Assembly (NCBI RefSeq): GCF_900130035.1
Contig: NZ_FQXQ01000005.1
Span: forward strand, 62,001 to 126,000
DNA from: Wenyingzhuangia marina
GTDB lineage: Bacteria; Bacteroidota; Bacteroidia; Flavobacteriales; Flavobacteriaceae
Direction of reading: 5' to 3'
Length of the DNA: 64,000 bases
Both the position numbers and the translations under genes were made by a program. Shown piece after piece: positions 1-64,000 of this stretch. The stretch's first letter is position 1. Every line of letters starts with the position of its first letter. Under the pieces are notes generated by a model that worked only from the letters and a program-made list of their open reading frames with translations, made no database searches and was not told where the DNA came from.

Positions 1-832
1 TTAATTTAATATCTTTTAAATTGTGTTTTTTGATCAGTTTTGCAACCATATATGTTTTGGAATTTGTTACAAATATTCCTTTTACATCAGGGTTTTGACT
101 TAAAAAATTAGTTAATTCAAGCTCTAAGTTTTCAGATGAAAATGTTTGAGTAACAGAACTTAATGCTGTATCTGTTTGTTTTATATATTCTTTAAAACCT
201 TGGTCTTTCTCGTGAAAATAAGTAGCATTTTTAAAGTTTGCACCAATATAAAGAATTGCTACTTTTCCGTTACCTAAAATTAAATCGAATAATTTAGCAG
301 CAATTCTACCGCTTTTAATTAAATCTTGTCCCACAAAATTAAAAATCTTGTTGTTAGGAATGTTGTTGTTAAAAATACTGACAACAATATCTTGGTTGGC
401 GAGTAAATTAATAATTGTTTCCGATTCCTTTTGAAATGAAGGTACCATTAAAACAGCATCAGGTTTTAGGGCTAATACCTCATTGCTTTTTTGTAAAAAT
501 GAGTTAACATCTTTGGAGTGATATAGCAATGTCTTTATTTGAATATCAAATGATGCAAATTCTTGTTTTACAGATTCAATCCCTTCTTTACAAGACAACC
601 AATAATCATCTAAATGATAATCAGGAATTAATACACAAATGCTGTAAACTTTATTATTCTTTAAATTCCTAGCAATCAAGTTAGGTTTGTAGTCAATCTC
701 TTCTAAGATTCTAGTAACATCTATAAGTGCTTTTTCAGAAACCTTTCCTCTTTTATGAATAACACGATCAACAGTCCCCTTAGAAACCCCTGCAAGTTCT
801 GCAATATCTTTAATTGTGTATTTTTTTCTCAT
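1..832 (-). CDS. LacI-family transcriptional regulator (C-terminus cut by window edge)
   Basis: The frame opens with an ATG at 830-832 and runs off the left edge without a stop, giving 277 residues of an expected roughly 340. The N-terminus starts MRKKYTIKDIAELAGVSKGT, the LacI-type helix-turn-helix (residues 5-25), followed by a hinge region around residues 45-60 (YKPNLIARNLKNNK). The rest reads as a periplasmic-binding-protein-like effector domain. The gene is divergent from an MFS sugar transporter and an amino-sugar deaminase, so it most likely represses or activates that operon in response to a sugar or sugar phosphate. Four palindromes typical of LacI operators, with a central CG, lie in the shared intergenic region. 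Family assignment is firm; the effector is inferred. Confidence 0.9.
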   Translation of the reverse strand, partial: MRKKYTIKDIAELAGVSKGTVDRVIHKRGKVSEKALIDVTRILEEIDYKPNLIARNLKNNKVYSICVLIPDYHLDDYWLSCKEGIESVKQEFASFDIQIKTLLYHSKDVNSFLQKSNEVLALKPDAVLMVPSFQKESETIINLLANQDIVVSIFNNNIPNNKIFNFVGQDLIKSGRIAAKLFDLILGNGKVAILYIGANFKNATYFHEKDQGFKEYIKQTDTALSSVTQTFSSENLELELTNFLSQNPDVKGIFVTNSKTYMVAKLIKKHNLKDIKL

Positions 833-893
833 GTGGTAAATATAGTAAAAAAACATTTTTCGATTTTTTTTGTGTGTGAAAATGTCATTGTCA

Positions 894-974
894 TGTGTTC
901 GAAAACATTAATAAGTGTGTTCGAGAACAAAATTAAACGTGCTCGAGCACAATAAAATTATGTGTTCGAGCACA
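894..974. promoter_or_regulatory. Array of four LacI-type operator palindromes
   Basis: Four related imperfect-to-perfect palindromes with a central CG occur at 894-907 (TGTGTTCGAAAACA), 916-929 (TGTGTTCGAGAACA), 939-950 (GTGCTCGAGCAC, perfect) and 961-974 (TGTGTTCGAGCACA). Their centres are 22, 22 and 23 bp apart, about two helical turns, so all face the same side of the DNA. They fill the 833-1156 gap between the divergent LacI gene and the MFS transporter. No other gene is seen in that gap. A weak -7-like element (TATACTTT) lies near 1011. Confidence 0.7.
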
Positions 975-1156
975 TTTTTGTGTTTTTTCTTTTTTTTTAC
1001 GTTTTCATTCTATACTTTAGCAAAGTGAAAAAAACATAAACTCATAATTGATAATTGTTAACTTGTTGTTTTTGAGTGTTTTGTTGGTTGGGTGTAGAGG
1101 TGGGGTTTGTTTAAATATGAGTGTGTAATTTTTATAAATTAAAATTTGGGTAAATA

Positions 1157-2482
1157 ATGACAGCAGTAACTACTAAACAAAAAAACTTAGTTCCAATGAT
1201 GATAATAGCTGGGCTATTTGTCATTTTTGGATTTGTAACATGGATTAATGGAGCGTTGATTCCTTTTATGAAAACCATCAACGAGTTAACAGAATCCGAA
1301 TCTTATTTGGTAGCGACAGCTTCTTACATTTCATTTGTGGTAATGGCTTTACCTTCTTCTTATGTAATTGGAAAAATTGGTTATAAAAAATCTATTTCTT
1401 TAGGACTTGTTATTATGGCAATAGGAGCTTTGGTTTTTATTCCTGCTGCAGAAGCAAGAACCTATTGGGTGTTTTTATTAGCTATTTTTTTACAAGGAGC
1501 TGGAATGACTTTGTTACAAACAGCAGCCAATCCATATATCACCATTTTAGGGCCTATAGAAAGTGCTGCAAAACGTATTGCAATTATGGGAATTTGTAAT
1601 AAAGTAGCTGGAGCTGTAGGGTCTATAATTTTTGGAGCATTACTGTTAACAGGTATTGATGAAGTAAACGAAAAATTAAGCACTGTATCAGCTTTTGAAA
1701 AAACTGAACTTTTAAATACGATGGCTAACAGTGTGGTGATGCCATATGTTGTAATGTCTTTAGTATTGGTGATTTTTGCAGTATTAATTAGAAAAGCACC
1801 TTTACCTAATGTTGAATCGGAGTCAGAGGCTAGCGAAGATAATAGTTCAGAAAAAACAACAAAAACAAGCATTTTTCAATTTCCACATTTATGGTTAGGA
1901 GTTTTAGCATTGTTTGTTTATGTAGGAGCTGAAGTGATTGCAGGAGATACTATTATTGCATACGGAATATCATTAGGTTTCTCTGCTGCCAAAGCAAAGT
2001 TCTTTACCACATTAACATTGTTGTTTATGGTAGTAACTTATGGGTTGGGGGCTATATTAATTCCTAAATATATTAGTCAAAATACAGCCTTAAAAGCAAG
2101 TGCTGTATTAGGAATTGTTTTCAGTTTGTTAATTCTAAATACTACAGGTTTTACTTCAGTATTATTTGTTGCAGCTTTAGGTATTTCTAATGCTTTGGTT
2201 TGGCCGGCTATATGGCCATTAACACTAAAAGGCTTAGGTAAGTTTACCAAAACAGCATCTGCCTTGCTGGTAATGGCTATTTCTGGAGGTGCTATTATTC
2301 CACCTTTATATGGAAGAATGGTAGACGCTAGCAAATTGAGTTTAATTAGTGAAGGAGTAGATCAGGTAGAGGCAACTGCAAAAGCAGCAACAGGTAGTTA
2401 TTGGATCTTAATTCCATGTTATACCATTATTTTGTTCTTTGCATTGTGGGGTCACAAATATAAAAGTTGGTTTAAAAAATAA
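1157..2482 (+). CDS. MFS sugar transporter (FucP/NagP-like)
   Basis: A 441-residue protein with about twelve hydrophobic segments, consistent with an inner-membrane proton-coupled sugar symporter. The N-terminal text (GLFVIFGFVTWINGALIPF) and the conserved loop GAGMTLLQTAANPYI around residue 115-130 match the fucose/glucose-galactose/N-acetylglucosamine branch of the major facilitator superfamily. A hydrophilic Glu/Ser-rich loop (about residues 222-238) separates the two six-helix halves. The next gene, 23 nt downstream, is a glucosamine-6-phosphate deaminase fusion, so N-acetylglucosamine or glucosamine is the likely substrate (inference; a NagP role). Start ATG at 1157 fits the family N-terminus. 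Probably controlled by the divergent LacI protein. Confidence 0.85.
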   Translation: MTAVTTKQKNLVPMMIIAGLFVIFGFVTWINGALIPFMKTINELTESESYLVATASYISFVVMALPSSYVIGKIGYKKSISLGLVIMAIGALVFIPAAEARTYWVFLLAIFLQGAGMTLLQTAANPYITILGPIESAAKRIAIMGICNKVAGAVGSIIFGALLLTGIDEVNEKLSTVSAFEKTELLNTMANSVVMPYVVMSLVLVIFAVLIRKAPLPNVESESEASEDNSSEKTTKTSIFQFPHLWLGVLALFVYVGAEVIAGDTIIAYGISLGFSAAKAKFFTTLTLLFMVVTYGLGAILIPKYISQNTALKASAVLGIVFSLLILNTTGFTSVLFVAALGISNALVWPAIWPLTLKGLGKFTKTASALLVMAISGGAIIPPLYGRMVDASKLSLISEGVDQVEATAKAATGSYWILIPCYTIILFFALWGHKYKSWFKK

Positions 2483-2505
2483 AGTTGAATATAAAAGTTA
2501 GTAAA

Positions 2506-4434
2506 ATGATTAAAAGTAGTATAGATAAGGCGACTGGTTTTGAACGTAGATTTGAAAATATCAATACAAATATTTTTGAAAATGCTAAAAAAGGTTCTAT
2601 AGCTGTTGCTCAGCAAATAGCGAATGTTATCAAAGATAAACAAGCTAAAGGGGAAAAATGTATTTTAGGATTGGCTACAGGATCATCTCCAAGAGATGTA
2701 TATGCTGAACTAGTAAAATTGCATAAAAATGAAGGATTGAGCTTTAAAAATGTAATTACTTTCAACTTAGATGAGTATTACCCTATGGATGAAAACTCTG
2801 TAAATAGTTACAGACGTTTTATGAGAGAAGCTTTATTTAACCATGTAGATATTGATGTAGAGAATTGTCATGTACCAGATGGTTCTTTAGATAAAGATAA
2901 AATTCAAGAATACTGTACAGCTTATGAGTCTAAAATTGAAAAATTAGGAGGAATAGATTTACAGTTGTTAGGAATTGGTTCAAATGGTCATATTGGTTTT
3001 AACGAATCAGGATCTTTACAAAATTCAAAAACAAGATTGGTGGCTTTAGATCATTCAACTCGTTTGGCTGCAAGTAAAGATTTTGGAGGATTAAGTAATA
3101 CGCCAAAAACAGCTATTACTTTAGGTGTTAAAAAAATAATGGAGGCTAAAGAAGTTATTCTTTTGGCTTGGGGTGAAGGAAAATCTGCAATTATAAGTAG
3201 AGCTGTTGAAGGTACTGTAACAAACCAAGTACCTGCTTCATTTTTACAAGAACACAGCAATGTAACTTTTGTGGTAGATAGAGAAGCTTCATCTAGATTA
3301 ACCAGAGTTAAAACACCTTGGTTAGTTGAAAAAGTAGAGTGGAATGAACAATTGACTAAAAAGGCAGTTGTTGGTTTGGCTTTAGAATTAGACAAGCCTA
3401 TTTTAATGTTAACTGATGCAGATTATATTGAAAATGGAATGAGTGATTTGTTAGCTGAGTTTGGAAATTCATATGACATCAACATTAAAATATTTAACAA
3501 TCTACAAAACACTATTACCGGTTGGCCTGGAGGAAAACCAAATGCCGATGATAGTAGAAGACCAGAAAGAGCAGAGCCTGCAAGAAAAAGAGTCTTAATT
3601 TTTAGTCCACACCCAGATGATGATATCATTAGTATGGGAGGAACTTTTAAAAGATTGGTAGAGCAAGGACATGATGTACATGTAGCTTATCAAACATCTG
3701 GAAATATTGCAGTTGCTGATGATGAAGCTTTACGTTTTGCGAATTTTGTAACTGATTACAATCAGCAATTTGGAATAGATAATAAAGAAGCTGGAGAGAT
3801 TTACGAAAAAGCAAAAGCTTCATTAAAAGATAAAAAGAATAGTGAAGTTGATATTCCTGAAGTAAGATATATTAAAGGAATTATAAGAAAAGGAGAAGCT
3901 CGTGCAACAAGTCATTTTGTAGGATTAGAAGATCATCAAATTCACTTTATGAACTTGCCTTTTTACGAAACAGGAACCATTCAGAAAAATCCAATTGGAG
4001 AAGCAGATATTCAATTAACTATGAAGTTGATTGAGGAAATTAAACCTCACCAAGTATATGCAGCAGGTGATTTAGCAGATCCACATGGAACACACAAAGT
4101 TTGTTTAGATGCTATTTTCGAGTCAATGAAAAGATTAAAATCAAAAGATTTTATGAAAGATTGTTGGTTATGGTTATATAGAGGAGCTTGGCAAGAATGG
4201 GGAGTTGATGAAATTGAGATGGCTGTACCGATGAGTCCAGACCAAGTATTAGAAAAGAGATATGGAATTTTTAAACATCAATCTCAAAAAGATGGAGTGG
4301 TTTTCCAAGGAACAGATAGTAGAGAGTTCTGGCAAAGAGCAGAAGATAGAAATAGCGAAACAGCTAAGTTATACCAAAAATTAGGTTTGGCAACATATGC
4401 TGCTATGGAAGCTTTTGTTAAGTGGGAATATTAA
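2506..4434 (+). CDS. nagB: Glucosamine-6-phosphate deaminase fused to a PIG-L/LmbE-type deacetylase domain
   Basis: The N-terminal half (about residues 20-280) is NagB, which converts glucosamine-6-phosphate to fructose-6-phosphate and ammonia; it carries the GIGSNGHIGFNE active-site segment near residue 158 and FNLDEYYP near 80. From about residue 360 a PIG-L/LmbE domain follows, with the zinc-binding motif HPDDD near residue 368 and the second metal motif DPHGTH near 520, both intact. The frame is open from a TTG at 2485, but ATG 2506 gives the better family start (MIKSSID). Length of 642 aa matches the fused form known in Bacteroidota. No separate NagA deacetylase is present nearby, so the second domain may deacetylate GlcNAc-6-P (inference). 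Co-transcribed with the upstream transporter. Confidence 0.92.
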   Translation: MIKSSIDKATGFERRFENINTNIFENAKKGSIAVAQQIANVIKDKQAKGEKCILGLATGSSPRDVYAELVKLHKNEGLSFKNVITFNLDEYYPMDENSVNSYRRFMREALFNHVDIDVENCHVPDGSLDKDKIQEYCTAYESKIEKLGGIDLQLLGIGSNGHIGFNESGSLQNSKTRLVALDHSTRLAASKDFGGLSNTPKTAITLGVKKIMEAKEVILLAWGEGKSAIISRAVEGTVTNQVPASFLQEHSNVTFVVDREASSRLTRVKTPWLVEKVEWNEQLTKKAVVGLALELDKPILMLTDADYIENGMSDLLAEFGNSYDINIKIFNNLQNTITGWPGGKPNADDSRRPERAEPARKRVLIFSPHPDDDIISMGGTFKRLVEQGHDVHVAYQTSGNIAVADDEALRFANFVTDYNQQFGIDNKEAGEIYEKAKASLKDKKNSEVDIPEVRYIKGIIRKGEARATSHFVGLEDHQIHFMNLPFYETGTIQKNPIGEADIQLTMKLIEEIKPHQVYAAGDLADPHGTHKVCLDAIFESMKRLKSKDFMKDCWLWLYRGAWQEWGVDEIEMAVPMSPDQVLEKRYGIFKHQSQKDGVVFQGTDSREFWQRAEDRNSETAKLYQKLGLATYAAMEAFVKWEY

Positions 4435-4592
4435 AAAATTATGTTTTTTTTTCAATATCCGAAAGGAGTTGAGTTTTATTAGGTTTCTTAATATGGGCTG
4501 CTTTAGAGTTGGTAGCCCATTTAAGAATAAATAAAAGTTTTAAATTGATATATATTTATCCTACCCTATAATTATATACTTACCCTTAAACT

Positions 4593-4630
4593 AAAAATCC
4601 CTCTATCTTTTTTGATAGAGGGATTTTTTA
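4593..4630. terminator. Bidirectional intrinsic terminator between nagB and deoxynucleoside kinase
   Basis: A 15-bp perfect stem (4593-4607 with 4614-4628) has a six-base loop and A/T-rich ends on both strands, so it can stop both the plus-strand nagB transcript and the minus-strand kinase operon. A second, weaker hairpin, ATGGGCT/AGCCCAT at 4493-4520, lies just after nagB but has no U run. Confidence 0.85.
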
Positions 4631-4646
4631 TATTATAATAACTAGC

Positions 4647-5261
4647 TTAAAACAAGCCGTGTACTTGTGCATCAATTCGGTCAATAATAGTTCCTAAGTC
4701 TTCAGGATTACTTACGTAATCTAAGTTGTCAATATCAATAATAAGTTTTTTCCCTTTGTCATAAGAAGTAATCCAAGCCTCGTATCTTTCATTTAATCGG
4801 CTTAAATAATCTATATTAATAGAGCTTTCGTATTCACGTCCTCTTTTGTGAATTTGTCCAACTAATGTCTTAATATCTGCTCTTAAATAAACTAATAAAT
4901 CAGGTGGTGTTACTAAATTTTCCATCAACTCAAATAGTTGACTGTAATTGGTAAAATCTCTGTTGGTTAATAAGCCCATTGCGTGTAAATTTGGTGCAAA
5001 TATTTTAGCATCTTCATAAATGGTTCGATCTTGAATAATGTTTCTACCACTTTTTTGAATTTTTAAAATTTGTTCAAAACGTGTGTTCAAAAAATAAACT
5101 TGTAAGTTAAAAGACCAACGCTCCATTTCGTTGTAAAAATCATCTAAATATGGATTTTCTTCAACGCTTTCAAAATGTGCATCCCATTTATAATGTTTAG
5201 CCAAAAGTTCTGTTAAGGTGGTTTTTCCAGCTCCAATATTACCGGCAATTGCTATGTGCAT
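4647..5261 (-). CDS. Deoxynucleoside kinase (deoxyadenosine/deoxyguanosine kinase family)
   Basis: A 204-residue P-loop kinase that phosphorylates deoxyribonucleosides in the salvage pathway, acting in the cytosol. The Walker A motif GNIGAGKTT is at residues 7-15, and the family signature QDRTIYED, containing the catalytic DR pair, lies near residue 77-84. A lid-type arginine segment (HKRGREYE) is near 138. Length matches bacterial dGK/dAK enzymes. It is the last gene of a minus-strand run after the exported protein gene (30 nt gap) and ends at a strong terminator. The exact nucleoside preference cannot be read from sequence. Confidence 0.88.
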   Translation of the reverse strand: MHIAIAGNIGAGKTTLTELLAKHYKWDAHFESVEENPYLDDFYNEMERWSFNLQVYFLNTRFEQILKIQKSGRNIIQDRTIYEDAKIFAPNLHAMGLLTNRDFTNYSQLFELMENLVTPPDLLVYLRADIKTLVGQIHKRGREYESSINIDYLSRLNERYEAWITSYDKGKKLIIDIDNLDYVSNPEDLGTIIDRIDAQVHGLF

Positions 5262-5290
5262 AGGATTGTTTGTTTAAACCTTAAAAATAG

Positions 5291-6004
5291 TTAATTTTTA
5301 TAAATTGAAAGTGTGTAGATGTTGTTCTTCTTAAAAAAATAAAGTTTTTTATTAATAACTTCAAATGATTCAATTTCATTGGGAGTGTCAATAATTTTAT
5401 TGTTTTTATGATGTAAAATATTCTCTTTTATGATATATGTATTATTGAGTGATATTGGTAAAAGGTTGTTTTGAATATTAATTGTAGCTTCTTTTCTAGC
5501 CAAGTAATTGTATTTTGTTAATTGATTATTGCTATTAATAATAATGGCTTGATTTAAATTTCCTTTGAGCTGTAAAATTTTTTCTTTGATAGGGATTGAG
5601 CTAATTTCTGTTTTTTGAGTTTTAAAATTATAGAGCTTCAATATCATTTTAATGTTGTCATAGATCCAAATTTTATCCTTGCTGGCATTGGCAATAAGTT
5701 CTGTGCCAATAGGAACATCAAACTCATTTATAAAACTAAGTTGATTGTCTAGCAATATTACTTTGTTAAAAAACTTATAAAGCAATAGAATTTGTAGTGG
5801 ATTGCTAATATCAATAACGTCTGGAGTGCCGTATTCTATGTTTTTGTAATCGTTTTTTAAACTGCTTTTGTGTAAAGCATCATTTTGTAAATAATAACAG
5901 TTTTCATAGATGTCTATACCTACAAATTTGGTTACATCTTTTACCAAAATATTTTGACAAAAGCAGTTTAAATAACAAAAGAATAATAAAATCCAAAGTT
6001 TCAT
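5291..6004 (-). CDS. Unknown exported protein, beta-rich
   Basis: I do not recognise a named family. The 237-residue product begins with a hydrophobic signal peptide (MKLWILLFFCYLNCFCQN), followed by repeated short strands with the pattern of a small beta-propeller or beta-sandwich (for example KDKIWIYDNIKMILKLYN and VINKKLYFFKKNNIYTLS). It is probably periplasmic or surface-exposed. It lies between putA (15 nt) and the deoxynucleoside kinase gene (29 nt), all on the minus strand, so co-transcription is likely even though no functional link is obvious. Many lysines and asparagines, as elsewhere in this AT-rich genome. Confidence 0.6.
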   Translation of the reverse strand: MKLWILLFFCYLNCFCQNILVKDVTKFVGIDIYENCYYLQNDALHKSSLKNDYKNIEYGTPDVIDISNPLQILLLYKFFNKVILLDNQLSFINEFDVPIGTELIANASKDKIWIYDNIKMILKLYNFKTQKTEISSIPIKEKILQLKGNLNQAIIINSNNQLTKYNYLARKEATINIQNNLLPISLNNTYIIKENILHHKNNKIIDTPNEIESFEVINKKLYFFKKNNIYTLSIYKN

Positions 6005-6019
6005 ATTCTCAAATATAAA

Positions 6020-9000
6020 CTAATAAACTTTAGGTTTTTCATTAGAGTTATACTCAACTCCCATTAAGTTTCCATATCTGTGGTAGTTATGAGAATAACT
6101 TTGTTCAATTAAGTAATTTAATAACTCAATACGTCCACTGTTTCTAGGTTCATCTCTGTAAATATTGATGGCGTTTTGGTGACATCTAATTAAAAAGTGA
6201 TCAGACAACACTCCTAAAGCTCTTACACAAGTAAAATCTTTTGGATGATGTTTTAAGGCGTTACCGCAAGTATCTTTAATTAATGGAATGTTTAAAAATT
6301 CTGCAATGTATTCTACCTTATCAATGTGTTTTTGAGGCGTGTGTACATCATATAGTAATAAGATTTCTTTGTATGTGTTATAACTACAAATGTTGTACTG
6401 ACCTCGTAAGTTTACATAGTCAATTTTTTTACTAAATAATTCATCATACCATTTTTTGTAATCTTCTTTCCAGTCGGTGGTTTTAGATCTGATGTTGGTA
6501 AACTGTAATACATAATTAATCCCCCCTGCTTTCATTCCAAAACCAAAACAAGAAGCCTTAATTCCTCCAAAAGGTTGTCTTTGTACAATAGCACCTGTGG
6601 TAGATCTGTTTACGTATTTATTTCCTGCTTCAATATGTTTATTCCAATATTCTACTTCGTTGTCATCTAAAGATTCTATTCCGGCAGTTAAACCATAATC
6701 TACATTATTGGCAATTTCCACAGCATGTTTTAAATCATCTGCCTTTAAAACAGATAAAATAGGTCCGAACAACTCATTTTGATATGGATAATCATCCATA
6801 GTTACATTCCAAATAATTCCAGGAGACAACATGTGGTTTCCGTTTAATCTAGGTTTTACCAACCATTGATCATCTGGGGTGTTTTGAATTACATGTTTTA
6901 TTTTTTCGGAAATAGGCACTGCTAAAGGTCCAATTTCAGTTGAAAAATCCCAAGGATTTCCGAAGACTTTACTCATAGCAGCATCTTTCAATAAGGTTTT
7001 AAATTCCTTGTCATTAAAAACATCTTCAGTTAAAATTAGAAGAGAGGTTGCCGAACATTTTTGACCTGCATTTCCGAATGCCGATTGTACAATGTTTACG
7101 CAGGCTTGCTCTTTGTCTGCTAGGCTAGTAACAATAGTACTGTTTTTTCCTCCAGTTTCTGCATATAAGTTTAACTGAGGGTTTCTTTCTAATAAAAAGT
7201 GTGCTGTTTCTGTTCCACCAGTTAAAATAACAGCATCAAAAATATTACCGGTACTTAAAAAGTCATCTAAAATAGATTCTTCACAAGGTAAAAAGTATAA
7301 GGCATCCTTAGGAATTCCAGCTTCCCACAAACATTTACATACTAAATAGGCACAGGCTGATGCGTTAGTTGAAGGTTTTAAAATTACTTTTTTACCAGCT
7401 GCTAACGAAGCTAAAGCACCACCAATAGGAATGGCAATAGGGAAATTCCAAGGTGATAATACCAAATTAATACCTTCATCATCACTGTTAAATTCTTTGG
7501 CAATTTCCAAACTACTTTCGGCATAAAAATTAGCAAAATCAATGGCTTCAGAAACCTCTACATCTACTTCTTTTATGGTTTTTCCTAGCTCTGCAACGGC
7601 TACTCCAATTAAATTTGCTCTGCTTTTTTCTATTTCTAAAGCAGCTTTTTTAAGTAAATCCGCTCTTTTTTCAACAGAAAAATCTTGCCATTCGGTAGTA
7701 TTATCAATGGCTTTTTGATAATCTTCTTTAATAGACATTTCGTAACTCCAAGGTGGGGTACCAGACCAATTGTTTACTTTGATGGTATATCTTTCATGAT
7801 TGTCTAATGCTCCTATCACAGGAATCGTTGTTCCTATAATATTTTCTGGAGTTTTCCAATCTGTTTTAATTTTTTGAGCCCATGTAATGTTTTGTGGTAA
7901 GTTCCAATCTGTATTAGGTACATTATGAAAACCTTTCATCAATTCAGGTTTTTCATCATTTCTATCTTGTTTTCTACTAGGATTGGTGTCTAAATCTTCC
8001 ATTAAAGAAATAGATTTTAAAAACTCTTCTTTTAAACTATCCCATTTTTCCGAACCAATTTTTAAATCATATCCTTCTTTTAAGAAGTTTCCAGCTTGTG
8101 TACCTTCATCCAGCCTTCTAACCAAATAAGCAATAGCTGCGTTGTATTGGTTTTCTTTTACAGTAGGTGTGTATAATAATAAATTAACTTTTTCGGCCAA
8201 TAAATTGTCTACTGTTTGGTTGGCCATACCTTCTAACATTTCAAAATCTACACAATCTTCTAACTGATTTTGTTTTACTAATTGGAGAGCGAAAGAAATA
8301 TCAAAAATATTATGTGATGCTACTCCAACATTCACAACTCTTGCAGATTGTGGGGTTAACATTTCTGATAATATTTTTTTGTAGTTGGCATCCGTTTCTG
8401 GTTTGGTACTAAAGGTTGCCAATGGCCAGTCTTCAATAGAAGATTCTGTCATTTCCATTTCCATATTGGCTCCTTTTACCAACCTTACTTTTACAGAGGA
8501 ACCTCCGTTGTTAGCTCTTGTATTAGCCCAAGTGAAAAGTTTACGGTAATAATGAATCATTTCTGGAATGTAGGCTTGTAACACAATTCCTGCTCTGATG
8601 TTTTTGTATTCTGGTAAAGACAAAGTTTTGATAAAGACATCAAAAGTGATTTCTAGATCTTTGTATTCCTCCATGTCTAAATTCACGAATTTCTGAACTC
8701 CTGTTTCTTTTTCAATCTTTAAGATTTCATCATAGAACATAGATAATCTATTAGATAGTTTATCAACGGTGTCTTCGTGAGCTAAAGAAGAGATTTGAGA
8801 AAAGATGGTGGAAATTTTAATAGAAATATAGTTTACATCTTTTCTGTTTAATAAAGTTAGATAACCTAGAATTCTTTTTTGAGCTTCATCTTCTCCAATT
8901 AACGCTTCACCAATAAGGTTTACGTTTAAAGTAATTTTTTGATCTTTTCTTTTTTGAGCGTGTTTTTTAAACTTTTGGCTATTAATAAAAAAGACCACAT

Positions 9001-9340
9001 CACTAGAAGTTGCTTGAATTTTCTTTAGCATGATAGCGACACTAAAGGATGGGATAATTTTACCTACAATGGTAAAAGTCTTAAGCAATAGGTTTTCTAA
9101 AGGAGTGAATAATGCTTGATAATTTTTGTGTGTTTTGAGCAGATGTATTACATGGTCTGCCACTTTTTTATAGTTTTTAGATCGGAAAGCAACATCCATC
9201 ATTTGTATTAAAAAATGTTTGGATTCAGGTACTTCAATAATGGTTTTAAGCCGATCTGCAAAAGGATTTTTTGCGGTTGTGGTTTGATTGGTTTGTAATT
9301 TTTCTGCTAATCTTAGGGTATTTTGTATTTGTTTTTCCAT
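6020..9340 (-). CDS. putA: Bifunctional proline dehydrogenase / L-glutamate gamma-semialdehyde dehydrogenase
   Basis: A 1106-residue enzyme that oxidises proline to glutamate in two steps. The N-terminal part (to about residue 450) is the FAD-dependent proline dehydrogenase barrel, with the RLVKGANMEMEM segment near residue 285. From about residue 540 the aldehyde dehydrogenase domain follows: LSPWNFPIAIPIGG (NAD-binding), AETGGKNS (catalytic Glu region), and GNAGQKCSA with the catalytic cysteine near residue 760. There is no N-terminal DNA-binding domain like that of E. coli PutA, so this is the non-regulatory form. The roughly 130-residue C-terminal tail resembles other flavobacterial PutA-like proteins. 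No promoter assigned. Confidence 0.93.
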   Translation of the reverse strand: MEKQIQNTLRLAEKLQTNQTTTAKNPFADRLKTIIEVPESKHFLIQMMDVAFRSKNYKKVADHVIHLLKTHKNYQALFTPLENLLLKTFTIVGKIIPSFSVAIMLKKIQATSSDVVFFINSQKFKKHAQKRKDQKITLNVNLIGEALIGEDEAQKRILGYLTLLNRKDVNYISIKISTIFSQISSLAHEDTVDKLSNRLSMFYDEILKIEKETGVQKFVNLDMEEYKDLEITFDVFIKTLSLPEYKNIRAGIVLQAYIPEMIHYYRKLFTWANTRANNGGSSVKVRLVKGANMEMEMTESSIEDWPLATFSTKPETDANYKKILSEMLTPQSARVVNVGVASHNIFDISFALQLVKQNQLEDCVDFEMLEGMANQTVDNLLAEKVNLLLYTPTVKENQYNAAIAYLVRRLDEGTQAGNFLKEGYDLKIGSEKWDSLKEEFLKSISLMEDLDTNPSRKQDRNDEKPELMKGFHNVPNTDWNLPQNITWAQKIKTDWKTPENIIGTTIPVIGALDNHERYTIKVNNWSGTPPWSYEMSIKEDYQKAIDNTTEWQDFSVEKRADLLKKAALEIEKSRANLIGVAVAELGKTIKEVDVEVSEAIDFANFYAESSLEIAKEFNSDDEGINLVLSPWNFPIAIPIGGALASLAAGKKVILKPSTNASACAYLVCKCLWEAGIPKDALYFLPCEESILDDFLSTGNIFDAVILTGGTETAHFLLERNPQLNLYAETGGKNSTIVTSLADKEQACVNIVQSAFGNAGQKCSATSLLILTEDVFNDKEFKTLLKDAAMSKVFGNPWDFSTEIGPLAVPISEKIKHVIQNTPDDQWLVKPRLNGNHMLSPGIIWNVTMDDYPYQNELFGPILSVLKADDLKHAVEIANNVDYGLTAGIESLDDNEVEYWNKHIEAGNKYVNRSTTGAIVQRQPFGGIKASCFGFGMKAGGINYVLQFTNIRSKTTDWKEDYKKWYDELFSKKIDYVNLRGQYNICSYNTYKEILLLYDVHTPQKHIDKVEYIAEFLNIPLIKDTCGNALKHHPKDFTCVRALGVLSDHFLIRCHQNAINIYRDEPRNSGRIELLNYLIEQSYSHNYHRYGNLMGVEYNSNEKPKVY

Positions 9341-9373
9341 ATTTTCTTAAGTTAAAAAAATAGGAGGGGATAA

Positions 9374-9413
9374 CCAAAAAAAAGCCCTGATAATGACGAT
9401 TATCAAGGCTTTT
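9374..9413 (-). terminator. Intrinsic terminator of metK
   Basis: The stem AAAAGCCCTGATAAT/ATTATCAAGGCTTTT (9380-9413, one mismatch) is followed on the minus strand by a run of eight or more T. It sits just after the metK stop and before putA, so metK appears to be monocistronic. Confidence 0.8.
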
Positions 9414-9435
9414 ATAAAAATATGTTAAATGTTTT

Positions 9436-10689
9436 TTACAAATTAAAAGCTTCTTTAACTTGATTTACATAATCTAACTTTTCCCAAGTAAAAGTTTCAA
9501 CTTCAATTTCTTTTCTTCCTTCGTAAGGAGATTCAAAAACTACCGTTTTAACTTCAGGAGTTCTACCCATGTGACCATAAGCAGCCGTTTCTGTATAAAT
9601 AGGGTTACGTAATTTTAATCTAGTTTCAATGGCAAATGGTCTCATGTCAAAAATAGAAGTTACTATTGCTGCAATTTGTCCATCAGTTAAATCAACTTTA
9701 CTAGTTCCATATGTGTTTACAAAAATACCCATTGGTTCTACAACTCCGATAGCATAAGAAACTTGAACTAAAATTTCAGAAGCAACACCTGCTGCCACTA
9801 AGTTTTTAGCAATATGACGTGTTGCATAAGCTGCAGAACGATCTACCTTACTAGGATCTTTTCCTGAAAATGCACCACCACCGTGAGCACCTTTACCACC
9901 ATAAGTATCAACAATAATTTTACGACCTGTTAAACCAGCATCTCCATGAGGACCTCCAATTACGAATTTTCCTGTTGGGTTGATGTGAAATTTAATATCA
10001 TCTCCAAATAAATCTTGAACCTCTTGGTTAAAAGTTGCTTTTACTCTAGGGATTAAAATATTGATAATATCAGATTTGATTTTGGCTAACATGGTTTCAT
10101 CTTCATCAAAATCATCATGTTGTGTAGAAACTACTATCGCATCAATACGTTCAGGTTTGTTGTCATCAGAATATTGTAAGGTAACTTGCGCTTTTGCATC
10201 TGGACGTAAATAAGTGATGTCTTTCATTTCTCTACGCAAAGCAGCCAATTCTTTTAATAAACGATGAGAAATTTCTAAAGCCAATGGCATAAAGTTCTCA
10301 GTTTCGTTAGTTGCATAACCAAACATCATTCCTTGGTCACCAGCTCCTTGTTCTTCTTTACTAGCTCTATCAACTCCTTGATTGATGTCTTGAGATTGTT
10401 CGTGAATGGCAGATAAAACACCACATGAATTTCCATCAAATTGATATTCCCCTTTGGTATATCCTATTTTATTAATGGTGTCACGAGCTATTTGTTGTAC
10501 ATCTAAATACGCTTTAGATTTTACCTCTCCAGCCAATACTACTTGACCCGTAGTAACTAAAGTTTCACATGCTACTTTAGAATCAGCATCATAAGCCAAA
10601 AAATGATCAATCAATGCATCAGAAATTTGATCTGCAATTTTATCAGGATGTCCTTCTGAAACTGACTCCGATGTAAATAAATATGACAT
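9436..10689 (-). CDS. metK: S-adenosylmethionine synthase (methionine adenosyltransferase)
   Basis: A 417-residue cytosolic enzyme making SAM from methionine and ATP. It has the N-terminal [20 protein letters not shown] metal and methionine-binding signature, the [12 protein letters not shown] motif near residue 117, and the [16 protein letters not shown] phosphate-binding loop near residue 272. Length is slightly above the E. coli enzyme, as usual for Bacteroidota. The gene stands alone between its own terminator and a structured 5' leader (10690-10868) that resembles a SAM-II riboswitch, which would give feedback control by the product. It is divergent from metY. Confidence 0.97.
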
Positions 10690-10739
10690 ATCTATTTGTG
10701 TTTTTTATTAAATGTTTATTTTGCTGAGTGCCTTGGTCG

Positions 10740-10769
10740 GCTAAAGAAGTAGATAATTACTGCTTTAGC
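10740..10769 (-). promoter_or_regulatory. Hairpin competing with the metK leader aptamer
   Basis: On the minus strand GCTAAAG (10763-10769) can pair perfectly with CTTTAGC (10740-10746), extended by AGTA/TACT (10758-10761 with 10748-10751). The 5' arm is exactly the conserved GCTAAAG-CAGT segment needed for the proposed SAM-II pseudoknot, so the two folds exclude each other. This is the arrangement expected of an expression platform. It lies about 50-80 nt before the metK start. Confidence 0.5.
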
Positions 10770-10862
10770 TCTTTATTTTTTACAGTTGCTTATGGAATAC
10801 TTTACTAATAGTATATTGTAAACTGTAAAAGAGGTGGCAATCAGTCAAATCTTTCCCCTTTT
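10759..10862 (-). ncRNA. Candidate SAM-II-like riboswitch in the metK leader, with an inserted hairpin
   Basis: Read on the minus strand, the leader has P1 AAAAGGGG (10855-10862) pairing with CCTCTTTT (10827-10834), enclosing GATTTG-ACTG-ATTGC (10837-10851). A tail ATAAAGAGCTAAAG-CAGT (10759-10776) follows. ACTG can pair with CAGT to form the pseudoknot, in the same register as known SAM-II RNAs, where GAUUUG, UUGC and GCUAAAG are the conserved ligand-site blocks. Between P1 and the tail is an extra hairpin closed by ACAGTT/AACTGT (10782-10787 with 10821-10826). A possible -7 box (TAATTTTG, 10869-10876) lies just upstream. The second pseudoknot helix (P2a) is weak here, so the class call is provisional. 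Confidence 0.5.
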
Positions 10863-10963
10863 GTGGGGCAAAATTATAAAAAAGAAATGGAATACCCTCT
10901 TTAATAAATCTAATCTTTTTTTTGAATTTAATAATAAGGGATATAATCTGAGTTTAGGTTTTA

Positions 10964-10971
10964 TATATTTG
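10964..10971 (+). promoter_or_regulatory. Possible -7 promoter element for metY
   Basis: TATATTTG matches the Bacteroidota -7 consensus TAnnTTTG and would give a leader of about 30 nt before the metY ATG at 11007. No good -33 element is seen 19-21 bp upstream. No riboswitch-like structure fits in this short leader. Confidence 0.35.
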
Positions 10972-11006
10972 TTGGTTAAATGACTAGAAATTAATAAAAA
11001 ATAAAA

Positions 11007-12281
11007 ATGGAAAATCAAAGATTAGAAACTTCGGCATTACATGCTGGACATGATGTAAGTAATACGCAAGGAACAAGAGCGGTACCTATTTATCAAACCT
11101 CTTCTTATGTATTTAATAATACTGAGCATGCTGCAAACTTATTTGGATTAAAAGAATTAGGATTTATTTATACGAGATTAAATAATCCAACCAATCAGAT
11201 TTTACAAGATCGTTTGGCTGCTGTAGAAGGAGGAATTGGAGCAGTGGTTTTTGCTTCGGGAACTTCTGCAATTGCAACAGGATTGATGACTTTGTTAAAA
11301 GCAGGAGATCACATTGTGGCTTCTAGCAGTTTATATGGAGGAACATTTACCTTGTTAAATGTTACGTTGCCAAGATTAGGAATTACTACTACGTTTGTAG
11401 ACGCATCAAACCCAGAAGAGTTTAAAGCTGCAGTACAAGACAATACACGTGCATTTTTTGTAGAATCTTTAGGAAATCCAAAATTAGATGTGTTGGATTT
11501 AGAAGCGATTGCTGAACAAGCAAAAGCTGCTGAAGTGCCTTTTATTGTTGATAATACAGTAGCATCACCGGCATTGTTAAATCCAATTAAACACGGGGCT
11601 AACTTGGTGATTCATTCTTTAACAAAATATATTGGAGGACAAGGAAATTCTTTAGGAGGAGCTATTGTTGATGCTGGAACTTTTAACTGGGCTAATGGAA
11701 AATTTCCTGAATTTACAGAACCGTCAGCTGGTTATCACGGATTGGTTTATCATGAAGCATTAGGAGCAGCAGCTTTTACTTTTAAATTAATTTTAGAAGG
11801 ATTGCGTGATTTTGGTGGAGCTTTAAGTCCAACAAACGCATTTAATATTATTCAAGGATTAGAAACTTTACCAGTAAGAATTAAACAACATTCTGCAAAT
11901 GCATTAGAATTGGCGACTTGGTTGGAAGAGAGAGAAGAGGTTGCTTGGGTAAATTATCCAGGATTAAAATCTAGTAAGTATCATGATTTGGCTAAAAAAT
12001 ATTTGCCAAACGGACAAAGTGGATTGTTAACTTTTGGTTTAAAAGGAGGTTACGAAGCAGCTAAGAAATTTACAGATGCTACAGAAATTTTTTCTTTATT
12101 GGCAAATATCGGAGATACAAAATCATTGATTATTCACCCAGCAAGTACTACACATCAACAATTGAGTGAAGCAGATCAGGCAGGGGCTGGAGTTACTCAA
12201 GATTTAATTCGTTTGTCTGTAGGTTTAGAAAATATAGAAGATTTAAAAGCAGACATTGTACAAGCTTTTAGTAAATTGTAA
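11007..12281 (+). CDS. metY: O-acetylhomoserine sulfhydrylase (aminocarboxypropyltransferase)
   Basis: A 424-residue PLP enzyme of the Cys/Met metabolism family that makes homocysteine from O-acetylhomoserine and sulfide. The PLP lysine is in HSLTKYIGGQGNSLGG (near residue 207), the phosphate-binding region FASGTSAIATGLMTLL is near residue 88, and the C-terminus has the family GDTKSLIIHPASTTHQQL segment. The 424-residue length is typical of MetY, longer than MetB/MetZ (about 390). It is followed by its own terminator and precedes the riboswitch-controlled metX operon. A second, MetZ-like sulfhydrylase is present at 17463. Confidence 0.92.
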   Translation: MENQRLETSALHAGHDVSNTQGTRAVPIYQTSSYVFNNTEHAANLFGLKELGFIYTRLNNPTNQILQDRLAAVEGGIGAVVFASGTSAIATGLMTLLKAGDHIVASSSLYGGTFTLLNVTLPRLGITTTFVDASNPEEFKAAVQDNTRAFFVESLGNPKLDVLDLEAIAEQAKAAEVPFIVDNTVASPALLNPIKHGANLVIHSLTKYIGGQGNSLGGAIVDAGTFNWANGKFPEFTEPSAGYHGLVYHEALGAAAFTFKLILEGLRDFGGALSPTNAFNIIQGLETLPVRIKQHSANALELATWLEEREEVAWVNYPGLKSSKYHDLAKKYLPNGQSGLLTFGLKGGYEAAKKFTDATEIFSLLANIGDTKSLIIHPASTTHQQLSEADQAGAGVTQDLIRLSVGLENIEDLKADIVQAFSKL

Positions 12282-12305
12282 TCTTTGTGAAATAAATGAA
12301 TATAG

Positions 12306-12338
12306 AAACCATCACTTTTTGTGATGGTTTTTTCTTTT
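12306..12338 (+). terminator. Intrinsic terminator of metY
   Basis: A 10-bp perfect stem AAACCATCAC/GTGATGGTTT (12306-12315 with 12321-12330) has a T5 loop and is followed by a T run. It separates metY from the metX leader. Confidence 0.85.
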
Positions 12339-12381
12339 TCTAACTCTTTTGCTCATTTCTTTTATTTCGAAATTTATTTTA

Positions 12382-12389
12382 TATCTTTG
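12382..12389 (+). promoter_or_regulatory. -7 promoter element for the metX operon
   Basis: TATCTTTG is a perfect match to TAnnTTTG. Transcription would begin near 12396, about 20 nt before the first stem of the SAM-I riboswitch, which fits well. A T-rich TTTCG segment about 20 bp upstream may be a weak -33 element. Confidence 0.6.
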
Positions 12390-12415
12390 CCCCAGCTCAT
12401 TATGTATTGAAGTAA

Positions 12416-12523
12416 GTTATCATGAAAGGTAGAGGGAATAGACCCGTTGAAGCCTTAGCAACCCTTTTTTAGTTTCTAAAAATGAAGGTGCTACGTTCTA
12501 CCAACATTAGTTGGATAGATAAC
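12416..12523 (+). ncRNA. SAM-I (S-box) riboswitch
   Basis: The segment follows the S-box consensus closely: GTTATCA then GAaAGGTaGAGGGA, CCCGtTGAAgCC, GCAACC, AAGGTGCtA, TTCTACC and a closing GATAAC. P1 is GTTATC (12416-12421) with GATAAC (12518-12523). P3 pairs CCTTTTTTAG (12463-12472) with CTAAAAATGAAGG (12476-12488), and P4 is CCAAC/GTTGG just before the closing strand. It lies upstream of metX, where SAM binding would lower expression of methionine synthesis. No U-tract terminator follows, so control is probably at translation. Confidence 0.93.
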
Positions 12524-12577
12524 ACAGGAGCAATTCTCTTAAAAAAATCACGATAACTTAACAACACACCGCATATT

Positions 12578-12599
12578 TACTCTAAAAATGTTTAGAGTA
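12578..12599 (+). promoter_or_regulatory. Hairpin presenting the metX start codon in its loop
   Basis: TACTCTAAA (12578-12586) and TTTAGAGTA (12591-12599) form a perfect 9-bp stem with the four-base loop AATG, which contains the ATG start of metX. The string TCTAAAAATG here (12581-12590) is repeated exactly in the riboswitch P3 strand (12475-12484), so the two copies can compete for the same T-rich partner. Confidence 0.6.
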
Positions 12600-13607
12600 G
12601 AAAGCTATTTGAGTATAAATGATTTTACGACATTGAATAAAAGTTTACAACATAGAACCCTAAAAGATTACACTACCTTAGTTGGTGTAAATTATCCTAG
12701 CTTAGAACTTTCATACGAAGTTTTTGGTCAGCCATTACATACTGCTCCTATAGTGTTGGTAAATCATGCATTAACAGGAAATTCAGATGTAGCAGGTGAA
12801 CATACAGGATGGTGGAAAGGAATTGTTTCTAAAGGAAATTTAGTAGATACTGATAAGTACACCATAATTTCTATTAATATTCCTGGAAATGGATATGACA
12901 ACAAGCCTGAAAATTTAATTGAAGATTACAAAAGTTTTACGGTTAGAGATGTAGCACAGTTGTTTGGTTTGCTACTAGAAGATTTAGGAATTACCAAATT
13001 ACATGCAATTATTGCAGGTTCTTTAGGAGGTGGAATTGCTTGGGAAATGTCAGTTTTATTTCCAGATTTGGCTAATTATGTGATTCCTATTGCTTCTGAT
13101 TGGAAAGCCACGGATTGGATTTTGGCTCATAATAAAGTACAAGAACAAATTTTAACCAATTCTAAAAAACCTGTACATGATGCTCGTATGATGGCGATGT
13201 TGTTTTATAGAACAGCAGCATCATTTAAAGAAAAGTTTAATAGAACTCAGAACGAAGCATTAGGAATTTCCAATGTAGAAAGTTGGTTGTTGCATCATGG
13301 ATATAAATTAGAACAAAGGTTTGAGTTAAAGGCTTATCAAATGGTAAATCATTTACTAAGTACTTTGGACATTACTTCAGAAAGAGGAACTTTTGAAGAA
13401 GTGGCCAAAACAATTAAAGCAACCATTATTCAAATAGGAATAGATTCTGATTTCTTTTTTGTGCCAGAAGAAAATAGAGAAACTCAAGAAGTTTTAGCAA
13501 AAATAGGAGCCAAAGCCGTTTATAAAGAAATAACATCAATCCACGGGCACGATGGGTTTTTGGTAGAAGATGAACAGTTAAAAGAATTATTAAAAGACGT
13601 TTTTTAA
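12588..13607 (+). CDS. metX: Homoserine O-acetyltransferase (alpha/beta hydrolase fold)
   Basis: A 339-residue member of the MetX family, which acylates homoserine as the first committed step of methionine synthesis. Family motifs: HALTGNSDV (oxyanion-hole region, near residue 60), AGSLGGGIAWEMS with the nucleophilic serine near residue 145, a C-terminal aspartate region (IDSDFFF) and GHDGFLVE containing the catalytic histidine. ATG 12588 is the only reasonable start, since the next in-frame Met falls inside the fold. It is the first gene of the riboswitch-led operon metX-thrA-fabV-metZ. The acyl donor (acetyl or succinyl) cannot be decided with certainty from sequence. Confidence 0.9.
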   Translation: MFRVESYLSINDFTTLNKSLQHRTLKDYTTLVGVNYPSLELSYEVFGQPLHTAPIVLVNHALTGNSDVAGEHTGWWKGIVSKGNLVDTDKYTIISINIPGNGYDNKPENLIEDYKSFTVRDVAQLFGLLLEDLGITKLHAIIAGSLGGGIAWEMSVLFPDLANYVIPIASDWKATDWILAHNKVQEQILTNSKKPVHDARMMAMLFYRTAASFKEKFNRTQNEALGISNVESWLLHHGYKLEQRFELKAYQMVNHLLSTLDITSERGTFEEVAKTIKATIIQIGIDSDFFFVPEENRETQEVLAKIGAKAVYKEITSIHGHDGFLVEDEQLKELLKDVF

Positions 13608-13647
13608 TAATTCAGGAGTTAAGGAAAAAGAATTTTAAAGGTTAAGT

Positions 13648-13667
13648 CTTCGAGCGTAGTCTAGAAG
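13648..13667. repeat. REP-like short inverted element
   Basis: CTTCGAGCGTAGTCTAGAAG is an imperfect palindrome in the metX-thrA spacer, more GC-rich than its surroundings. A close relative, GTTCGAGCGGAGTCGAGAAC, occurs at 59681-59700. It looks like a copy of a dispersed intergenic repeat. Confidence 0.5.
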
Positions 13668-13756
13668 TGGAAACATTAAAAGTTTTAAAAGCGAATTTTA
13701 AGGAATTGAAAAATGTGCTAAAAGCAAATAGCTTAAAGCCAAAAGCCTGAAAAGAA

Positions 13757-16183
13757 ATGAAAGTATTAAAATTTGGAGGAAAATCATTGGCCAACGGAGA
13801 AGGAATTAAAAGCGTTGTATCCATTCTTTTAAACAAGATAAAAAATAAAGAAGAAATTGTAGTAGTGGTTTCAGCAAGAGGAACAGCTACAGAAGATTTG
13901 TTTGAATTGTTAGAGAGAGCTAAAAAAGGAGAGGGGTATCAATCTGCTTTTGAAACTTTTAAAAAGAATCAACTTGAGCCTTATCCAACAATCGATTTTT
14001 CTGCGGAATTTACCTTTTTAGAAAAGATTTTTGAAGGGGTAAATTTATTAGGGGATTACAGTCCAAAAATCAAAGATTTGGTTACTGCTTATGGTGAGTT
14101 GTTGGCTGGTAAAACCATTACGGCTTTATTAAAAGAAAACAAAGTAAATGCTCAATATACAGATTCTAGAGAGCTGTTTAAAACAGACAATGTATATGGT
14201 GAAGCTACTTTGTTAGAAGATATTACAGAAGAGAATACCAAAAAGTATTTTAAAAATATAGATTTAACAACAACAGTTCCTATAGTTACAGGGTTTGTTG
14301 GAGCAAGTTTAGAGGGAGAAACCACTTCTATAGGAAACAATGGAAGTAATTATTCGGCTTCATTAATTGCAGGATATTTAAATGCAGAAGAATTAGAAAA
14401 TTACACTATTGTAAGTGGAATTTACACTGCAAATCCGTTGTTAGTTTCTAATGCACAAAAAATAGATCATTTGTCTTTTAATGAGGCAAATGAATTGGCA
14501 AACTTGGGAGATAATGTATTAGATGCCAAAGCGATTATTCCATTGGTAAAAAAGAATATCTCTTTGCGTATTTTAAATACGTTTGAGCCTGAAAGTCAAG
14601 GAACTTTAATCAATGCTGAAGCAAGTTCTAAAAATGGAATCAAAGCCATTTCTGTACAAGAAAACATGGCTTTGGTTAGTTTAGAGGGTAGAGGTTTATT
14701 GGGTAAAGTAGGTATTGATGCACGTTTGTTTGCAGCTTTACAAAAGGAAAATATAAGTGTGGGAATTATTTCTCAAGGGTCTTCGGAAAGAGGAATTAGT
14801 TTTGTGGTTAATGGTAAAGATGCACACAAAGCAAAAGATGCTTTAGGGAACGAATTTAATTTAGACTTTTTAAGTAATGATATCAACAGAATATCTATTA
14901 CAAGAGGCGTAGCGGTGGTGTCTATTTTAGGGAACTCATTAAGTTCTTTTAACACATCATATACTGCGTTGGTTAATAATAACATTAAGCCATTGCTAAT
15001 TAATAATACGGTAACGGGTAATAATGTTTGTTTGGTGATAGACAATAAAGAATTAAGAAAAGCAGTAAACGTAATGCATGGAGAGATTTTTGGAATTGCC
15101 AAAAAAATCAATGTTGCAGTGTTTGGTGTTGGCTTGGTAGGAGGTACTTTAATCAAACAAATTTTAGAAAGCAAAGAAAATATTCTAAAGCGTAAAGGAA
15201 TTGATTTAAATGTGTTTGCAGTAGCAAATTCTAAAAAAGTATTTTTTAATGCTGATGGAATTCAAGGAACTTGGAAACAAGATTTAAAAGAAAATGGAAC
15301 TCCGTACAAAGGAATTGATGCTATTGTGAAATATGCAAAAGACCATCATTTAGGGAACTTAATAGCGGTTGATAATTCTGCAAGTGCAGGAATGACTGAA
15401 AATTATATTCCATTAATTGAGAGCGGGTTTAATTTAGTTTCTTCTAATAAAATAGGAAATACAAAATCGTTAGATTTTTATAACGAATTGCGTTTGGCTT
15501 TAACACAAAACAGAAAGCAATATTTGTATGAGACCAATGTTGGTGCGGGGTTGCCGTTAATTGATACTATTAAATTAATGCACGCATCAGGAGAAAATAT
15601 TACAAGAATTAAAGGTGTTTTTTCTGGAACGTTGAGTTATTTATTTAATAATTTTTCTGCTAAAAACGTAAAATTTAGTGAGGTGTTAAATGAAGCAGCA
15701 GAGCAAGGTTTTACAGAACCAGACCCTAGAGAAGATTTAAATGGAAATGATGTTGGGCGTAAATTGTTGATTTTAGCACGTGAGTTAGATTTACAAAATG
15801 AATTTAGTGATGTGGAAATTCACAATTTAATTCCTGAACATTTAAGAGATGGAGATACCGCTTCTTTTTTAAGTAAATTAGAAGAGTTAGACCCTATCTA
15901 TCAACAAATAAAAGACAAACAAGAACCAAATCATGTATTACGTTACATAGGTGATTTACACGGTGATTTGGCTTCGGATAAAGGAATTTTAGAAGTAAAA
16001 TTAGTTTCTGTTCCTAGTGATTCTGCTTTGGGGCAAGTAAAAGGAGCTGATTCTATTTTTGAGATTTATACAGAATCATATGGAGATCAGCCTGTTGTAA
16101 TTCAAGGAGCAGGAGCAGGAGCCAATGTAACGGCTCGTGGTGTCTTTGGAGACATTATGAGATTAACGGAACTTGAATTATAA
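13757..16183 (+). CDS. thrA: Bifunctional aspartokinase / homoserine dehydrogenase
   Basis: An 808-residue fusion that starts the aspartate pathway and makes homoserine, the substrate of MetX. The aspartokinase domain begins with MKVLKFGGKSLANGEG, and regulatory ACT domains cover about residues 290-440. The homoserine dehydrogenase domain starts near residue 450 with the NAD(P)-binding motif VAVFGVGLVGGTL and contains the SSNKIGNTK and GVFSGTLSYLFN segments. Length equals that of E. coli ThrA. It lies 149 nt after metX, in a spacer containing a REP-like element, and 28 nt before fabV on the same strand, so it is probably co-transcribed under the SAM-I riboswitch. Confidence 0.95.
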   Translation: MKVLKFGGKSLANGEGIKSVVSILLNKIKNKEEIVVVVSARGTATEDLFELLERAKKGEGYQSAFETFKKNQLEPYPTIDFSAEFTFLEKIFEGVNLLGDYSPKIKDLVTAYGELLAGKTITALLKENKVNAQYTDSRELFKTDNVYGEATLLEDITEENTKKYFKNIDLTTTVPIVTGFVGASLEGETTSIGNNGSNYSASLIAGYLNAEELENYTIVSGIYTANPLLVSNAQKIDHLSFNEANELANLGDNVLDAKAIIPLVKKNISLRILNTFEPESQGTLINAEASSKNGIKAISVQENMALVSLEGRGLLGKVGIDARLFAALQKENISVGIISQGSSERGISFVVNGKDAHKAKDALGNEFNLDFLSNDINRISITRGVAVVSILGNSLSSFNTSYTALVNNNIKPLLINNTVTGNNVCLVIDNKELRKAVNVMHGEIFGIAKKINVAVFGVGLVGGTLIKQILESKENILKRKGIDLNVFAVANSKKVFFNADGIQGTWKQDLKENGTPYKGIDAIVKYAKDHHLGNLIAVDNSASAGMTENYIPLIESGFNLVSSNKIGNTKSLDFYNELRLALTQNRKQYLYETNVGAGLPLIDTIKLMHASGENITRIKGVFSGTLSYLFNNFSAKNVKFSEVLNEAAEQGFTEPDPREDLNGNDVGRKLLILARELDLQNEFSDVEIHNLIPEHLRDGDTASFLSKLEELDPIYQQIKDKQEPNHVLRYIGDLHGDLASDKGILEVKLVSVPSDSALGQVKGADSIFEIYTESYGDQPVVIQGAGAGANVTARGVFGDIMRLTELEL

Positions 16184-16211
16184 AAAAGTTAGTAATTAAA
16201 AAGAATAAGAA

Positions 16212-17399
16212 ATGATTATAGAGCCAAAAACTCGTGGATTTATTTGCATTACCTCTCATCCAAAAGGTTGTGAGCAAAATGTATTAAATCAAATAGAATA
16301 TATTAAATCAAAAGGAAAAATAGGAGAAGCAAAAAGAGTTCTTGTTATTGGTGCATCAACTGGATTTGGATTGGCATCAAGAATAGCAAGTGCTTTTGGT
16401 TCAAATTCATCTACGATAGGAGTGTTTTTTGAAAAACCACCAACAGAAGGAAAAACAGCCTCTTCTGGATGGTACAACACAGCTGCTTTTGAAAAAAAGG
16501 CTCATGAAGAAGGTATTTATGCAAAAAGTATTAATGGAGATGCTTTTTCAAACGAAATAAAACAACAAACAATAGACTTAATTAAGCAAGATTTAGGACA
16601 AGTTGATATGGTTGTTTATAGTCTTGCTTCGCCAGTAAGAACTCACCCTGTAACAGGTGTTAGGCATAAATCAACATTAAAACCTATTGGAGAACCTTAC
16701 ACCAATAAAACAGTAGATTTTCATACTGGAGCTGTAAAAGAGATTACGATTTCTCCTTGTAATCAGGATGATATTGATAATACAGTTGCTGTTATGGGAG
16801 GTGAAGATTGGGAGATGTGGATTGATGAATTAAAAAATGCTGATTTGCTTTCTTCAGATTTTACTACAGTAGCTTATTCTTATATTGGTCCAGAGTTGAC
16901 AGAGGCTGTTTATAGAAAGGGAACTATAGGGAAAGCGAAAGATCATTTAGAGAAAACGGCTTTTACAATTACAGATTTATTAAAAGAAATCAATGGTAAA
17001 GCATATGTTTCTGTTAATAAGGCACTTGTTACTCAGTCTAGTTCTGCAATTCCTGTTATTCCATTATATATTTCTTTGCTATATAAAGTAATGAAAGAAA
17101 ATAATGTACATGAAGGTTGTATAGAACAAATACACAGATTGTATACAGAACGATTAGCATTAGATAAAGTCCCAACAGATGCTGTAGGTAGAATAAGAAT
17201 TGATGATTTAGAAATGCGTTCAGATATTCAAGAACAAGTATCAGCATTATGGGAGCAAGTTACGGAAGAAAATCTTCCTTCTATAGGAGATTTAGAGGGG
17301 TATAAAACCGATTTCTTTAACTTGTTTGGTTTTAATTATGATGAGATAGATTATAATAGTGAAGTAGATGAAATGGTAAATATTCCTGGATTACAATAA
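16212..17399 (+). CDS. fabV: Trans-2-enoyl-ACP/CoA reductase, FabV type
   Basis: A 395-residue NADH-dependent reductase that carries out the last step of fatty-acid elongation, or reduces crotonyl-CoA. The N-terminal MIIEPKTRGFICITSHPKGC and the nucleotide-binding segment VLVIGASTGFGLASR are FabV hallmarks, and the catalytic Y-x8-K pair (YRKGTIGKAK) is near residue 234. The length fits the family (about 400 aa, longer than FabI). Its position is odd: it lies inside a methionine operon between thrA (28 nt) and metZ (63 nt) with no terminator on either side. Function is confident; any role in methionine synthesis is not implied. Confidence 0.93.
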   Translation: MIIEPKTRGFICITSHPKGCEQNVLNQIEYIKSKGKIGEAKRVLVIGASTGFGLASRIASAFGSNSSTIGVFFEKPPTEGKTASSGWYNTAAFEKKAHEEGIYAKSINGDAFSNEIKQQTIDLIKQDLGQVDMVVYSLASPVRTHPVTGVRHKSTLKPIGEPYTNKTVDFHTGAVKEITISPCNQDDIDNTVAVMGGEDWEMWIDELKNADLLSSDFTTVAYSYIGPELTEAVYRKGTIGKAKDHLEKTAFTITDLLKEINGKAYVSVNKALVTQSSSAIPVIPLYISLLYKVMKENNVHEGCIEQIHRLYTERLALDKVPTDAVGRIRIDDLEMRSDIQEQVSALWEQVTEENLPSIGDLEGYKTDFFNLFGFNYDEIDYNSEVDEMVNIPGLQ

Positions 17400-17462
17400 A
17401 TTCGGTTTTAATATTTATAATTTTTTGTGCACATCACAGTGTTTAATTACTAAGCGAATAAA

Positions 17463-18644
17463 ATGAAAGATAGTAATAAAAGTAAAAATTTCGAAACCCT
17501 AGCGGTAAGAACACAATCAGAAACAACTCAGTTTTCTGAGCACTCTGTACCCTTGTATTTAACGTCTGGATTTATTTTTGATGATGCCGAAGAAATGAGA
17601 GCTTCTTTTGCTGAAGAAAAACAAAGAGACTTGTATAGTAGATACAGTAATCCTAATACCAATGAATTTATTGAAAAAGTTTGTTTGATGGAAGGTGCTG
17701 AAGCTGGTTTTGCTTTTTCAAGTGGAATGGCAGCTATCTTTTCTACTTTTGGAGCTTTGTTAAGTGCGGGTGATCATGTAGTTTCTTGTAGTTCTGTTTT
17801 TGGAGCTACACATGGTTTGTTTACTAAGTATTTTCCAAAATGGAATATCAATTGTTCTTATTTTGAAGTAAATGAAGTTGATAAAATAGAGAGCTTAATT
17901 CAGCCAAATACTAAATTTATTTATGCAGAAACTCCTACAAATCCAGGAGTAGATGTATTGGATTTAGAATTATTGAGCAGTATTGCTAAAAAACATGGAG
18001 TTTTATTGGTTATAGACAACTGTTTTGCAACACCATATTTACAACAACCTATTAAGTTTGGAGCAGATTTAGTAGTTCATTCTGCCACTAAATTAATGGA
18101 TGGACAAGGACGTGTAATGGGAGGAGTAACAGTAGGTAACAAAGAGTTGATTCGTGAAATTTATTTATTCTCACGTTTAACAGGACCTTGCATGAGTCCT
18201 TTTAATGCTTGGGTGCTGTCTAAATCTTTAGAAACTTTAGCTGTTAGAGCAGATAGACATTGTGATAATGCTTTGGCTTTAGCTGAATTTTTAGAAAGTC
18301 ATCCTAAAGTAAAATGGGTAAAATATCCTTTCCTAAAGTCACATCCACAATATGAAATTGCTAAAAAGCAAATGTTAAAAGGAGGAAGCATTGTGGCTTT
18401 TGAAGTAGAAGGTGGTGTAGAAGGAGGAAGAAACTTTTTTGATAACATTAAAATGTGTTCATTGTCTGCTAATTTAGGAGATACTAGAACTATTGTTACT
18501 CATCCTGCAAGTACTACACATGCTAAAGTAGAACCCGAGGTAAAAAAAGCTGTAAATATTACTGATGGAATGGTTAGGTGTTCATTGGGTCTAGAACACA
18601 TAGACGATATTATCGCAGATATTAAACAAGCCTTAGAGGCATAA
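17463..18644 (+). CDS. metZ: O-succinylhomoserine/O-acetylhomoserine sulfhydrylase (MetZ-like, PLP-dependent)
   Basis: A 393-residue PLP enzyme of the Cys/Met metabolism family. The PLP lysine is in HSATKLMDGQGRVMGG (near residue 203), and the phosphate-binding segment FAFSSGMAAIFSTFGALL is near residue 80. Its length and DGQGR motif fit MetZ, which condenses an acylated homoserine with sulfide to homocysteine. The closely related cystathionine gamma-synthase or methionine gamma-lyase cannot be fully excluded. Last gene of the riboswitch-led operon, with a strong terminator just after it. Together with MetY this gives two candidate sulfhydrylases. Confidence 0.85.
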   Translation: MKDSNKSKNFETLAVRTQSETTQFSEHSVPLYLTSGFIFDDAEEMRASFAEEKQRDLYSRYSNPNTNEFIEKVCLMEGAEAGFAFSSGMAAIFSTFGALLSAGDHVVSCSSVFGATHGLFTKYFPKWNINCSYFEVNEVDKIESLIQPNTKFIYAETPTNPGVDVLDLELLSSIAKKHGVLLVIDNCFATPYLQQPIKFGADLVVHSATKLMDGQGRVMGGVTVGNKELIREIYLFSRLTGPCMSPFNAWVLSKSLETLAVRADRHCDNALALAEFLESHPKVKWVKYPFLKSHPQYEIAKKQMLKGGSIVAFEVEGGVEGGRNFFDNIKMCSLSANLGDTRTIVTHPASTTHAKVEPEVKKAVNITDGMVRCSLGLEHIDDIIADIKQALEA

Positions 18645-18651
18645 AAATAAT

Positions 18652-18684
18652 AAAAACCGAGACTGTGAAAAGCTCGGTTTTTTT
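18652..18684 (+). terminator. Intrinsic terminator of the metX-thrA-fabV-metZ operon
   Basis: The stem AAAAACCGAG/CTCGGTTTTT (18652-18661 with 18673-18682) is followed by a T run. It is the first clear terminator after the SAM-I riboswitch, so the four genes upstream can form one transcript. Confidence 0.8.
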
Positions 18685-18775
18685 ATGTTTAAAAATATCA
18701 GATTTTAAAGAGATAAATTTTTTCTTGCAGTGAATAGATAGTAACTTTAGATAAGAAAAATAAAAAAATAATAGA

Positions 18776-19489
18776 ATGAGTTTAAAAGGAAAAAATGCAT
18801 TAATTACAGGTGCTGGTAAAGGAATAGGGAAAGCTATAGCGTTGGCTTTGGCAGCAGAAGGAGTAAATGTAGCATTGTTAGCAAGAACAGAAAAAGATTT
18901 ATTAGAAGTTGCCAAAGAAGTTACAGCTTTTGGGGTAAGAGTGGTAACTGCTGTAGCAGATGTTTCTTCACTAGAGGAAGTGAACAAATCAACAGGAGTT
19001 GTATTTAATAAATTCGATCACATTGATATATTAATCAATAATGCTGGAATTGGTAAATTTGGAAAGTTTTTAGAGTTAAGTGTTAAAGATTGGGAGCAAA
19101 TTATTCAAGTAAATTTAATGGGAACCTATTATGTAACTAGGGCTTTTTTACCGCAAATGATTGAAAGAAACTCAGGAGATATTATTAATATTTCCTCAAC
19201 AGCTGGTTTACGAGGAGCAGCGGTAACGAGTGCTTACAGTGCTTCTAAGTTTGCTGTTTTAGGATTGACAGAGTCTTTAATGCAAGAAGTAAGAAAGCAC
19301 AATATTAGAGTAACTGCTCTAACGCCAAGTACTGTGGCTACAGATATGGCTATTGATTTAAAGTTAACAGACGGAAATCCAGAATCGGTAATGCAACCTG
19401 AAGATATTGCTGAGGTGATTGTTGCACAATTAAAATTAAATAAAAGAGTCTTTATTAAAGATGCAGGAATTTGGTCTACAAATCCTTAA
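18776..19489 (+). CDS. Short-chain dehydrogenase/reductase (3-oxoacyl-ACP reductase-like)
   Basis: A 237-residue classical SDR. It has the TGxxxGIG coenzyme motif ([13 protein letters not shown], near residue 10), NNAG near residue 88, and the catalytic Ser plus YSASK pair (residues near 140-156). It resembles FabG but has a slightly short C-terminus with no YxxGN-type substrate loop, so the substrate is uncertain. It stands alone between two terminators. A weak TAACTTTA element lies near 18740. Confidence 0.8.
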
Positions 19490-19506
19490 TAAGCCTATAG
19501 ATTACT

Positions 19507-19542
19507 AAAAAAATCCCATCATGAAAATGATGGGATTTTTTT
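19507..19542 (+). terminator. Intrinsic terminator after the SDR gene
   Basis: A 16-bp stem built on AAATCCCATCAT/ATGATGGGATTT with a GAAA loop and a T run. The same stem sequence is reused in the terminator at 22261-22294. Confidence 0.85.
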
Positions 19543-19580
19543 GTTTAGAAGATCTGTTTTAAATTTTTTAATAAAATTTA

Positions 19581-19624
19581 TAGTACTTTGTTTTGCATAG
19601 TACTATTTTTTAGATGTATATTTG
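19581..19624 (+). promoter_or_regulatory. Promoter and candidate PadR operator of the DUF4870-padR-pspC operon
   Basis: The -7 box TATATTTG (19617-19624) is perfect and is preceded at 21 bp by TTTTG (19591-19595) as the -33 element. A perfect inverted repeat TAGTACT (19581-19587) / AGTACTA (19599-19605) brackets the -33 box. A dyad in this place is what a repressor such as the operon's own PadR protein would need. Confidence 0.6.
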
Positions 19625-19654
19625 CATAAGAAATTACTATAAATAAAAAATGCT

Positions 19655-20095
19655 ATGCTAGAAAATCATCACAAAAACATTGCAACGTTTATTCACCTAT
19701 CTACTTTTAGTAGGTTTGTGATTCCTTTAGGTAATTATTTAGGGCCTATTATTTTATGGGTATTGAATAAAGAAAAATCAGAATTCATAAATGAACACGG
19801 AAAACAAGCTATTAACTTTCAGTTAAGTGTATTGTTATACACTATCGTCCTTGGATTAATTACCATACCGTTTTTTATGTTTAATGTATTTCAGGGTTTT
19901 CATTTTGATGGACTTCAACATTTCAGTTTTAATTTAAATAGAGCTTTTCCATTGTTTTTAATATTAGGAGGAAGCATCGGCTTTATAACTGTAATTGGAT
20001 TTTTGTTTGAATTTGTTTTTGTAATTATAGCAAGTTTAAAAGCCAAAGAAGGAGAATTGTATAAATATCCATTAACTATCAATTTTATAAAGTAA
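19655..20095 (+). CDS. DUF4870-family membrane protein
   Basis: A 146-residue inner-membrane protein with three or four hydrophobic segments. The pattern HLSTFSRFVIPLGNYLGPIILWVL followed by FINEHGKQAINFQLS (residues 45-60) is the DUF4870 signature. The biochemical role is unknown. It is the first gene of an operon with a PadR regulator (40 nt) and a PspC-domain protein, a set often kept together in flavobacteria and thought to respond to envelope stress (inference from context). Confidence 0.85.
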   Translation: MLENHHKNIATFIHLSTFSRFVIPLGNYLGPIILWVLNKEKSEFINEHGKQAINFQLSVLLYTIVLGLITIPFFMFNVFQGFHFDGLQHFSFNLNRAFPLFLILGGSIGFITVIGFLFEFVFVIIASLKAKEGELYKYPLTINFIK

Positions 20096-20135
20096 GGATA
20101 AGATAATTAGGTTTTAACAAGTAAAAAAGTAGAGA

Positions 20136-20480
20136 ATGAAGATAGAAAACACAAAAGCACAAATGCGAAAAGGTGTTTTAGAATACTGTATACTTTCCGT
20201 TTTAAAAGATGAGGATGCGTATGTAGCAGAAATTCTAAGTACGCTTAAAGATGCTAAGTTGCTGGTAGTAGAAGGGACTATATATCCTTTACTAACAAGG
20301 CTTAAAAATGCAGGGCTCTTAAGTTATAGGTGGGAGGAGTCTTTGTCTGGCCCTCCTAGAAAATATTATGGTTTAACCGATACTGGTAAACTTTTTTTAA
20401 ACGAACTAAACACTACTTGGAACGAACTGCAAAATGCGGTTAATATAGTAACAAGCCCAAAACTACCAAAAGATGAATAA
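20136..20480 (+). CDS. PadR-family transcriptional regulator
   Basis: A 114-residue winged-helix regulator. The N-terminal MRKGVLEYCILSVLKDEDAYVAEI and the VVEGTIYPLLTRLKNAGLL recognition helix with YYGLTDTGK wing are standard PadR features. It has only a short C-terminal helix, as in the small (subfamily 2) PadR proteins. Its stop overlaps the pspC start by 8 nt (20473-20480), indicating translational coupling. It probably represses its own operon through the dyad at 19581-19605. Confidence 0.92.
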   Translation: MKIENTKAQMRKGVLEYCILSVLKDEDAYVAEILSTLKDAKLLVVEGTIYPLLTRLKNAGLLSYRWEESLSGPPRKYYGLTDTGKLFLNELNTTWNELQNAVNIVTSPKLPKDE

Positions 20481-22224
20481 AACTGTTAATATAAATTTGG
20501 CTGGTATATTTTTTCACATTGATGAAGATGCATATTTAAAGTTGCAAACTTACCTTACAGCTATTAAAAATTCGTTTACCAATTCAGAGGGACGAGAAGA
20601 AATTATTGCTGATATTGAAACTAGAATTTCAGAGTTATTTAATGAACGTCTTAAAAATGAAAGACAAGTTGTTAGCATTAAAGATGTTGAAGAGGTTATC
20701 GCTATTATGGGACAACCAGAAGACTATTTAGTTGATGATGATATTTTTGAAGATGAAAGCAACTTTACATCTAATAAACAATCAACAAATAATAAAAAAC
20801 TTTATAGAGATATAGATAACTCATACATTAGCGGGGTGTCCTCAGGTTTTGCTCATTATTTAGGTATAGATCCTATATGGATGCGTTTGTTGTGGGTGTT
20901 GCTAGTCATGATGTCGTTTGGAACTTTTGTGGTTATTTATATTCTGTTTTGGATTTTAATACCTGCAGCTACAACTACTGCCGAAAAAATAATGATGACA
21001 GGAGAGCCTGTGAACATTAATAATATAGAAAAACAAATTAAAGAAGGATTTGAAACGGTTTCTGGAGTTGCTAAAAATGTATCTAAATCAGTTTCAGATA
21101 CAGCAAAAAAACATGGAGATACAGTAAAAACAACTTCAAAAAACTTTTTTGATGCCATTGTAGATTTTATCATGTTAGTGGTAAAAATATTCTCAAAATT
21201 TATAGGAATCATCATTATAATCTTTTCAGTTTTTGTGTTGATAGCACTTGTGTTGGGATTGATTTCGGTAGGATTTAAAAATATTTTAAATATTCCTGGG
21301 ATAGAGTTTTTATCTGTCATGAATGCTGCAAACACGCCTATTTGGTTGGGGGTAACAATGGTGTTTTTTGTTGTAGGAATTCCTGTGTTTTTCTTCTTCT
21401 ATTTAGGTTTAAAGATTTTTGTAAACAATTTAAAATCTATAGGGAAAGTTGCTAAATTGACTTTATTAGGAGTATGGTTGTTTTCGGTAATAGGACTTAT
21501 TGTTGTTGGCGTTAGAGAAGCTAGCGAACATTCTTTTTCTGAAAGTGTAACAGAGAAAAATATGTTAAATATTACAGAAAATGATACTTTATGGATAGAA
21601 ATGCGTTCTAGTGATTTGTATAGAAATCAATTTTATATGAACAATGATTTTAAAATTGTAACTAATCAAAACGGAACAAAGGATCTTTATAGAAGAGATA
21701 TCAGATTAAAGATAAAATCTGCTAGTGATTCTTATGCAAGTATCGTTATTCAGAAAAAAGCAGATGGAGGTGGATATGAACAGGCCTTAAATCGTGCTCA
21801 AAAGATTAATTATAATTATTCTTTTGAGAATAATAAATTAACGTTAGATTCCTTTTTGTCAACAAGTATAGAAAATAAATACTGTGATCAAGAAGTAGAA
21901 ATTATACTTTACTTACCAAAAAAGTTAGTGATTTACACCGAAAGAAATACATGGGATTTCCACGCTAGAGGTTCAATAGTTGATAGAAAGCTAACTAATC
22001 ATTATTTAAAAATCTTAAAAGATGATGTTGAGTGTTTAGATTGTAATGAGGATTATAAAGTAGAGGTAAAAACACCCAAAGTAAAAATTGATGACGAAGG
22101 TGTTGAAATTAATGGTGATGAAGGAAGTTTGAAGATTGATAAAAATGGAATTAGAGCAGAGTCTAATGATGTTAAAGTAAGAATTGATGTTGATGGAATT
22201 GATATTCAATCAAAAGAGAATTAA
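20473..22224 (+). CDS. PspC-domain membrane protein with C-terminal beta-rich domain
   Basis: A 583-residue protein. The N-terminal 100 residues form a soluble helical segment, followed by a PspC domain (LYRDIDNSYISGVSSGFAHYLGID at about 111-135, then a transmembrane segment). Further hydrophobic segments occur near residues 235-260, 285-320 and 330-350. The C-terminal 200 residues are hydrophilic and beta-rich, with a repetitive tail of short V-K-I-D strands, likely in the periplasm. PspC proteins sense or buffer membrane stress. Co-transcribed and translationally coupled with padR. Confidence 0.88.
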   Translation: MNKTVNINLAGIFFHIDEDAYLKLQTYLTAIKNSFTNSEGREEIIADIETRISELFNERLKNERQVVSIKDVEEVIAIMGQPEDYLVDDDIFEDESNFTSNKQSTNNKKLYRDIDNSYISGVSSGFAHYLGIDPIWMRLLWVLLVMMSFGTFVVIYILFWILIPAATTTAEKIMMTGEPVNINNIEKQIKEGFETVSGVAKNVSKSVSDTAKKHGDTVKTTSKNFFDAIVDFIMLVVKIFSKFIGIIIIIFSVFVLIALVLGLISVGFKNILNIPGIEFLSVMNAANTPIWLGVTMVFFVVGIPVFFFFYLGLKIFVNNLKSIGKVAKLTLLGVWLFSVIGLIVVGVREASEHSFSESVTEKNMLNITENDTLWIEMRSSDLYRNQFYMNNDFKIVTNQNGTKDLYRRDIRLKIKSASDSYASIVIQKKADGGGYEQALNRAQKINYNYSFENNKLTLDSFLSTSIENKYCDQEVEIILYLPKKLVIYTERNTWDFHARGSIVDRKLTNHYLKILKDDVECLDCNEDYKVEVKTPKVKIDDEGVEINGDEGSLKIDKNGIRAESNDVKVRIDVDGIDIQSKEN

Positions 22225-22258
22225 TGATTTTAAGCATTATAAACTAAGAGCTTTAAAT

Positions 22259-22297
22259 AAAAAAAATCCCATCATGTAAATGATGGGATTTTTTTTA
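22259..22297. terminator. Bidirectional terminator between pspC and the DUF975 gene
   Basis: A 15-bp perfect stem AAAAAATCCCATCAT/ATGATGGGATTTTTT (22261-22275 with 22280-22294), with T runs on both strands, lies between convergent genes. It is nearly identical to the stem at 19507-19542. Confidence 0.85.
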
Positions 22298-22308
22298 TTG
22301 ATCAATAA

Positions 22309-22920
22309 TTATTTGCTGTATTGACTTCCAATTTCAGCCAAAGGATCATTTTTAATGTCTTCATAAAATTTAACATAAGTTACATGCATGTATGGGATTA
22401 ACCATAAAAATCCAATTCCTAAAGTTAAAATACAAAGTAAACTCCAACCAAAAAATCGGATATTTAACCTAAAGAATTTCCATTTATAACCATACATCAT
22501 TTCTTTACTCTTTCTTAAGGCAGCTTCGGGTCCTATTTCAGGTTCATCTACCATAATATAAAAAACCATTGAATATGAAATTGCAGCAATTATTCCAGGG
22601 ATAATAAATAATAGACTCCATAAAATAACATACAAAGCCATTAATAAATAAGCGATTAAGCAATTTGCAAAGTTGTTAAATCCTTCAAAAATTTGTTTGA
22701 TGTCTTCTTTTTGATTTCTAGCAATAGCCATTGAAAATGTTGCTAAACCATAAGAAAATGGTCCTGCTAATATCAAAGCTCCAATACTCCCAAGAATAGG
22801 AATTACAGATCAAGACCCAACAATAATATTATAAATTAAAAAAGTGATAATAGCGATCCCCCATTTTAAGTCTAAGGAAGTTCTAGCCTGTTGCATTAAT
22901 TTCGTATTTTCAGTAGTCAT
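22309..22920 (-). pseudogene. DUF975-family membrane protein interrupted by an in-frame TGA
   Basis: The natural start is the ATG at 22918-22920 (MTTENTKLMQQARTSLDLKW), and the frame then runs 203 codons to the stop at 22309. It is broken at codon 37 by TGA (minus strand; TCA at 22810-22812), in the context VGS-stop-SVIPILGSIGALILAGPF. Reading continues in the same frame after the stop, through two or three membrane segments and the DUF975-like GPEAALRKSKEMMYGYKW region, so only one base separates this from an intact gene. A tryptophan (TGG) is a plausible original codon. Either a recent nonsense mutation, a sequencing error, or use of an internal TTG start at 22776 giving a shorter product. 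Confidence 0.75.
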
Positions 22921-23058
22921 TTTTTACTAATTTTTTTTATTTATAAGTATTTAAATTTTAGAATGCAAAATAATCAATTTATATAGATAAGCATAGTAAA
23001 ACGGCCTGTGTTATTTATCACATTTTCTTTTTTGCTATCTTCGTTAAAACCTTTACTG

Positions 23059-24171
23059 TTGAAAGAAAAAATTTATTTATCACCGCCAGATTTAAAAGGA
23101 AATGAACAAGCCTTGTTAAAGAATGTTTTTGAAAGTAATTGGATCGCTCCACAAGGTCCTATGATTACTACTTTTGAAAACAATTTATCTAAAACTGTCA
23201 GTGTTTCTTATGCAGTTGCCTTAAATTCCGCTACATCTGCAATTCATTTGGGATTAAAGGTTTTGGGTATAAAAAAAGGTGATAAAGTGCTGTGTACAAC
23301 GTTTACTTTTGTGGCATCAGTGAACCCTATTTCTTATATAGGTGCTGTTCCTATTTTGGTAGATGTAGAAAAAGAAACCTGGAACATTTGTCCTGTTTTA
23401 TTAGAAAAAGCCATTCTTTCTGAAATAGAAAAAGGACAAAAGCCAAAGGTTCTTATTTTAGTTCATGGTTATGGAATGCCAGCCAAAGTTGATGAAGTTT
23501 TAGCAATTACAAAAAAGTACAATATTTTAGTTTTAGAGGATGCCGCATCAGCATTGGGAAGTATTTATAAAAATCAATATTGTGGAACTTTTGGAGATGT
23601 TGGAGTTTTTTCTTTTAATGGAAACAAAATCATTACTACTTCGGGTGGTGGAATGTTGGTGACTTATAAAAAAGAACTGGCAGATAAAACTTTATATTTA
23701 TCTACCCAAGCCAAAGAAGCCAATACAGGGTATGAACATCATCAAATAGGTTTTAATTATAGGTTAAGCAATGTTTTGGCTGCTATTGGGGTAGCGCAAT
23801 TAGAATTGTTGAATGACTTTGTAAATAAGAGAAGAGAAAATCATTTGTTTTATAAAAATGAACTGAGAGATGTTGAGGTTTCTTTCTTAGAAGATACCAT
23901 CAACACTAAAAGTAATTTTTGGTTAACAAGTTTGTTGTTTAATAGTCATGAAATAAAAGAGAAAGTAAGATTAAGTTTACTTGCTGATAATATTGAATGT
24001 AGGTCTTTGTGGATGCCCATGCATCAACAAAAAATATATCAATTTGCTATTTTTTATAGTAATGGAAATAGTGATGATTTACATCAAAGAGGTTTGAGTT
24101 TACCCAGTGGTTCTTCTATGTCTACCAATGATTTACAAAGAGTTTGTAAAGTGATTAAAAATTGTTTTTAG
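23059..24171 (+). CDS. DegT/DnrJ/EryC1/StrS-family aminotransferase
   Basis: A PLP-dependent sugar aminotransferase of the kind used to make amino sugars for surface polysaccharides. The family opening IYLSPPDLKGNEQALLKNVFESNWIAPQGP, the EDAASALGS segment (near residue 170) and the PLP lysine in FSFNGNKIITTSGGG (near residue 195) are all present. The frame is open from GTG 23008, but the extra 17 residues read like untranslated leader and a -7-like TATCTTCG lies at about 23035. The TTG at 23059, directly before KEKIYLSPP, is therefore my preferred start (370 aa). It is isolated from other polysaccharide genes here. Its stop codon overlaps that of the convergent corA gene. Confidence 0.82.
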   Translation: MKEKIYLSPPDLKGNEQALLKNVFESNWIAPQGPMITTFENNLSKTVSVSYAVALNSATSAIHLGLKVLGIKKGDKVLCTTFTFVASVNPISYIGAVPILVDVEKETWNICPVLLEKAILSEIEKGQKPKVLILVHGYGMPAKVDEVLAITKKYNILVLEDAASALGSIYKNQYCGTFGDVGVFSFNGNKIITTSGGGMLVTYKKELADKTLYLSTQAKEANTGYEHHQIGFNYRLSNVLAAIGVAQLELLNDFVNKRRENHLFYKNELRDVEVSFLEDTINTKSNFWLTSLLFNSHEIKEKVRLSLLADNIECRSLWMPMHQQKIYQFAIFYSNGNSDDLHQRGLSLPSGSSMSTNDLQRVCKVIKNCF

Positions 24172-25148
24172 AACCATTTCTTTTTTCTAAAATAGTAGAT
24201 AGATCCAAGGGTTACAATTACCATTACACCTAATAAAACAAAATAACCATTATGGTGTTTTAGTTCAGGAATATATTCAAAATTCATCCCGTATATTCCT
24301 GCCAAAAAAGTCAAAGGAATAAAGATTACAGAAAAAATAGTCAAGGTTTTCATTACTTCATTTAATCGGTGTCCTTGTATACTAAATATCAAATTAATTT
24401 TACTCTCCATTTCTTGCAAATCAAAATCAATACTGTTTAATAAGTTGTGAATTTGAGTACTTAGTTCACTGTAAAACTTTTTGTTAATTTTTTGTTGTTC
24501 TACTTTTTCTAATTTGGTAATTATATCTCTTAAACTGGTTGCTGCTTTTTTAAAAGTAATTAGGATATTTTTTTCCTTTTCGATATTTTGGGTAAATTCA
24601 GGTGTGGGTTTTACGTCAGTTCCTTGGTTTAAGGTTTCCATAGAAGATGAAATTTTATCATAAGCATCTTCATAATTATCAATAATAGACTCAAGAATTA
24701 GGAATAGTAAATAATCAGTTTTTTTGTTTCTAACAATTCCTTTGTTTTCTCTAATTCGTTCCCTAATCCATTCAAAATAATCTCCTTTTTCTTCTTGAAT
24801 GCTCCAAAGGATATGCGGTGTTAATACAAAAAACATTTGCTCTGTCTGAAAGTTTTTGGTTTCTGTTTTTAACACTTTTATGGTTACAAAAAGAGCATTG
24901 TCTAGCTCCAGAACTTTGTTTGGGTGTTTTTCTTCGGTAATTAATTTTAATAAAAAATCATCAAGTAAACTTTTTGTAACAATAGCTTTAAATTCACTTT
25001 TATGATGGGTTCCATAAGTATTTAACCATCTTATGTTTTTATTTTCAGTTCCAAAATCAATTTCATCTATAGATGTAATAGGGTTTGAATGATAATTCTC
25101 TTTAGAATATTCTATTAGCGAAGTGCTTTTAAAGAAATCTTTTTTCAT
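24168..25148 (-). CDS. corA: CorA-family magnesium/cobalt transporter
   Basis: A 326-residue inner-membrane divalent-cation channel. The C-terminus has the two CorA transmembrane helices with the signature YGMNFEYIPEL between them (near residue 295), and the preceding long helical region (about 140-270) is the cytosolic funnel. Length is typical. It follows mscS by 15 nt on the minus strand, so the two membrane genes are probably co-transcribed. Its stop overlaps the stop of the convergent aminotransferase gene by two bases, leaving no room for a terminator between them. Confidence 0.93.
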   Translation of the reverse strand: MKKDFFKSTSLIEYSKENYHSNPITSIDEIDFGTENKNIRWLNTYGTHHKSEFKAIVTKSLLDDFLLKLITEEKHPNKVLELDNALFVTIKVLKTETKNFQTEQMFFVLTPHILWSIQEEKGDYFEWIRERIRENKGIVRNKKTDYLLFLILESIIDNYEDAYDKISSSMETLNQGTDVKPTPEFTQNIEKEKNILITFKKAATSLRDIITKLEKVEQQKINKKFYSELSTQIHNLLNSIDFDLQEMESKINLIFSIQGHRLNEVMKTLTIFSVIFIPLTFLAGIYGMNFEYIPELKHHNGYFVLLGVMVIVTLGSIYYFRKKKWF

Positions 25149-25163
25149 AAAGGATCGTTTTGT

Positions 25164-26000
25164 TTATGATTCTTGATTTTTAATATGCACATCTAATTGA
25201 TTGAATGGTACTGAAATACCATTTTCTTTAAATGCTTTGGCAATATTGATTCTAATTTCGCTTTTAATTTTTTCAACTCCAAATATATTTGTGGTATAAA
25301 AAATAAGGGTAAAATCTAAAGACGATGCTCCAAAATCTGAAAATCGTACATCTACTTCATCTTTTCTAATGACTTCTGGATGGATAGAAGCACTTTTTCT
25401 TAGGATTTGAATTACTTGTTCAACATCACTACCATATGCCACTCCAACTTTTACGGTAAATAGAGTAGTAGGTCCATGGTGACTCCAGTTTACTACTTTA
25501 TTAGTGGTGATTAAAGAGTTGGGAATAATAACGGAAATATCAAATCTATTGATGGCTTTGGAAGTTCTTAATCCAATACTTTGAATTTGAACTACATCAT
25601 TATCTACCTCTAAAATATCACCTACTCTGGTGGTTCCTTCAAAAAGTAAAATCAACCCTGAAATAAAATCGTTAAAGGTTTGTTGTAATCCTAAACCAAT
25701 ACCTACTAATAATGCTGCAGATCCAGCTAATAAAAAGGTAATCTCAATACCCAAGCCTTCAAGCATAAAAACAAAGGCAATTATCCAAAAAACATAAGAA
25801 GATATTTGTACCAAAGCATAAGCGTTTGAATGATCTATATCTGCTTTTTCTCTATGTTTATGAATGATTTTTGAGACAATCCAAACTAAAATTTTAGTGA
25901 AAATAAAAATGGTTAATACCAATAGAACATTAAAAATTTTAATAGAGTTTTCTCCTATTTTAATGATTTCAATATTGATAAATTCATTCAATGCATCCAT
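25164..26000 (-). CDS. MscS-family small-conductance mechanosensitive channel
   Basis: A 278-residue channel protein that releases solutes during osmotic downshift. Three N-terminal membrane helices (about 20-45, 65-85, 90-110) are followed by the MscS beta domain with the family segment VGIGLGLQQTFNDFISGLILLFEGTTRVGD (about 98-127) and the VVNWSH motif near residue 173. Length fits MscS proper. It is followed by corA and preceded, 62 nt away, by the 3' end of moaA on the same strand. Confidence 0.93.
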   Translation of the reverse strand: MDALNEFINIEIIKIGENSIKIFNVLLVLTIFIFTKILVWIVSKIIHKHREKADIDHSNAYALVQISSYVFWIIAFVFMLEGLGIEITFLLAGSAALLVGIGLGLQQTFNDFISGLILLFEGTTRVGDILEVDNDVVQIQSIGLRTSKAINRFDISVIIPNSLITTNKVVNWSHHGPTTLFTVKVGVAYGSDVEQVIQILRKSASIHPEVIRKDEVDVRFSDFGASSLDFTLIFYTTNIFGVEKIKSEIRINIAKAFKENGISVPFNQLDVHIKNQES

Positions 26001-26062
26001 GTAAAATAATTTTACATAAAAATAGGTAAAAGCCGATGAATATAGGAGAGGAAAATATTTAT

Positions 26063-27055
26063 TTATCCACCAATAGCAATCATGCTACGGTTGTCTAAAC
26101 GAAGTTCTTCTGAAGTAAATTGTTTTTGAGAATCCATACCACCACGCATTTTCTTTTTAGATTGAATGGCAATTTTAATAGGTTTTTCTATGTTTTCTCC
26201 TGCTCTTAAAGTTGTTAAAAGATCTTCTTCTCCACCTGAAAATAAACAGTTTTTTAATTTTCCATTGGCGGTTAATCTAATACGATTACAACTATCACAA
26301 AAAGGATTGGTTACTGTACTAATAATAGCAAAAGTTCCTAAAGCATTTTTAAGTTGATAATTTTTAGAAGTGTCGTTTGGGGCATCCTTTATTCTCAAAA
26401 TGTTATTTGTTCCAAAATGATTTTGTGCGCGATCTACAATGGTTTGTAAAGAAACCAGTTGATCTAATTTCCATTCGTTTCCATTAAAAGGCATAAATTC
26501 TATAAAACGAATATTTAGGTTTTGATGTTTGGTAAACTCAATAAAATCATTGATTTCACCATCGTTAACATCTTTCATTAACACACAATTAAGTTTTACT
26601 TTAAAAAAATCATCATTGGCAAAAAGCATGATGTTTTTATACACGCGTTCAAAATCGTTACGACGAGTAATTTTGTTAAATTTTTCAGGGTTTAAGGAGT
26701 CTATGCTGATGTTTATTTTTTGAATGTTACATTCTTTAAAAACATCCATAAATTTATCAATTATAGCACCGTTGGTGGTAATGGAAAGTTCAACAGGTAA
26801 AGTGGCTAATTTTCTTAAAATGATTGCAACATCCTTTCTAACCAAAGGTTCTCCACCAGTAATTCTAATTTTAGTAACGCCTAAATCCACAAACTTTTTA
26901 GCAATTTCAAAAACTTCATCATAATTCATAATATGACTTTTGGGAGATAAAGGAATCCCTTCAGCAGGCATACAGTAAGTACATCTTAAGTTGCACTTTT
27001 CCGTAATAGAAATTCGCAAATAAGTATGTTCTCTGTTAAAATCATCAATTAATAT
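26063..27055 (-). CDS. moaA: GTP 3',8-cyclase (molybdenum cofactor step 1), start codon unusual
   Basis: A radical-SAM enzyme that begins molybdopterin synthesis from GTP. The first [4Fe-4S] cluster motif is CNLRCTYC, and the C-terminal cluster cysteines lie in NPFCDSCNRIRLTANGKLKNCLF. The C-terminus ends with the family GG. The conserved N-terminus extends upstream in frame as LIDDFNREHTYLRIS, but there is no ATG or GTG there: the codon in the Met position is ATA at 27053-27055. The first standard start is TTG 27017-27019, which would drop that conserved segment. I give the longer frame (330 aa). It is the last gene of the nitrate reductase/Moco operon. Confidence 0.85.
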   Translation of the reverse strand: MLIDDFNREHTYLRISITEKCNLRCTYCMPAEGIPLSPKSHIMNYDEVFEIAKKFVDLGVTKIRITGGEPLVRKDVAIILRKLATLPVELSITTNGAIIDKFMDVFKECNIQKINISIDSLNPEKFNKITRRNDFERVYKNIMLFANDDFFKVKLNCVLMKDVNDGEINDFIEFTKHQNLNIRFIEFMPFNGNEWKLDQLVSLQTIVDRAQNHFGTNNILRIKDAPNDTSKNYQLKNALGTFAIISTVTNPFCDSCNRIRLTANGKLKNCLFSGGEEDLLTTLRAGENIEKPIKIAIQSKKKMRGGMDSQKQFTSEELRLDNRSMIAIGG

Positions 27056-27120
27056 GTTGTTTGTTTTTTTGATAAGCTGTTTATTTATTGTTTATGTGTT
27101 TAATTGATTTTCTAATTTTA

Positions 27121-27208
27121 CTCACTACTCACTACTCACTACTCACTACTCACTACTCACTACTCACTACTCACTACTCACTACTCACTACTCACTACTC
27201 ACTACTCA
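27121..27208. repeat. Heptanucleotide tandem repeat, 12.6 copies of CTCACTA
   Basis: Twelve perfect copies of the 7-bp unit plus four more bases fill the moaA-moaC spacer. The array reaches into the moaCB gene and provides its stop codon (TGA on the minus strand at 27206-27208). On the minus strand the unit reads TAGTGAG, which gives stop codons in all three frames. Perfect units of this length are prone to copy-number change. Confidence 0.95.
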
Positions 27209-28114
27209 ATGTCTTTCTCCGTTTAATACACCATAAATATGAAGAACTGCAGGAAAAATAGCTTCCATAGATTCTTCGGCTCCTTTGGTAGATCCTGGTA
27301 AGGCTATAACCAATGTATTGTTAATAATCCCTGCCACACTACGTGATAACATCGCATAAGGAGTTCTGGTTTGACCGTAGCTTCTAATGGCTTCCTCAAT
27401 ACCTGGAATTTGTCTTTCAAACAAAGGAGTCAAAGTATCTGGTGTTACATCTCTTGGAGACAATCCTGTTCCACCAGTAAATATAATTAGGTCAAAATCT
27501 TTTTGACTGTTAGTAATTGCTTTTTCTGCAATGATGTCTTTTTCATCAGGAATAATGGTATATTCTCCAATAGAAACTTCACATTCTTTCAGTTTTTTAA
27601 TAATAGCCTTTCCTGCTTTGTCTTCTTTTTTACCTTCAGAAATAGTATCAGAACAAACAATGACAGATGCTTTTAATCCGGCTCCTGATTTTTTATGAAA
27701 AGTAGATTTTCCACCTCTTTTTTCTAACAATTTAATGCTACCAATTTCCACTTGTTTGTCAATGGGTTTTAACATGTCATACATGTTCAAAGCCACAACA
27801 CTTGCTCCGTGCATGGCTTCTACCTCAACACCTGTTTTGTAAATGGTTTTTACCGTCATTAAAATAGTAATCTCTAAACCATTTATTTGATATTCTACCC
27901 CTGTAAACTCAATTGGTAACGGATGACAATCGGGTAATAAATAAGGTGTTTGTTTAATTCCTAATAAACCAGCAGCTCTACTCATTTCAAAAACATCTCC
28001 TTTTGGAACGGTTTTGTTGTTAATGGCATCAATAGTTTCTTGTTTGCTAACTTTTACAATGGCTTGTGCAGTAGCGGTTCTTAAGGTTGAGCTTTTATGT
28101 GTAATGTCGACCAT
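27206..28114 (-). CDS. moaCB: Bifunctional MoaC-MoaB molybdenum cofactor protein
   Basis: A 302-residue fusion. Residues 1-150 are MoaC (cyclic pyranopterin monophosphate synthase), with MVDITHKSSTLRTATA, DCHPLP and VEVEAMHGASVVALNMYDM. Residues 155-302 are a MoaB/Mog domain that adenylylates molybdopterin, with FTGGTGLSPRDVTPDT and ALPGSTKGAEESM. Together they cover an early and a late step of cofactor assembly. The stop codon is contributed by the heptamer array downstream. It lies between a four-helix-bundle gene and moaA in the minus-strand Moco operon. Confidence 0.95.
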   Translation of the reverse strand: MVDITHKSSTLRTATAQAIVKVSKQETIDAINNKTVPKGDVFEMSRAAGLLGIKQTPYLLPDCHPLPIEFTGVEYQINGLEITILMTVKTIYKTGVEVEAMHGASVVALNMYDMLKPIDKQVEIGSIKLLEKRGGKSTFHKKSGAGLKASVIVCSDTISEGKKEDKAGKAIIKKLKECEVSIGEYTIIPDEKDIIAEKAITNSQKDFDLIIFTGGTGLSPRDVTPDTLTPLFERQIPGIEEAIRSYGQTRTPYAMLSRSVAGIINNTLVIALPGSTKGAEESMEAIFPAVLHIYGVLNGERH

Positions 28115-28137
28115 ATTGTGTTGATTGGTGGAGTTGT

Positions 28138-28509
28138 TTATTTGTTTAATTGAGCGTTACGTAAAGCATTTAGTTTGTTTGAAATCATTTCGATTTGAGG
28201 ACGAATGGATTGATAATCTTCTAAACTAATATAGTTTAATTCGTGAGAAATAATAATTTGATTTAAGACTTCCGTCAATGAACTGTAAGCTAATATTGTA
28301 AAATGTGCTTGGTCTTTTGAAATTTTTCTAGAGCTCCCTTCTGCTATATTTGAAGGAACAGAAATAGAGGCTCTTCTTAATTGTGATATCATCCCAAATT
28401 TTTCTGAATCAGGAAATTTAGTTGTTATTCTATAAATTTCTTTAACAAATTCTTTGGAGTCTTTCCAAACATTTAATTTCTCAAATGAAAATATATACAT
28501 GTCAAACAA
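28138..28509 (-). CDS. Four-helix-bundle protein (S23/23S rRNA-intervening-sequence type)
   Basis: A 123-residue, nearly all-helical protein. The segments FEKLNVWKDSKEFVKEIYRIT, QLRRASISVPSNIAEG and EVLNQIIISHELNYIS are the signature of the four-helix-bundle family first seen in intervening sequences of 23S rRNA genes. Its molecular role is unknown. An in-frame Met three residues in (MYIFSFEKL) is an alternative start. It is inserted between moaE and moaCB, has no known link to molybdenum, and is bounded by 10-bp inverted TGTTTAATTG/CAATTAAACA copies (28143-28152, 28507-28516), so a mobile origin is possible. Confidence 0.88.
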   Translation of the reverse strand: MFDMYIFSFEKLNVWKDSKEFVKEIYRITTKFPDSEKFGMISQLRRASISVPSNIAEGSSRKISKDQAHFTILAYSSLTEVLNQIIISHELNYISLEDYQSIRPQIEMISNKLNALRNAQLNK

Positions 28510-28540
28510 TTAAACAGTTACACAAATCAACAATTCAACT

Positions 28541-28975
28541 TTATGAATTCACTTTCCACTGATGTGTTTCGTCTTCAAAAATTTCTTTTCCAAAAATAGG
28601 ACTCTCAGCTTTAATGGTTTCTACCAAATATTCTAAAGCTTTCATCGCTTCTTTTCTTCTTGGAGAAGAAACAAATACAAACAAGCAAATTTCTCCTGCT
28701 TTTACTGTTCCTAAACTATGGTAGATATGCATACATGTCAAATCGAATTTATCAAAAGTAGCTTCTCTGATTTCGCTAAATTTTAAGTTGGCCATTTCCT
28801 CATATGCGGTATATTCAATAGCAGATACTGTTTTCCCATCAATTTCATCAGCTCTTACCTGACCCAAAAAAATATCATGTGCTCCAATGCTGGTTTTGGT
28901 TTGATGCTTGGCTATAGAATTTGCAATAAAATCTGGAGTAATGGCATCTTCAATAAATACATTGTGTTTTTTCAT
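28541..28975 (-). CDS. moaE: Molybdopterin synthase catalytic subunit
   Basis: A 144-residue large subunit of molybdopterin synthase, which inserts sulfur from MoaD into precursor Z. The GAHDIFLGQVRADEIDGKTV opening strand, YTAYEEMANLKF and the C-terminal KAESPIFGKEIFED with the active-site lysines match the family. The frame is open from 28999, but ATG 28973-28975 (MKKHNVFIED) is the better start. It directly follows moaD (30 nt) in the operon. Confidence 0.93.
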   Translation of the reverse strand: MKKHNVFIEDAITPDFIANSIAKHQTKTSIGAHDIFLGQVRADEIDGKTVSAIEYTAYEEMANLKFSEIREATFDKFDLTCMHIYHSLGTVKAGEICLFVFVSSPRRKEAMKALEYLVETIKAESPIFGKEIFEDETHQWKVNS

Positions 28976-29005
28976 GTTTTTATTCTTTATACTATACAAA
29001 GGTAA

Positions 29006-29248
29006 TCATCCTCCTGCGAATGGAGGTAAAAAAGCCAATTCATCTCCGTTTTTTATAGGTTGATTTTTAGTAGCTATTTGTTGATTAACGGCAATGTTAT
29101 AGGTAGTGTTTTTTAAATTAGGATATCTTGATAGGATAGAAAGTTCAATATCATTAATGGAAATATCTTCCAAATCATACTGATAAGATTCTTGAGTAGT
29201 ATTGGTAATTTCTACCAACATTCCAAAGTATTTAATGGTGATTAGCAT
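29006..29248 (-). CDS. moaD: Molybdopterin synthase sulfur-carrier subunit
   Basis: An 80-residue ubiquitin-fold protein ending in PPFAGG; the terminal Gly-Gly is thiocarboxylated to donate sulfur. Its start overlaps the end of mobA by 7 nt, suggesting coupled translation. The activating MoeB enzyme is not encoded in this window. Confidence 0.93.
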   Translation of the reverse strand: MLITIKYFGMLVEITNTTQESYQYDLEDISINDIELSILSRYPNLKNTTYNIAVNQQIATKNQPIKNGDELAFLPPFAGG

Positions 29249-29811
29249 ATGTTATATCGTTCTAAATCTTTTGGGGTGTTGATGTTAACAATCTTGTCTC
29301 TAATATGATCAGGAGCTACAATGGTTTTATCATCAAGCTGCTTGATCACAAATCGCAATTTCTGAATTTTATTTTTAAGGGCTAGTTTAAAAATCCCTAA
29401 GCATTTTCTGTTGTACAACGCAATTAGTGGAGTCGTTCTGGAATCTGCAATGTATTGAACAATGTCATATTTGTTATTTCGTTCCATTAACAAAGGTTTA
29501 AAAACTTCAAGATCTACCTTTGGGGCATCGCAACTTACAATAATGCTATAATCTGTTTTGCTTGCTTTTAAGCCTGTGTATACTGCTGCTACAGGACCGT
29601 AATCTTTTACATTATCAGGAATTCTTTTTACACCAAATTGATCATAAATTTCATGATTACTTACAATAATAATTTCATCAACAATAGGTTTTAGTTTGTT
29701 AATGATGTGTTGTGTGAAGGTAATATTGTTAAGGGTTAGAGTTCCTTTGTCGGTTCCCATTCTTGTACTATTTCCGCCAGCAAGAATAATTCCAGTAATG
29801 TTTTTTTGCAT
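29242..29811 (-). CDS. mobA: Molybdenum cofactor guanylyltransferase
   Basis: A 189-residue nucleotidyltransferase that attaches GMP to molybdopterin, giving the bis-MGD cofactor used by the nitrate reductase of this operon. The GTP-binding motif LAGGNSTRMGTDKG is at residues 10-23, and the metal-binding SCDAPKVD is near residue 94. Length is typical. It lies 15 nt after moeA and overlaps moaD. Confidence 0.92.
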   Translation of the reverse strand: MQKNITGIILAGGNSTRMGTDKGTLTLNNITFTQHIINKLKPIVDEIIIVSNHEIYDQFGVKRIPDNVKDYGPVAAVYTGLKASKTDYSIIVSCDAPKVDLEVFKPLLMERNNKYDIVQYIADSRTTPLIALYNRKCLGIFKLALKNKIQKLRFVIKQLDDKTIVAPDHIRDKIVNINTPKDLERYNIC

Positions 29812-29826
29812 AACAATAAATGGTTG

Positions 29827-31017
29827 TTAATCAATAATATAGGTTTTCACTTTTTCTCCTTTTTTTACCATTTTAACATCATCTTCTAAATAAACCAAAG
29901 CATTGGCTTGGGCAAAACTATTTAACATAGCAGAGCTTTGACTTCCCAAAATTTCAACCTCACTTCCTGTTGCTTTTGCTTTTAAAAATTCTCCTCTAGT
30001 TCCTTTTTTAATGTATTCGTTAGATAGAGTTAGGGTAGTTGTGGGTTTACTATAATTTGGATTTCCAATGATTTTTTGCAATGCAGATTCAATGTAAATA
30101 TAATAGCAAGTTAATGCCGATGCTGGATTTCCAGGTAAAGCAAAAATGATGGTATTTTGGTTTTTCCCAAAAAACAAAGGTTTCCCTGGCTTTTGTTTTA
30201 TTTTGTAAAAGATTTGTTGTGTCTTTAATTCTAACAATGCTTTTCCAACAAAATCATAATCTCCAACGGATATTCCTCCGGAAATTAAAACCAAATCACT
30301 TTGTTCTATGACATTGTTTAATACTGTTTTGGTATCATTATAGTCATCTTTTACTTTTACAAGAGTGATGTCTGTAAAGCCTTTTTTAGCCAAAGCAGTT
30401 TGTAGCATGATGGCATTGCTCTCATATATTTGTCCAAAGGCTAATGGAGTTCCTGGGGTAACCAATTCGTTACCTGTAATCACAATGCTAATTTTAGGTT
30501 TTGGATGCACACTTACTTCGGTAATTCCTAATGTTGCTAAAAAACCAATGGCTGCCGGATTTAGTTTTGCTCCTTTTTGCAAAGCAATTTGTTTTTGTTT
30601 GATTTGCTCTCCTTCTAATCTGATGTTTTTATAATCAGTTAATGTGTCATCAATATTTAAAACCCCATTTTCAACAGAGGTGTTTTCTTGCATGATAACG
30701 GCATTGGCATTTGTGGGAGTAGGAGCCCCTGTAAAAATTCTTACCGCTTCGCCAATGTTTAATTTTCTTTTGTTATTGTCTCCAGCTTTTATTTCATCAA
30801 CCAATGTAAAGTTATTTTGATGGGTTTCGTCAAACAAAACAGCAAAACCATCCATGGCAGATTGGTTAAAAGGCGGCATGTTGATAGGGGAAAATACATC
30901 TTCTGCTAAAAACAAATCCAAGGCGTCTTTAAGTAAAATCTTTTCAGGTTTTTTGCTTAAAACGTTGGTGTTTACCATTTCCATGGCTTCGCTAATGCTT
31001 ATTAAATAGTTGTTCAT
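29827..31017 (-). CDS. moeA: Molybdopterin molybdenumtransferase
   Basis: A 396-residue MoeA that inserts molybdate into adenylylated molybdopterin. The segments PPFNQSAMDGFAV (near residue 55), VRIFTGAPTPTNANAVIMQE, SGGISVGDYDFV (near 250) and FALPGNPASALTCYY are MoeA signatures. It is 30 nt downstream of the rubredoxin gene in the same operon and is followed by mobA. Confidence 0.95.
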   Translation of the reverse strand: MNNYLISISEAMEMVNTNVLSKKPEKILLKDALDLFLAEDVFSPINMPPFNQSAMDGFAVLFDETHQNNFTLVDEIKAGDNNKRKLNIGEAVRIFTGAPTPTNANAVIMQENTSVENGVLNIDDTLTDYKNIRLEGEQIKQKQIALQKGAKLNPAAIGFLATLGITEVSVHPKPKISIVITGNELVTPGTPLAFGQIYESNAIMLQTALAKKGFTDITLVKVKDDYNDTKTVLNNVIEQSDLVLISGGISVGDYDFVGKALLELKTQQIFYKIKQKPGKPLFFGKNQNTIIFALPGNPASALTCYYIYIESALQKIIGNPNYSKPTTTLTLSNEYIKKGTRGEFLKAKATGSEVEILGSQSSAMLNSFAQANALVYLEDDVKMVKKGEKVKTYIID

Positions 31018-31047
31018 ATCAATAAAATATAGAAGACAAAATTAGGG

Positions 31048-32493
31048 TTATTCTGCTAAAACAACTTCTTTAAACTTAGTTTTTGGAGCTTCGCAAAGAC
31101 TACAGGTATAATCACTTGGTAAGTCTTTAAATGCTACTCCAGGAGCAATGTTGGCTTCTGCATCCCCAATTTCATCATCATAAACTGTCATGCAGCTAGT
31201 GCATTGGTAAACGGGAGTTTCTATCAAACCAGAGTCTTTATTTTCTACTGGTTTGGCAACATTTTCTGTATTGTTGTCTAGTTGTTCAAAATACAATTGA
31301 CTTAGTTGCATTAGCAAACCAGGTAATTCTATTTCCTCAACATTTTGAGCGTATGAAATATATTCTCTAGTGTTAGGATCAAAGTTTTTACAATACAAAA
31401 CATTATAAGATGCAATATTTTGGAATTCATTGGTGATTTTTGGAGATGGATTTTTCTCCACAATCATAGAAGTAAAATAATGTGGGTTTTCACTTCTTTC
31501 GTGGTATCCAAAAGTTAATCCATAAGTACTAATATCATTTTGATCAAAAGATTTTACAATAAATCTTTTAAGTTTTAGTGCTTCAGCATCGTTTACGGGT
31601 AAATGCCAATTTAACTCTAGAGATGAGTGACGTACGTTGATTCCTCTTTGACCTAAGAATTTTTCAAGCATAAACTTGTATTCTTTCTCAATTCCTTTAA
31701 CAATAAAAGATTTCCAAGGGGTAATACAAATTCTACTGATTTTGTAATCCATACAGAAGTCACAAAAATCTTCTAAAAATTTAATATCGTATTTGTTGTT
31801 TCTCCAGTACAATCCTAGCCAATATTGACTAATTCCCATTTTATTCATTCCTTCGTAATAAGGAAATGGCCTGTGTGGAATTTTCAACGGTTCTTTAATT
31901 ACCTTGTTATTGGCATCGGTTAAATCGGTGATGTGTTTAAATAAATCTTGAGCATTGTCAAAATTCTGATATTCATCTTCAATAATTTTTGCAATCTTCG
32001 CGATGTTCCAAGAATATACTAAAACAGGGTAATTGATGTCTTTTTTCCAACCCGGTAAATCTAAATTTAAGTACCAATAATCTTCATCTTTAGAAGCTAT
32101 AAAGTTTAAGTTTCCACTGTAAATAGGAACCAAATTTTGTTGTGGATCTACAATGTTGATTTTTAATGTTGGGTTGTACTTAAAATCTTCGTGTAAATAC
32201 AAATAAGTGGAAGCACTTAACCATGGTGTTTGCTGAAAAACATCTGCACAAACATAAGATGAAACAATGTTTTGATATTTATAAGTGTCGTCATCAATAT
32301 CTTGCTTAAACTCTGGAAAATAAGTTTTTAATAAGTGTTGCTGATTTTCTTTAACGGGCAATAATATATCTTGTCTAGACCCAAAGCTGATAGAAGTTAA
32401 ATTCAATGCTTTGGCTAAATGTGTTACTTGTTTTAATTCATTGGGAGTAATAACACCTCCTTTGATGAAAATTCTTTTTAGTTTCTCAATCAT
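31048..32493 (-). CDS. Rubredoxin fused to a degenerate sulfite/nitrite-reductase-like scaffold
   Basis: A 481-residue protein. The C-terminal 55 residues are a rubredoxin with two CxxC iron-binding knuckles (CTSC and CSLC). The first 420 residues align by eye with sulfite/nitrite reductase: LTSISFGSRQDILLP corresponds to the RLHITTRQDIQ strand of the sulfite reductase at 50355. However, the four cluster/siroheme cysteines are absent; the place of CPGTDTC is taken by NWHLPVNDAE. The fold is therefore probably kept as a docking scaffold and not as a siroheme enzyme. It lies 4 nt after nasA, so it is likely an electron carrier or partner for nitrate reductase (inference). Confidence 0.78.
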   Translation of the reverse strand: MIEKLKRIFIKGGVITPNELKQVTHLAKALNLTSISFGSRQDILLPVKENQQHLLKTYFPEFKQDIDDDTYKYQNIVSSYVCADVFQQTPWLSASTYLYLHEDFKYNPTLKINIVDPQQNLVPIYSGNLNFIASKDEDYWYLNLDLPGWKKDINYPVLVYSWNIAKIAKIIEDEYQNFDNAQDLFKHITDLTDANNKVIKEPLKIPHRPFPYYEGMNKMGISQYWLGLYWRNNKYDIKFLEDFCDFCMDYKISRICITPWKSFIVKGIEKEYKFMLEKFLGQRGINVRHSSLELNWHLPVNDAEALKLKRFIVKSFDQNDISTYGLTFGYHERSENPHYFTSMIVEKNPSPKITNEFQNIASYNVLYCKNFDPNTREYISYAQNVEEIELPGLLMQLSQLYFEQLDNNTENVAKPVENKDSGLIETPVYQCTSCMTVYDDEIGDAEANIAPGVAFKDLPSDYTCSLCEAPKTKFKEVVLAE

Positions 32494-32497
32494 TATA

Positions 32498-35400
32498 TTA
32501 TGCGTTTACAGGGGTTAATGATTCTTTTAAAATATCTCTAACTTCTGGCTTACAACTACCACAACCTAAACCGGCACCGGTAGTTTTACAAAGTTCGGTA
32601 AAGTTTGTGCATCCACCTGCAATGGCTTGTTTTAAATTACCATCACCTACTTGGCTACAAGAACAAACCAATTGCCCTATCACAGGCTCTCCGCCACCGC
32701 CACCACGTAACAATTCATCACGTTTGTCTGATAGTTCTACTCGATCTTCAATCAAAGCTTTAAATTCGGCAAATTCTTTTTTATCTCCCATCAATACAGC
32801 TCCAATTAGCACATCATCTTTTACTACACATTTTTTATAGTAACGCTTGCGTTCATCGGTTAAGATAATTTGTTCGTAGGAATTGTCTCCTTTCGGAATT
32901 TCAATATTCCCGATGCTACATAGGTCAAGATTTTCAAACTTTAAAATGTTCATCAATACAGAGCCATCATAAACACTTCCTAAATCACCCAAAATATACT
33001 TTGCAGCAACATCTGCTTGTTGTTCTGCAGCTGAGGTAATTCCAAATAACCATCCGTTATATTGTGCAATCTCACCCAAAGCAAAAATATTAGGATCGCT
33101 AGATTGTAAATGTTGGTTGACTTCAATTCCTCTACCACAATTTAGTTTGATTTCTCTTCCTAATTCAATATTTGGAATAGTACCAATAGCGTAAACAATG
33201 GCGTTGGTTTTAATTATTTTTCCTGTTTTTAATCTTACTTCTAACTCTGTTTCTTTATTGGTTTCAAAAACAGTATCCACTTCATTGTTGTAGTGTATTT
33301 GGATTCCTCTTTCTTTTACATCTTGATCTAATAATCTACTAGAAACCAAATCTAGTTGACGTTCCATTAATCTGTTGGCACGTTGAATGATACTAGATTT
33401 TATATTTATTTTAGAAAGTGATGCGGCTAATTCTAACCCTAACAATCCCCCTCCAACAATAGTTACATGTTGTTTGTCTTGAGGTAATTCTGTTTTTTCT
33501 AAATGTGCTTTCAAAGCATCAGCATCTTTTTTGGTACGCATGGTAAAAGCACCAGGCATATCTAATCTAAAATCTTTAGGTACAAAAGCCCTACTCCCGG
33601 TAGCCATGATTAAAATATCATAATGATGGGTGTTTCCGTTGCTATCTAAAATTGTTTTTTCTTCTCTGTTTATTTTTACAATACTGCAACTAGCGTGTAA
33701 AGTCACTTTTAACTTATCAAGCTCTCCTTCTTTAATTTTTTGTAACTGTTCCCATGTCATTTCTTCATTAATATATTCTGGTAACATCACACGGTTGTAG
33801 AATGGGTAGGGTTCTAGAGAGAAAACATCTAACTCATCTTCGGTATTGTGTTCTCTGTATGTTTGAATAAATCTATAAGAGGCAGAACCAGCACCAATCA
33901 GACATATTTTTTGTTTTTCTTTTTTGTATTTGGTTACTTCTGCTACCGCGTGTTTAAAATCTGGTTCGCTAGAAACAGGGTCAATTAGTTCGTTGGTTAA
34001 ATTGTTAGCGCGACCAAAATCAGAACCAGATATTTTCCCAAAATGCATGGGCATAAAAATAGATCCTTTTTTGATGTCTTTGTTGATGATTGCTTTTACT
34101 CTAGCAGTACCACGATTGTTTTTTACCACTACTATAGTTCCTTCTTCAATGTTTCTTGCTTTGGCTTCTTCTTCATTTATTTCAACATAAGGACCGCTAA
34201 TGTGCGTTAATAAACGTTTTACTTTTCCTGTTTTGGTTCTGGTGTGCCATTGATCACGAATACGACCTGTGTTTAGAATTAATGGAAATTCTTCTGTAGG
34301 TTGTTCTGATTGATTGTATATGTTTTGAGCAACATTAAAGTTTGCTTTTCCGTCTGGAGTGTAAAATTTTTTATCGGTAAACAACCTCGGTGTTCCTAAG
34401 CTGTTTTCATCAATAAATGGCCATTGAACTGTTCCTAAATCTTTTAATTTTTGATAAGTTAAGGCAGAAATATCAATATTAGTTCCTTTGGTCATTCTAC
34501 AATACTCCTTGTAAACCTCTTCTGCATTTTTAAAATCAAAACCTCTGTAATTCATGGCTTGTGCAAATCGCCATAAGATTTCTACATCAGGTAAAGCTTC
34601 ACCTGGAGGTTCAATTCCTTTTTCTAAATAAGATATTCTACGCTCTGAGTTAGACATGGTTCCTTCTTTTTCTAACCACCCTGCTGCAGGTAATAATAAA
34701 TCTGCATATTTGGTGGTTTCAGAATTGTGAGAAATGTCTTGAACCACTACAAATTTTGCTTTTTTAAGTGCTCTTTCTACTTTGTTAGAGTTTGGTAAGC
34801 TCACTACTGGGTTGGTACAAATAATCCAAATTGCTTTTAAGTCTCCTTTATCTAAAGCATCAAACATTTTGGTGGCTGTATATCCTGGTTTTGGATTGAT
34901 AGGATTACTTCCCCAAAAATCTGAAACTTCTTTTCTGTGGGTTGGATTCATTAAGTCTTTATGAACAGCTAATAAATTAGCCATTCCTCCAACTTCACGA
35001 CCTCCCATGGCGTTTGGTTGCCCTGTTAAAGAAAACGGTCCCGATCCAGGTTTACCAATTTGACCAGTCACTAAAGAGATGTTTAAAAGAGATACGTTTT
35101 TATCAACACCAATAACACTTTGGTTTAATCCCATGGTCCACATGCTAATGAATCCTTTGGCATCTCCAATATATTTCGCAGCTAGTTTGATGTCTTCTAA
35201 AGAAACATCACAAATTTTAGCAGCATCTTCTAAAGAAGTTTCAAAGACTTGTCTTTTAACGTCTTCAAAGTTGTTGGTGTGGTTTTGAATAAAATCGATA
35301 TCAATTTTATCTGTTTCTATCAATTCACGAACAATGGCATTGTTTAAAATAACATCTGTCCCTTGTTGAATTTGTAAATGTAAATCAGCAATGGCAGCAG

Positions 35401-36028
35401 TTTGCGTTTTACGTGGATCTACAACAATAAATTTAGTATCAGGATTGGCTTCTTTATGGTTTTCTAGTCTTCTGTATAAAATAGGATGACACCAAGCAGG
35501 GTTGGCTCCTGTAATTAAAAAAGTATCTGCCAATTCAATATCAGCATAAGCAATAGGTACTGCATCTTCTCCTAACGCTTTTTTATATCCTACTACTGCA
35601 GAACTCATGCATAGTCTAGAATTAGTGTCTATGTTGTTGGTTCCAATAAATCCTTTGGTTAATTTGTTTACCAAATAATATTCTTCGGTTAAACATTGTC
35701 CAGATACGTAAAAACCAACACTATCAGGTCCGTGTTTTTTAATGATAGATTTAAAAACAGCAGCTGCTCTTTCGAAGGCAGTGTCCCATGAAACTCTTTT
35801 TAATGGATGGTTTTTACTCCACTTCATTTCTGGGTATAAAATTCTATCCGTAGTATCTTGTGCAACATAATGAAGGTTCATTCCTTTAGAGCATAACATT
35901 CCTTTGTTTACAGGATGTTCTGTGTCTCCAGTTACCTTTAATGTTCCGTTATTGTCTTTATTTACGATGATTCCGCAACCTACTCCACAGTAAGAACAAG
36001 TTGTTTTATATGATTTATTTGCAGACAT
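32498..36028 (-). CDS. nasA: Assimilatory nitrate reductase fused to FAD oxidoreductase and BFD [2Fe-2S] domain
   Basis: An 1176-residue cytosolic enzyme reducing nitrate to nitrite. Residues 1-690 are the molybdopterin oxidoreductase, with [4Fe-4S] cysteines C11, C14, C18 and C46, and a molydopterin-dinucleotide-binding region near 580-690. From about residue 708 a NirB/NasB-like FAD-NAD(P)H oxidoreductase follows (ICLIGAGSASY, VTIVGGGLLGLE). The C-terminus from about 1120 is a BFD-type [2Fe-2S] domain with CSC and CGSC pairs. No Tat signal. The fusion could carry electrons from NAD(P)H to molybdenum within one chain. First gene of the nas-rubredoxin-moco operon. Confidence 0.93.
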   Translation of the reverse strand: MSANKSYKTTCSYCGVGCGIIVNKDNNGTLKVTGDTEHPVNKGMLCSKGMNLHYVAQDTTDRILYPEMKWSKNHPLKRVSWDTAFERAAAVFKSIIKKHGPDSVGFYVSGQCLTEEYYLVNKLTKGFIGTNNIDTNSRLCMSSAVVGYKKALGEDAVPIAYADIELADTFLITGANPAWCHPILYRRLENHKEANPDTKFIVVDPRKTQTAAIADLHLQIQQGTDVILNNAIVRELIETDKIDIDFIQNHTNNFEDVKRQVFETSLEDAAKICDVSLEDIKLAAKYIGDAKGFISMWTMGLNQSVIGVDKNVSLLNISLVTGQIGKPGSGPFSLTGQPNAMGGREVGGMANLLAVHKDLMNPTHRKEVSDFWGSNPINPKPGYTATKMFDALDKGDLKAIWIICTNPVVSLPNSNKVERALKKAKFVVVQDISHNSETTKYADLLLPAAGWLEKEGTMSNSERRISYLEKGIEPPGEALPDVEILWRFAQAMNYRGFDFKNAEEVYKEYCRMTKGTNIDISALTYQKLKDLGTVQWPFIDENSLGTPRLFTDKKFYTPDGKANFNVAQNIYNQSEQPTEEFPLILNTGRIRDQWHTRTKTGKVKRLLTHISGPYVEINEEEAKARNIEEGTIVVVKNNRGTARVKAIINKDIKKGSIFMPMHFGKISGSDFGRANNLTNELIDPVSSEPDFKHAVAEVTKYKKEKQKICLIGAGSASYRFIQTYREHNTEDELDVFSLEPYPFYNRVMLPEYINEEMTWEQLQKIKEGELDKLKVTLHASCSIVKINREEKTILDSNGNTHHYDILIMATGSRAFVPKDFRLDMPGAFTMRTKKDADALKAHLEKTELPQDKQHVTIVGGGLLGLELAASLSKINIKSSIIQRANRLMERQLDLVSSRLLDQDVKERGIQIHYNNEVDTVFETNKETELEVRLKTGKIIKTNAIVYAIGTIPNIELGREIKLNCGRGIEVNQHLQSSDPNIFALGEIAQYNGWLFGITSAAEQQADVAAKYILGDLGSVYDGSVLMNILKFENLDLCSIGNIEIPKGDNSYEQIILTDERKRYYKKCVVKDDVLIGAVLMGDKKEFAEFKALIEDRVELSDKRDELLRGGGGGEPVIGQLVCSCSQVGDGNLKQAIAGGCTNFTELCKTTGAGLGCGSCKPEVRDILKESLTPVNA

Positions 36029-36056
36029 ATTGATTCGTTTTTGTAGAATACTTATG

Positions 36057-36098
36057 CAAATATACTAAAATTACGTAGATATTAAGTATATATACGTA
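36057..36098 (-). promoter_or_regulatory. nasA promoter with TACGTA-type operator sites
   Basis: On the minus strand the -7 box TATATTTG (36057-36064) is perfect. Upstream are two TACGTA words (36072-36077, 36093-36098) and the inverted repeat CGTATATATACT (36085-36096), which follows the pattern CGTAT-N2-ATAC(G/T). Its centre is about 40 bp before the expected start, the usual place for a Crp/Fnr activator. The rest of the 36029-36260 gap holds only the terminator at 36195. Confidence 0.65.
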
Positions 36099-36194
36099 GT
36101 TTTGGGAGATTGATTTTGTTTAAATTTTAAATGGTTGGTAATAAGATTGTTGTTGTCTTGATTTTATGAGGTTTTGTTAATGTTAGATTAAGTG

Positions 36195-36224
36195 AAAAAG
36201 CCCGAGCAAAATGCTCGAGCCTTT
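36195..36224 (-). terminator. Intrinsic terminator of the nitrate-transport operon
   Basis: The stem GCCCGAGCA/TGCTCGAGC (36200-36220, one mismatch, extended by A/T pairs) is followed on the minus strand by TTTTT. It lies just after the porin gene. Confidence 0.75.
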
Positions 36225-36260
36225 AACACTGAATAATTAAGGAATAATTACTGAATATTT

Positions 36261-37499
36261 TTATAAAAATTTAGGTTTGATAATTAACATTAGCCAAGCC
36301 CAGTTTTGAGTGTCTTTTGCTCCAACAATAGAGTCTGGTTCAAAGAATTGAGAATAACCTCCAACTAATTTAAATCCTTTGAATCCTTTAGCAACTACTA
36401 AGTCTAATTCAGACCCTAATTCAGATCCAGTACCATCTAAATCTTCTACTTCAGAAAAGTTGTGGTATTTTAAACTTACCGCAGCACCTGCAATTTTACT
36501 AGATACACTAGCATTTAAATCGTTTAAACCTCCTGCATTTCCATGATTTCCTACGTAAAATCTATCCATCAAACCATTAAATTTATGGTTAGTTCCGTAT
36601 AATGGGAAGAATGCGGCAGAATCGTCAGTTTTTCCAGAAATAGTTTCGTATCCTAAACCAAAAGTAACTTTATCTAATTTATATCCTAGATCTAAACTAG
36701 CTAAATATGCTCCATCAATAGTAACATCTGCTCCACCTACGTTTCTGTTTCCGTTTTGTAAATAAGCATTTGCACTAGCAGTAAAAGCCCCTGTTTTGTA
36801 GTCTAAATGTGCACCAGCAGTTTTTATGGTTGATTTGTTTTCAGTTCCTGCTTGATGAGTGGTTACTAAACCTAATAAAGAAATGTTTAAGCTTCCATAA
36901 GTTTTATTAATTCTTAGAAATCCCATATCTCTGTAAGAAAATAATGTAGCAGATGGGTAAATAGTACCTGCGTAAGTGTTTAAAGAACCTCCTAAGTCTA
37001 AATTGTACCCATCGTTACTATATTTAAAAACAGCAGCATCGTGAGTTCTTGCTTGTTGAGCCCAGCCTAATCCTCCTAAAATTCTTTGATCGTCATAAGA
37101 TAATGGTTGGCGACCTACTTTTAGGCTACCACCTTCAAATAAATTAATATTAGCCCAGGCTTCTTGAAATCTTAAATTACCATTTCCTGTAGCAGATATT
37201 TGTGTTCTGTCTCCATAAAAGAATACTTCTTGTACGCCTAAGTACAATGTGTAGGAGTCATTTTTGTATGTAGCATTAAGAGCTGCTCTTACCGATGTTT
37301 TAATAAATGATTCAGATCCTACAGGAGCAGTGCTTCCTCCTGGTGTTGCGGGTGATGCAGTAAATGGTCCTCCGCTTCCACCTAATTCTGTTCGTGGTCT
37401 AAATTCTCCAGTTAATGAGAAGCTTGGTTTTTCTTCCTGTGCGTTTGCTACTGATGAAAAGGCAAAAGCAGCGATTAATAATGATTTAGTGAATTTCAT
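36261..37499 (-). CDS. Outer-membrane porin, alginate-export-like family
   Basis: A 412-residue beta-barrel protein with a clear signal peptide (MKFTKSLLIAAFAFSSVANA, cleavage before QEE). The mature part is built from alternating amphipathic strands (for example FTASANAYLQNGNRN, SLLGLVTTHQAG), and the segment WANINLFEGGSLKVGRQPLSYDDQRILGG is typical of the alginate-export/porin family. It ends in an aromatic-rich strand. It is the last gene after nrtD (68 nt) with a terminator behind it, so it probably provides outer-membrane passage for nitrate or related anions (inference). Confidence 0.82.
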   Translation of the reverse strand: MKFTKSLLIAAFAFSSVANAQEEKPSFSLTGEFRPRTELGGSGGPFTASPATPGGSTAPVGSESFIKTSVRAALNATYKNDSYTLYLGVQEVFFYGDRTQISATGNGNLRFQEAWANINLFEGGSLKVGRQPLSYDDQRILGGLGWAQQARTHDAAVFKYSNDGYNLDLGGSLNTYAGTIYPSATLFSYRDMGFLRINKTYGSLNISLLGLVTTHQAGTENKSTIKTAGAHLDYKTGAFTASANAYLQNGNRNVGGADVTIDGAYLASLDLGYKLDKVTFGLGYETISGKTDDSAAFFPLYGTNHKFNGLMDRFYVGNHGNAGGLNDLNASVSSKIAGAAVSLKYHNFSEVEDLDGTGSELGSELDLVVAKGFKGFKLVGGYSQFFEPDSIVGAKDTQNWAWLMLIIKPKFL

Positions 37500-37567
37500 A
37501 ATTAAGTTTGTTAAGTTGTTTGTTGATTATTTCTTCGCTATTAAAAACGAAATAGTTAAAAAGTGGT

Positions 37568-38380
37568 TTAGTGTTCTAAAAAGTCAATTAGATGTTTTCT
37601 GTATTTGTAGTAATCATCATGTTCTAAAATGGCTTTTCTTGTTCTGGGTCTTTCAAACTCAATAGGGAGTACGTCTCCAATTTTGGCTTTAGGACCGCTG
37701 GTCATCATGACAACTCTGTCTGCTAAAAAAATAGCTTCATCAACATCATGTGTAATCATTACTGCAGTAATTTTTTCTTTGTTCCAAACATCAATCAATA
37801 CATCTTGTAGTTGACCTCTGGTTAAAGAATCTAACATTCCAAAAGGCTCATCTAGTAAAAGCACTTTTGGTTTGATAGCAAATGCTCTTGCAATACCAAC
37901 TCTTTGTTGTTCTCCTTGAGATATTTCAGAAGCTCTTTTGTTAAAAGAACTTTCCATTCCTACTTTGTGTAAGTAGTATTTACAAATGTCTTCTTTTTGT
38001 TTTTTAGTGGCGTGGGGGTAAACTTTTTTTACTCCTAACATTACATTTTCCATGGTGGTTAGCCATGGCATTAAGCTTGGAGCTTGAAAAATAACACCTC
38101 TGTCTGGTCCAGGACCTTTAATACTGCTTCCTAATACTGAAATTTTACCTCCGGAAATTTCATTTAATCCAGCCATCATAGATAGCATGGTTGTTTTTCC
38201 ACATCCTGAGTGACCAATAATTGTAATGAACTCTTCTTTTTTAATTTGTAGGTTTAGGTTTTCTAATACTACATAATCACCTTTTGGGGTAGGGTATACT
38301 TTTTTTAGATCTATCAAATCTAACATCACTTCGTTAGATGGGAATTTCTCTATTTCTGGGTTGTGTATTAATTGGTTCAT
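37568..38380 (-). CDS. nrtD: Nitrate ABC transporter ATP-binding subunit (second ATPase)
   Basis: A 270-residue ABC ATPase. Walker A GHSGCGKTT (near residue 57), signature SQGEQQRVGIARAFA (near 158) and Walker B LLLDEPFGML are intact. The segment VIFQAPSLMPWLTTMENVMLG is typical of the NrtCD/SsuB/TauB group. It lacks the C-terminal substrate-binding-like extension of cyanobacterial NrtC. It lies 11 nt after the other ATPase gene, so a heterodimeric ATPase pair is likely. Confidence 0.88.
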   Translation of the reverse strand: MNQLIHNPEIEKFPSNEVMLDLIDLKKVYPTPKGDYVVLENLNLQIKKEEFITIIGHSGCGKTTMLSMMAGLNEISGGKISVLGSSIKGPGPDRGVIFQAPSLMPWLTTMENVMLGVKKVYPHATKKQKEDICKYYLHKVGMESSFNKRASEISQGEQQRVGIARAFAIKPKVLLLDEPFGMLDSLTRGQLQDVLIDVWNKEKITAVMITHDVDEAIFLADRVVMMTSGPKAKIGDVLPIEFERPRTRKAILEHDDYYKYRKHLIDFLEH

Positions 38381-38391
38381 GTTTTTAGTTT

Positions 38392-39243
38392 TTAATTAGT
38401 ATCCCATCTAAAGTCCTTGGGTTGAATGTCTGGGAGTTCGTAACTAGAAGTGCTTTTGGCTGCTTGTTTTTCTCCAAGATCCATTAAATATTCAATGATT
38501 TTGATGCGAGTTTTTTTATACTCTTCATTATCATTAAGGGCTGTTTTGTTTCTTGGTCTTTCAATATTTATTTTAAACTCAGGTCCAAGGGTTGCGTTGG
38601 GTCCTGGCTTTAAAGGAATAATTCTGTCTGCCATGTACATTGCTTCATCAACGTCGTTAGTGATTAATAAAGCGGTACGTTTGTTAACTTCCCAAATTTT
38701 AAGAATTTCATCTTGTAAATTTCCACGAGTCAAAGCATCTAAAGCTCCTAGTGGTTCGTCCATAATAATCATTTCTGGATTCATTGATAATGCTCTGGCT
38801 ACAGAAACACGTTGTCTCATTCCTCCTGACAATTCTTTTGGATATTTGTTTAAAGCGTGGGTTAATCCTACCATTTCAACATGTTCTTTTACACGTACAT
38901 CTTTTTCTTGTTTTGATGCTTTTGGAAAAGCTTCTTGAATTGCCATATCAATATTTTGATAAACGGTCAGCCAAGGCAAAAGAGAATAGTTTTGAAAAAT
39001 AACTCCTCTTTCGTGGCTTGTGTCTTCTACGGGCTTTCCTTTAAAAATAACTTCTCCTTCGGTTGGTTTTAGTAGTCCGTTAATAAGATTTACTAAAGTT
39101 GTTTTTCCACTCCCTGAGAATCCTACAATGGCTACAAATTCTCCTTCTTCAATGTTAAGGTTAATGTTGTCTAGAATTTCTCCCTTGTCCTCCTTTGTTG
39201 GATTGTAGGTTTTGTATATGTTCTTGAGTTCTAATATGGCCAT
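38392..39243 (-). CDS. nrtC: Nitrate ABC transporter ATP-binding subunit (first ATPase)
   Basis: A 283-residue ABC ATPase with Walker A GFSGSGKTT, signature LSGGMRQRVSVARALS and Walker B MIIMDEPLGALD. The segment GVIFQNYSLLPWLTVYQNI places it in the nitrate/sulfonate/taurine group. It lies between nrtB (21 nt) and nrtD (11 nt). The C or D label is by order only; both ATPases are short single-domain forms. Confidence 0.87.
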   Translation of the reverse strand: MAILELKNIYKTYNPTKEDKGEILDNINLNIEEGEFVAIVGFSGSGKTTLVNLINGLLKPTEGEVIFKGKPVEDTSHERGVIFQNYSLLPWLTVYQNIDMAIQEAFPKASKQEKDVRVKEHVEMVGLTHALNKYPKELSGGMRQRVSVARALSMNPEMIIMDEPLGALDALTRGNLQDEILKIWEVNKRTALLITNDVDEAMYMADRIIPLKPGPNATLGPEFKINIERPRNKTALNDNEEYKKTRIKIIEYLMDLGEKQAAKSTSSYELPDIQPKDFRWDTN

Positions 39244-39264
39244 GATATTTAGTTTTAATGATTC

Positions 39265-40362
39265 TTAAATGGTCTCTTTTTCAAAAGAAACTAAGTTTTG
39301 AATAAATAACATGATTCTGTCTAAAGCAAATCCAATGAAACCAATAACAAACATGGCAACAATTATTTTTGAGTTAGAATCCATGGCTCCATTTTGGAAT
39401 TCCTCCCATACAAATGACCCTAATCCAGGAGATTGAGCAAGTAATTCAATTGCGATTAATACCATCCATGCTACTGATAAAGTAATACGTAAGCCCGTAA
39501 AAATTAAAGGTAATGATGCAGGTAAAATCACTTTAAATATTTTTTGAAGAGGTCTTAATCTTAATACTTTAGCTACATTAATATAATCGGTATTTACTGA
39601 TGAAACTCCCATAGCAGTGTTTACTAAGGTTGCCCACATGGAACACAATCCTACAGAGATGAATGAAATGATAAATGAACTGTCACTATCAGAATTTTTA
39701 GTTAAGGTTTTTACAATCATGAAAACTAATAATAACCATACAACAGGTGATACAGGTTTAAAAATTTGAATAATCCAGTTGATAGATCCTCTTAAGGTTT
39801 TACTTAATCCAAGTACAATACCAATAGGAACTGCAATAAAAAGGGCTAATAAAAAACCTGCAAAAACCGTTTTTAAACTTGTTTTAATCTGGTCTACAAA
39901 TGAAGGCCTTCCGGTGTATGTAATGGCTCTTTTACCTTGTGCTACACGTTTTTTATTCATTTCAAAAGTTTTCTCAGCAAACGCTTCTTTGTCAGCAGAA
40001 ATTTGTTTGTGGTCTTCTAGTAAAACTTGATATGCCGCATAAACTTGGCTAGGTGATGGCAATGTGTTTGGTTGACAGTTAGCATCTCCTGATTCCATAC
40101 ATGCTTTTAGCTTTGCTGCAGCCTCCTCACCTTGGTTTCTTGTTGCTGCTTCAATTTTATACTCAGCCTCTTTATTATATAAAGAAGTAGATCCTAGTTG
40201 CCAAAGTCCAATAAAGATGAATACAGATGCAATAGGTGCAACTATTTTTCTCATTACTTCTCTAGTGTTTTTTTTAGGTTCTTCTTTATTGATTAAACGT
40301 ATTAGCGGTTCTAAAAACCCTAGTCCAATAAATTTAATTCCTCTGATGATTGAATCTTTCAT
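39265..40362 (-). CDS. nrtB: Nitrate ABC transporter permease
   Basis: A 365-residue inner-membrane permease of the NrtB/SsuC group. After the first helix (about 40-60) there is an unusually long hydrophilic insert of about 100 residues (70-165) with two cysteines (ACMESGDANC), probably periplasmic, before the remaining five helices. The ABC coupling loop lies in LRPLQKIFKVILPASLPLIFTGLRI. It is separated from nrtA by 90 nt containing a strong hairpin. Confidence 0.88.
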   Translation of the reverse strand: MKDSIIRGIKFIGLGFLEPLIRLINKEEPKKNTREVMRKIVAPIASVFIFIGLWQLGSTSLYNKEAEYKIEAATRNQGEEAAAKLKACMESGDANCQPNTLPSPSQVYAAYQVLLEDHKQISADKEAFAEKTFEMNKKRVAQGKRAITYTGRPSFVDQIKTSLKTVFAGFLLALFIAVPIGIVLGLSKTLRGSINWIIQIFKPVSPVVWLLLVFMIVKTLTKNSDSDSSFIISFISVGLCSMWATLVNTAMGVSSVNTDYINVAKVLRLRPLQKIFKVILPASLPLIFTGLRITLSVAWMVLIAIELLAQSPGLGSFVWEEFQNGAMDSNSKIIVAMFVIGFIGFALDRIMLFIQNLVSFEKETI

Positions 40363-40406
40363 GATGTGCTATTTTCCTTAATGCTTCCTTAGTTGTTCAG
40401 TAATGT

Positions 40407-40433
40407 ATATCAGGGATTGGGTATCCCTGATAT
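40407..40433 (-). terminator. Intercistronic hairpin between nrtA and nrtB (no U run)
   Basis: A perfect 11-bp stem ATATCAGGGAT/ATCCCTGATAT with a five-base loop lies between the binding-protein gene and the permease gene. No T run follows on the minus strand, so it is more likely a 3'-end stabiliser or partial terminator that keeps nrtA mRNA in excess. Confidence 0.6.
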
Positions 40434-40452
40434 GGGTTCTCTTTTAAGTAGA

Positions 40453-41829
40453 TTAGTCTTTGTTTCCTATTTTGAAAGAGTTGATGTATCCGATAGGGTC
40501 TTTACCATCATATTTATTCCCGTCAATAAAATCTGTTGTTGCTGGTTTATATCCATCAGTTTCTGGAATATCTGATGCAGGAATTTTTCCTTCTGCAACT
40601 AATAAGTCAGCAGCTTTTTTCCAGATATCAGGACGGTAAATGTCTTTAGCTTTTTTAGCGTACCATTCAGCTGGTTTTGTCTCGGGAATTTGTCCCCATC
40701 TTCTCATTTGAGTTAAGAACCATACTGCATCAGAATAGAATGGATAAGTTGCGTTGTAACGGTAGAATACGTTAAAGTCTGGCATTGCACGTTTGTCATC
40801 TTTTTCGAATTCAAAAGTTCCAGTCATTGAGTTTGCTAATACAGCTTCATCAGCACCAACATATTGTGGCATCGATAGTATTTTTACGGCTTCAGCTCTG
40901 TTTCCAGGAGCATCTAACCATTGTCCTGCTCTAATTAATGCTTTGGTTACAGCAATAGCGGTGTTTGGATTTTCTTCTACAAACTTCTTAGTCATTACAA
41001 ATACTTTTTCTGGATTGTTTTTCCAGATGTCGTAGTTGGTTACAACAGGTACACCAATTCCTTTAGCAACAGCTTGTTGGTTCCAAGGTTCTCCTACACA
41101 ATATCCGTAAATAGTTCCTGCTTCTAAAGTAGCTGGCATTTGTGGTGGAGGCGTTACTGATAATAATACTTCTGCATCAATTTGTCCTTGAATGTTATCT
41201 GCAGAATACATCCCTGGATTGATTCCTGCCGCAGCTAACCAATATCTAATTTCGTAGTTATGTGTTGATACAGGAAATACCATTCCCATTTTAAAAGGTT
41301 TTCCTTCGTTTTTGTACTGGGTAATAACTGGTTTTAAAGCATCTGCGCTAATTGGGTGAATAGGTTTTCCGTTTCCGTCTTTTTTTACATGTGGCTCCAT
41401 TCCTTCCCATACTTTGTTAGAAACCGTGATAGCATTTCCATTTAAGTCCATAGAGAAAGGAGTTACCAAAGCTGCCTGACGTCCGAAACCAGCACCTGCA
41501 GCAATTGGTTGACCTGCTAACATGTGTGATCCGTCTAATTGACCGTCAATAACACGGTCTAAAATATTTTTCCAGTTAGATTGTGCTTCTACAGAAACAA
41601 ATAATCCTTCGTCTTCAAAGAAACCTTTTTCTTTTGCAATGGCTAAAGGAGCCATATCTGTTAATTTAATAAAACCAAAAGTTAATTGTGGTTTTTCAAT
41701 TTCTAATGAAGAGCTAACTTGGGCGACATCACTTGTTTTGGTGGTTTCCTTTTTTTTCTTGTTTCCACATGATGCTAACATAAATGCTGCAGCAATCAAA
41801 GTAGAGGCTTTAAAGAATGTAATTTTCAT
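40453..41829 (-). CDS. nrtA: Nitrate-binding lipoprotein of ABC transporter
   Basis: A 458-residue substrate-binding protein of the NrtA/CmpA family. The lipobox ASC ([10 protein letters not shown], cysteine near residue 21) marks it as a lipoprotein, followed by a Lys/Thr/Ser-rich linker. The mature domain starts [26 protein letters not shown] and contains the family segment [19 protein letters not shown]. It lacks the Tat signal of cyanobacterial NrtA. First gene of the transport operon; the promoter has TACGTA sites. Confidence 0.92.
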
Positions 41830-41849
41830 GTTGATTAATTTAAGTTAAT

Positions 41850-41905
41850 TACGTATTGATACTTAGTTTTAACAAAGATATATACGTAGTTGGTTTACGT
41901 AAACC
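41850..41905 (-). promoter_or_regulatory. nrtA promoter with TACGTA-type sites and a 14-bp palindrome
   Basis: The minus-strand -7 box is TATCTTTG (41873-41880). Just upstream lie TACGTA at 41883-41888 and the perfect palindrome GGTTTACGTAAACC (41892-41905), which takes the place of a -33 box. Downstream of the expected start is CGTATTGATACT (41852-41863), matching CGTAT-N2-ATAC(G/T) as in the nasA and nirB promoters. Confidence 0.65.
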
Positions 41906-41942
41906 TTGTTTAGGCATCTGTAATTAGGTTTTTAGGCATAAA

Positions 41943-41966
41943 AAAAACTGCCGATAGGCAGTTTTT
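41943..41966. terminator. Terminator of the Crp/Fnr regulator gene
   Basis: A perfect 10-bp stem AAAAACTGCC/GGCAGTTTTT with loop GATA and A/T runs on both sides. It lies after the minus-strand regulator gene and before the nrtA promoter. Another TACGTA word occurs at 41986-41991, next to the regulator's stop codon. Confidence 0.8.
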
Positions 41967-41995
41967 CAATGTGGATTTAAGTGTTTACGTAGTTT

Positions 41996-42706
41996 TTAAC
42001 TATCTAGGAAGAAATTGTGTTCAGAGATTTCTTTCTTAAGTTTAGGTACATCTAGTATTTTTATCAATTTAGATTTTGTGTGTATTAGGTGTTCTTTTTT
42101 TAAGGCTGATAAAATACGGATTACTTGTTCGTCTGTAGTCCCCGCGTAATCAGCTAGTTCTTTTCTAGATAGCTCAATTCCTATTGCTCCATTCTCTTCA
42201 CCAAACTTTCTGTATAAGTATAGTAGCATATCTATTACTTTCTCTCTAACTGTCATTTGAGACATGGTTTTTACCTTAGTTTCACTACGGTTTAGCTCTT
42301 CTGCATAAAAATGCATAAAATCGAAAGTGACTTTAGGTTCGGATAATAAGATCTCTTTTAGTAGGGCTGTAGAGAAATTACATAATACAGTGTCTTCAAG
42401 GGCTGTGGCTCCAATCTTATAAGTTTCACCCATACCAAATCCTCGGTGACCAATTACTTCTCCGTCTTTTGACAGTCTAAGTATTTGTTCTTTTCCGTTG
42501 TATCCAGTTTTAATCACTTTTACTTTACCACTATATATAAAGTATAAACCATTAACAGGGGCTCCTTCCATAATGAATTGTCTAGACTTTTTACACTGTA
42601 TGGTGTGTTTTTGTTCTGTAATCTCAGGGTTTACATTGTTTATATGACCTAAGTTTTTTTTGATTAAGCACGTCTCATTAGTGCAGTTTGTACAGCTATA
42701 ACTCAT
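41996..42706 (-). CDS. Crp/Fnr-family regulator, probable controller of nitrate assimilation
   Basis: A 236-residue regulator. The cyclic-nucleotide-binding-like barrel covers about residues 30-145 (GLYFIYSGKVKVIKTG, EVIGHRGFG), and the C-terminal winged helix has LSRKELADYAGTTDEQVIRILSALKKE near 175-200. The N-terminus carries three cysteines in the pattern C5-x2-C8-x4-C13, much like the [4Fe-4S]-binding N-terminus of FNR; further cysteines are near 38 and 109. It is divergent from nirB and sits between the nrt and nir operons. All three promoter regions share TACGTA-type sites, so it is the best candidate for their regulator (inference). Confidence 0.9.
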   Translation of the reverse strand: MSYSCTNCTNETCLIKKNLGHINNVNPEITEQKHTIQCKKSRQFIMEGAPVNGLYFIYSGKVKVIKTGYNGKEQILRLSKDGEVIGHRGFGMGETYKIGATALEDTVLCNFSTALLKEILLSEPKVTFDFMHFYAEELNRSETKVKTMSQMTVREKVIDMLLYLYRKFGEENGAIGIELSRKELADYAGTTDEQVIRILSALKKEHLIHTKSKLIKILDVPKLKKEISEHNFFLDS

Positions 42707-42711
42707 AATTC

Positions 42712-42774
42712 TACGTATTTATACGACAAATTTACTTAATTTTTTGTTAATCTAGGTATTACTACGTATATTTG
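42712..42774 (+). promoter_or_regulatory. nirB promoter with two TACGTA-type operator sites
   Basis: The -33 element TTTG (42743-42746) and the perfect -7 box TATATTTG (42767-42774) are 20 bp apart. Inverted repeat CGTATTTATACG (42714-42725) is centred about 61 bp before the expected start and also lies 8 bp from the divergent regulator's start codon. A second, weaker copy GGTATTACTACG (42755-42766) abuts the -7 box. Confidence 0.72.
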
Positions 42775-42809
42775 CCTCGTAGTACAAAGTAAAACAAACT
42801 TATTTATAT

Positions 42810-45329
42810 ATGAAAACAATTTTAGTAATAGGTAACGGAATGGTAGGTTATAAGTTTTGTGAAAAGCTTATGGCTAAGGCTAAGAGTGGTTATTATAAGG
42901 TGATTGTTTTTGGTGAAGAACCAAGGCCTGCTTATGATAGAGTACATTTAAGTGAGTATTTTTCTGATCAAAATGCTGAGCGATTAAGTATGGCACCAAG
43001 ATCTTGGTATGAGGAAAATAATATCGAATTAATTACTAATGAACGTGTAACTGACATTCATAGAGCAAGTAAAACCATCACAACTATTAGTGATAAGGAG
43101 TATACTTATGATTATTTGATCTTAGCAACAGGGTCTTCTGCTTTTGTTCCTCCAATTTCAGGAATAGAGAAAAAAGGAGTGTTTGTGTATAGAACTATTG
43201 AAGATTTAGACGCTACGATGTCTTATGTTGAGGAGATTAAAAAAAACAAACCTAATGGAAAGGCTGCTATTCTAGGGGGAGGGCTTTTAGGTTTAGAGGC
43301 TGGAAAGGCAATCATAGATATGGGGCTTAAAACATCGGTAGTGGAGTTTGCACCAAGATTAATGCCGAGACAGTTAGATGGAGATGCTAGTAAAGTGTTG
43401 CAAAGAAAATTAGAAGACTTAGGAATAGATATATTATTAAATAAAGGAACACAGAATATTGAAGGGCAAGATTCAATAACAGGGATGAAGTTTTCTGAAG
43501 AGGAAACACTTCCTGTGGATATGTTATTGGTTTCTGCAGGGATTCGTCCAAGAGATGAGTTGGCTAAAACTTGTGGTTTGGATGTTGGAACTCGTGGTGG
43601 AATTGTTGTTACCAACGATATGAAAACTTCAGATGATAGTATTTATGCTATTGGTGAGTGTGCTTTGTTAAATCATATGATTTATGGTTTGGTAGCTCCG
43701 GGGTATGACATGGCGGGTGTTGCTGTAGATCAAATACTAGGAGGAGATGCTTTAATGCCAACAGCAATTGACATGTCTACGAAATTAAAATTAAGTGGAA
43801 TTGATGTAGCCAGTTTTGGTGATGCGTTAAATGAAGCAAAGGAAAGTGAGTCTATTGTATATGAAAATAAGTTCCAAGGGATTTACAAAAAAATCAATGT
43901 ATCTAAAGATGGTAAAAAATTATTAGGAGGTATTTTGGTTGGGGATGCAAGTGATTATAATATGTTGCATCAAATATTCTTAAACGGAATGGCGATTCCA
44001 GAAAATCCTGAAGATTTAATTTTAGGAGCACGTGGAGGAGAAGAGGCCTCTTTTGGATCGGCTTTGGATTTACCAGATTCAGCGGTAGTTTGTTCTTGTG
44101 AGGCGGTAACAAAAGGAGCAATTTGTTGCAAAGTAAATGATGAAGGAATGACTACTTTAAAAGAAGTAGCAGCAGCAACTAAAGCAACTACAGGTTGTGG
44201 AGGATGTAAACCAATGGTTACCGATTTAATTAACGAATCATTAAAAGCGCAAGGGGTAACTGTAAAGGAAACTGTTTGTGATCATTTTGATTATTCTCGT
44301 CAAGAATTATATGATATTGTTAAGTTAAAAGGAATTAAAACTTTTGATGAGTTAATTAGTTCTCATGGAAAAGGAAAATTAGGTTGTGAAACATGTAAGC
44401 CTGTAGCTGCATCATTATTTGCGAGTATTTATGCAGATACAGGAAATGATCACAATGTGATTCAAGACTCAAATGATAAATTTTTAGCTAACATTCAAAG
44501 AAATGGTACTTATTCTGTAGTGCCAAGAGTAGCTGGAGGAGAAATCACTCCAGAGCAATTAATTGTATTGGGACAAATTGGTAAAAAATACGATTTGTAT
44601 ACAAAGATCACAGGAGGAGCTCGTATTGACTTTTTTGGAGCAGAGTTGCATGAATTACCCTTGATTTGGAAAGATTTAATTGATGCTGGTTTTGAATCGG
44701 GTCATGCCTATGGAAAATCTTTACGTACAGTTAAATCTTGTGTAGGTTCTACTTGGTGTCGTTATGGTATGGATGAATCTGTATCTTTTGCTATTGAAAT
44801 TGAGAATAGATACAAAGGGTTAAGGTCACCACATAAAATTAAAGGAGGAGTTTCTGGTTGTATTCGTGAATGTGCAGAGGCTAGAGGAAAAGATTTTGGA
44901 ATTATTGCTGTAGAAGGTGGTTGGAATTTATATATCGGTGGTAACGGAGGGGCTACTCCAAGACATGCTCAGTTGTTGGCAGAGAAAATTACCAATGAAG
45001 AAGTGATTAGATATACTGATAGATTTTTAATGTACTATATAAAAACAGCAGGGCCATTAGTAAGAACTGCAGCGTGGTTAGATAAAATAGAAGGAGGAAT
45101 TGAGCATGTAAAAGATGTGGTGATTAATGATTCTTTAGGTTTGTGTGAGCAGTTAGATAATGATATGGCTGGTTTGGTAGATGCTTATAAATGTGAGTGG
45201 AAAGAAGCTATTGAGAATATTGATGAACAAAATAATCGTTTTGCACATTTTGTAAACTCTAATGAAAGTGATGAAACTATTGAGTTTGTATCTCTAAGAG
45301 ATCAAAAAATGCCAAAACTTTGGGCTTAA
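42810..45329 (+). CDS. nirB: NAD(P)H nitrite reductase, large subunit
   Basis: An 839-residue cytosolic enzyme reducing nitrite to ammonium. The N-terminal half is an FAD/NAD(P)H oxidoreductase (ILVIGNGMVGYKFCE, AAILGGGLLGLEAGKA), followed by two BFD-type [2Fe-2S] segments near residues 425-470 and 510-540 (CSC/CGGC, CETC). The C-terminal siroheme domain has cluster cysteines in SCVGSTWC (near 644-650) and GCIRECAEARGKDFG (near 684-690). Length is typical. It forms an operon with nirD (26 nt gap) under a promoter with Crp/Fnr-type sites. Confidence 0.96.
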   Translation: MKTILVIGNGMVGYKFCEKLMAKAKSGYYKVIVFGEEPRPAYDRVHLSEYFSDQNAERLSMAPRSWYEENNIELITNERVTDIHRASKTITTISDKEYTYDYLILATGSSAFVPPISGIEKKGVFVYRTIEDLDATMSYVEEIKKNKPNGKAAILGGGLLGLEAGKAIIDMGLKTSVVEFAPRLMPRQLDGDASKVLQRKLEDLGIDILLNKGTQNIEGQDSITGMKFSEEETLPVDMLLVSAGIRPRDELAKTCGLDVGTRGGIVVTNDMKTSDDSIYAIGECALLNHMIYGLVAPGYDMAGVAVDQILGGDALMPTAIDMSTKLKLSGIDVASFGDALNEAKESESIVYENKFQGIYKKINVSKDGKKLLGGILVGDASDYNMLHQIFLNGMAIPENPEDLILGARGGEEASFGSALDLPDSAVVCSCEAVTKGAICCKVNDEGMTTLKEVAAATKATTGCGGCKPMVTDLINESLKAQGVTVKETVCDHFDYSRQELYDIVKLKGIKTFDELISSHGKGKLGCETCKPVAASLFASIYADTGNDHNVIQDSNDKFLANIQRNGTYSVVPRVAGGEITPEQLIVLGQIGKKYDLYTKITGGARIDFFGAELHELPLIWKDLIDAGFESGHAYGKSLRTVKSCVGSTWCRYGMDESVSFAIEIENRYKGLRSPHKIKGGVSGCIRECAEARGKDFGIIAVEGGWNLYIGGNGGATPRHAQLLAEKITNEEVIRYTDRFLMYYIKTAGPLVRTAAWLDKIEGGIEHVKDVVINDSLGLCEQLDNDMAGLVDAYKCEWKEAIENIDEQNNRFAHFVNSNESDETIEFVSLRDQKMPKLWA

Positions 45330-45355
45330 TTGGTAATCCTTAAAAATTTAAAAAG

Positions 45356-45730
45356 ATGAATTCAATTTTAGAAAATTATAAATCATTAGCAGAGTCAGAA
45401 GTTACTACATGGTTCAAAGCAGCTCCAGTTAGTAAGTTTCCTGAGAACGGAGGAGCGTGTGTAAAAGTAAATGATAAACAAATAGCTGTATTTAACTTTA
45501 CAGCAGAAGGTAAATGGTATGCATCACAAAACGTGTGTCCACATAAAATGGAAATGGTATTGTCAAGAGGTATGATAGGAGAGGATTGCGGAACTCCTAA
45601 AATAGCATGTCCACTACATAAAAAGACTTTTTCTCTTGAAACAGGAGAGAATTTAAACGGAGAAGATTATTCAATAGCTGTTTTTCCAGTAAAAATTGAA
45701 GATGGATTCGTTTATATCGGTACTCGTTAA
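45356..45730 (+). CDS. nirD: Nitrite reductase small subunit (Rieske type)
   Basis: A 124-residue Rieske-fold subunit. The [2Fe-2S] ligands are visible as CPH (in NVCPHKMEMVLSRG, near residue 60) and CPLH (in IACPLHKKTFS, near 82), so unlike many NirD proteins it seems able to hold a cluster. It directly follows nirB and ends the operon. Confidence 0.92.
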   Translation: MNSILENYKSLAESEVTTWFKAAPVSKFPENGGACVKVNDKQIAVFNFTAEGKWYASQNVCPHKMEMVLSRGMIGEDCGTPKIACPLHKKTFSLETGENLNGEDYSIAVFPVKIEDGFVYIGTR

Positions 45731-45771
45731 TAAATAATTTATTTATTAATAAGTTTGTTTTATACTCAACG

Positions 45772-45800
45772 AAGCTCGATGGAAACATCGAGCTTTTTTA
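45772..45800 (+). terminator. Intrinsic terminator of nirBD
   Basis: A perfect 10-bp stem AAGCTCGATG/CATCGAGCTT with a GAAA loop and a T run. Confidence 0.85.
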
Positions 45801-45818
45801 ATTATTGTAAGAGTAAAT

Positions 45819-45974
45819 TTATGCTGCTTTAGAAATTTTTTGTTGTAACAACATAAATTGTTCAGGAACTAGATTTCTTTTTGCTTCGTTAAAAGTGGCT
45901 ACGTAAAAGTAAGGATTGTGTTTCTTTGCTTTCAAAATCAATTCGAAATACTGAGTGTAAGTAAGTTTTTTCAT
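45819..45974 (-). CDS. Small uncharacterised protein, 51 residues
   Basis: An ATG at 45972-45974 opens a 51-codon frame ending in TAA at 45819-45821. The product starts MKKLTYTQYFELILKAKK and ends EQFMLLQQKISKAA; it is basic, helical in character, and has an internal NPYFYVATFNEAKRNLVP segment. I do not recognise a family. It is the only frame in the 45731-46209 gap that looks coding, and it sits between nirD and the Rrf2 regulator on the opposite strand. The rest of the gap is AT-rich DNA with the rrf2 promoter. Confidence 0.5.
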   Translation of the reverse strand: MKKLTYTQYFELILKAKKHNPYFYVATFNEAKRNLVPEQFMLLQQKISKAA

Positions 45975-46174
45975 AGGATTATGGTTTTTTGAGTTAATAT
46001 TTTGAGTTTTTCTTTTTCATAAAGTTATTAATTATCTGTGTTTGGAGGACTGTTTTTATACAGGGATAAAAACTGCTTTATGTCAGTAAGGTGTTGTTTT
46101 TAAGTAGGTTGATAATTTTTTTTGTCTGGTGTATAAGCCTGTTTTTTGATGGTTTTTGTATGTGAAAACTTTTC

Positions 46175-46204
46175 CCCACTATATAAGTAGGAATTGTATA
46201 TTTG
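46175..46204 (+). promoter_or_regulatory. rrf2 promoter and candidate autoregulatory Rrf2 site
   Basis: The -7 box TATATTTG (46197-46204) is perfect and the start codon follows at 46210, so the leader is very short or leaderless. Directly upstream is CCCACTATATAAGTAGG (46175-46191), which matches the palindrome at the cys promoter in 13 of 17 positions. No convincing -33 element was found. Confidence 0.55.
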
Positions 46205-46209
46205 TGTAA

Positions 46210-46623
46210 ATGTTATCAAAGAAAACAAAATACGGTATTAAGGCATTGACTTATTTGGCCAAGCGAAAAGAGAATTGTCCTGTGCAAATTTCTGAGATCG
46301 CAGGTCATGAAAATATATCTGTAAAGTTTTTAGAAAGGATACTTTTAGAGTTGAGAAAAGCAGGTGTGTTAGATTCTAAAAAAGGAAAAGGTGGAGGGTA
46401 TTTTTTGGCTCGTTTGCCAAAAGATATTCCAATGACAGATATTATTCGTACTTTAGAAGGGCCTATTGCAATGGTGCCTTGTGTATCTCTTAATTTTTAT
46501 AAAAAATGTGATGATTGCAAAAGTGAAGAAGTTTGTGCGGTGAACAAATTAATGATACAAGTAAGAGATAGTTCGTTGCAAGTCTTTAAAAATACATCAT
46601 TACAGGATTTAATAAATTACTAA
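46210..46623 (+). CDS. Rrf2-family regulator (IscR/CymR-like), likely controls sulfur assimilation
   Basis: A 137-residue winged-helix regulator. MLSKKTKYGIKALTYLAKR, the ISVKFLERILLELRKAGVLDSKKGKGGGYFL recognition helix and wing, and the C-terminal dimerisation helix match Rrf2 proteins. Cysteines in CVSLNFYKKCDDCKSEEVC (near residues 92-110) lie where IscR binds its [2Fe-2S] cluster, though the spacing differs. Three nucleotides separate it from a DUF2007 gene, and the sulfate-assimilation operon starts downstream. Palindromes at its own and the cys promoter suggest feedback control comparable to CymR or IscR (inference). Confidence 0.88.
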   Translation: MLSKKTKYGIKALTYLAKRKENCPVQISEIAGHENISVKFLERILLELRKAGVLDSKKGKGGGYFLARLPKDIPMTDIIRTLEGPIAMVPCVSLNFYKKCDDCKSEEVCAVNKLMIQVRDSSLQVFKNTSLQDLINY

Positions 46624-46625
46624 AT

Positions 46626-46838
46626 ATGGCTTTTATCAAAGTGTTTTCAGGTAGCGTTGTTGAGGTTCAACATGTAAGACAATTATTACAAGATCAAGGT
46701 ATTGAACCTATTGTAAAAGACAATACTACTTCGGCTAGTGTTGCTGGTTTTGGGGCTGTAATGCCAGATTTTCAAGAACTTTATGTGCATTCTGATCAAG
46801 AGTCAGAGGTCAAAGAAATCATTTCTTCTTTAAAATAA
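46626..46838 (+). CDS. DUF2007-family small protein
   Basis: A 70-residue protein with the opening MAFIKVFSGSVVEVQHVRQLLQDQGI and the closing LYVHSDQESEVKEIISSL that mark the DUF2007 (putative signal-transducing) family. It looks like a small alpha/beta ACT-like fold. It starts 2 nt after the rrf2 stop, so the two are surely co-translated. Function unknown; context suggests a sensor or accessory role with Rrf2. Confidence 0.8.
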   Translation: MAFIKVFSGSVVEVQHVRQLLQDQGIEPIVKDNTTSASVAGFGAVMPDFQELYVHSDQESEVKEIISSLK

Positions 46839-46924
46839 ATCTCAGTAATTCTTATTGTAAATAAGAACTCTTATTACTGTTAATTTTATTACCCTACTAA
46901 ATTTGTAGATTTTTATGTTTTTTG

Positions 46925-46992
46925 TTGTGAGCATCTAATAAAAACTTTATCTTTGCTGCCTACTTATTTTAATTTCCTACTTATTAAGTAGG
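46925..46992 (+). promoter_or_regulatory. Promoter of the sulfate-assimilation operon with Rrf2-type operator
   Basis: TTG (46925-46927), 20 bp, then the perfect -7 box TATCTTTG (46948-46955). Just downstream of the expected start (near 46962) is the perfect 17-bp palindrome CCTACTTATTAAGTAGG (46976-46992), with an extra half copy CCTACTTATT at 46959-46968. Farther upstream, ATTACCCTACT (46888-46898) is the exact inverse of AGTAGGGTAAT (46987-46997). The layout fits a repressor that blocks initiation or early elongation. Confidence 0.7.
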
Positions 46993-47018
46993 GTAATAGG
47001 TGAAAAGATTTAAAGAAA

Positions 47019-47276
47019 ATGGTAACAGAGAAAATTTTTAATAAAGATGGAGATAGTAGTTATGCTACATCTGTGTCTTCAGAAAAGCCGATTCGTAGTG
47101 TAGTAAAAGCTGTGAGTTGGAGAATGATAGGTAGTTTAGATACCTTAATCATATCTTGGATTGCTACTGGTGATGTAAAAACAGCAACATCAATTGCATC
47201 TATAGATCTTTTCACAAAAATGATTTTATACTTTTTTCACGAACGCATTTGGAATGCAATAAAATGGGGGAAATAA
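47019..47276 (+). CDS. DUF2061-family small membrane protein
   Basis: An 85-residue protein with two hydrophobic segments. The sequence RSVVKAVSWRMIGSLDTLIISWIATGD followed by IDLFTKMILYFFHERIWNAIKWG is the DUF2061 signature. No molecular function is known. It is the first gene after the cys promoter, and its stop overlaps the cysH start (TAATG at 47274-47278). Given that no sulfate permease gene is present here, a role in sulfate uptake or in membrane association of the pathway is possible but unproven. Confidence 0.85.
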   Translation: MVTEKIFNKDGDSSYATSVSSEKPIRSVVKAVSWRMIGSLDTLIISWIATGDVKTATSIASIDLFTKMILYFFHERIWNAIKWGK

Positions 47277-47905
47277 TGAGTAAGCGATTTACAGATCAAG
47301 AAATAGCACAATTTAATACTGAGTTGGAAGGAAAATTACCAGAAGAAATTGTGGCATGGGCCATTATACATGCAAAAAAACCAGTAGTTACCACTAATTT
47401 TAGACCATATGAAGGAGCTATTCTTCATGCAGTAACTAGTGTAAAGCCAAGTATTGATGTAATTTGGTGTGATACAGGATATAACACTCGTAATACTTAC
47501 AAGCACGCAGAGGAGTTAATCAAATTGTTAGATTTAAATATCGATTTGTATGTGCCAAAACAAACTTCTTCTCATAGAGATGCAATTATGGGAATTCCTC
47601 AAATTGAGGATCCAATGCATAAAGAGTTTACAGAACAAGTAAAGTTAGAGCCTTTTAGAAGAGCGATGGCTACACATCAACCAGATGTATGGTTTACCAA
47701 CTTAAGAAAAGGACAAACTGCTTTTAGAGATTCTATTAATGTGGTTTCTCAAGGAGAAGATGGAATTTTAAAAGTAAGTCCTTTTTATAATTACACAGAT
47801 GAGCAATTAGATGCTTATTTAGAAGAAAATAAGATTCCAAACGAACACAAGTATTTTGATCCTACAAAAGTGTTAGGAAACAGAGAGTGTGGGTTGCACA
47901 ATTAA
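47276..47905 (+). CDS. cysH: Phosphoadenylylsulfate reductase (PAPS-type CysH)
   Basis: A 209-residue reductase that makes sulfite from (phospho)adenylylsulfate using thioredoxin. The active-site C-terminal ECGLH motif is present (near residue 205), and the PP-loop region TTNFRPYEGAILHAV is near 36-50. The paired-cysteine motif CCxxRKxxP of [4Fe-4S] APS reductases is missing; its place reads TEQVKLEPFRRAM, as in PAPS reductases. ATG 47276 is chosen over the upstream in-frame start at 47249, as it overlaps the DUF2061 stop. No APS kinase gene (cysC) is in this operon. Confidence 0.92.
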   Translation: MSKRFTDQEIAQFNTELEGKLPEEIVAWAIIHAKKPVVTTNFRPYEGAILHAVTSVKPSIDVIWCDTGYNTRNTYKHAEELIKLLDLNIDLYVPKQTSSHRDAIMGIPQIEDPMHKEFTEQVKLEPFRRAMATHQPDVWFTNLRKGQTAFRDSINVVSQGEDGILKVSPFYNYTDEQLDAYLEENKIPNEHKYFDPTKVLGNRECGLHN

Positions 47906-47907
47906 AA

Positions 47908-47999
47908 AAGTACAGAGTACAAAGTATTCAGTACATAGTTAAAAAATAAAATAGAAGTTGTTAGTCTTAGTACTCAGTACTAATTACTTAATACTAAAT
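47908..47999. repeat. Repeat-rich cysH-cysD spacer
   Basis: The spacer contains AGTACAGAGTACAAAGTA near 47912 and AGTACTCAGTACT at 47969-47981, arms that are partly complementary and can fold back. The same words, slightly changed, fill the cysD-cysN spacer. The CTCAGTA unit is related to the CTCACTA heptamer at 27121. Confidence 0.6.
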
Positions 48000-48005
48000 A
48001 AAGAA

Positions 48006-48905
48006 ATGAACGAATTAAGAGTAAATACATTAGAAAGTGAAGCAATCTATATTTTAAGAGAGGTAGCGGCACAATTTGAAAAACCAGTATTGTTATTCTC
48101 TGGAGGTAAAGATTCTATTACATTGGTAAGATTGGCTCAAAAAGCATTCTGGCCAGCTAAAATACCTTTCCCATTTTTACACGTAGATACAGGTCATAAC
48201 TTTCCAGAAACTATTGAGTTTAGAGATCGTTTGGCAAAAGAATTAGGAATAGACTTGATTGTACGTAATGTACAAGATAATATTGATGCTGGTAAAGTAG
48301 TAGAAGAAACAGGTAAATACGCTTCTCGAAACATGTTACAAACTGAAACATTGTTAGATGCTATTGAGGAATTTGGTTTTGATGCATGTATTGGAGGAGC
48401 TCGTAGAGATGAGGAAAAAGCAAGAGCTAAGGAACGTATTTTTTCAGTTCGTTCTGATTTTGGAGAGTGGGATGAAAAAAACCAACGTCCAGAATTATTC
48501 GATTTATTAAACGGTAAAATAGAATTAGGTCAAAACGTAAGATGTTTTCCTATTTCTAACTGGACAGAATTAGATGTTTGGTCTTATATAGAAAGAGAAA
48601 ATATTGAAATTCCATCTATTTATTTTGCACATAAACGTAAAGTATTCTTAAGAGACGGAATGATTTGGTCTGCAGAAGACGATGTAGTATACCGTGCAGA
48701 AGATGAAGAAGTACAAGAAATGATGGTCCGTTTTAGAACTGTGGGAGATATGAGTTGTACAGCAGCAGTTTTATCTGATGCGGTTTCTATTTCTAAAGTA
48801 GTACAAGAAATTAGAGATTCATCTATTTCTGAACGTGGTGCTCGTATTGATGATAAGCGTTCTGAAGCAGCGATGGAAAAACGTAAACAACAAGGGTATT
48901 TTTAG
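48006..48905 (+). CDS. cysD: Sulfate adenylyltransferase subunit 2
   Basis: A 299-residue PP-loop enzyme that, with CysN, makes APS from sulfate and ATP. The PP-motif SGGKDSITLVRLA is near residue 30, followed by PFPFLHVDTGHNFPETIEFRD and CIGGARRDEEKARAKERIFS, all diagnostic for CysD. The frame is open from TTG 47958, but that extension is spacer repeat; ATG 48006 (MNELRVNTLESEAI) is the proper start. Confidence 0.95.
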   Translation: MNELRVNTLESEAIYILREVAAQFEKPVLLFSGGKDSITLVRLAQKAFWPAKIPFPFLHVDTGHNFPETIEFRDRLAKELGIDLIVRNVQDNIDAGKVVEETGKYASRNMLQTETLLDAIEEFGFDACIGGARRDEEKARAKERIFSVRSDFGEWDEKNQRPELFDLLNGKIELGQNVRCFPISNWTELDVWSYIERENIEIPSIYFAHKRKVFLRDGMIWSAEDDVVYRAEDEEVQEMMVRFRTVGDMSCTAAVLSDAVSISKVVQEIRDSSISERGARIDDKRSEAAMEKRKQQGYF

Positions 48906-48906
48906 G

Positions 48907-49013
48907 AAGTACAGAGTAATTAGTACAAAGTACATAGATTAAAAGAATTAAAAAAACACAGAAAGTACACGTAGCCACTGAAACTTAATACTCAGTACTC
49001 AGTACTTAATACT
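48907..49013. repeat. Repeat-rich cysD-cysN spacer
   Basis: GTACAGAGTAATTAGTAC at the left and ATACTCAGTACTCAGTACTT (48989-49008) at the right mirror the cysH-cysD spacer. The right arm contains two tandem CTCAGTA heptamers. The arms are partly complementary and could form a hairpin in the mRNA. Confidence 0.6.
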
Positions 49014-49022
49014 ATAAGTAAA

Positions 49023-50264
49023 ATGGAAGTTTTAAAAATAGCAACAGCAGGAAGTGTAGATGATGGAAAAAGTACGTTAATCGGACGTATTTTATATGAT
49101 ACACGTTCTTTAACTGATGATAAATTAGAAGCAATTGAGCGTACTAGTAAACAAAAAGGATTTGATTATTTAGATTTTTCTTTGGCTACAGATGGTTTGG
49201 TTGCAGAAAGAGAACAAGGAATTACAATTGATGTAGCTCATATTTACTTTTCTACAGCTAAAAAAAGTTACATTATTGCAGACACCCCAGGACATGTAGA
49301 ATATACTCGTAATATGGTTACAGGTGCTTCTACCTCACAAGCAGCTATTATTTTAGTAGATGCTCGTAACGGAGTAATAGAACAAACATATCGTCACTTT
49401 TTTATCAACAACTTGTTAAAAGTAAAAGATATTATTGTAGCAGTAAATAAAATGGATTTGGTAGATTTTGCTCAAGATAAATTTGAAGCCATCAAAGCTG
49501 AAATTACTGCGTTGGCAAAAAGAGCAGGTTCTACTCAAAACATCACTTTTATTCCTGTTTCAGCTTTACAAGGAGACAACGTGGTAGATAAATCAGAAAA
49601 TACACCTTGGTATACAGGAACCACTTTGTTAGAACATTTTGAAGCTTTAGAAGCTCAAGATATTTATGAGGAATCTGTAGCACGTTTACCAGTACAAACG
49701 GTAATCCGTCCTAAAAAAGATGAGTTTCACGATTTTAGAGGATATGCGGGTAAATTGTACGGAGGTAGCTTAGCGGTAGGTGATGAGGTAACTGTATTAC
49801 CATCAAAAACTGCATCTAAAATAAAAGATATTTACTTTTTTGATAAAAAGTACAGTGTTGCAGAAAGAGGAACATCTATCAATATTACTTTAGAAAATGA
49901 TATCAATATTTCTCGTGGAGATATTGTTGTAAAATCATCAGAATTACCAAGAGAAACAAAAGCTTTAGAGGCTAAAGTTTGTTGGATGGATACTACAAAT
50001 TTAGTAGTTGGTAAAAAATACTTTTTACAACAAGGAGCTAATGTAATTGCAGCAAAAGTATCTGCAATTAATTCAGTAATTGCTACTGATTTTTCTGGAG
50101 AAGCTCCAGCTACGGAATTAAAAATTAACGAGATTGGAAATGTTTCTTTTAAACTAGCCAAAACGTTGTTTTATGATACGTATGCAGAAAACAAAACCAC
50201 AGGATCTTTTATTTTAATAGACCCTCAAACAAATAATACATCAGGAGCTGGATTTATTCAATAA
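49023..50264 (+). CDS. cysN: Sulfate adenylyltransferase subunit 1 (GTPase)
   Basis: A 413-residue EF-Tu-like GTPase that drives APS synthesis by CysD. GTP-binding motifs are G1 GSVDDGKSTLIGR (near residue 11), G3 DTPGHVEYTRNM (near 87) and G4 NKMD (near 142). Its length covers the GTPase and two beta-barrel domains only; there is no C-terminal APS kinase (CysC) extension, which some bacteria fuse to CysN. Confidence 0.95.
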   Translation: MEVLKIATAGSVDDGKSTLIGRILYDTRSLTDDKLEAIERTSKQKGFDYLDFSLATDGLVAEREQGITIDVAHIYFSTAKKSYIIADTPGHVEYTRNMVTGASTSQAAIILVDARNGVIEQTYRHFFINNLLKVKDIIVAVNKMDLVDFAQDKFEAIKAEITALAKRAGSTQNITFIPVSALQGDNVVDKSENTPWYTGTTLLEHFEALEAQDIYEESVARLPVQTVIRPKKDEFHDFRGYAGKLYGGSLAVGDEVTVLPSKTASKIKDIYFFDKKYSVAERGTSINITLENDINISRGDIVVKSSELPRETKALEAKVCWMDTTNLVVGKKYFLQQGANVIAAKVSAINSVIATDFSGEAPATELKINEIGNVSFKLAKTLFYDTYAENKTTGSFILIDPQTNNTSGAGFIQ

Positions 50265-50354
50265 AAATTTAGTTTGTAAAGTTTCAAGTTATCAAGTTCT
50301 GAAAGTAAAGAGCCTTTTAACTTTCAACTTTTAAACCTTAAAACTCATTAAGAC

Positions 50355-52457
50355 ATGCAAAGTTTTAGATCAGAAATAGAAAACCCAATCGTTCAAAAAG
50401 ATATTATTGAACTAGGAGATAAAATTCAACAGTTTTATGATGGTAAAATTGATGAAGAAAAATTTAGAAGTTTACGTTTAGCTCGTGGAGTTTACGGTCA
50501 ACGTCAGTTTGGTGTACAAATGATTCGTATCAAATTGCCATATGGTAAAGTAACTTCAGATCAGTTGTTAAGAATTTGTAACGTTTCAGAAGAATATTCT
50601 AGAGGACGTTTACACATTACCACTCGTCAAGATATTCAAATTCACTATGTGAGTTTAGATAGAACTCCTGAGTTATGGGCTGAGTTAGAAAAGAGTGATA
50701 TTACTTTACGTGAAGCTTGTGGAAACGCAGTACGTAACGTAACTGCTTCTCCAGATGCCGGAATCAATCCAGAAGAACCATTTGATGTAACTCCATATGC
50801 ACATGCAGTATTTCAATTTTTCTTACGTAACCCAATTTGTCAAGAATTAGGACGTAAGTTTAAAGTTTCTTTCTCTTCTGCAGATGATGATTCAGCTTTG
50901 TCTTACATGCATGATATAGGTTTTATCGCTAAAATTAAAGTAATAGATGGTAAACCTGTAGTTGGATTTAAAGTAATGTTAGCTGGTGGATTAGGTTCTC
51001 AACCTCGTTTGGCTGATGTAGCTCATGAATTCTTAGCATCAGATAAAATTATTCCTTACATGGAATCTATTTTACGTGTATTTGATAGATACGGTGAACG
51101 TTCTAAGAGAGCAAAAGCACGTTTAAAATTCTTAGTAAAAGATTTAGGTTTTGAAGCTTTTAACGAATTGGTTGCTAAAGAACAATTAGCATTATCTAAT
51201 CAATCTGTAGCCATTAGCACAGAAGGTTTTGATAACAATCCAAATGTGTCAGGAATAGTAGCACCAGAAGTTACTATTGATAATGTAGCAGCATACGAAG
51301 CATGGAAAGCAAACAATGTATTTGCTCAAAAGCAAGAAGGTTTATTCGCTATTGGAATTAAAGTAAATATTGGAGATTTCTATTTGCCAGAAGCAAGAGC
51401 TTTGGCAGCTTTAATTAAAGAATACGCAGCAGATGAATTAAGATTTACGCTACGTCAAAATATATTGGTTCGTCACGTACGTGAGGACTTATTGCCTTTC
51501 TTTTATACCAAATTAAAAGAATTAGGATTTACAGATTTAGGATACGAAGCGGTTGCGGATATTACTGCTTGTCCTGGAACAGATACTTGTAATTTAGGAA
51601 TTGCTTCTTCTACAGGAGCAGCTCAAAAATTAGGAGAAGTTTTAAAAGCTGAATATCCAGAATTTGCAAACGATTCTGATTTAGTGATTAAAATTTCTGG
51701 ATGTATGAATGCTTGTGGACAGCACAACTTGTGTAACATTGGTTTCCAAGGAATGTCTATAAAATCAGGAAAATTAGTAGCTCCAGCTTTACAAATTTTG
51801 TTAGGAGGAGGAACCTTAGGAAATGGAGAAGGTAGAATTGCAGATAAAGTAATTAAAATACCATCTAAGAGAGGACCAGAGGCTTTAAGATTGATCTTAA
51901 ATGACTATATAGAAAATTCTGGAGGAGTTGATTTTATCGAATACTACGATGAAAAAGGAGGTCAAAAATATTTCTACGATTTCTTAAAACCATTATCTAG
52001 TACTGATGATTTAGTGGATGCTGACTTCATCGACTGGGGATCTGAAGAAAAGTACGAAACGGCTGTTGGAGTTGGAGAATGTGCTGGGGTTGTAATTGAT
52101 TTAGTAGCTACTTTATTATACGATTCTAAAGATAAATTAAACAATGCTAAAGAAGCTTTAGAAGCGGGAAAATTAAGTGATGCTATTTATTTTGCATATA
52201 GTTCAATGGTACACACAGCCAAAGCTATTTTAACTGCAGAAGGAACCAAAACGAATACACACAATAAAATTATTTCTGACTTTAACGAAATTTTTGTGCA
52301 AGGAGGTAAAATTGATTTGGGAACTGATTTTGAATCATACATTTATCAAATCAATCAAAATGCACAATCTACAGAGTTTGCAAAATCATACATTGCAGAT
52401 GCTGATAAGTTTTACAATTTAGTAGATGCTTACAGAGCAGCAGAATTGGCAGAATAA
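50355..52457 (+). CDS. sir: Ferredoxin-type sulfite reductase with C-terminal HEPN-like domain
   Basis: A 700-residue siroheme enzyme. Two ferredoxin-like half domains carry RLHITTRQDIQIHYV (near residue 82) and LRFTLRQNILVRHV (near 370). The [4Fe-4S]-siroheme cysteines are in CPGTDTCNLG (near 406-412) and SGCMNACGQH (near 451-455). After about residue 565 there is a further 130-residue helical domain with AYSSMVHTAKAILTAEG and THNKIISDF, the HEPN pattern. It lies in the cys operon, so sulfite is the likely substrate, though nitrite activity cannot be excluded. No flavoprotein subunit is present; electrons probably come from ferredoxin. Confidence 0.92.
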   Translation: MQSFRSEIENPIVQKDIIELGDKIQQFYDGKIDEEKFRSLRLARGVYGQRQFGVQMIRIKLPYGKVTSDQLLRICNVSEEYSRGRLHITTRQDIQIHYVSLDRTPELWAELEKSDITLREACGNAVRNVTASPDAGINPEEPFDVTPYAHAVFQFFLRNPICQELGRKFKVSFSSADDDSALSYMHDIGFIAKIKVIDGKPVVGFKVMLAGGLGSQPRLADVAHEFLASDKIIPYMESILRVFDRYGERSKRAKARLKFLVKDLGFEAFNELVAKEQLALSNQSVAISTEGFDNNPNVSGIVAPEVTIDNVAAYEAWKANNVFAQKQEGLFAIGIKVNIGDFYLPEARALAALIKEYAADELRFTLRQNILVRHVREDLLPFFYTKLKELGFTDLGYEAVADITACPGTDTCNLGIASSTGAAQKLGEVLKAEYPEFANDSDLVIKISGCMNACGQHNLCNIGFQGMSIKSGKLVAPALQILLGGGTLGNGEGRIADKVIKIPSKRGPEALRLILNDYIENSGGVDFIEYYDEKGGQKYFYDFLKPLSSTDDLVDADFIDWGSEEKYETAVGVGECAGVVIDLVATLLYDSKDKLNNAKEALEAGKLSDAIYFAYSSMVHTAKAILTAEGTKTNTHNKIISDFNEIFVQGGKIDLGTDFESYIYQINQNAQSTEFAKSYIADADKFYNLVDAYRAAELAE

Positions 52458-52473
52458 TTAAGAAATAAAAAGT

Positions 52474-52513
52474 TAAGATTGAAGATTTGATTAATTTTGA
52501 ATCTTCAATCTTA
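52474..52513. repeat. Perfect 14-bp inverted repeat in the sir-cobA spacer
   Basis: TAAGATTGAAGATT (52474-52487) and AATCTTCAATCTTA (52500-52513) with a 12-nt loop. No T run, so it is more an mRNA-processing or stabilising hairpin than a terminator. Confidence 0.65.
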
Positions 52514-52526
52514 AAATAAAAAATAC

Positions 52527-53282
52527 ATGAGCGGTAAATTAACATTAGTAGGAGCGGGACCTGGAGATCCAGAGTTGATTACGCTAAAAGGAGTGAGAGC
52601 TCTTAAAGAAGCTGATGTTGTGTTATACGATGCCTTGGCAAATGAGGAATTGTTGCAGTATGCAGAGAATGCAGAAAAAATCTTTGTGGGAAAACGAAGA
52701 GGAATGCACAAATTCATTCAAGAAAAAATCCAAGAGTTAATTGTAGAACATGCTTCTCAAGGAAAACATGTAGTACGCTTAAAAGGAGGTGATCCTTTTA
52801 TTTTTGGTCGTGGAGCCGAAGAGTTAAAATACGTGTTAGAAAAAGGAATTGATTTTGAAATAGTATCTGGAGTAACTTCTGCTATTGCAGCCCCTGCTAG
52901 TTACGGAATTTCATTAACCCAAAGAGGAGTGAATGAAAGTTTTAGAGTAATTACGGGAACTACTTCGGATTTAGAGTTAAGTAATGATATAGAAGCAGCA
53001 GCAAAATCTAACGTAACCATTGTGGTGTTAATGGGTATGAGCAAGTTAGAAAAAATTGTAAATGCTTTCATCAAACAAGGAAAAACAGAAATTCCTGTTG
53101 CTATTATTGAAAATGGAACCAAAGATATTGAACGTTTGGCTATTGGAAATATCAGTACCATTTTAGAAATCATCAATCAAAAAGGTTTAACCAATCCATC
53201 AATGATTGTAATTGGTGAAACTGTAAAACAAAGTGAAGTATTGTATCAATACTTATTAAAGAAAAAAGGACAAACAATTTAA
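52527..53282 (+). CDS. cobA: Uroporphyrinogen-III C-methyltransferase
   Basis: A 251-residue SAM-dependent methyltransferase that makes precorrin-2, the first step of siroheme synthesis. It has the motifs LVGAGPGDPELITLKG (residues 5-20), VVRLKGGDPFIFGRG (near 83-97) and VSGVTSAIAAPASYGI. Single-domain SUMT, equal to the CysGA part of E. coli CysG. Its stop overlaps the start of the next gene (TAATG). The siroheme it leads to is needed by both sulfite reductase and NirB. Confidence 0.95.
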   Translation: MSGKLTLVGAGPGDPELITLKGVRALKEADVVLYDALANEELLQYAENAEKIFVGKRRGMHKFIQEKIQELIVEHASQGKHVVRLKGGDPFIFGRGAEELKYVLEKGIDFEIVSGVTSAIAAPASYGISLTQRGVNESFRVITGTTSDLELSNDIEAAAKSNVTIVVLMGMSKLEKIVNAFIKQGKTEIPVAIIENGTKDIERLAIGNISTILEIINQKGLTNPSMIVIGETVKQSEVLYQYLLKKKGQTI

Positions 53283-53878
53283 TGGAAAAGAATCAATTAT
53301 ATCCAGTGTTTTTAAAAGTTACAGCCCTAAATACATTAATTGTAGGAGGGGGAAATGTGGCTTTAGAGAAACTATCTTTTCTCTTAAAATCGAGTCCAGA
53401 TGCTAAGGTAACCATGATTTCTCCTTTTTTTAGAGAAGAAACTATTGCTAAAGCAAAAGAAGGTAAAGTAAGAATGGTGGTAGGGAATTATGATGCAAGT
53501 ATGTTAGAAGGAAAGCATATTGTAATTGCTACGACCGATGTTCCTGCTGTAAATTTAAAAGTTTACAATGATTGTAAAGAGCGTGCTATTTTGGTAAACT
53601 TGGCAGACAATCCTCCGTATTGTGATTTTTATATGGGTGGAATTGTAACCAAAGGAAATGTAAAAATTGGAATTTCTACCAATGGAAAATCTCCAACCAT
53701 GGCAAAGCGTTTACGTCAGTTTTTTGAATCTGTATTGCCAGAAAACATTGATGATTTGGCTGAATATTTAAACAAATACAGAGATACCATTAAGGGAGAC
53801 TTTGAAGAAAAAGTTGAAAAAATGAACGAGTTTACCAAAGGATTGGTAGCCGATGTTAAAAAGAAGATAAAAGAGTAA
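53282..53878 (+). CDS. Precorrin-2 dehydrogenase / sirohydrochlorin ferrochelatase
   Basis: A 198-residue protein equal to the CysGB/Met8p part of siroheme synthase, which oxidises precorrin-2 with NAD and inserts iron. The NAD-binding motif NTLIVGGGNVALEKL is near residue 18 and the family segment KIGISTNGKSPTMAKRLRQFFES near 125-147. It overlaps cobA by one base. Together the two proteins complete siroheme synthesis within the operon. Confidence 0.92.
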   Translation: MEKNQLYPVFLKVTALNTLIVGGGNVALEKLSFLLKSSPDAKVTMISPFFREETIAKAKEGKVRMVVGNYDASMLEGKHIVIATTDVPAVNLKVYNDCKERAILVNLADNPPYCDFYMGGIVTKGNVKIGISTNGKSPTMAKRLRQFFESVLPENIDDLAEYLNKYRDTIKGDFEEKVEKMNEFTKGLVADVKKKIKE

Positions 53879-53956
53879 AAAGTAGTGATTGATTGGAAAA
53901 ATATTCTCATTTTTGCAATCGTTATTTAAAATGATAATAAATAAAAAAGTAAGGTA

Positions 53957-55009
53957 ATGATTAAAACAGATATCTTAATCATCGGAGCAGGACCAGTGGG
54001 TATGTTTGCGGTATTCGAAGCAGGTTTATTAAAATTACACTGTCACTTAATTGATGCATTGGCACAACCAGGAGGACAATGTTCTGAAATTTATCCTAAA
54101 AAACCTATTTATGATATTCCGGCTTATCCAGAGGTATTAGCAGGAGATTTGATTGATAACTTAGCAGAGCAAATCAAACCTTTTGAGCCAGGATATACTT
54201 TAGGTGAAAGAGCTGAAACTATTGAAAAATTAGAAGACGGAACTTTTAAAGTTGTTACAAATAAAGGAACAGAGCACTATGCTCCAACAGTATTTATTGC
54301 TGGAGGATTAGGGTCTTTTGAACCACGTAAACCGCCTATCAAGGAATTGGTTGATTTTGAAGACAATGGAGTAGAATATATCATCCGTGATCCAGAATTA
54401 TACCGTGACAAGCGTGTGGTAATTTCGGGAGGTGGAGATTCTGCTTTAGATTGGTCTATCTTTTTATCAGATGTAGCTAGCGAAGTATCTTTAGTTCACC
54501 GTAGAAATGAATTTAGAGGAGCTTTAGATTCAGTTGAAAAAGTAGCTGAATTGTCTAAATCAGGAAAAATTAACTTGATTACAGATGCTGAGGTGAAAGG
54601 AATTAGTGGAGATGGAAAAGTAGAGTCTGTTACTATTAAGCATAAAACAGAAGGTGATATTGTTAAAGAATGTGATCACTTTATTCCATTATTCGGATTG
54701 TCTCCTAAATTAGGGCCTATTGCAGATTGGGGATTAGAGATTGAGAAAAATGCCATTGTTGTAAACAATGCGTTAGACTACTCTACCAACATTCCTGGTA
54801 TTTTTGCTATTGGAGATGTCAATACATATCCTGGTAAATTAAAATTAATCCTTTGTGGTTTCCACGAAGCTACCATTGCAGTACAATTTGCTTATAACAT
54901 TATCAACCCTGGTAAGCGTTATGTAATGAAATATACTACTGTGAATGGAGTTGAAGGATTTGATGGAGAAAAGAAAGAAGCTAAAAAAGCGGTGGTAAAA
55001 AGCATGTAA
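53957..55009 (+). CDS. Thioredoxin-reductase-like ferredoxin-NADP reductase
   Basis: A 350-residue FAD/NAD(P)H flavoprotein. FAD-binding GAGPVGMFAVFEA is at the N-terminus, the pyridine-nucleotide motif SGGGDSALDW is near residue 157, and the closing GIFAIGDVNTYPGKLKLI near 278. The active-site CxxC of thioredoxin reductases is missing, which marks the TrxR-like FNR group. Placed last in the cys-sir-siroheme run and ahead of a ferredoxin gene, it probably supplies reduced ferredoxin to sulfite reductase (inference). A strong terminator follows. Confidence 0.9.
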   Translation: MIKTDILIIGAGPVGMFAVFEAGLLKLHCHLIDALAQPGGQCSEIYPKKPIYDIPAYPEVLAGDLIDNLAEQIKPFEPGYTLGERAETIEKLEDGTFKVVTNKGTEHYAPTVFIAGGLGSFEPRKPPIKELVDFEDNGVEYIIRDPELYRDKRVVISGGGDSALDWSIFLSDVASEVSLVHRRNEFRGALDSVEKVAELSKSGKINLITDAEVKGISGDGKVESVTIKHKTEGDIVKECDHFIPLFGLSPKLGPIADWGLEIEKNAIVVNNALDYSTNIPGIFAIGDVNTYPGKLKLILCGFHEATIAVQFAYNIINPGKRYVMKYTTVNGVEGFDGEKKEAKKAVVKSM

Positions 55010-55030
55010 TTTTAGACTTATTATAAAATT

Positions 55031-55066
55031 AAAAAACCTCAAAAGCCAAAGCTTTTGAGGTTTTTT
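55031..55066. terminator. Bidirectional terminator after the ferredoxin-NADP reductase gene
   Basis: A perfect 16-bp stem AAAAAACCTCAAAAGC/GCTTTTGAGGTTTTTT with a CAAA loop. It lies between convergent genes and can act on both strands. Confidence 0.9.
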
Positions 55067-55080
55067 ATTGCTGTAAACTT

Positions 55081-55455
55081 TTATGTTTTTAAATGGCTGA
55101 TGATAATATTATAGCCATCAGGATCTTGAATTAAAATACCGTTTTTAGCCCAGTATGGATTTTTGGGCACACTCAATGAGATGTTATTTTGGTGAATGTT
55201 TTTAAGAATTAGAGAATATTCTTTTTCATTCTGTGGATAAAAAACAAATAAATCATCTTCATCAAAAGTATGTTGGGCTTTGTGTTTAGAAATTGTGAAT
55301 TCTAGATGCCAATCACACTCTTGTTTACCAATAAAAACGCCATCATAACCATCGTGATTTTTAAAACTTCCTAAGAGTTCAAGGTTTAAAACATCAACAT
55401 AAAATTTTGATATTACTTCTAAATTATGGGTGTGTCTGGCTGCTCTAAAAATCAT
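55081..55455 (-). CDS. VOC-family (glyoxalase-like) protein
   Basis: A 124-residue protein with the paired beta-alpha-beta-beta-beta modules of the vicinal oxygen chelate superfamily: HTHNLEVISKFYVDVLNLELLG at the start and WAKNGILIQDPDGYNIIIS at the end. Possible metal ligands are His, Glu and the terminal region, but substrate and activity cannot be assigned. It follows the lipocalin-like gene by 6 nt on the minus strand. Confidence 0.8.
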   Translation of the reverse strand: MIFRAARHTHNLEVISKFYVDVLNLELLGSFKNHDGYDGVFIGKQECDWHLEFTISKHKAQHTFDEDDLFVFYPQNEKEYSLILKNIHQNNISLSVPKNPYWAKNGILIQDPDGYNIIISHLKT

Positions 55456-55461
55456 TTTTAA

Positions 55462-55872
55462 TTACTGTTTACTCATTTCCATAATTAATTCTGTTTCATC
55501 TAAATGAAACAGAATTTTATTGTTTTTATTTTTTACAATAATTCCCATGATGGAATATTGGTTTTGTTTGTTCCCAATTTTAATATGTTGATTATTTTCT
55601 TCAAATATCCAGTTGGCATTGTTAGATTTTTTTGTGAATATTTTAAACATAGGAGTATTAAAACTGGTAGTAATGTTAAATTTTCCATCTTCGTGAAAAC
55701 TAAAAGTAGCATTTTTAAATCCATCAGACAATGCTTGGAATTGAATATCGTTTGGACTTTGTACAATTTGGTTTACTTTCCATTCTCCAGTAATATCATC
55801 TTTGCTTAGGTCTTGTGCAAAAGAAGAAACCCCTATGATAAAAAGGCATAATATAAATAGTGTTTTTTTCAT
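55462..55872 (-). CDS. Exported lipocalin-like protein
   Basis: A 136-residue protein with a signal peptide (MKKTLFILCLFIIGVSSFAQ) and a mature domain of repeated beta strands beginning with DDITGEWKVNQIVQSP, the usual opening of lipocalin-like proteins in Bacteroidota. The frame is open farther upstream to 55944, but the signal peptide shows ATG 55870-55872 is the start. Ligand unknown. It lies between an AIM24-family gene (10 nt) and the VOC gene. Confidence 0.7.
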   Translation of the reverse strand: MKKTLFILCLFIIGVSSFAQDLSKDDITGEWKVNQIVQSPNDIQFQALSDGFKNATFSFHEDGKFNITTSFNTPMFKIFTKKSNNANWIFEENNQHIKIGNKQNQYSIMGIIVKNKNNKILFHLDETELIMEMSKQ

Positions 55873-55882
55873 CCAGATTTTT

Positions 55883-56668
55883 TTAATTGTCCATAAATCG
55901 TTCAAATCCGCCAAAAGTAGAACTCTCTCCTTTAGATTTTCCATTTAATCTTGGAGCATGTTGAATAATTCTATCGGCCAACCTAGAGAAAGGTAAACTT
56001 TGTAAATACACTTTTCCTGTTCCTTTAATGGTCGCTAAAAAGAGCCCTTCTCCGCCAAAAAACATTGATTTTAAATTTCCAGCTCTTTGGATATTATAAT
56101 CCAATCCTTGTGTAAAAGCAACAATACATCCGGTATCTACTAAAATGGTTTCATTGTTTAATGTTTTTTCAATTACCGTTCCACCAGCATGTAAAAAAGC
56201 CAAGCCATCACCTCTTAGTTTTTGAAGAATAAATCCTTCTCCTCCAAAAAATCCTGTTCCTAATCTTTGACTAAAAGCAATGCTTACTTGAGTTCCTTTG
56301 GCAGCACATAAAAAAGCATCTTTTTGACAAATAATTTCATGTCCCATAGTATTTAAATCAATAGGAATAATTGAGCCTGGGTAAGGAGCAGCAAAACTGA
56401 CTTCCTTTTTCCCAAAACCTACATTGGTAAAATGTGTTAAAAAAATAGATTCTCCGGTTAAGACTCTTTTCCCAACATCTAATAGTTTTCCAAATATGCT
56501 TTGGTTGGGTTGTGAGCCATCACCCATTTTGGCTTCAAATTTAATATCTTGATCCATCCAGTTCATAGAACCAGCTTCGGCAATTACTGTTTCTTGAGGA
56601 TCTAATTCAATAGAAACTACTTGCATATCGTTTCCATGAATGGTGTAATCAATTTTGTGTGAATTCAT
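55883..56668 (-). CDS. TIGR00266/AIM24-family protein
   Basis: A 261-residue beta-rich cytosolic protein. The segments [59 protein letters not shown] and [15 protein letters not shown] are characteristic of the AIM24/TIGR00266 family, whose biochemical function is not established. ATG 56666-56668 ([12 protein letters not shown]) is preferred to the upstream in-frame start at 56728. It starts a three-gene minus-strand run with the lipocalin-like and VOC genes. Confidence 0.88.
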
Positions 56669-56849
56669 GTTTTTCTTTTTTAAGTTAATTTTTGATGTAA
56701 CAGTAAACTTGTGAAAAAGAATTCTCAAATTTATAAGATGAGATTCTTTTACATAGCATCTTAAATTTACTAAAAAAGATTGTTTTTGGGTGTTTTTTCT
56801 GATCTCATCTTTTCTATCACAATATTTTTAATAATTAAGCTTTAGGTTG

Positions 56850-56857
56850 TATCTTTG
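56850..56857 (+). promoter_or_regulatory. -7 promoter element for the ferredoxin gene
   Basis: TATCTTTG matches TAnnTTTG perfectly, with a T-rich stretch about 20 bp upstream. The start codon is 41 nt downstream. Confidence 0.6.
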
Positions 56858-56898
56858 CACCTCAAATTTAGCATCATAGTTAATTAAAATTCAGTACA

Positions 56899-57225
56899 AT
56901 GTCTGATATTACCATTAAGATTAAAGATAGAGAAGGAGTGGTTCATGAGTTACAAGCCCCAACGGATATGGCGATGAACATTATGGAACTTTGTAAGGCT
57001 TATGAGTTGCCTGTAGAGGGAACTTGTGGAGGAATGGCTATGTGCGCTTCTTGTCAGTGTTATATTTTATCAGATCATGAATTACCAGAAAAACAAGATG
57101 CTGAAGAAGATATGTTAGACCAAGCGTTTTATGTTGAAGACAATTCTCGTTTGGGATGTCAGATACCAATTACAGAAGATTTAGACGGATTAGAAATTGA
57201 ATTGGCTCCGGAGAGTGAAGTTTAA
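56899..57225 (+). CDS. 2Fe-2S ferredoxin (adrenodoxin type)
   Basis: A 108-residue electron carrier. The cluster ligands are in GTCGGMAMCASCQCYIL (residues about 40-52, pattern C-x5-C-x2-C) with the fourth cysteine in LGCQIPI near residue 94. The length and the acidic surface fit adrenodoxin/Fdx-type ferredoxins. It is monocistronic between its own promoter and terminator. With the FNR gene 1.9 kb upstream it could feed sulfite reductase or radical-SAM enzymes (inference). Confidence 0.92.
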   Translation: MSDITIKIKDREGVVHELQAPTDMAMNIMELCKAYELPVEGTCGGMAMCASCQCYILSDHELPEKQDAEEDMLDQAFYVEDNSRLGCQIPITEDLDGLEIELAPESEV

Positions 57226-57263
57226 GTTAAAAGAAAGTTAAAAAGTTTAAAGATAAAAGTTAT

Positions 57264-57300
57264 AAAAAAGCTCAAAACCATTTGGTTTTGAGCTTTTTTA
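57264..57300. terminator. Bidirectional terminator after the ferredoxin gene
   Basis: A perfect 16-bp stem AAAAAAGCTCAAAACC/GGTTTTGAGCTTTTTT (57264-57279 with 57284-57299). It overlaps the stop codon of the convergent DUF1684 gene. Confidence 0.88.
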
Positions 57301-57894
57301 GTATTTAACGCCTGCTAAAATCTTAGTTGCTAGGTGATTGTTTTTAGGAGGAACAGGACAAATATAGTTTTTGTTATATGCACAATATGGATTATATGCT
57401 TTGTTAAAATCTAAAGTAATATAGCCCGTATATTCATCAGGAATGGTGGTGTCCATATATCTACCTCCAGGATAAGTAGTTTCCCCGTTACTTAAGTCAG
57501 TAAAAGGAATGAATAAATAATTCTCGTATCCTTTTTTCTTTTTTAGTTCCAGACTTTGATAAATACTTAATTGAAATTCTTTGCCATCAATTTTAAAAGT
57601 AGCCAATGCATATTGTTGATACGCTTCCGAACTTCCTTTGGTATCTTGAATATAGATTATTGGGGTATTGAATGTAAATTCTAATTTGGCTTTTACCTTG
57701 TATTTTTCATTTACAGGAAAAAAAGGTAGCTCTGTAAAGTGTTTTATTTTATTGCGTGGTAAAGGACTTTCGTTTTTGTCTTTAAAATGCTCGTTTAGCT
57801 CCTTTCTATGTAGTTTTATTTCGGTTTGGTAATCTTTGTTCTGAGCAATGCTAAAAGTGCTTAGAGATAAGAATATGATTAGTATTTTGTACAT
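57298..57894 (-). CDS. DUF1684-family exported protein
   Basis: A 198-residue protein with a short signal peptide (MYKILIIFLSLSTFSIAQ). The DUF1684 signature is clear: YQTEIKLHRKELNEHFKD at the start, FIPFTDLSNGETTYPGGRYMD in the middle, and YNPYCAYNKNYICPVPPKNNHLATKILAGVK at the end. Function unknown. It starts 2 nt after the methyltransferase stop, so the two are co-transcribed. Confidence 0.9.
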   Translation of the reverse strand: MYKILIIFLSLSTFSIAQNKDYQTEIKLHRKELNEHFKDKNESPLPRNKIKHFTELPFFPVNEKYKVKAKLEFTFNTPIIYIQDTKGSSEAYQQYALATFKIDGKEFQLSIYQSLELKKKKGYENYLFIPFTDLSNGETTYPGGRYMDTTIPDEYTGYITLDFNKAYNPYCAYNKNYICPVPPKNNHLATKILAGVKY

Positions 57895-57896
57895 AA

Positions 57897-58607
57897 TTAT
57901 GCTTTTGTAATTCTTGCTAAATAATCGTAATGATTTCCTTCTAAAATCAGTTCACAATTTAAATTGTTATAAACAGCACAACGTTGTAATGTATTGTAAT
58001 CTACATAAAGCCAATCAAAAGTTTCCGATTGATTTTCTTGATAATTCATCCAAAACTGAACTTCTCCATAATAATCTTTAGTAGCATCAATCCAATGATC
58101 TCCGTTTTCATCCTCGTACATGTAAATAATATCAGAAGAATCTATTAAAATTTGACCGTTTGGATTTAAAAAGGTTGACAAATGCATCAAAAAAGGAGCA
58201 AGATTGTTTAGTTTACCACAAATACCAGTTCCGTTCATTAATACCAAAATGGTATCAAACTTTTCATCAGAATTGAAATTATAAATATTAGCAACTTCGG
58301 CGTTTTTGATACCTCTGTCTTTGGCTACTTCAATGGCTCCTTCCGAAATATCAATGGCTGTAACTTTTAGATTTTTGTTTTGTAAGTACAAAGCATGACT
58401 TCCTGCACCACAACCAATATCTAAAGTGTTTCCTTTGGCAAGTTTTAAAGCTTTTTGTTCAATGGCTGGCATTTCATTAAAATCTCTTAATAAATAATCT
58501 AAAGGAAGTTCATCTTCTTCGGAAATTGAAGAGTTGGTAAGTAACTTGTCTTTGGTATTTTTATTAAAATAATAAGCTTTTAAAGCAGTTCCTAAAACGT
58601 CTTTCAT
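57897..58607 (-). CDS. Class I SAM-dependent methyltransferase
   Basis: A 236-residue methyltransferase. Motif I LDIGCGAGSHALYL (near residue 63), motif II VTAIDISEGAIEVA, and motif IV FDTILVLMNGTGICG are present. The substrate cannot be inferred. It is followed directly by the DUF1684 gene. Confidence 0.85.
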   Translation of the reverse strand: MKDVLGTALKAYYFNKNTKDKLLTNSSISEEDELPLDYLLRDFNEMPAIEQKALKLAKGNTLDIGCGAGSHALYLQNKNLKVTAIDISEGAIEVAKDRGIKNAEVANIYNFNSDEKFDTILVLMNGTGICGKLNNLAPFLMHLSTFLNPNGQILIDSSDIIYMYEDENGDHWIDATKDYYGEVQFWMNYQENQSETFDWLYVDYNTLQRCAVYNNLNCELILEGNHYDYLARITKA

Positions 58608-58742
58608 GGGAATTAATTAGAGGAAACAAAGGTACTTTTTTTAAACGAATAGCATAGTTTGTAAAATTAGAATGTAATAATTTAGTGAGTATCCCTTATA
58701 TCGGTTTGGGTTTGTTATTTTTGGTTTTTGAAAAGAGATAAA

Positions 58743-58904
58743 ATGTTAAACATACCACCAGAAGAGGGAGATTTTTATACCAACGAAAAAGGGTACCGTG
58801 TTTTTACAGAACAATATCATTTAAAAAGAGGATATTGTTGTAAAAGTGGTTGCAAACATTGTCCGTATGGTTATGATAAAAAAACTGATTCGTTTAAAAA
58901 GTAA
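58743..58904 (+). CDS. DUF5522-family cysteine-rich small protein
   Basis: A 53-residue protein from ATG 58743 to TAA 58904. It has the conserved FYTNEKGYRVFTEQYHLKRG segment and a compact metal-binding-like CCKSGCKHCPYGY motif, as in DUF5522. Function unknown; probably binds zinc or iron. It precedes the DUF4197 gene by 7 nt, so they form a two-gene operon. Confidence 0.78.
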   Translation: MLNIPPEEGDFYTNEKGYRVFTEQYHLKRGYCCKSGCKHCPYGYDKKTDSFKK

Positions 58905-58911
58905 ATAGATT

Positions 58912-59622
58912 ATGAAAAAAATAATAGTGTTTGTAATGGTTCTTGGTTTGTCTAGTTGTGCAGAATTGTCACAAATCGTAAACAATCTACCTGTAAGTAC
59001 ACAAAATATTAGCAATTTAGATATTGCTAATGGTTTAAAAGCAGCCTTGAATGAAGGAGTGAGTGATCAGGTGAGTAAGTTAACCAAAGAAAGAGGTTTT
59101 TATAATAATGATTTGGTCCGTATTGCTTTGCCAGAAGATCTACAAAAAATTGATGCAGCCATGAGAAAATATGGTTTGAGTGATTTGGCAGATAAAGGTT
59201 TGATTGCTTTAAATGCTACTGCTGAAGATGCTGTAAAAACAGCTACTCCTATTTTTGTAGATGCTATTAAAAATATGAGTTTTACAGATGCTCGTAATAT
59301 TTTAATGGGTGATAACAAAGCTGCAACCACTTATTTGAATCAAACAACTAACCAAAAATTATATGCTTCTTTTAGTCCTGTGATTAAAAAATCTTTTGAT
59401 AAAGTTGGTGCTGCTGATATTTGGAATACCATTATTACCAAATACAATCAAATTCCTTTTGTAAATAAAGTAAATCCAGATTTAACAGATTATGTAACCA
59501 CTCAAGCTTTGGATGGCGTTTATACCATGATTGCTGTTGAAGAGCAAAAAATTAGAACGGATATATCTGAACGATCAAGTACGCTATTGAAAAGAGTATT
59601 TGCTTTGCAGGATAATAAGTAA
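58912..59622 (+). CDS. DUF4197-family lipoprotein
   Basis: A 236-residue exported protein. The N-terminus MKKIIVFVMVLGLSSCAELSQ contains a lipobox (cysteine at residue 16), and the DUF4197 body is helical: IANGLKAALNEGVSDQVSKLTKERGFYNND near residue 40-70 and TDARNILMGDNKAATTYLNQTT near 125-145. Function unknown. It follows the DUF5522 gene. Confidence 0.9.
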   Translation: MKKIIVFVMVLGLSSCAELSQIVNNLPVSTQNISNLDIANGLKAALNEGVSDQVSKLTKERGFYNNDLVRIALPEDLQKIDAAMRKYGLSDLADKGLIALNATAEDAVKTATPIFVDAIKNMSFTDARNILMGDNKAATTYLNQTTNQKLYASFSPVIKKSFDKVGAADIWNTIITKYNQIPFVNKVNPDLTDYVTTQALDGVYTMIAVEEQKIRTDISERSSTLLKRVFALQDNK

Positions 59623-59652
59623 GAGTCTTTTATAACGATAAAAACATCTCAG

Positions 59653-59700
59653 CTCCGCTCGATGACCTTAAGATTAAGCCGTTCGAGCGGAGTCGAGAAC
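59653..59700. repeat. REP-like inverted repeat between convergent genes
   Basis: CTCCGCTCGA (59653-59662) and TCGAGCGGAG (59683-59692) form a perfect 10-bp stem. The right arm, GTTCGAGCGGAGTCGAGAAC, is also a local palindrome related to the element at 13648-13667. The element is clearly more GC-rich than its surroundings. Confidence 0.6.
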
Positions 59701-59730
59701 TCATATTTTAATTTAAATGAAGAGTCTACT

Positions 59731-60543
59731 TTATTTAAAGGTACTCAATGTAATTCTTTCTCTTAAAGATTTAAAATAATCAAAAGATTTTAAGAGTCTA
59801 GAACCAAACCAGCTAAACATTTCGCCATCTACATAAATAGCACTGGCATGATGGGTAAAACGTCCCATTTCAAACACGTGATTGTCTTTAAAAGGAAAAG
59901 GTTCTGAAGAAAAGAACACAAAATCAGGATCTCCTTCTAATCTTATTCTTTTAGCTTCAATGGTTGGATAAATCTCTTTTTTGTTTTTATAAATATTATC
60001 AAATTTATTTAGCGTTAATAAAGAGTTGATAAAAGTATTATTTCCTGCTGCCATCCATGGATTATACCAAATAAAATAAGCTGCTTTTTTAACTTCAAAA
60101 TCTTTAATAAACCATTTAAAATCATCTAACTTTAAGTTGATTTTATGGTTGATTAATTGGGCATCAACCCTACGGTTTAACATCAAGCCTATTTTGGTAA
60201 TCATACGAATAGTATCATCGATATCTTGAACTACTGTTACATAAACTTGAGTGAATTCTTGTAATTGTTTTACAATTTCTGGACTGTTTTCTTCTTTGTT
60301 GCAAAAAATGATATCCGGTTTTAGTTCTTTTATTTTATCAATTTTAGCATCTTTGGTGCCACCAACAATGGTTTTGGTATGTTTAAAATGGACTGGATGT
60401 ACACAGAACTTTGTAATTCCTACAATATTGTCTTCTAGGTTTAAATCGTAAAGAGTTTCCGTAATAGAAGGCACTAAAGAAACAATTTTCTTAGGTGTTT
60501 TTTCAAACGTTAATTCGTTACCTAAATCATCAAAAAAAGTCAT
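59731..60543 (-). CDS. BtuF-like helical-backbone metal-receptor protein
   Basis: A 270-residue protein of the cobalamin/iron-siderophore binding-protein fold. VSLVPSITETLYDLNLEDNIVGITKFCVHP (near residue 23-52) and the VGGTKDAKIDKIKELKPDIIF segment are characteristic. There is no signal peptide: the start is [20 protein letters not shown], so it may be cytosolic, unlike true BtuF. No transporter permease or ATPase genes are nearby. Its start overlaps the pyrF stop by one base, so translation is coupled. Confidence 0.8.
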   Translation of the reverse strand: MTFFDDLGNELTFEKTPKKIVSLVPSITETLYDLNLEDNIVGITKFCVHPVHFKHTKTIVGGTKDAKIDKIKELKPDIIFCNKEENSPEIVKQLQEFTQVYVTVVQDIDDTIRMITKIGLMLNRRVDAQLINHKINLKLDDFKWFIKDFEVKKAAYFIWYNPWMAAGNNTFINSLLTLNKFDNIYKNKKEIYPTIEAKRIRLEGDPDFVFFSSEPFPFKDNHVFEMGRFTHHASAIYVDGEMFSWFGSRLLKSFDYFKSLRERITLSTFK

Positions 60544-61376
60544 TAGGCAATATTATTGTCGGCTAAAATACTAGCCATTTGTTCTTGAAGTTTTTTAGCT
60601 TCTATTTGTGCTGCATTGGCAAAATCGGTTCCGTTACTAGCATAAATAATTCCTCTAGAAGAGTTGATTAATAAACCAATATTTTCTTTGTTGATACCAT
60701 ATTCGCAAACACCTTCTAAACTTCCTCCTTGAGCACCAACTCCAGGAACCAATAAAAAGCTATTTGGAGCAATTTTTCTAATTCCTTTAAAGTATTCTGC
60801 TTTGGTTGCTCCTACTACAAACATTAAGTTTTCTGAATTGTTCCATGTTAAAGAAGTTTTAATAACTTCTTTGTACAAAGGTTCTTTGTTGGTTAAATCT
60901 TTTCCTTGAAAGTCTAATCCTCCTTTGTTAGAAGTCAAAGCTAACATAATGGTGAACTTATCTTTAAAGGCTAAAAAAGGTTCTACAGAATCACTTCCCA
61001 TATATGGAGCTACAGTTACGGAGTTAAAATTTAAATCTTCAAAAAAAGCTTTGGCATACATGGTAGAAGTATTTCCAATATCTCCACGTTTTGCATCAGC
61101 AATGGTAAAAATTTCAGGATAATTTTGGTTGATATAATTGATGGTTTTGTCTAAAGATTGCCACCCTTTAATTCCATAAGCCTCATAGAAAGCAGTATTT
61201 GGTTTGTAGGCAACTGTTAAGTGATGAGTAGCATCAATAATTTGTTTGTTAAACTCAAAAATTGGATCTTCTGTGTTTAATAAATGTGATGGGATTTTAG
61301 ACATATCAACATCTAAACCTACACATAAAAAAGATTTTTTCTTTTTAATTTCTCCAACCAAATCTGTAATTGTCAT
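60543..61376 (-). CDS. pyrF: Orotidine 5'-phosphate decarboxylase (type 2)
   Basis: A 277-residue enzyme that makes UMP, the last step of pyrimidine synthesis. The active-site segment [21 protein letters not shown] (near residue 92-112) and [14 protein letters not shown] at the start identify the longer, type 2 PyrF group. It is followed directly by the BtuF-like gene and preceded by rodA on the same strand (67 nt). Confidence 0.95.
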
Positions 61377-61443
61377 CTGTATATTTTTTACCGTTTTTCT
61401 AAGCTGTAAAAATACAGATATCCTTAGAAATAACCATTATTAA

Positions 61444-62721
61444 TTATAGTTCGTACTTTTTAGCAGCATCTAATTTTATAAAAATAAATAGTAACATAGT
61501 AAATCCCCATAAAGATGAACCACCATAGCTAAAAAAGGGTAGTGGAATACCAATGGTTGGGAACAAACCAATGACCATAGCCACGTTGATTAATACATGA
61601 AAAAAGAAAACACATGCTACACCATAACCATAGATTCTACTAAATTTAGATTTTTGTTTTTCTGCTAAGTATAAAATTCTAAGAATAAAAGCCATAAATA
61701 AAATTACGACTAAAGCAGAACCCCAAAAACCCCATTCTTCCCCAATAGTGCTAAAAATATAATCGGTGTCTTGTTCTGGTACAAACTTCCCTTGCGTTCT
61801 GTCTCCTTGTAAATATCCTTTTCCCCAGAACCCACCAGAAGCAATGGTTTTAATAGATTGATAAGTGTTGTATCCAATGTCACTAGTATCATCACTTAAG
61901 CCTAATAAAATGTTAAATCTATCTCTGTGTCTTTGTTGAAAAACATAGTGAAATAAAAAATAAACACTGTAAATATATCCACTAACAATTGTTAAAACAC
62001 CAATAATTTTAGGCCAAACAAAACGTAATATTTTTTTACGTACTTTAGAAATATACCAAAGAATAATGGCTGTGGTTACACAAGCTCCCGCAATTACATA
62101 TAAATATCCAAAAACCAAAGTAGTTACAAAAAGTACTATGGCCAAGGTTCCGATGATTAAAATATTTGAATGCAAACCTTCTCTGTAAAACAATAAGATA
62201 AAAGAAACGTATACCAATGCCGAACCAGGATCGGGTTGTAAGGTGATTAAAACGGCTGGAACCATAATAATCACAAATGTTTTTACTTTGTTTACAAAGG
62301 GCTTAAAACTAAATTGACGTTCGTTTAAAAGTCTTGCTAAAGCCAGTACTGTTCCTGTTTTTGCAAACTCAGTAGGCTGAATACTAAAACTACCAATGGC
62401 ATACCAAGAGGTTGCTCCGTTAATGTTTTTACCTGCAAGGAAAAGTCCGGCAAGTAATATCATACAAGCCAAATAAATATAGGCAGCAAATTTTTCGTAA
62501 AAGCTACTTTCTATAAAAAGTAAAAAAATAGAAATCACAACAGAAAATCCCATCCAAATAATTTGCTTTCCGTAGCGTGTGCTAAAATCTAAAAGTTCTT
62601 GATGATTTTCGGAACTGGATGCAGCATATATATTCATCCATCCAAAACAGACGAGTATGATATATATAAAAACTAGTAGCCAGTCTATATGTGGTAATAA
62701 GTTAATTCTGTGATTTCTCAA
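61444..62721 (-). CDS. rodA: Rod-shape-determining peptidoglycan polymerase RodA (SEDS family)
   Basis: A 425-residue polytopic membrane protein with about ten helices. The SEDS signatures are clear: ASSSENHQELLDFSTRYGKQ near the start, QPTEFAKTGTVLALARLL (near residue 132), QPDPGSALVYV, and GEEWGFWGSALVV with GIPLPFFSYGGSSL near the C-terminus. It polymerises glycan strands for side-wall growth with PBP2. Its start overlaps the PBP2 gene by 20 nt, and the two are translationally coupled. Confidence 0.95.
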   Translation of the reverse strand: MRNHRINLLPHIDWLLVFIYIILVCFGWMNIYAASSSENHQELLDFSTRYGKQIIWMGFSVVISIFLLFIESSFYEKFAAYIYLACMILLAGLFLAGKNINGATSWYAIGSFSIQPTEFAKTGTVLALARLLNERQFSFKPFVNKVKTFVIIMVPAVLITLQPDPGSALVYVSFILLFYREGLHSNILIIGTLAIVLFVTTLVFGYLYVIAGACVTTAIILWYISKVRKKILRFVWPKIIGVLTIVSGYIYSVYFLFHYVFQQRHRDRFNILLGLSDDTSDIGYNTYQSIKTIASGGFWGKGYLQGDRTQGKFVPEQDTDYIFSTIGEEWGFWGSALVVILFMAFILRILYLAEKQKSKFSRIYGYGVACVFFFHVLINVAMVIGLFPTIGIPLPFFSYGGSSLWGFTMLLFIFIKLDAAKKYEL

Positions 62722-64000
62722 GGGTTTGTATTGAAAGTTGTTTTTTGTATTCTGCTTCTAATGATTTTTCTATAAGGCTTTGAGAATTCTGTCCCCACCA
62801 TGTTAAGGAAGTAGTTCCTTTTAAATATTTTTCTATCATTAAGCTAGCAATAGGAGCGGCTATGGTAGAACCAAAACCCCCGTTTTCTACAAAAATAGCC
62901 AAAGCAATTTTAGGATTGTCTTTTGGGGCAAAGGCAACAAATATAGAGTGATCTGCTACTTGATATTTTACACCATTTTTTCGAATAAAATTTTCAACTG
63001 TACCTGTTTTACCACAAATTTCTATGTCCTTTATTTGAACGTGTTTTGCAGTTCCGCTTTTATATACATCAGACATACCGTTAATAATAGGTTCAAAGTT
63101 CTTAGCATCAATAGTGGTATGTTTTTTAGTGGTGTATTTTTCTATCTTAATAGGGTTCCCGTTTATCTTCTTTAGAATATGTGGTGTAAAATAAAATCCT
63201 CTGTTAGCTATGGCAGCAATCATATTAGCCAACTGAATGGGAGTTGTTAAAATTTCTCCTTGTCCAATAGCATTAGAAATAGTGGTACTGTATCTCCAAG
63301 TTTTTCTAGGATAAATTTTGTCGTAATATTCGGAGGAGGGAATAAATCCTTTGGCACCAATAGGTAAATCATATCCAAGATAATCTCCCAGTCCAAAACT
63401 TTGTAAATGGTTTGCCCAATGCGTTAGACTCTCTTGTGAGGAATCATATTTTTCAAGTAATAATTTGTAGACATTTGAAAAGTAACTATTACATGATTTT
63501 GCTATTCCCAACCTTAAATCAATAGGTCTACCTGTAATTCCACAATGGCAGCCCATAAAGTTATTTGCCTTATACCCATATCTGTATCCATGGTGACAAT
63601 AAAATCCTGTATTTGGAGTAATTACATTTTCTTGTAATCCAATTAATCCTTCTACTAATTTAAAAGGAGAACCAGGAGCGTAGGTAGATTGTAACCCCCT
63701 ATCAAACATAGGTTTGTTTATGGTGTCATTAAAAAGCATTACAGAGTTTTTAGATCTTTCTCTTCCTACCATTAAATTAGGGTCATAACTTGGGGCGGTG
63801 ACCAATGCTAAAATTTCTCCAGTACTTGGTTCAATAGCTACAATTCCACCTCTTTTGTTGCTCATTAAAAGTTCTCCATAAGCTTGTAAATCTAAATCGA
63901 TGGTGAGTGATAAATCTTTACCGGGTTGAGGGAGTGTATCATAAATTCCTTCTTTATAAGGACCTATGACTTTGTTTAATCTATTCCTAAGCTTGTAAGA
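62702..64000 (-). CDS. mrdA: Penicillin-binding protein 2 (5' end outside window)
   Basis: The frame is open to the right edge of the window, and 432 C-terminal codons are visible. The transpeptidase motifs are SxxK in PGSPFK, SxN in KSCNSYF, and KTG in CGKTGTVEN. The segment just before them, TIDLDLQAYGELLMSNKRGGIVAIEP, is also typical of PBP2. The N-terminal membrane anchor and dimerisation domain lie beyond the window. It partners with RodA in the elongasome, and rodA overlaps its 3' end. Confidence 0.94.
   Translation of the reverse strand, partial: SYKLRNRLNKVIGPYKEGIYDTLPQPGKDLSLTIDLDLQAYGELLMSNKRGGIVAIEPSTGEILALVTAPSYDPNLMVGRERSKNSVMLFNDTINKPMFDRGLQSTYAPGSPFKLVEGLIGLQENVITPNTGFYCHHGYRYGYKANNFMGCHCGITGRPIDLRLGIAKSCNSYFSNVYKLLLEKYDSSQESLTHWANHLQSFGLGDYLGYDLPIGAKGFIPSSEYYDKIYPRKTWRYSTTISNAIGQGEILTTPIQLANMIAAIANRGFYFTPHILKKINGNPIKIEKYTTKKHTTIDAKNFEPIINGMSDVYKSGTAKHVQIKDIEICGKTGTVENFIRKNGVKYQVADHSIFVAFAPKDNPKIALAIFVENGGFGSTIAAPIASLMIEKYLKGTTSLTWWGQNSQSLIEKSLEAEYKKQLSIQTLEKSQN

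Follow-up and report, generated by a model that had tools for sequence, protein, structure and literature searches.

In Wenyingzhuangia marina, the leader of metK, the gene coding for SAM synthetase, raises the question of what kind of RNA precedes this gene and which downstream strands could convert SAM binding into a change of its expression. The stretch of DNA analysed here, hereafter the window, comprises 64,000 nucleotides of contig NZ_FQXQ01000005.1 (positions 62,001 to 126,000; all coordinates below are counted within the window), and the leader occupies its minus strand from 10876 to 10690, as read from the sequence. An earlier note on this DNA described there SAM-II-like blocks, an inserted hairpin, and a built-in competitor strand; the features considered in this work are collected in Table 1.

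Table 1. Features of the metK locus of W. marina discussed in the text
Feature	Position in the window	Strand	Basis
SAM-II riboswitch aptamer, whole Rfam match	10755..10864	-	RF01726, 45.5 bits, cut-off 44, positions 1-60 of 60
P1 5' strand AAAAGGGG	10855..10862	-	Sequence read, genus alignment
P1 3' strand CCTCTTTT	10827..10834	-	Sequence read, genus alignment
Conserved core GATTTGACTGATTGC, holds ACTG pseudoknot strand (10845-10842)	10837..10851	-	Sequence, Rfam alignment
Aptamer tail GCTAAAGCAGT, holds CAGT pseudoknot strand (10762-10759)	10759..10769	-	Sequence, Rfam and genus alignment
Inserted hairpin, arms TTTTACAGTT / AACTGTAAAA (10830-10821 / 10787-10778)	10778..10830	-	Genus alignment
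Anti-tail strand TACTTCTTTAGC, pairs with GCTAAAG.AGTA	10740..10751	-	Duplex energy, genus alignment
Anti-core strand GGCACTCAG, pairs with CTGATTGCC (10844-10836), one mismatch	10724..10732	-	Energy, covariation
Promoter -7 box TAATTTTG, TAnnTTTG type	10869..10876	-	Sequence read and box counts in leaders
metK, methionine adenosyltransferase (SAM synthetase), 417 aa	9436..10689	-	TIGR01034, 508.5 bits, cut-off 309.4

The SAM-II Aptamer in Front of metK

The likeness to SAM-II RNAs claimed in the earlier note is borne out by the Rfam model of this class: the match is beyond chance (E 1.8e-05; whole window, both strands, 4227 families), with a narrow margin over the cut-off, and it is the sole Rfam match up to E 1 within 10600-11050. 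The P1 strands, the core, the pseudoknot, the tail, the inserted hairpin, and the CTTTAGC motif were all read at the positions given earlier. The P1 stem around the core counts eight pairs in the window, and 93.8% of its cells are paired in six genus members; a single pair changes from G-U to A-U, and the outer two A-U pairs are formed in 4/6 and 5/6 of the aligned members. The inserted hairpin, which shares part of its 5' arm with the P1 3' strand, displays two-sided changes in two of its ten pairs, with 86.7% of the cells paired in the same six members. The P2 pseudoknot ACTG/CAGT is present in all six without any variation. Of the helices in which covariation among relatives had been envisaged, P1 offers one varying pair, while ACTG/CAGT and GCTAAAG/CTTTAGC (GCTAAAG being 10769-10763 of the tail) are invariant in the genus.

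The suggestion that the element could be a divergent SAM-II variant with an unusual insert is not supported. The letters of the core and the tail agree with the RF01726 consensus, and the alignment, which covers all 60 model positions, departs mainly by a 50-nt insertion between P1 and the tail. Long insertions are common in the family: the core-to-tail spacing amounts to at least 25 bases in 98 of the 153 metK leaders compared (range 6 to 117, the value of 6 in L015 reflecting a second GCTAA near the true tail). In L015 and L133, the tail start is partly duplicated (GCTAAAAAATGCTAAAG). Judging from its sequence, the window element is an ordinary member of SAM-II, a known class.

Transcription of the leader is predicted to begin near 10864, where the Rfam match starts. 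This prediction combines the position of the TAnnTTTG box (10876-10869) with the spacing in Flavobacterium psychrophilum, where, in the part of the report considered, such a box spans -12 to -5 (PMC9723704). In 144/153 leaders, a box of this type lies in the 60 nt preceding the core, vs. 8.4 expected from mononucleotide shuffles. A start downstream of 10837, which the earlier note had named as one case against its reading, is therefore unlikely. Overall, a SAM-II feedback riboswitch acting on SAM synthesis itself, as proposed earlier, is supported by the Rfam match, by the gene behind it (metK according to TIGR01034), and by conservation.

Distribution of the Aptamer and the Leader Sample

RF01726 was detected in 52 of 60 relatives and in six of the seven genus members, the seventh (G004, leader L179) possessing the aptamer by sequence. 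Of 397 genomes sampled within the family of the window, 373 have it (358 of them above the cut-off), as do 38 of 247 sampled within the phylum. The leaders compared below come from 156 loci, a non-random sample made of the best matches among the relatives and in the family, of loci from the genus, and of 90 genomes chosen for weaker matches; the window's own copy (L036) is included. The gene behind the aptamer is metK in 153 of these loci and metY in two (L003, L055), and in one (L044) no gene was matched by the four query proteins.

Eight genomes without an Rfam match, G004 among them, were inspected, and seven of the eight have metK. In L182 and L183, metK leaders from two species of one genus, the SAM-II copies look decayed, with ACTTCC and GTCAAATC kept in the linker. 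In the metK leaders L180, L181, L184, and L185, no SAM-II aptamer was seen by eye. In two of them, L180 and L181, metK is preceded by GACCAAG and by the inverted repeat TGTAAT / ATTACA, possibly belonging to another regulator. In the window, GACCAAG lies at 10738-10732 (-), between the anti-tail and the anti-core; it is present in 6/6 aligned genus members and recurs in some other leaders.

Two Linker Strands Complementary to the Aptamer

The competitor proposed earlier, CTTTAGC (10746-10740 on the minus strand), extends further upstream, to the whole anti-tail strand. The energy of each duplex was set, leader by leader, against 100 dinucleotide shuffles of the linker of that leader. In the window, the tail pairs with the linker at -11.4 kcal/mol, a value reached by none of the 100 shuffles, and all 11 tail:anti-tail pairs are present in 6/6 genus members, none varying. 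Over the 153 metK leaders, 33 have a tail:linker duplex equalled by at most 5 of 100 shuffles (mean z -1.0); the stretches which, on side-by-side reading, recur opposite the tail are ACTTCTTTAG or ACTTCCTT. Covariation of the tail with the anti-tail was considered and set aside. An association is seen, since CCTT or CCTG follows downstream in 58/58 long tails starting with GCTAAAGG vs. 24/73 starting with GCTAAAGC (Fisher p 5e-18, uncorrected for ancestry), yet the energy swap test over 13 tail types gave no signal, with 913 of 2000 permutations as low for the type mean and 341 of 2000 for the leader mean (ancestry being ignored in these permutations as in those of the cores below). Thus, the built-in competitor stands as a feature of the sequence conserved in the genus, without backing from the swap test over the 153 leaders.

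A second strand, the anti-core, lies just outside the coordinates of the earlier note and is absent from it. In the window, the core pairs with the linker over a longer stretch at -14.7 kcal/mol (0/100 shuffles). Of the window leaders, 28 have 80 nt of free upstream sequence; each of the two energies is attained by one of them, presumably that of metK itself. The core:linker duplex is equalled by at most 5 of 100 shuffles in 116/153 leaders (mean z -2.9), the other 37 having no anti-core pairing beyond the shuffles; the stretches recurring in the linkers opposite the core are GTCAAATC or GCAATC(AG). Within the genus, six of the nine core:anti-core pairs never vary and three are broken in some of the six members, one of them in 3/6; two-sided changes were found in neither competitor helix of this alignment.

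The core is identical in 105/153 leaders, so the information on covariation sits in the remaining ones. A comparison of each own core with the consensus core (18 better, 30 worse; n=48) was discarded as unfair, because cores carrying an additional base had been trimmed by one base too many and the consensus is G-initial while many cores begin with A; it was replaced by single-base swaps and a permutation of whole cores. For the G7 cores, 8/8 linkers pair better, by 4.2-7.2 kcal/mol, with the real core than with its A7 copy. These leaders (L014, L016, L025, L028, L072, L078, L083, L089) stem from several genera, though they need not all be independent events. The single-base swap of the T7 cores (n=11) yielded 7 better, 1 same, and 3 worse. 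In the 114 leaders with a plain A7 core, G in place of A7 resulted in 15 better, 3 same, and 96 worse, and T in its place, in 13 better, 5 same, and 96 worse. The cores with an extra base are accompanied by GTCRR in 1/23 vs. 80/130 of the others (Fisher p 2e-7) and by GCAAT in 15/23 vs. 24/130 (Fisher p 1e-5), both values being uncorrected for ancestry. When the 19 core types were permuted over the linkers, the type-mean residual was -1.72 vs. 0.00 (sd 0.37), and none of the 2000 permutations was as low. Judged by these sequence comparisons, core and linker types go together.

A result against the anti-core comes from 23 further metK loci (L157-L179): two (L173, L178) were missed by the search pattern, and only 8 of the remaining 21 are at 5 of 100 shuffles or fewer. 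Nine similar leaders of this set, with AGCAATT or CGCAATT, are at 5 to 20 of 100. The two SAM-II copies in front of metY (L003, L055) carry the GTCAAATC anti-core, equalled by 0 and 4 of 100 shuffles, respectively; L044 is at 36 of 100. Overall, the anti-core appears better supported by the sequences than the tail competitor, and it looks like an expression platform for which no description was found in the literature searched.

Predicted Folding and Proposed Mode of Action

The ligand-free fold predicted for the window leader is a three-way junction (-49.8 kcal/mol), whose two inner arms, the inserted hairpin and the tail:anti-tail hairpin, are closed off by the core:anti-core helix; L035 folds likewise. 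Such a junction uses both the core and the tail and hence excludes the aptamer. Among the free folds of the 153 leaders, 139 contain at least five core:linker pairs, 107 at least four tail:linker pairs, and 100 both. Both pairings are present in four of the six genus members (L032, L033, L035, and the window), the others being L031 and L034, and the free fold of L125 contains only the tail pairing. The SAM-bound state was represented by the downstream part folded alone, the pseudoknot itself being ignored; compared with the free fold, this bound-like state leaves more of the linker unpaired in 143/153 leaders (0.556 vs. 0.374). Whether free or bound-like, the window leader is also predicted to form a hairpin, AAATAGATAT / ATATTTATTT at 10697-10675 (-), around the start codon of metK.

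Given the pathway and the behaviour of other SAM switches, feedback control of metK is expected to be OFF with SAM. Taken together, the leader is probably a SAM-II riboswitch lowering metK expression when SAM is plentiful, with the anti-tail and anti-core strands, the junction, and the freed linker as its working parts. Without SAM, the leader would refold into the three-way junction, and the aptamer would be excluded. Only about 35 nt would be transcribed from the aptamer end (10759) to the anti-core end (10724), which would leave SAM little time to prevail. Once SAM is bound, the linker would stay single-stranded.

Candidate Output Steps and Alternative Readings

How riboswitches act is less clear in a phylum whose ribosomes ignore Shine-Dalgarno sites (PMC9976891, in the part considered). 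Members of this phylum are described, in the sections of two reports taken into account, as having no such sites (PMC6847099, PMC9976891), so the masking of one is unlikely. An intrinsic terminator was rejected as the output: no T run was read behind the anti-tail hairpin in the window, and six or more Ts occur in only 22/153 linkers, while 40/153 have at least five no farther than 55 nt from the tail.

The linker contains 20.3% C and 10.4% G, with C exceeding G in 151/153 leaders; in 28 leaders of other window genes, C and G are equal, C prevailing in 14 of them. Part of the excess is a consequence of the linker being complementary to the core; C prevails over G also before the anti-core (117/153) and after it (114/153). 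Such a linker fits Rho loading, short of proof. Since the freed linker is C-rich and G-poor, Rho loading on it would, tentatively, be the foremost OFF step; a block of translation start would come close behind, each of the two being less likely than not, and the rest is left to other steps.

A translational switch, in which the linker freed by SAM pairs before the metK start codon and blocks ribosome entry without a Shine-Dalgarno site, seems unlikely as the general explanation. The pairing of the linker with the region before the AUG is equalled by at most 5 of 100 shuffles in 30/153 leaders, often as GTTGCTTT/AAAGCAAC next to the start codon, and in Flavobacterium johnsoniae translation is tuned by structure near the start codon, according to the part of PMC6847099 considered. 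In the window, this pairing is equalled by 17/100 shuffles, and the start region is as open in the bound-like state (0.57) as in the free one (0.58). The 153 leaders average 0.574 bound-like vs. 0.529 free, openness being lower when bound in only 57. Occlusion of the start codon was accordingly rejected as the general output, for the start region does not close in the bound-like folds. Still, the 30 linkers pairing with the start region beyond shuffles suggest that more than one output may exist among the leaders. In L018, L045, L057, and similar leaders, GTTGCTTT follows the tail and AAAGCAAC directly precedes the start codon, a repeat which could close the start region.

A plain SAM-II riboswitch, in which the complementarity of the linker plays no role and control is exerted by other means, is improbable. 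It would agree with the 37/153 leaders lacking an anti-core beyond shuffles, with the null result of the tail swap, and with other phyla, which use terminators or ribosome-site masking (PMC1273637, PMC2258182, PMC9373788, in the parts considered). Against it stand the joint occurrence of core and linker types and the 116/153 leaders that beat their shuffles. Even less probable is the preservation of the linker motif for another reason, e.g., as a site for an RNA-binding protein or a small RNA, or as a ribosome standby site. The persistence of ACTTCC and GTCAAATC beside the decayed-looking core of L183 speaks for such a role, as does the recurrence of GACCAAG in linkers and in the SAM-II-less L180 and L181; it is countered by the core changes matched in the linker and by the motif also standing behind the aptamer of the metY leaders. 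That the RNA is a divergent, SAM-II-like one with another ligand or another mode is highly improbable: the score ranks low within the family (45.5 bits vs. up to 80.8 in relatives), but the core and tail letters are consensus-like, the alignment differs mainly by the insertion, and the gene behind the aptamer is the same as in the high-scoring relatives.

The preferred reading, the SAM-II switch with a competing junction and a freed linker, can be extended, on the ground that the same module also follows the metY aptamer. The anti-tail and the anti-core would then constitute a two-strand anti-aptamer module which covaries with the core, forms the three-way junction, and controls genes with neither a Shine-Dalgarno site nor an intrinsic terminator involved, most simply by concealing or uncovering a Rho-loading linker. 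That this module is a general, Shine-Dalgarno-independent flavobacterial platform is a speculative and rather doubtful extension.

Comparison with Known Systems

A second SAM sensor is present in the window. The SAM-I riboswitch (RF00162, 74.7 bits), which shares the ligand but has a different fold, lies at 12414-12525 (+), about 1.6 kb from the SAM-II element and on the opposite strand, between the genes for O-acetylhomoserine sulfhydrylase and a metX-like protein. Both classes occur together in 42/60 relatives, and a survey of 2007, in the part considered, listed no species with both (PMC2258182).

Among the closest known systems is SAM-II with long loops (RF01726; Weinberg et al. 2010, PMC2864571), which, as far as the part of that report considered goes, shares with the window element the sequence, the P1 and pseudoknot blocks, the long insert, and the phylum (Bacteroidetes, marine). 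The window has the 50-nt insertion between P1 and the tail in a member of Bacteroidetes, and the 98 widely spaced leaders conform to the same type. The Rfam model stops at the tail, after 60 positions, leaving the linker strands outside. The anti-tail and anti-core strands are absent from the parts considered of PMC2864571, PMC2258182, PMC9373788, PMC6847099, PMC12121620, PMC1273637, PMC9723704, PMC7366714, and PMC9976891; an earlier mention is possible in the additional file of PMC2864571, where its SAM-II details are given. Likewise, no description of the SAM-II output step in this group was found in the literature searched, as represented by parts of its sources. The sensor is already known; the anti-core looks like a platform of which the literature searched gave no account.

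The SAM-II riboswitches of alpha-proteobacteria, including that of metA, belong to the same aptamer class (PMC1273637, PMC2258182, PMC9373788, in the parts considered), and the metA riboswitch of S. meliloti likewise controls a start codon located far downstream (74 nt). They use intrinsic terminators or Shine-Dalgarno access, neither of which is evident in the window. Unlike them, the window element has an anti-core which pairs with the SAM-binding core itself. This strand is a concrete, mutable part for which nature supplies matching changes (C where the core has G7, and A for some of the T7 cores), and many species carry it in front of their SAM synthesis gene.
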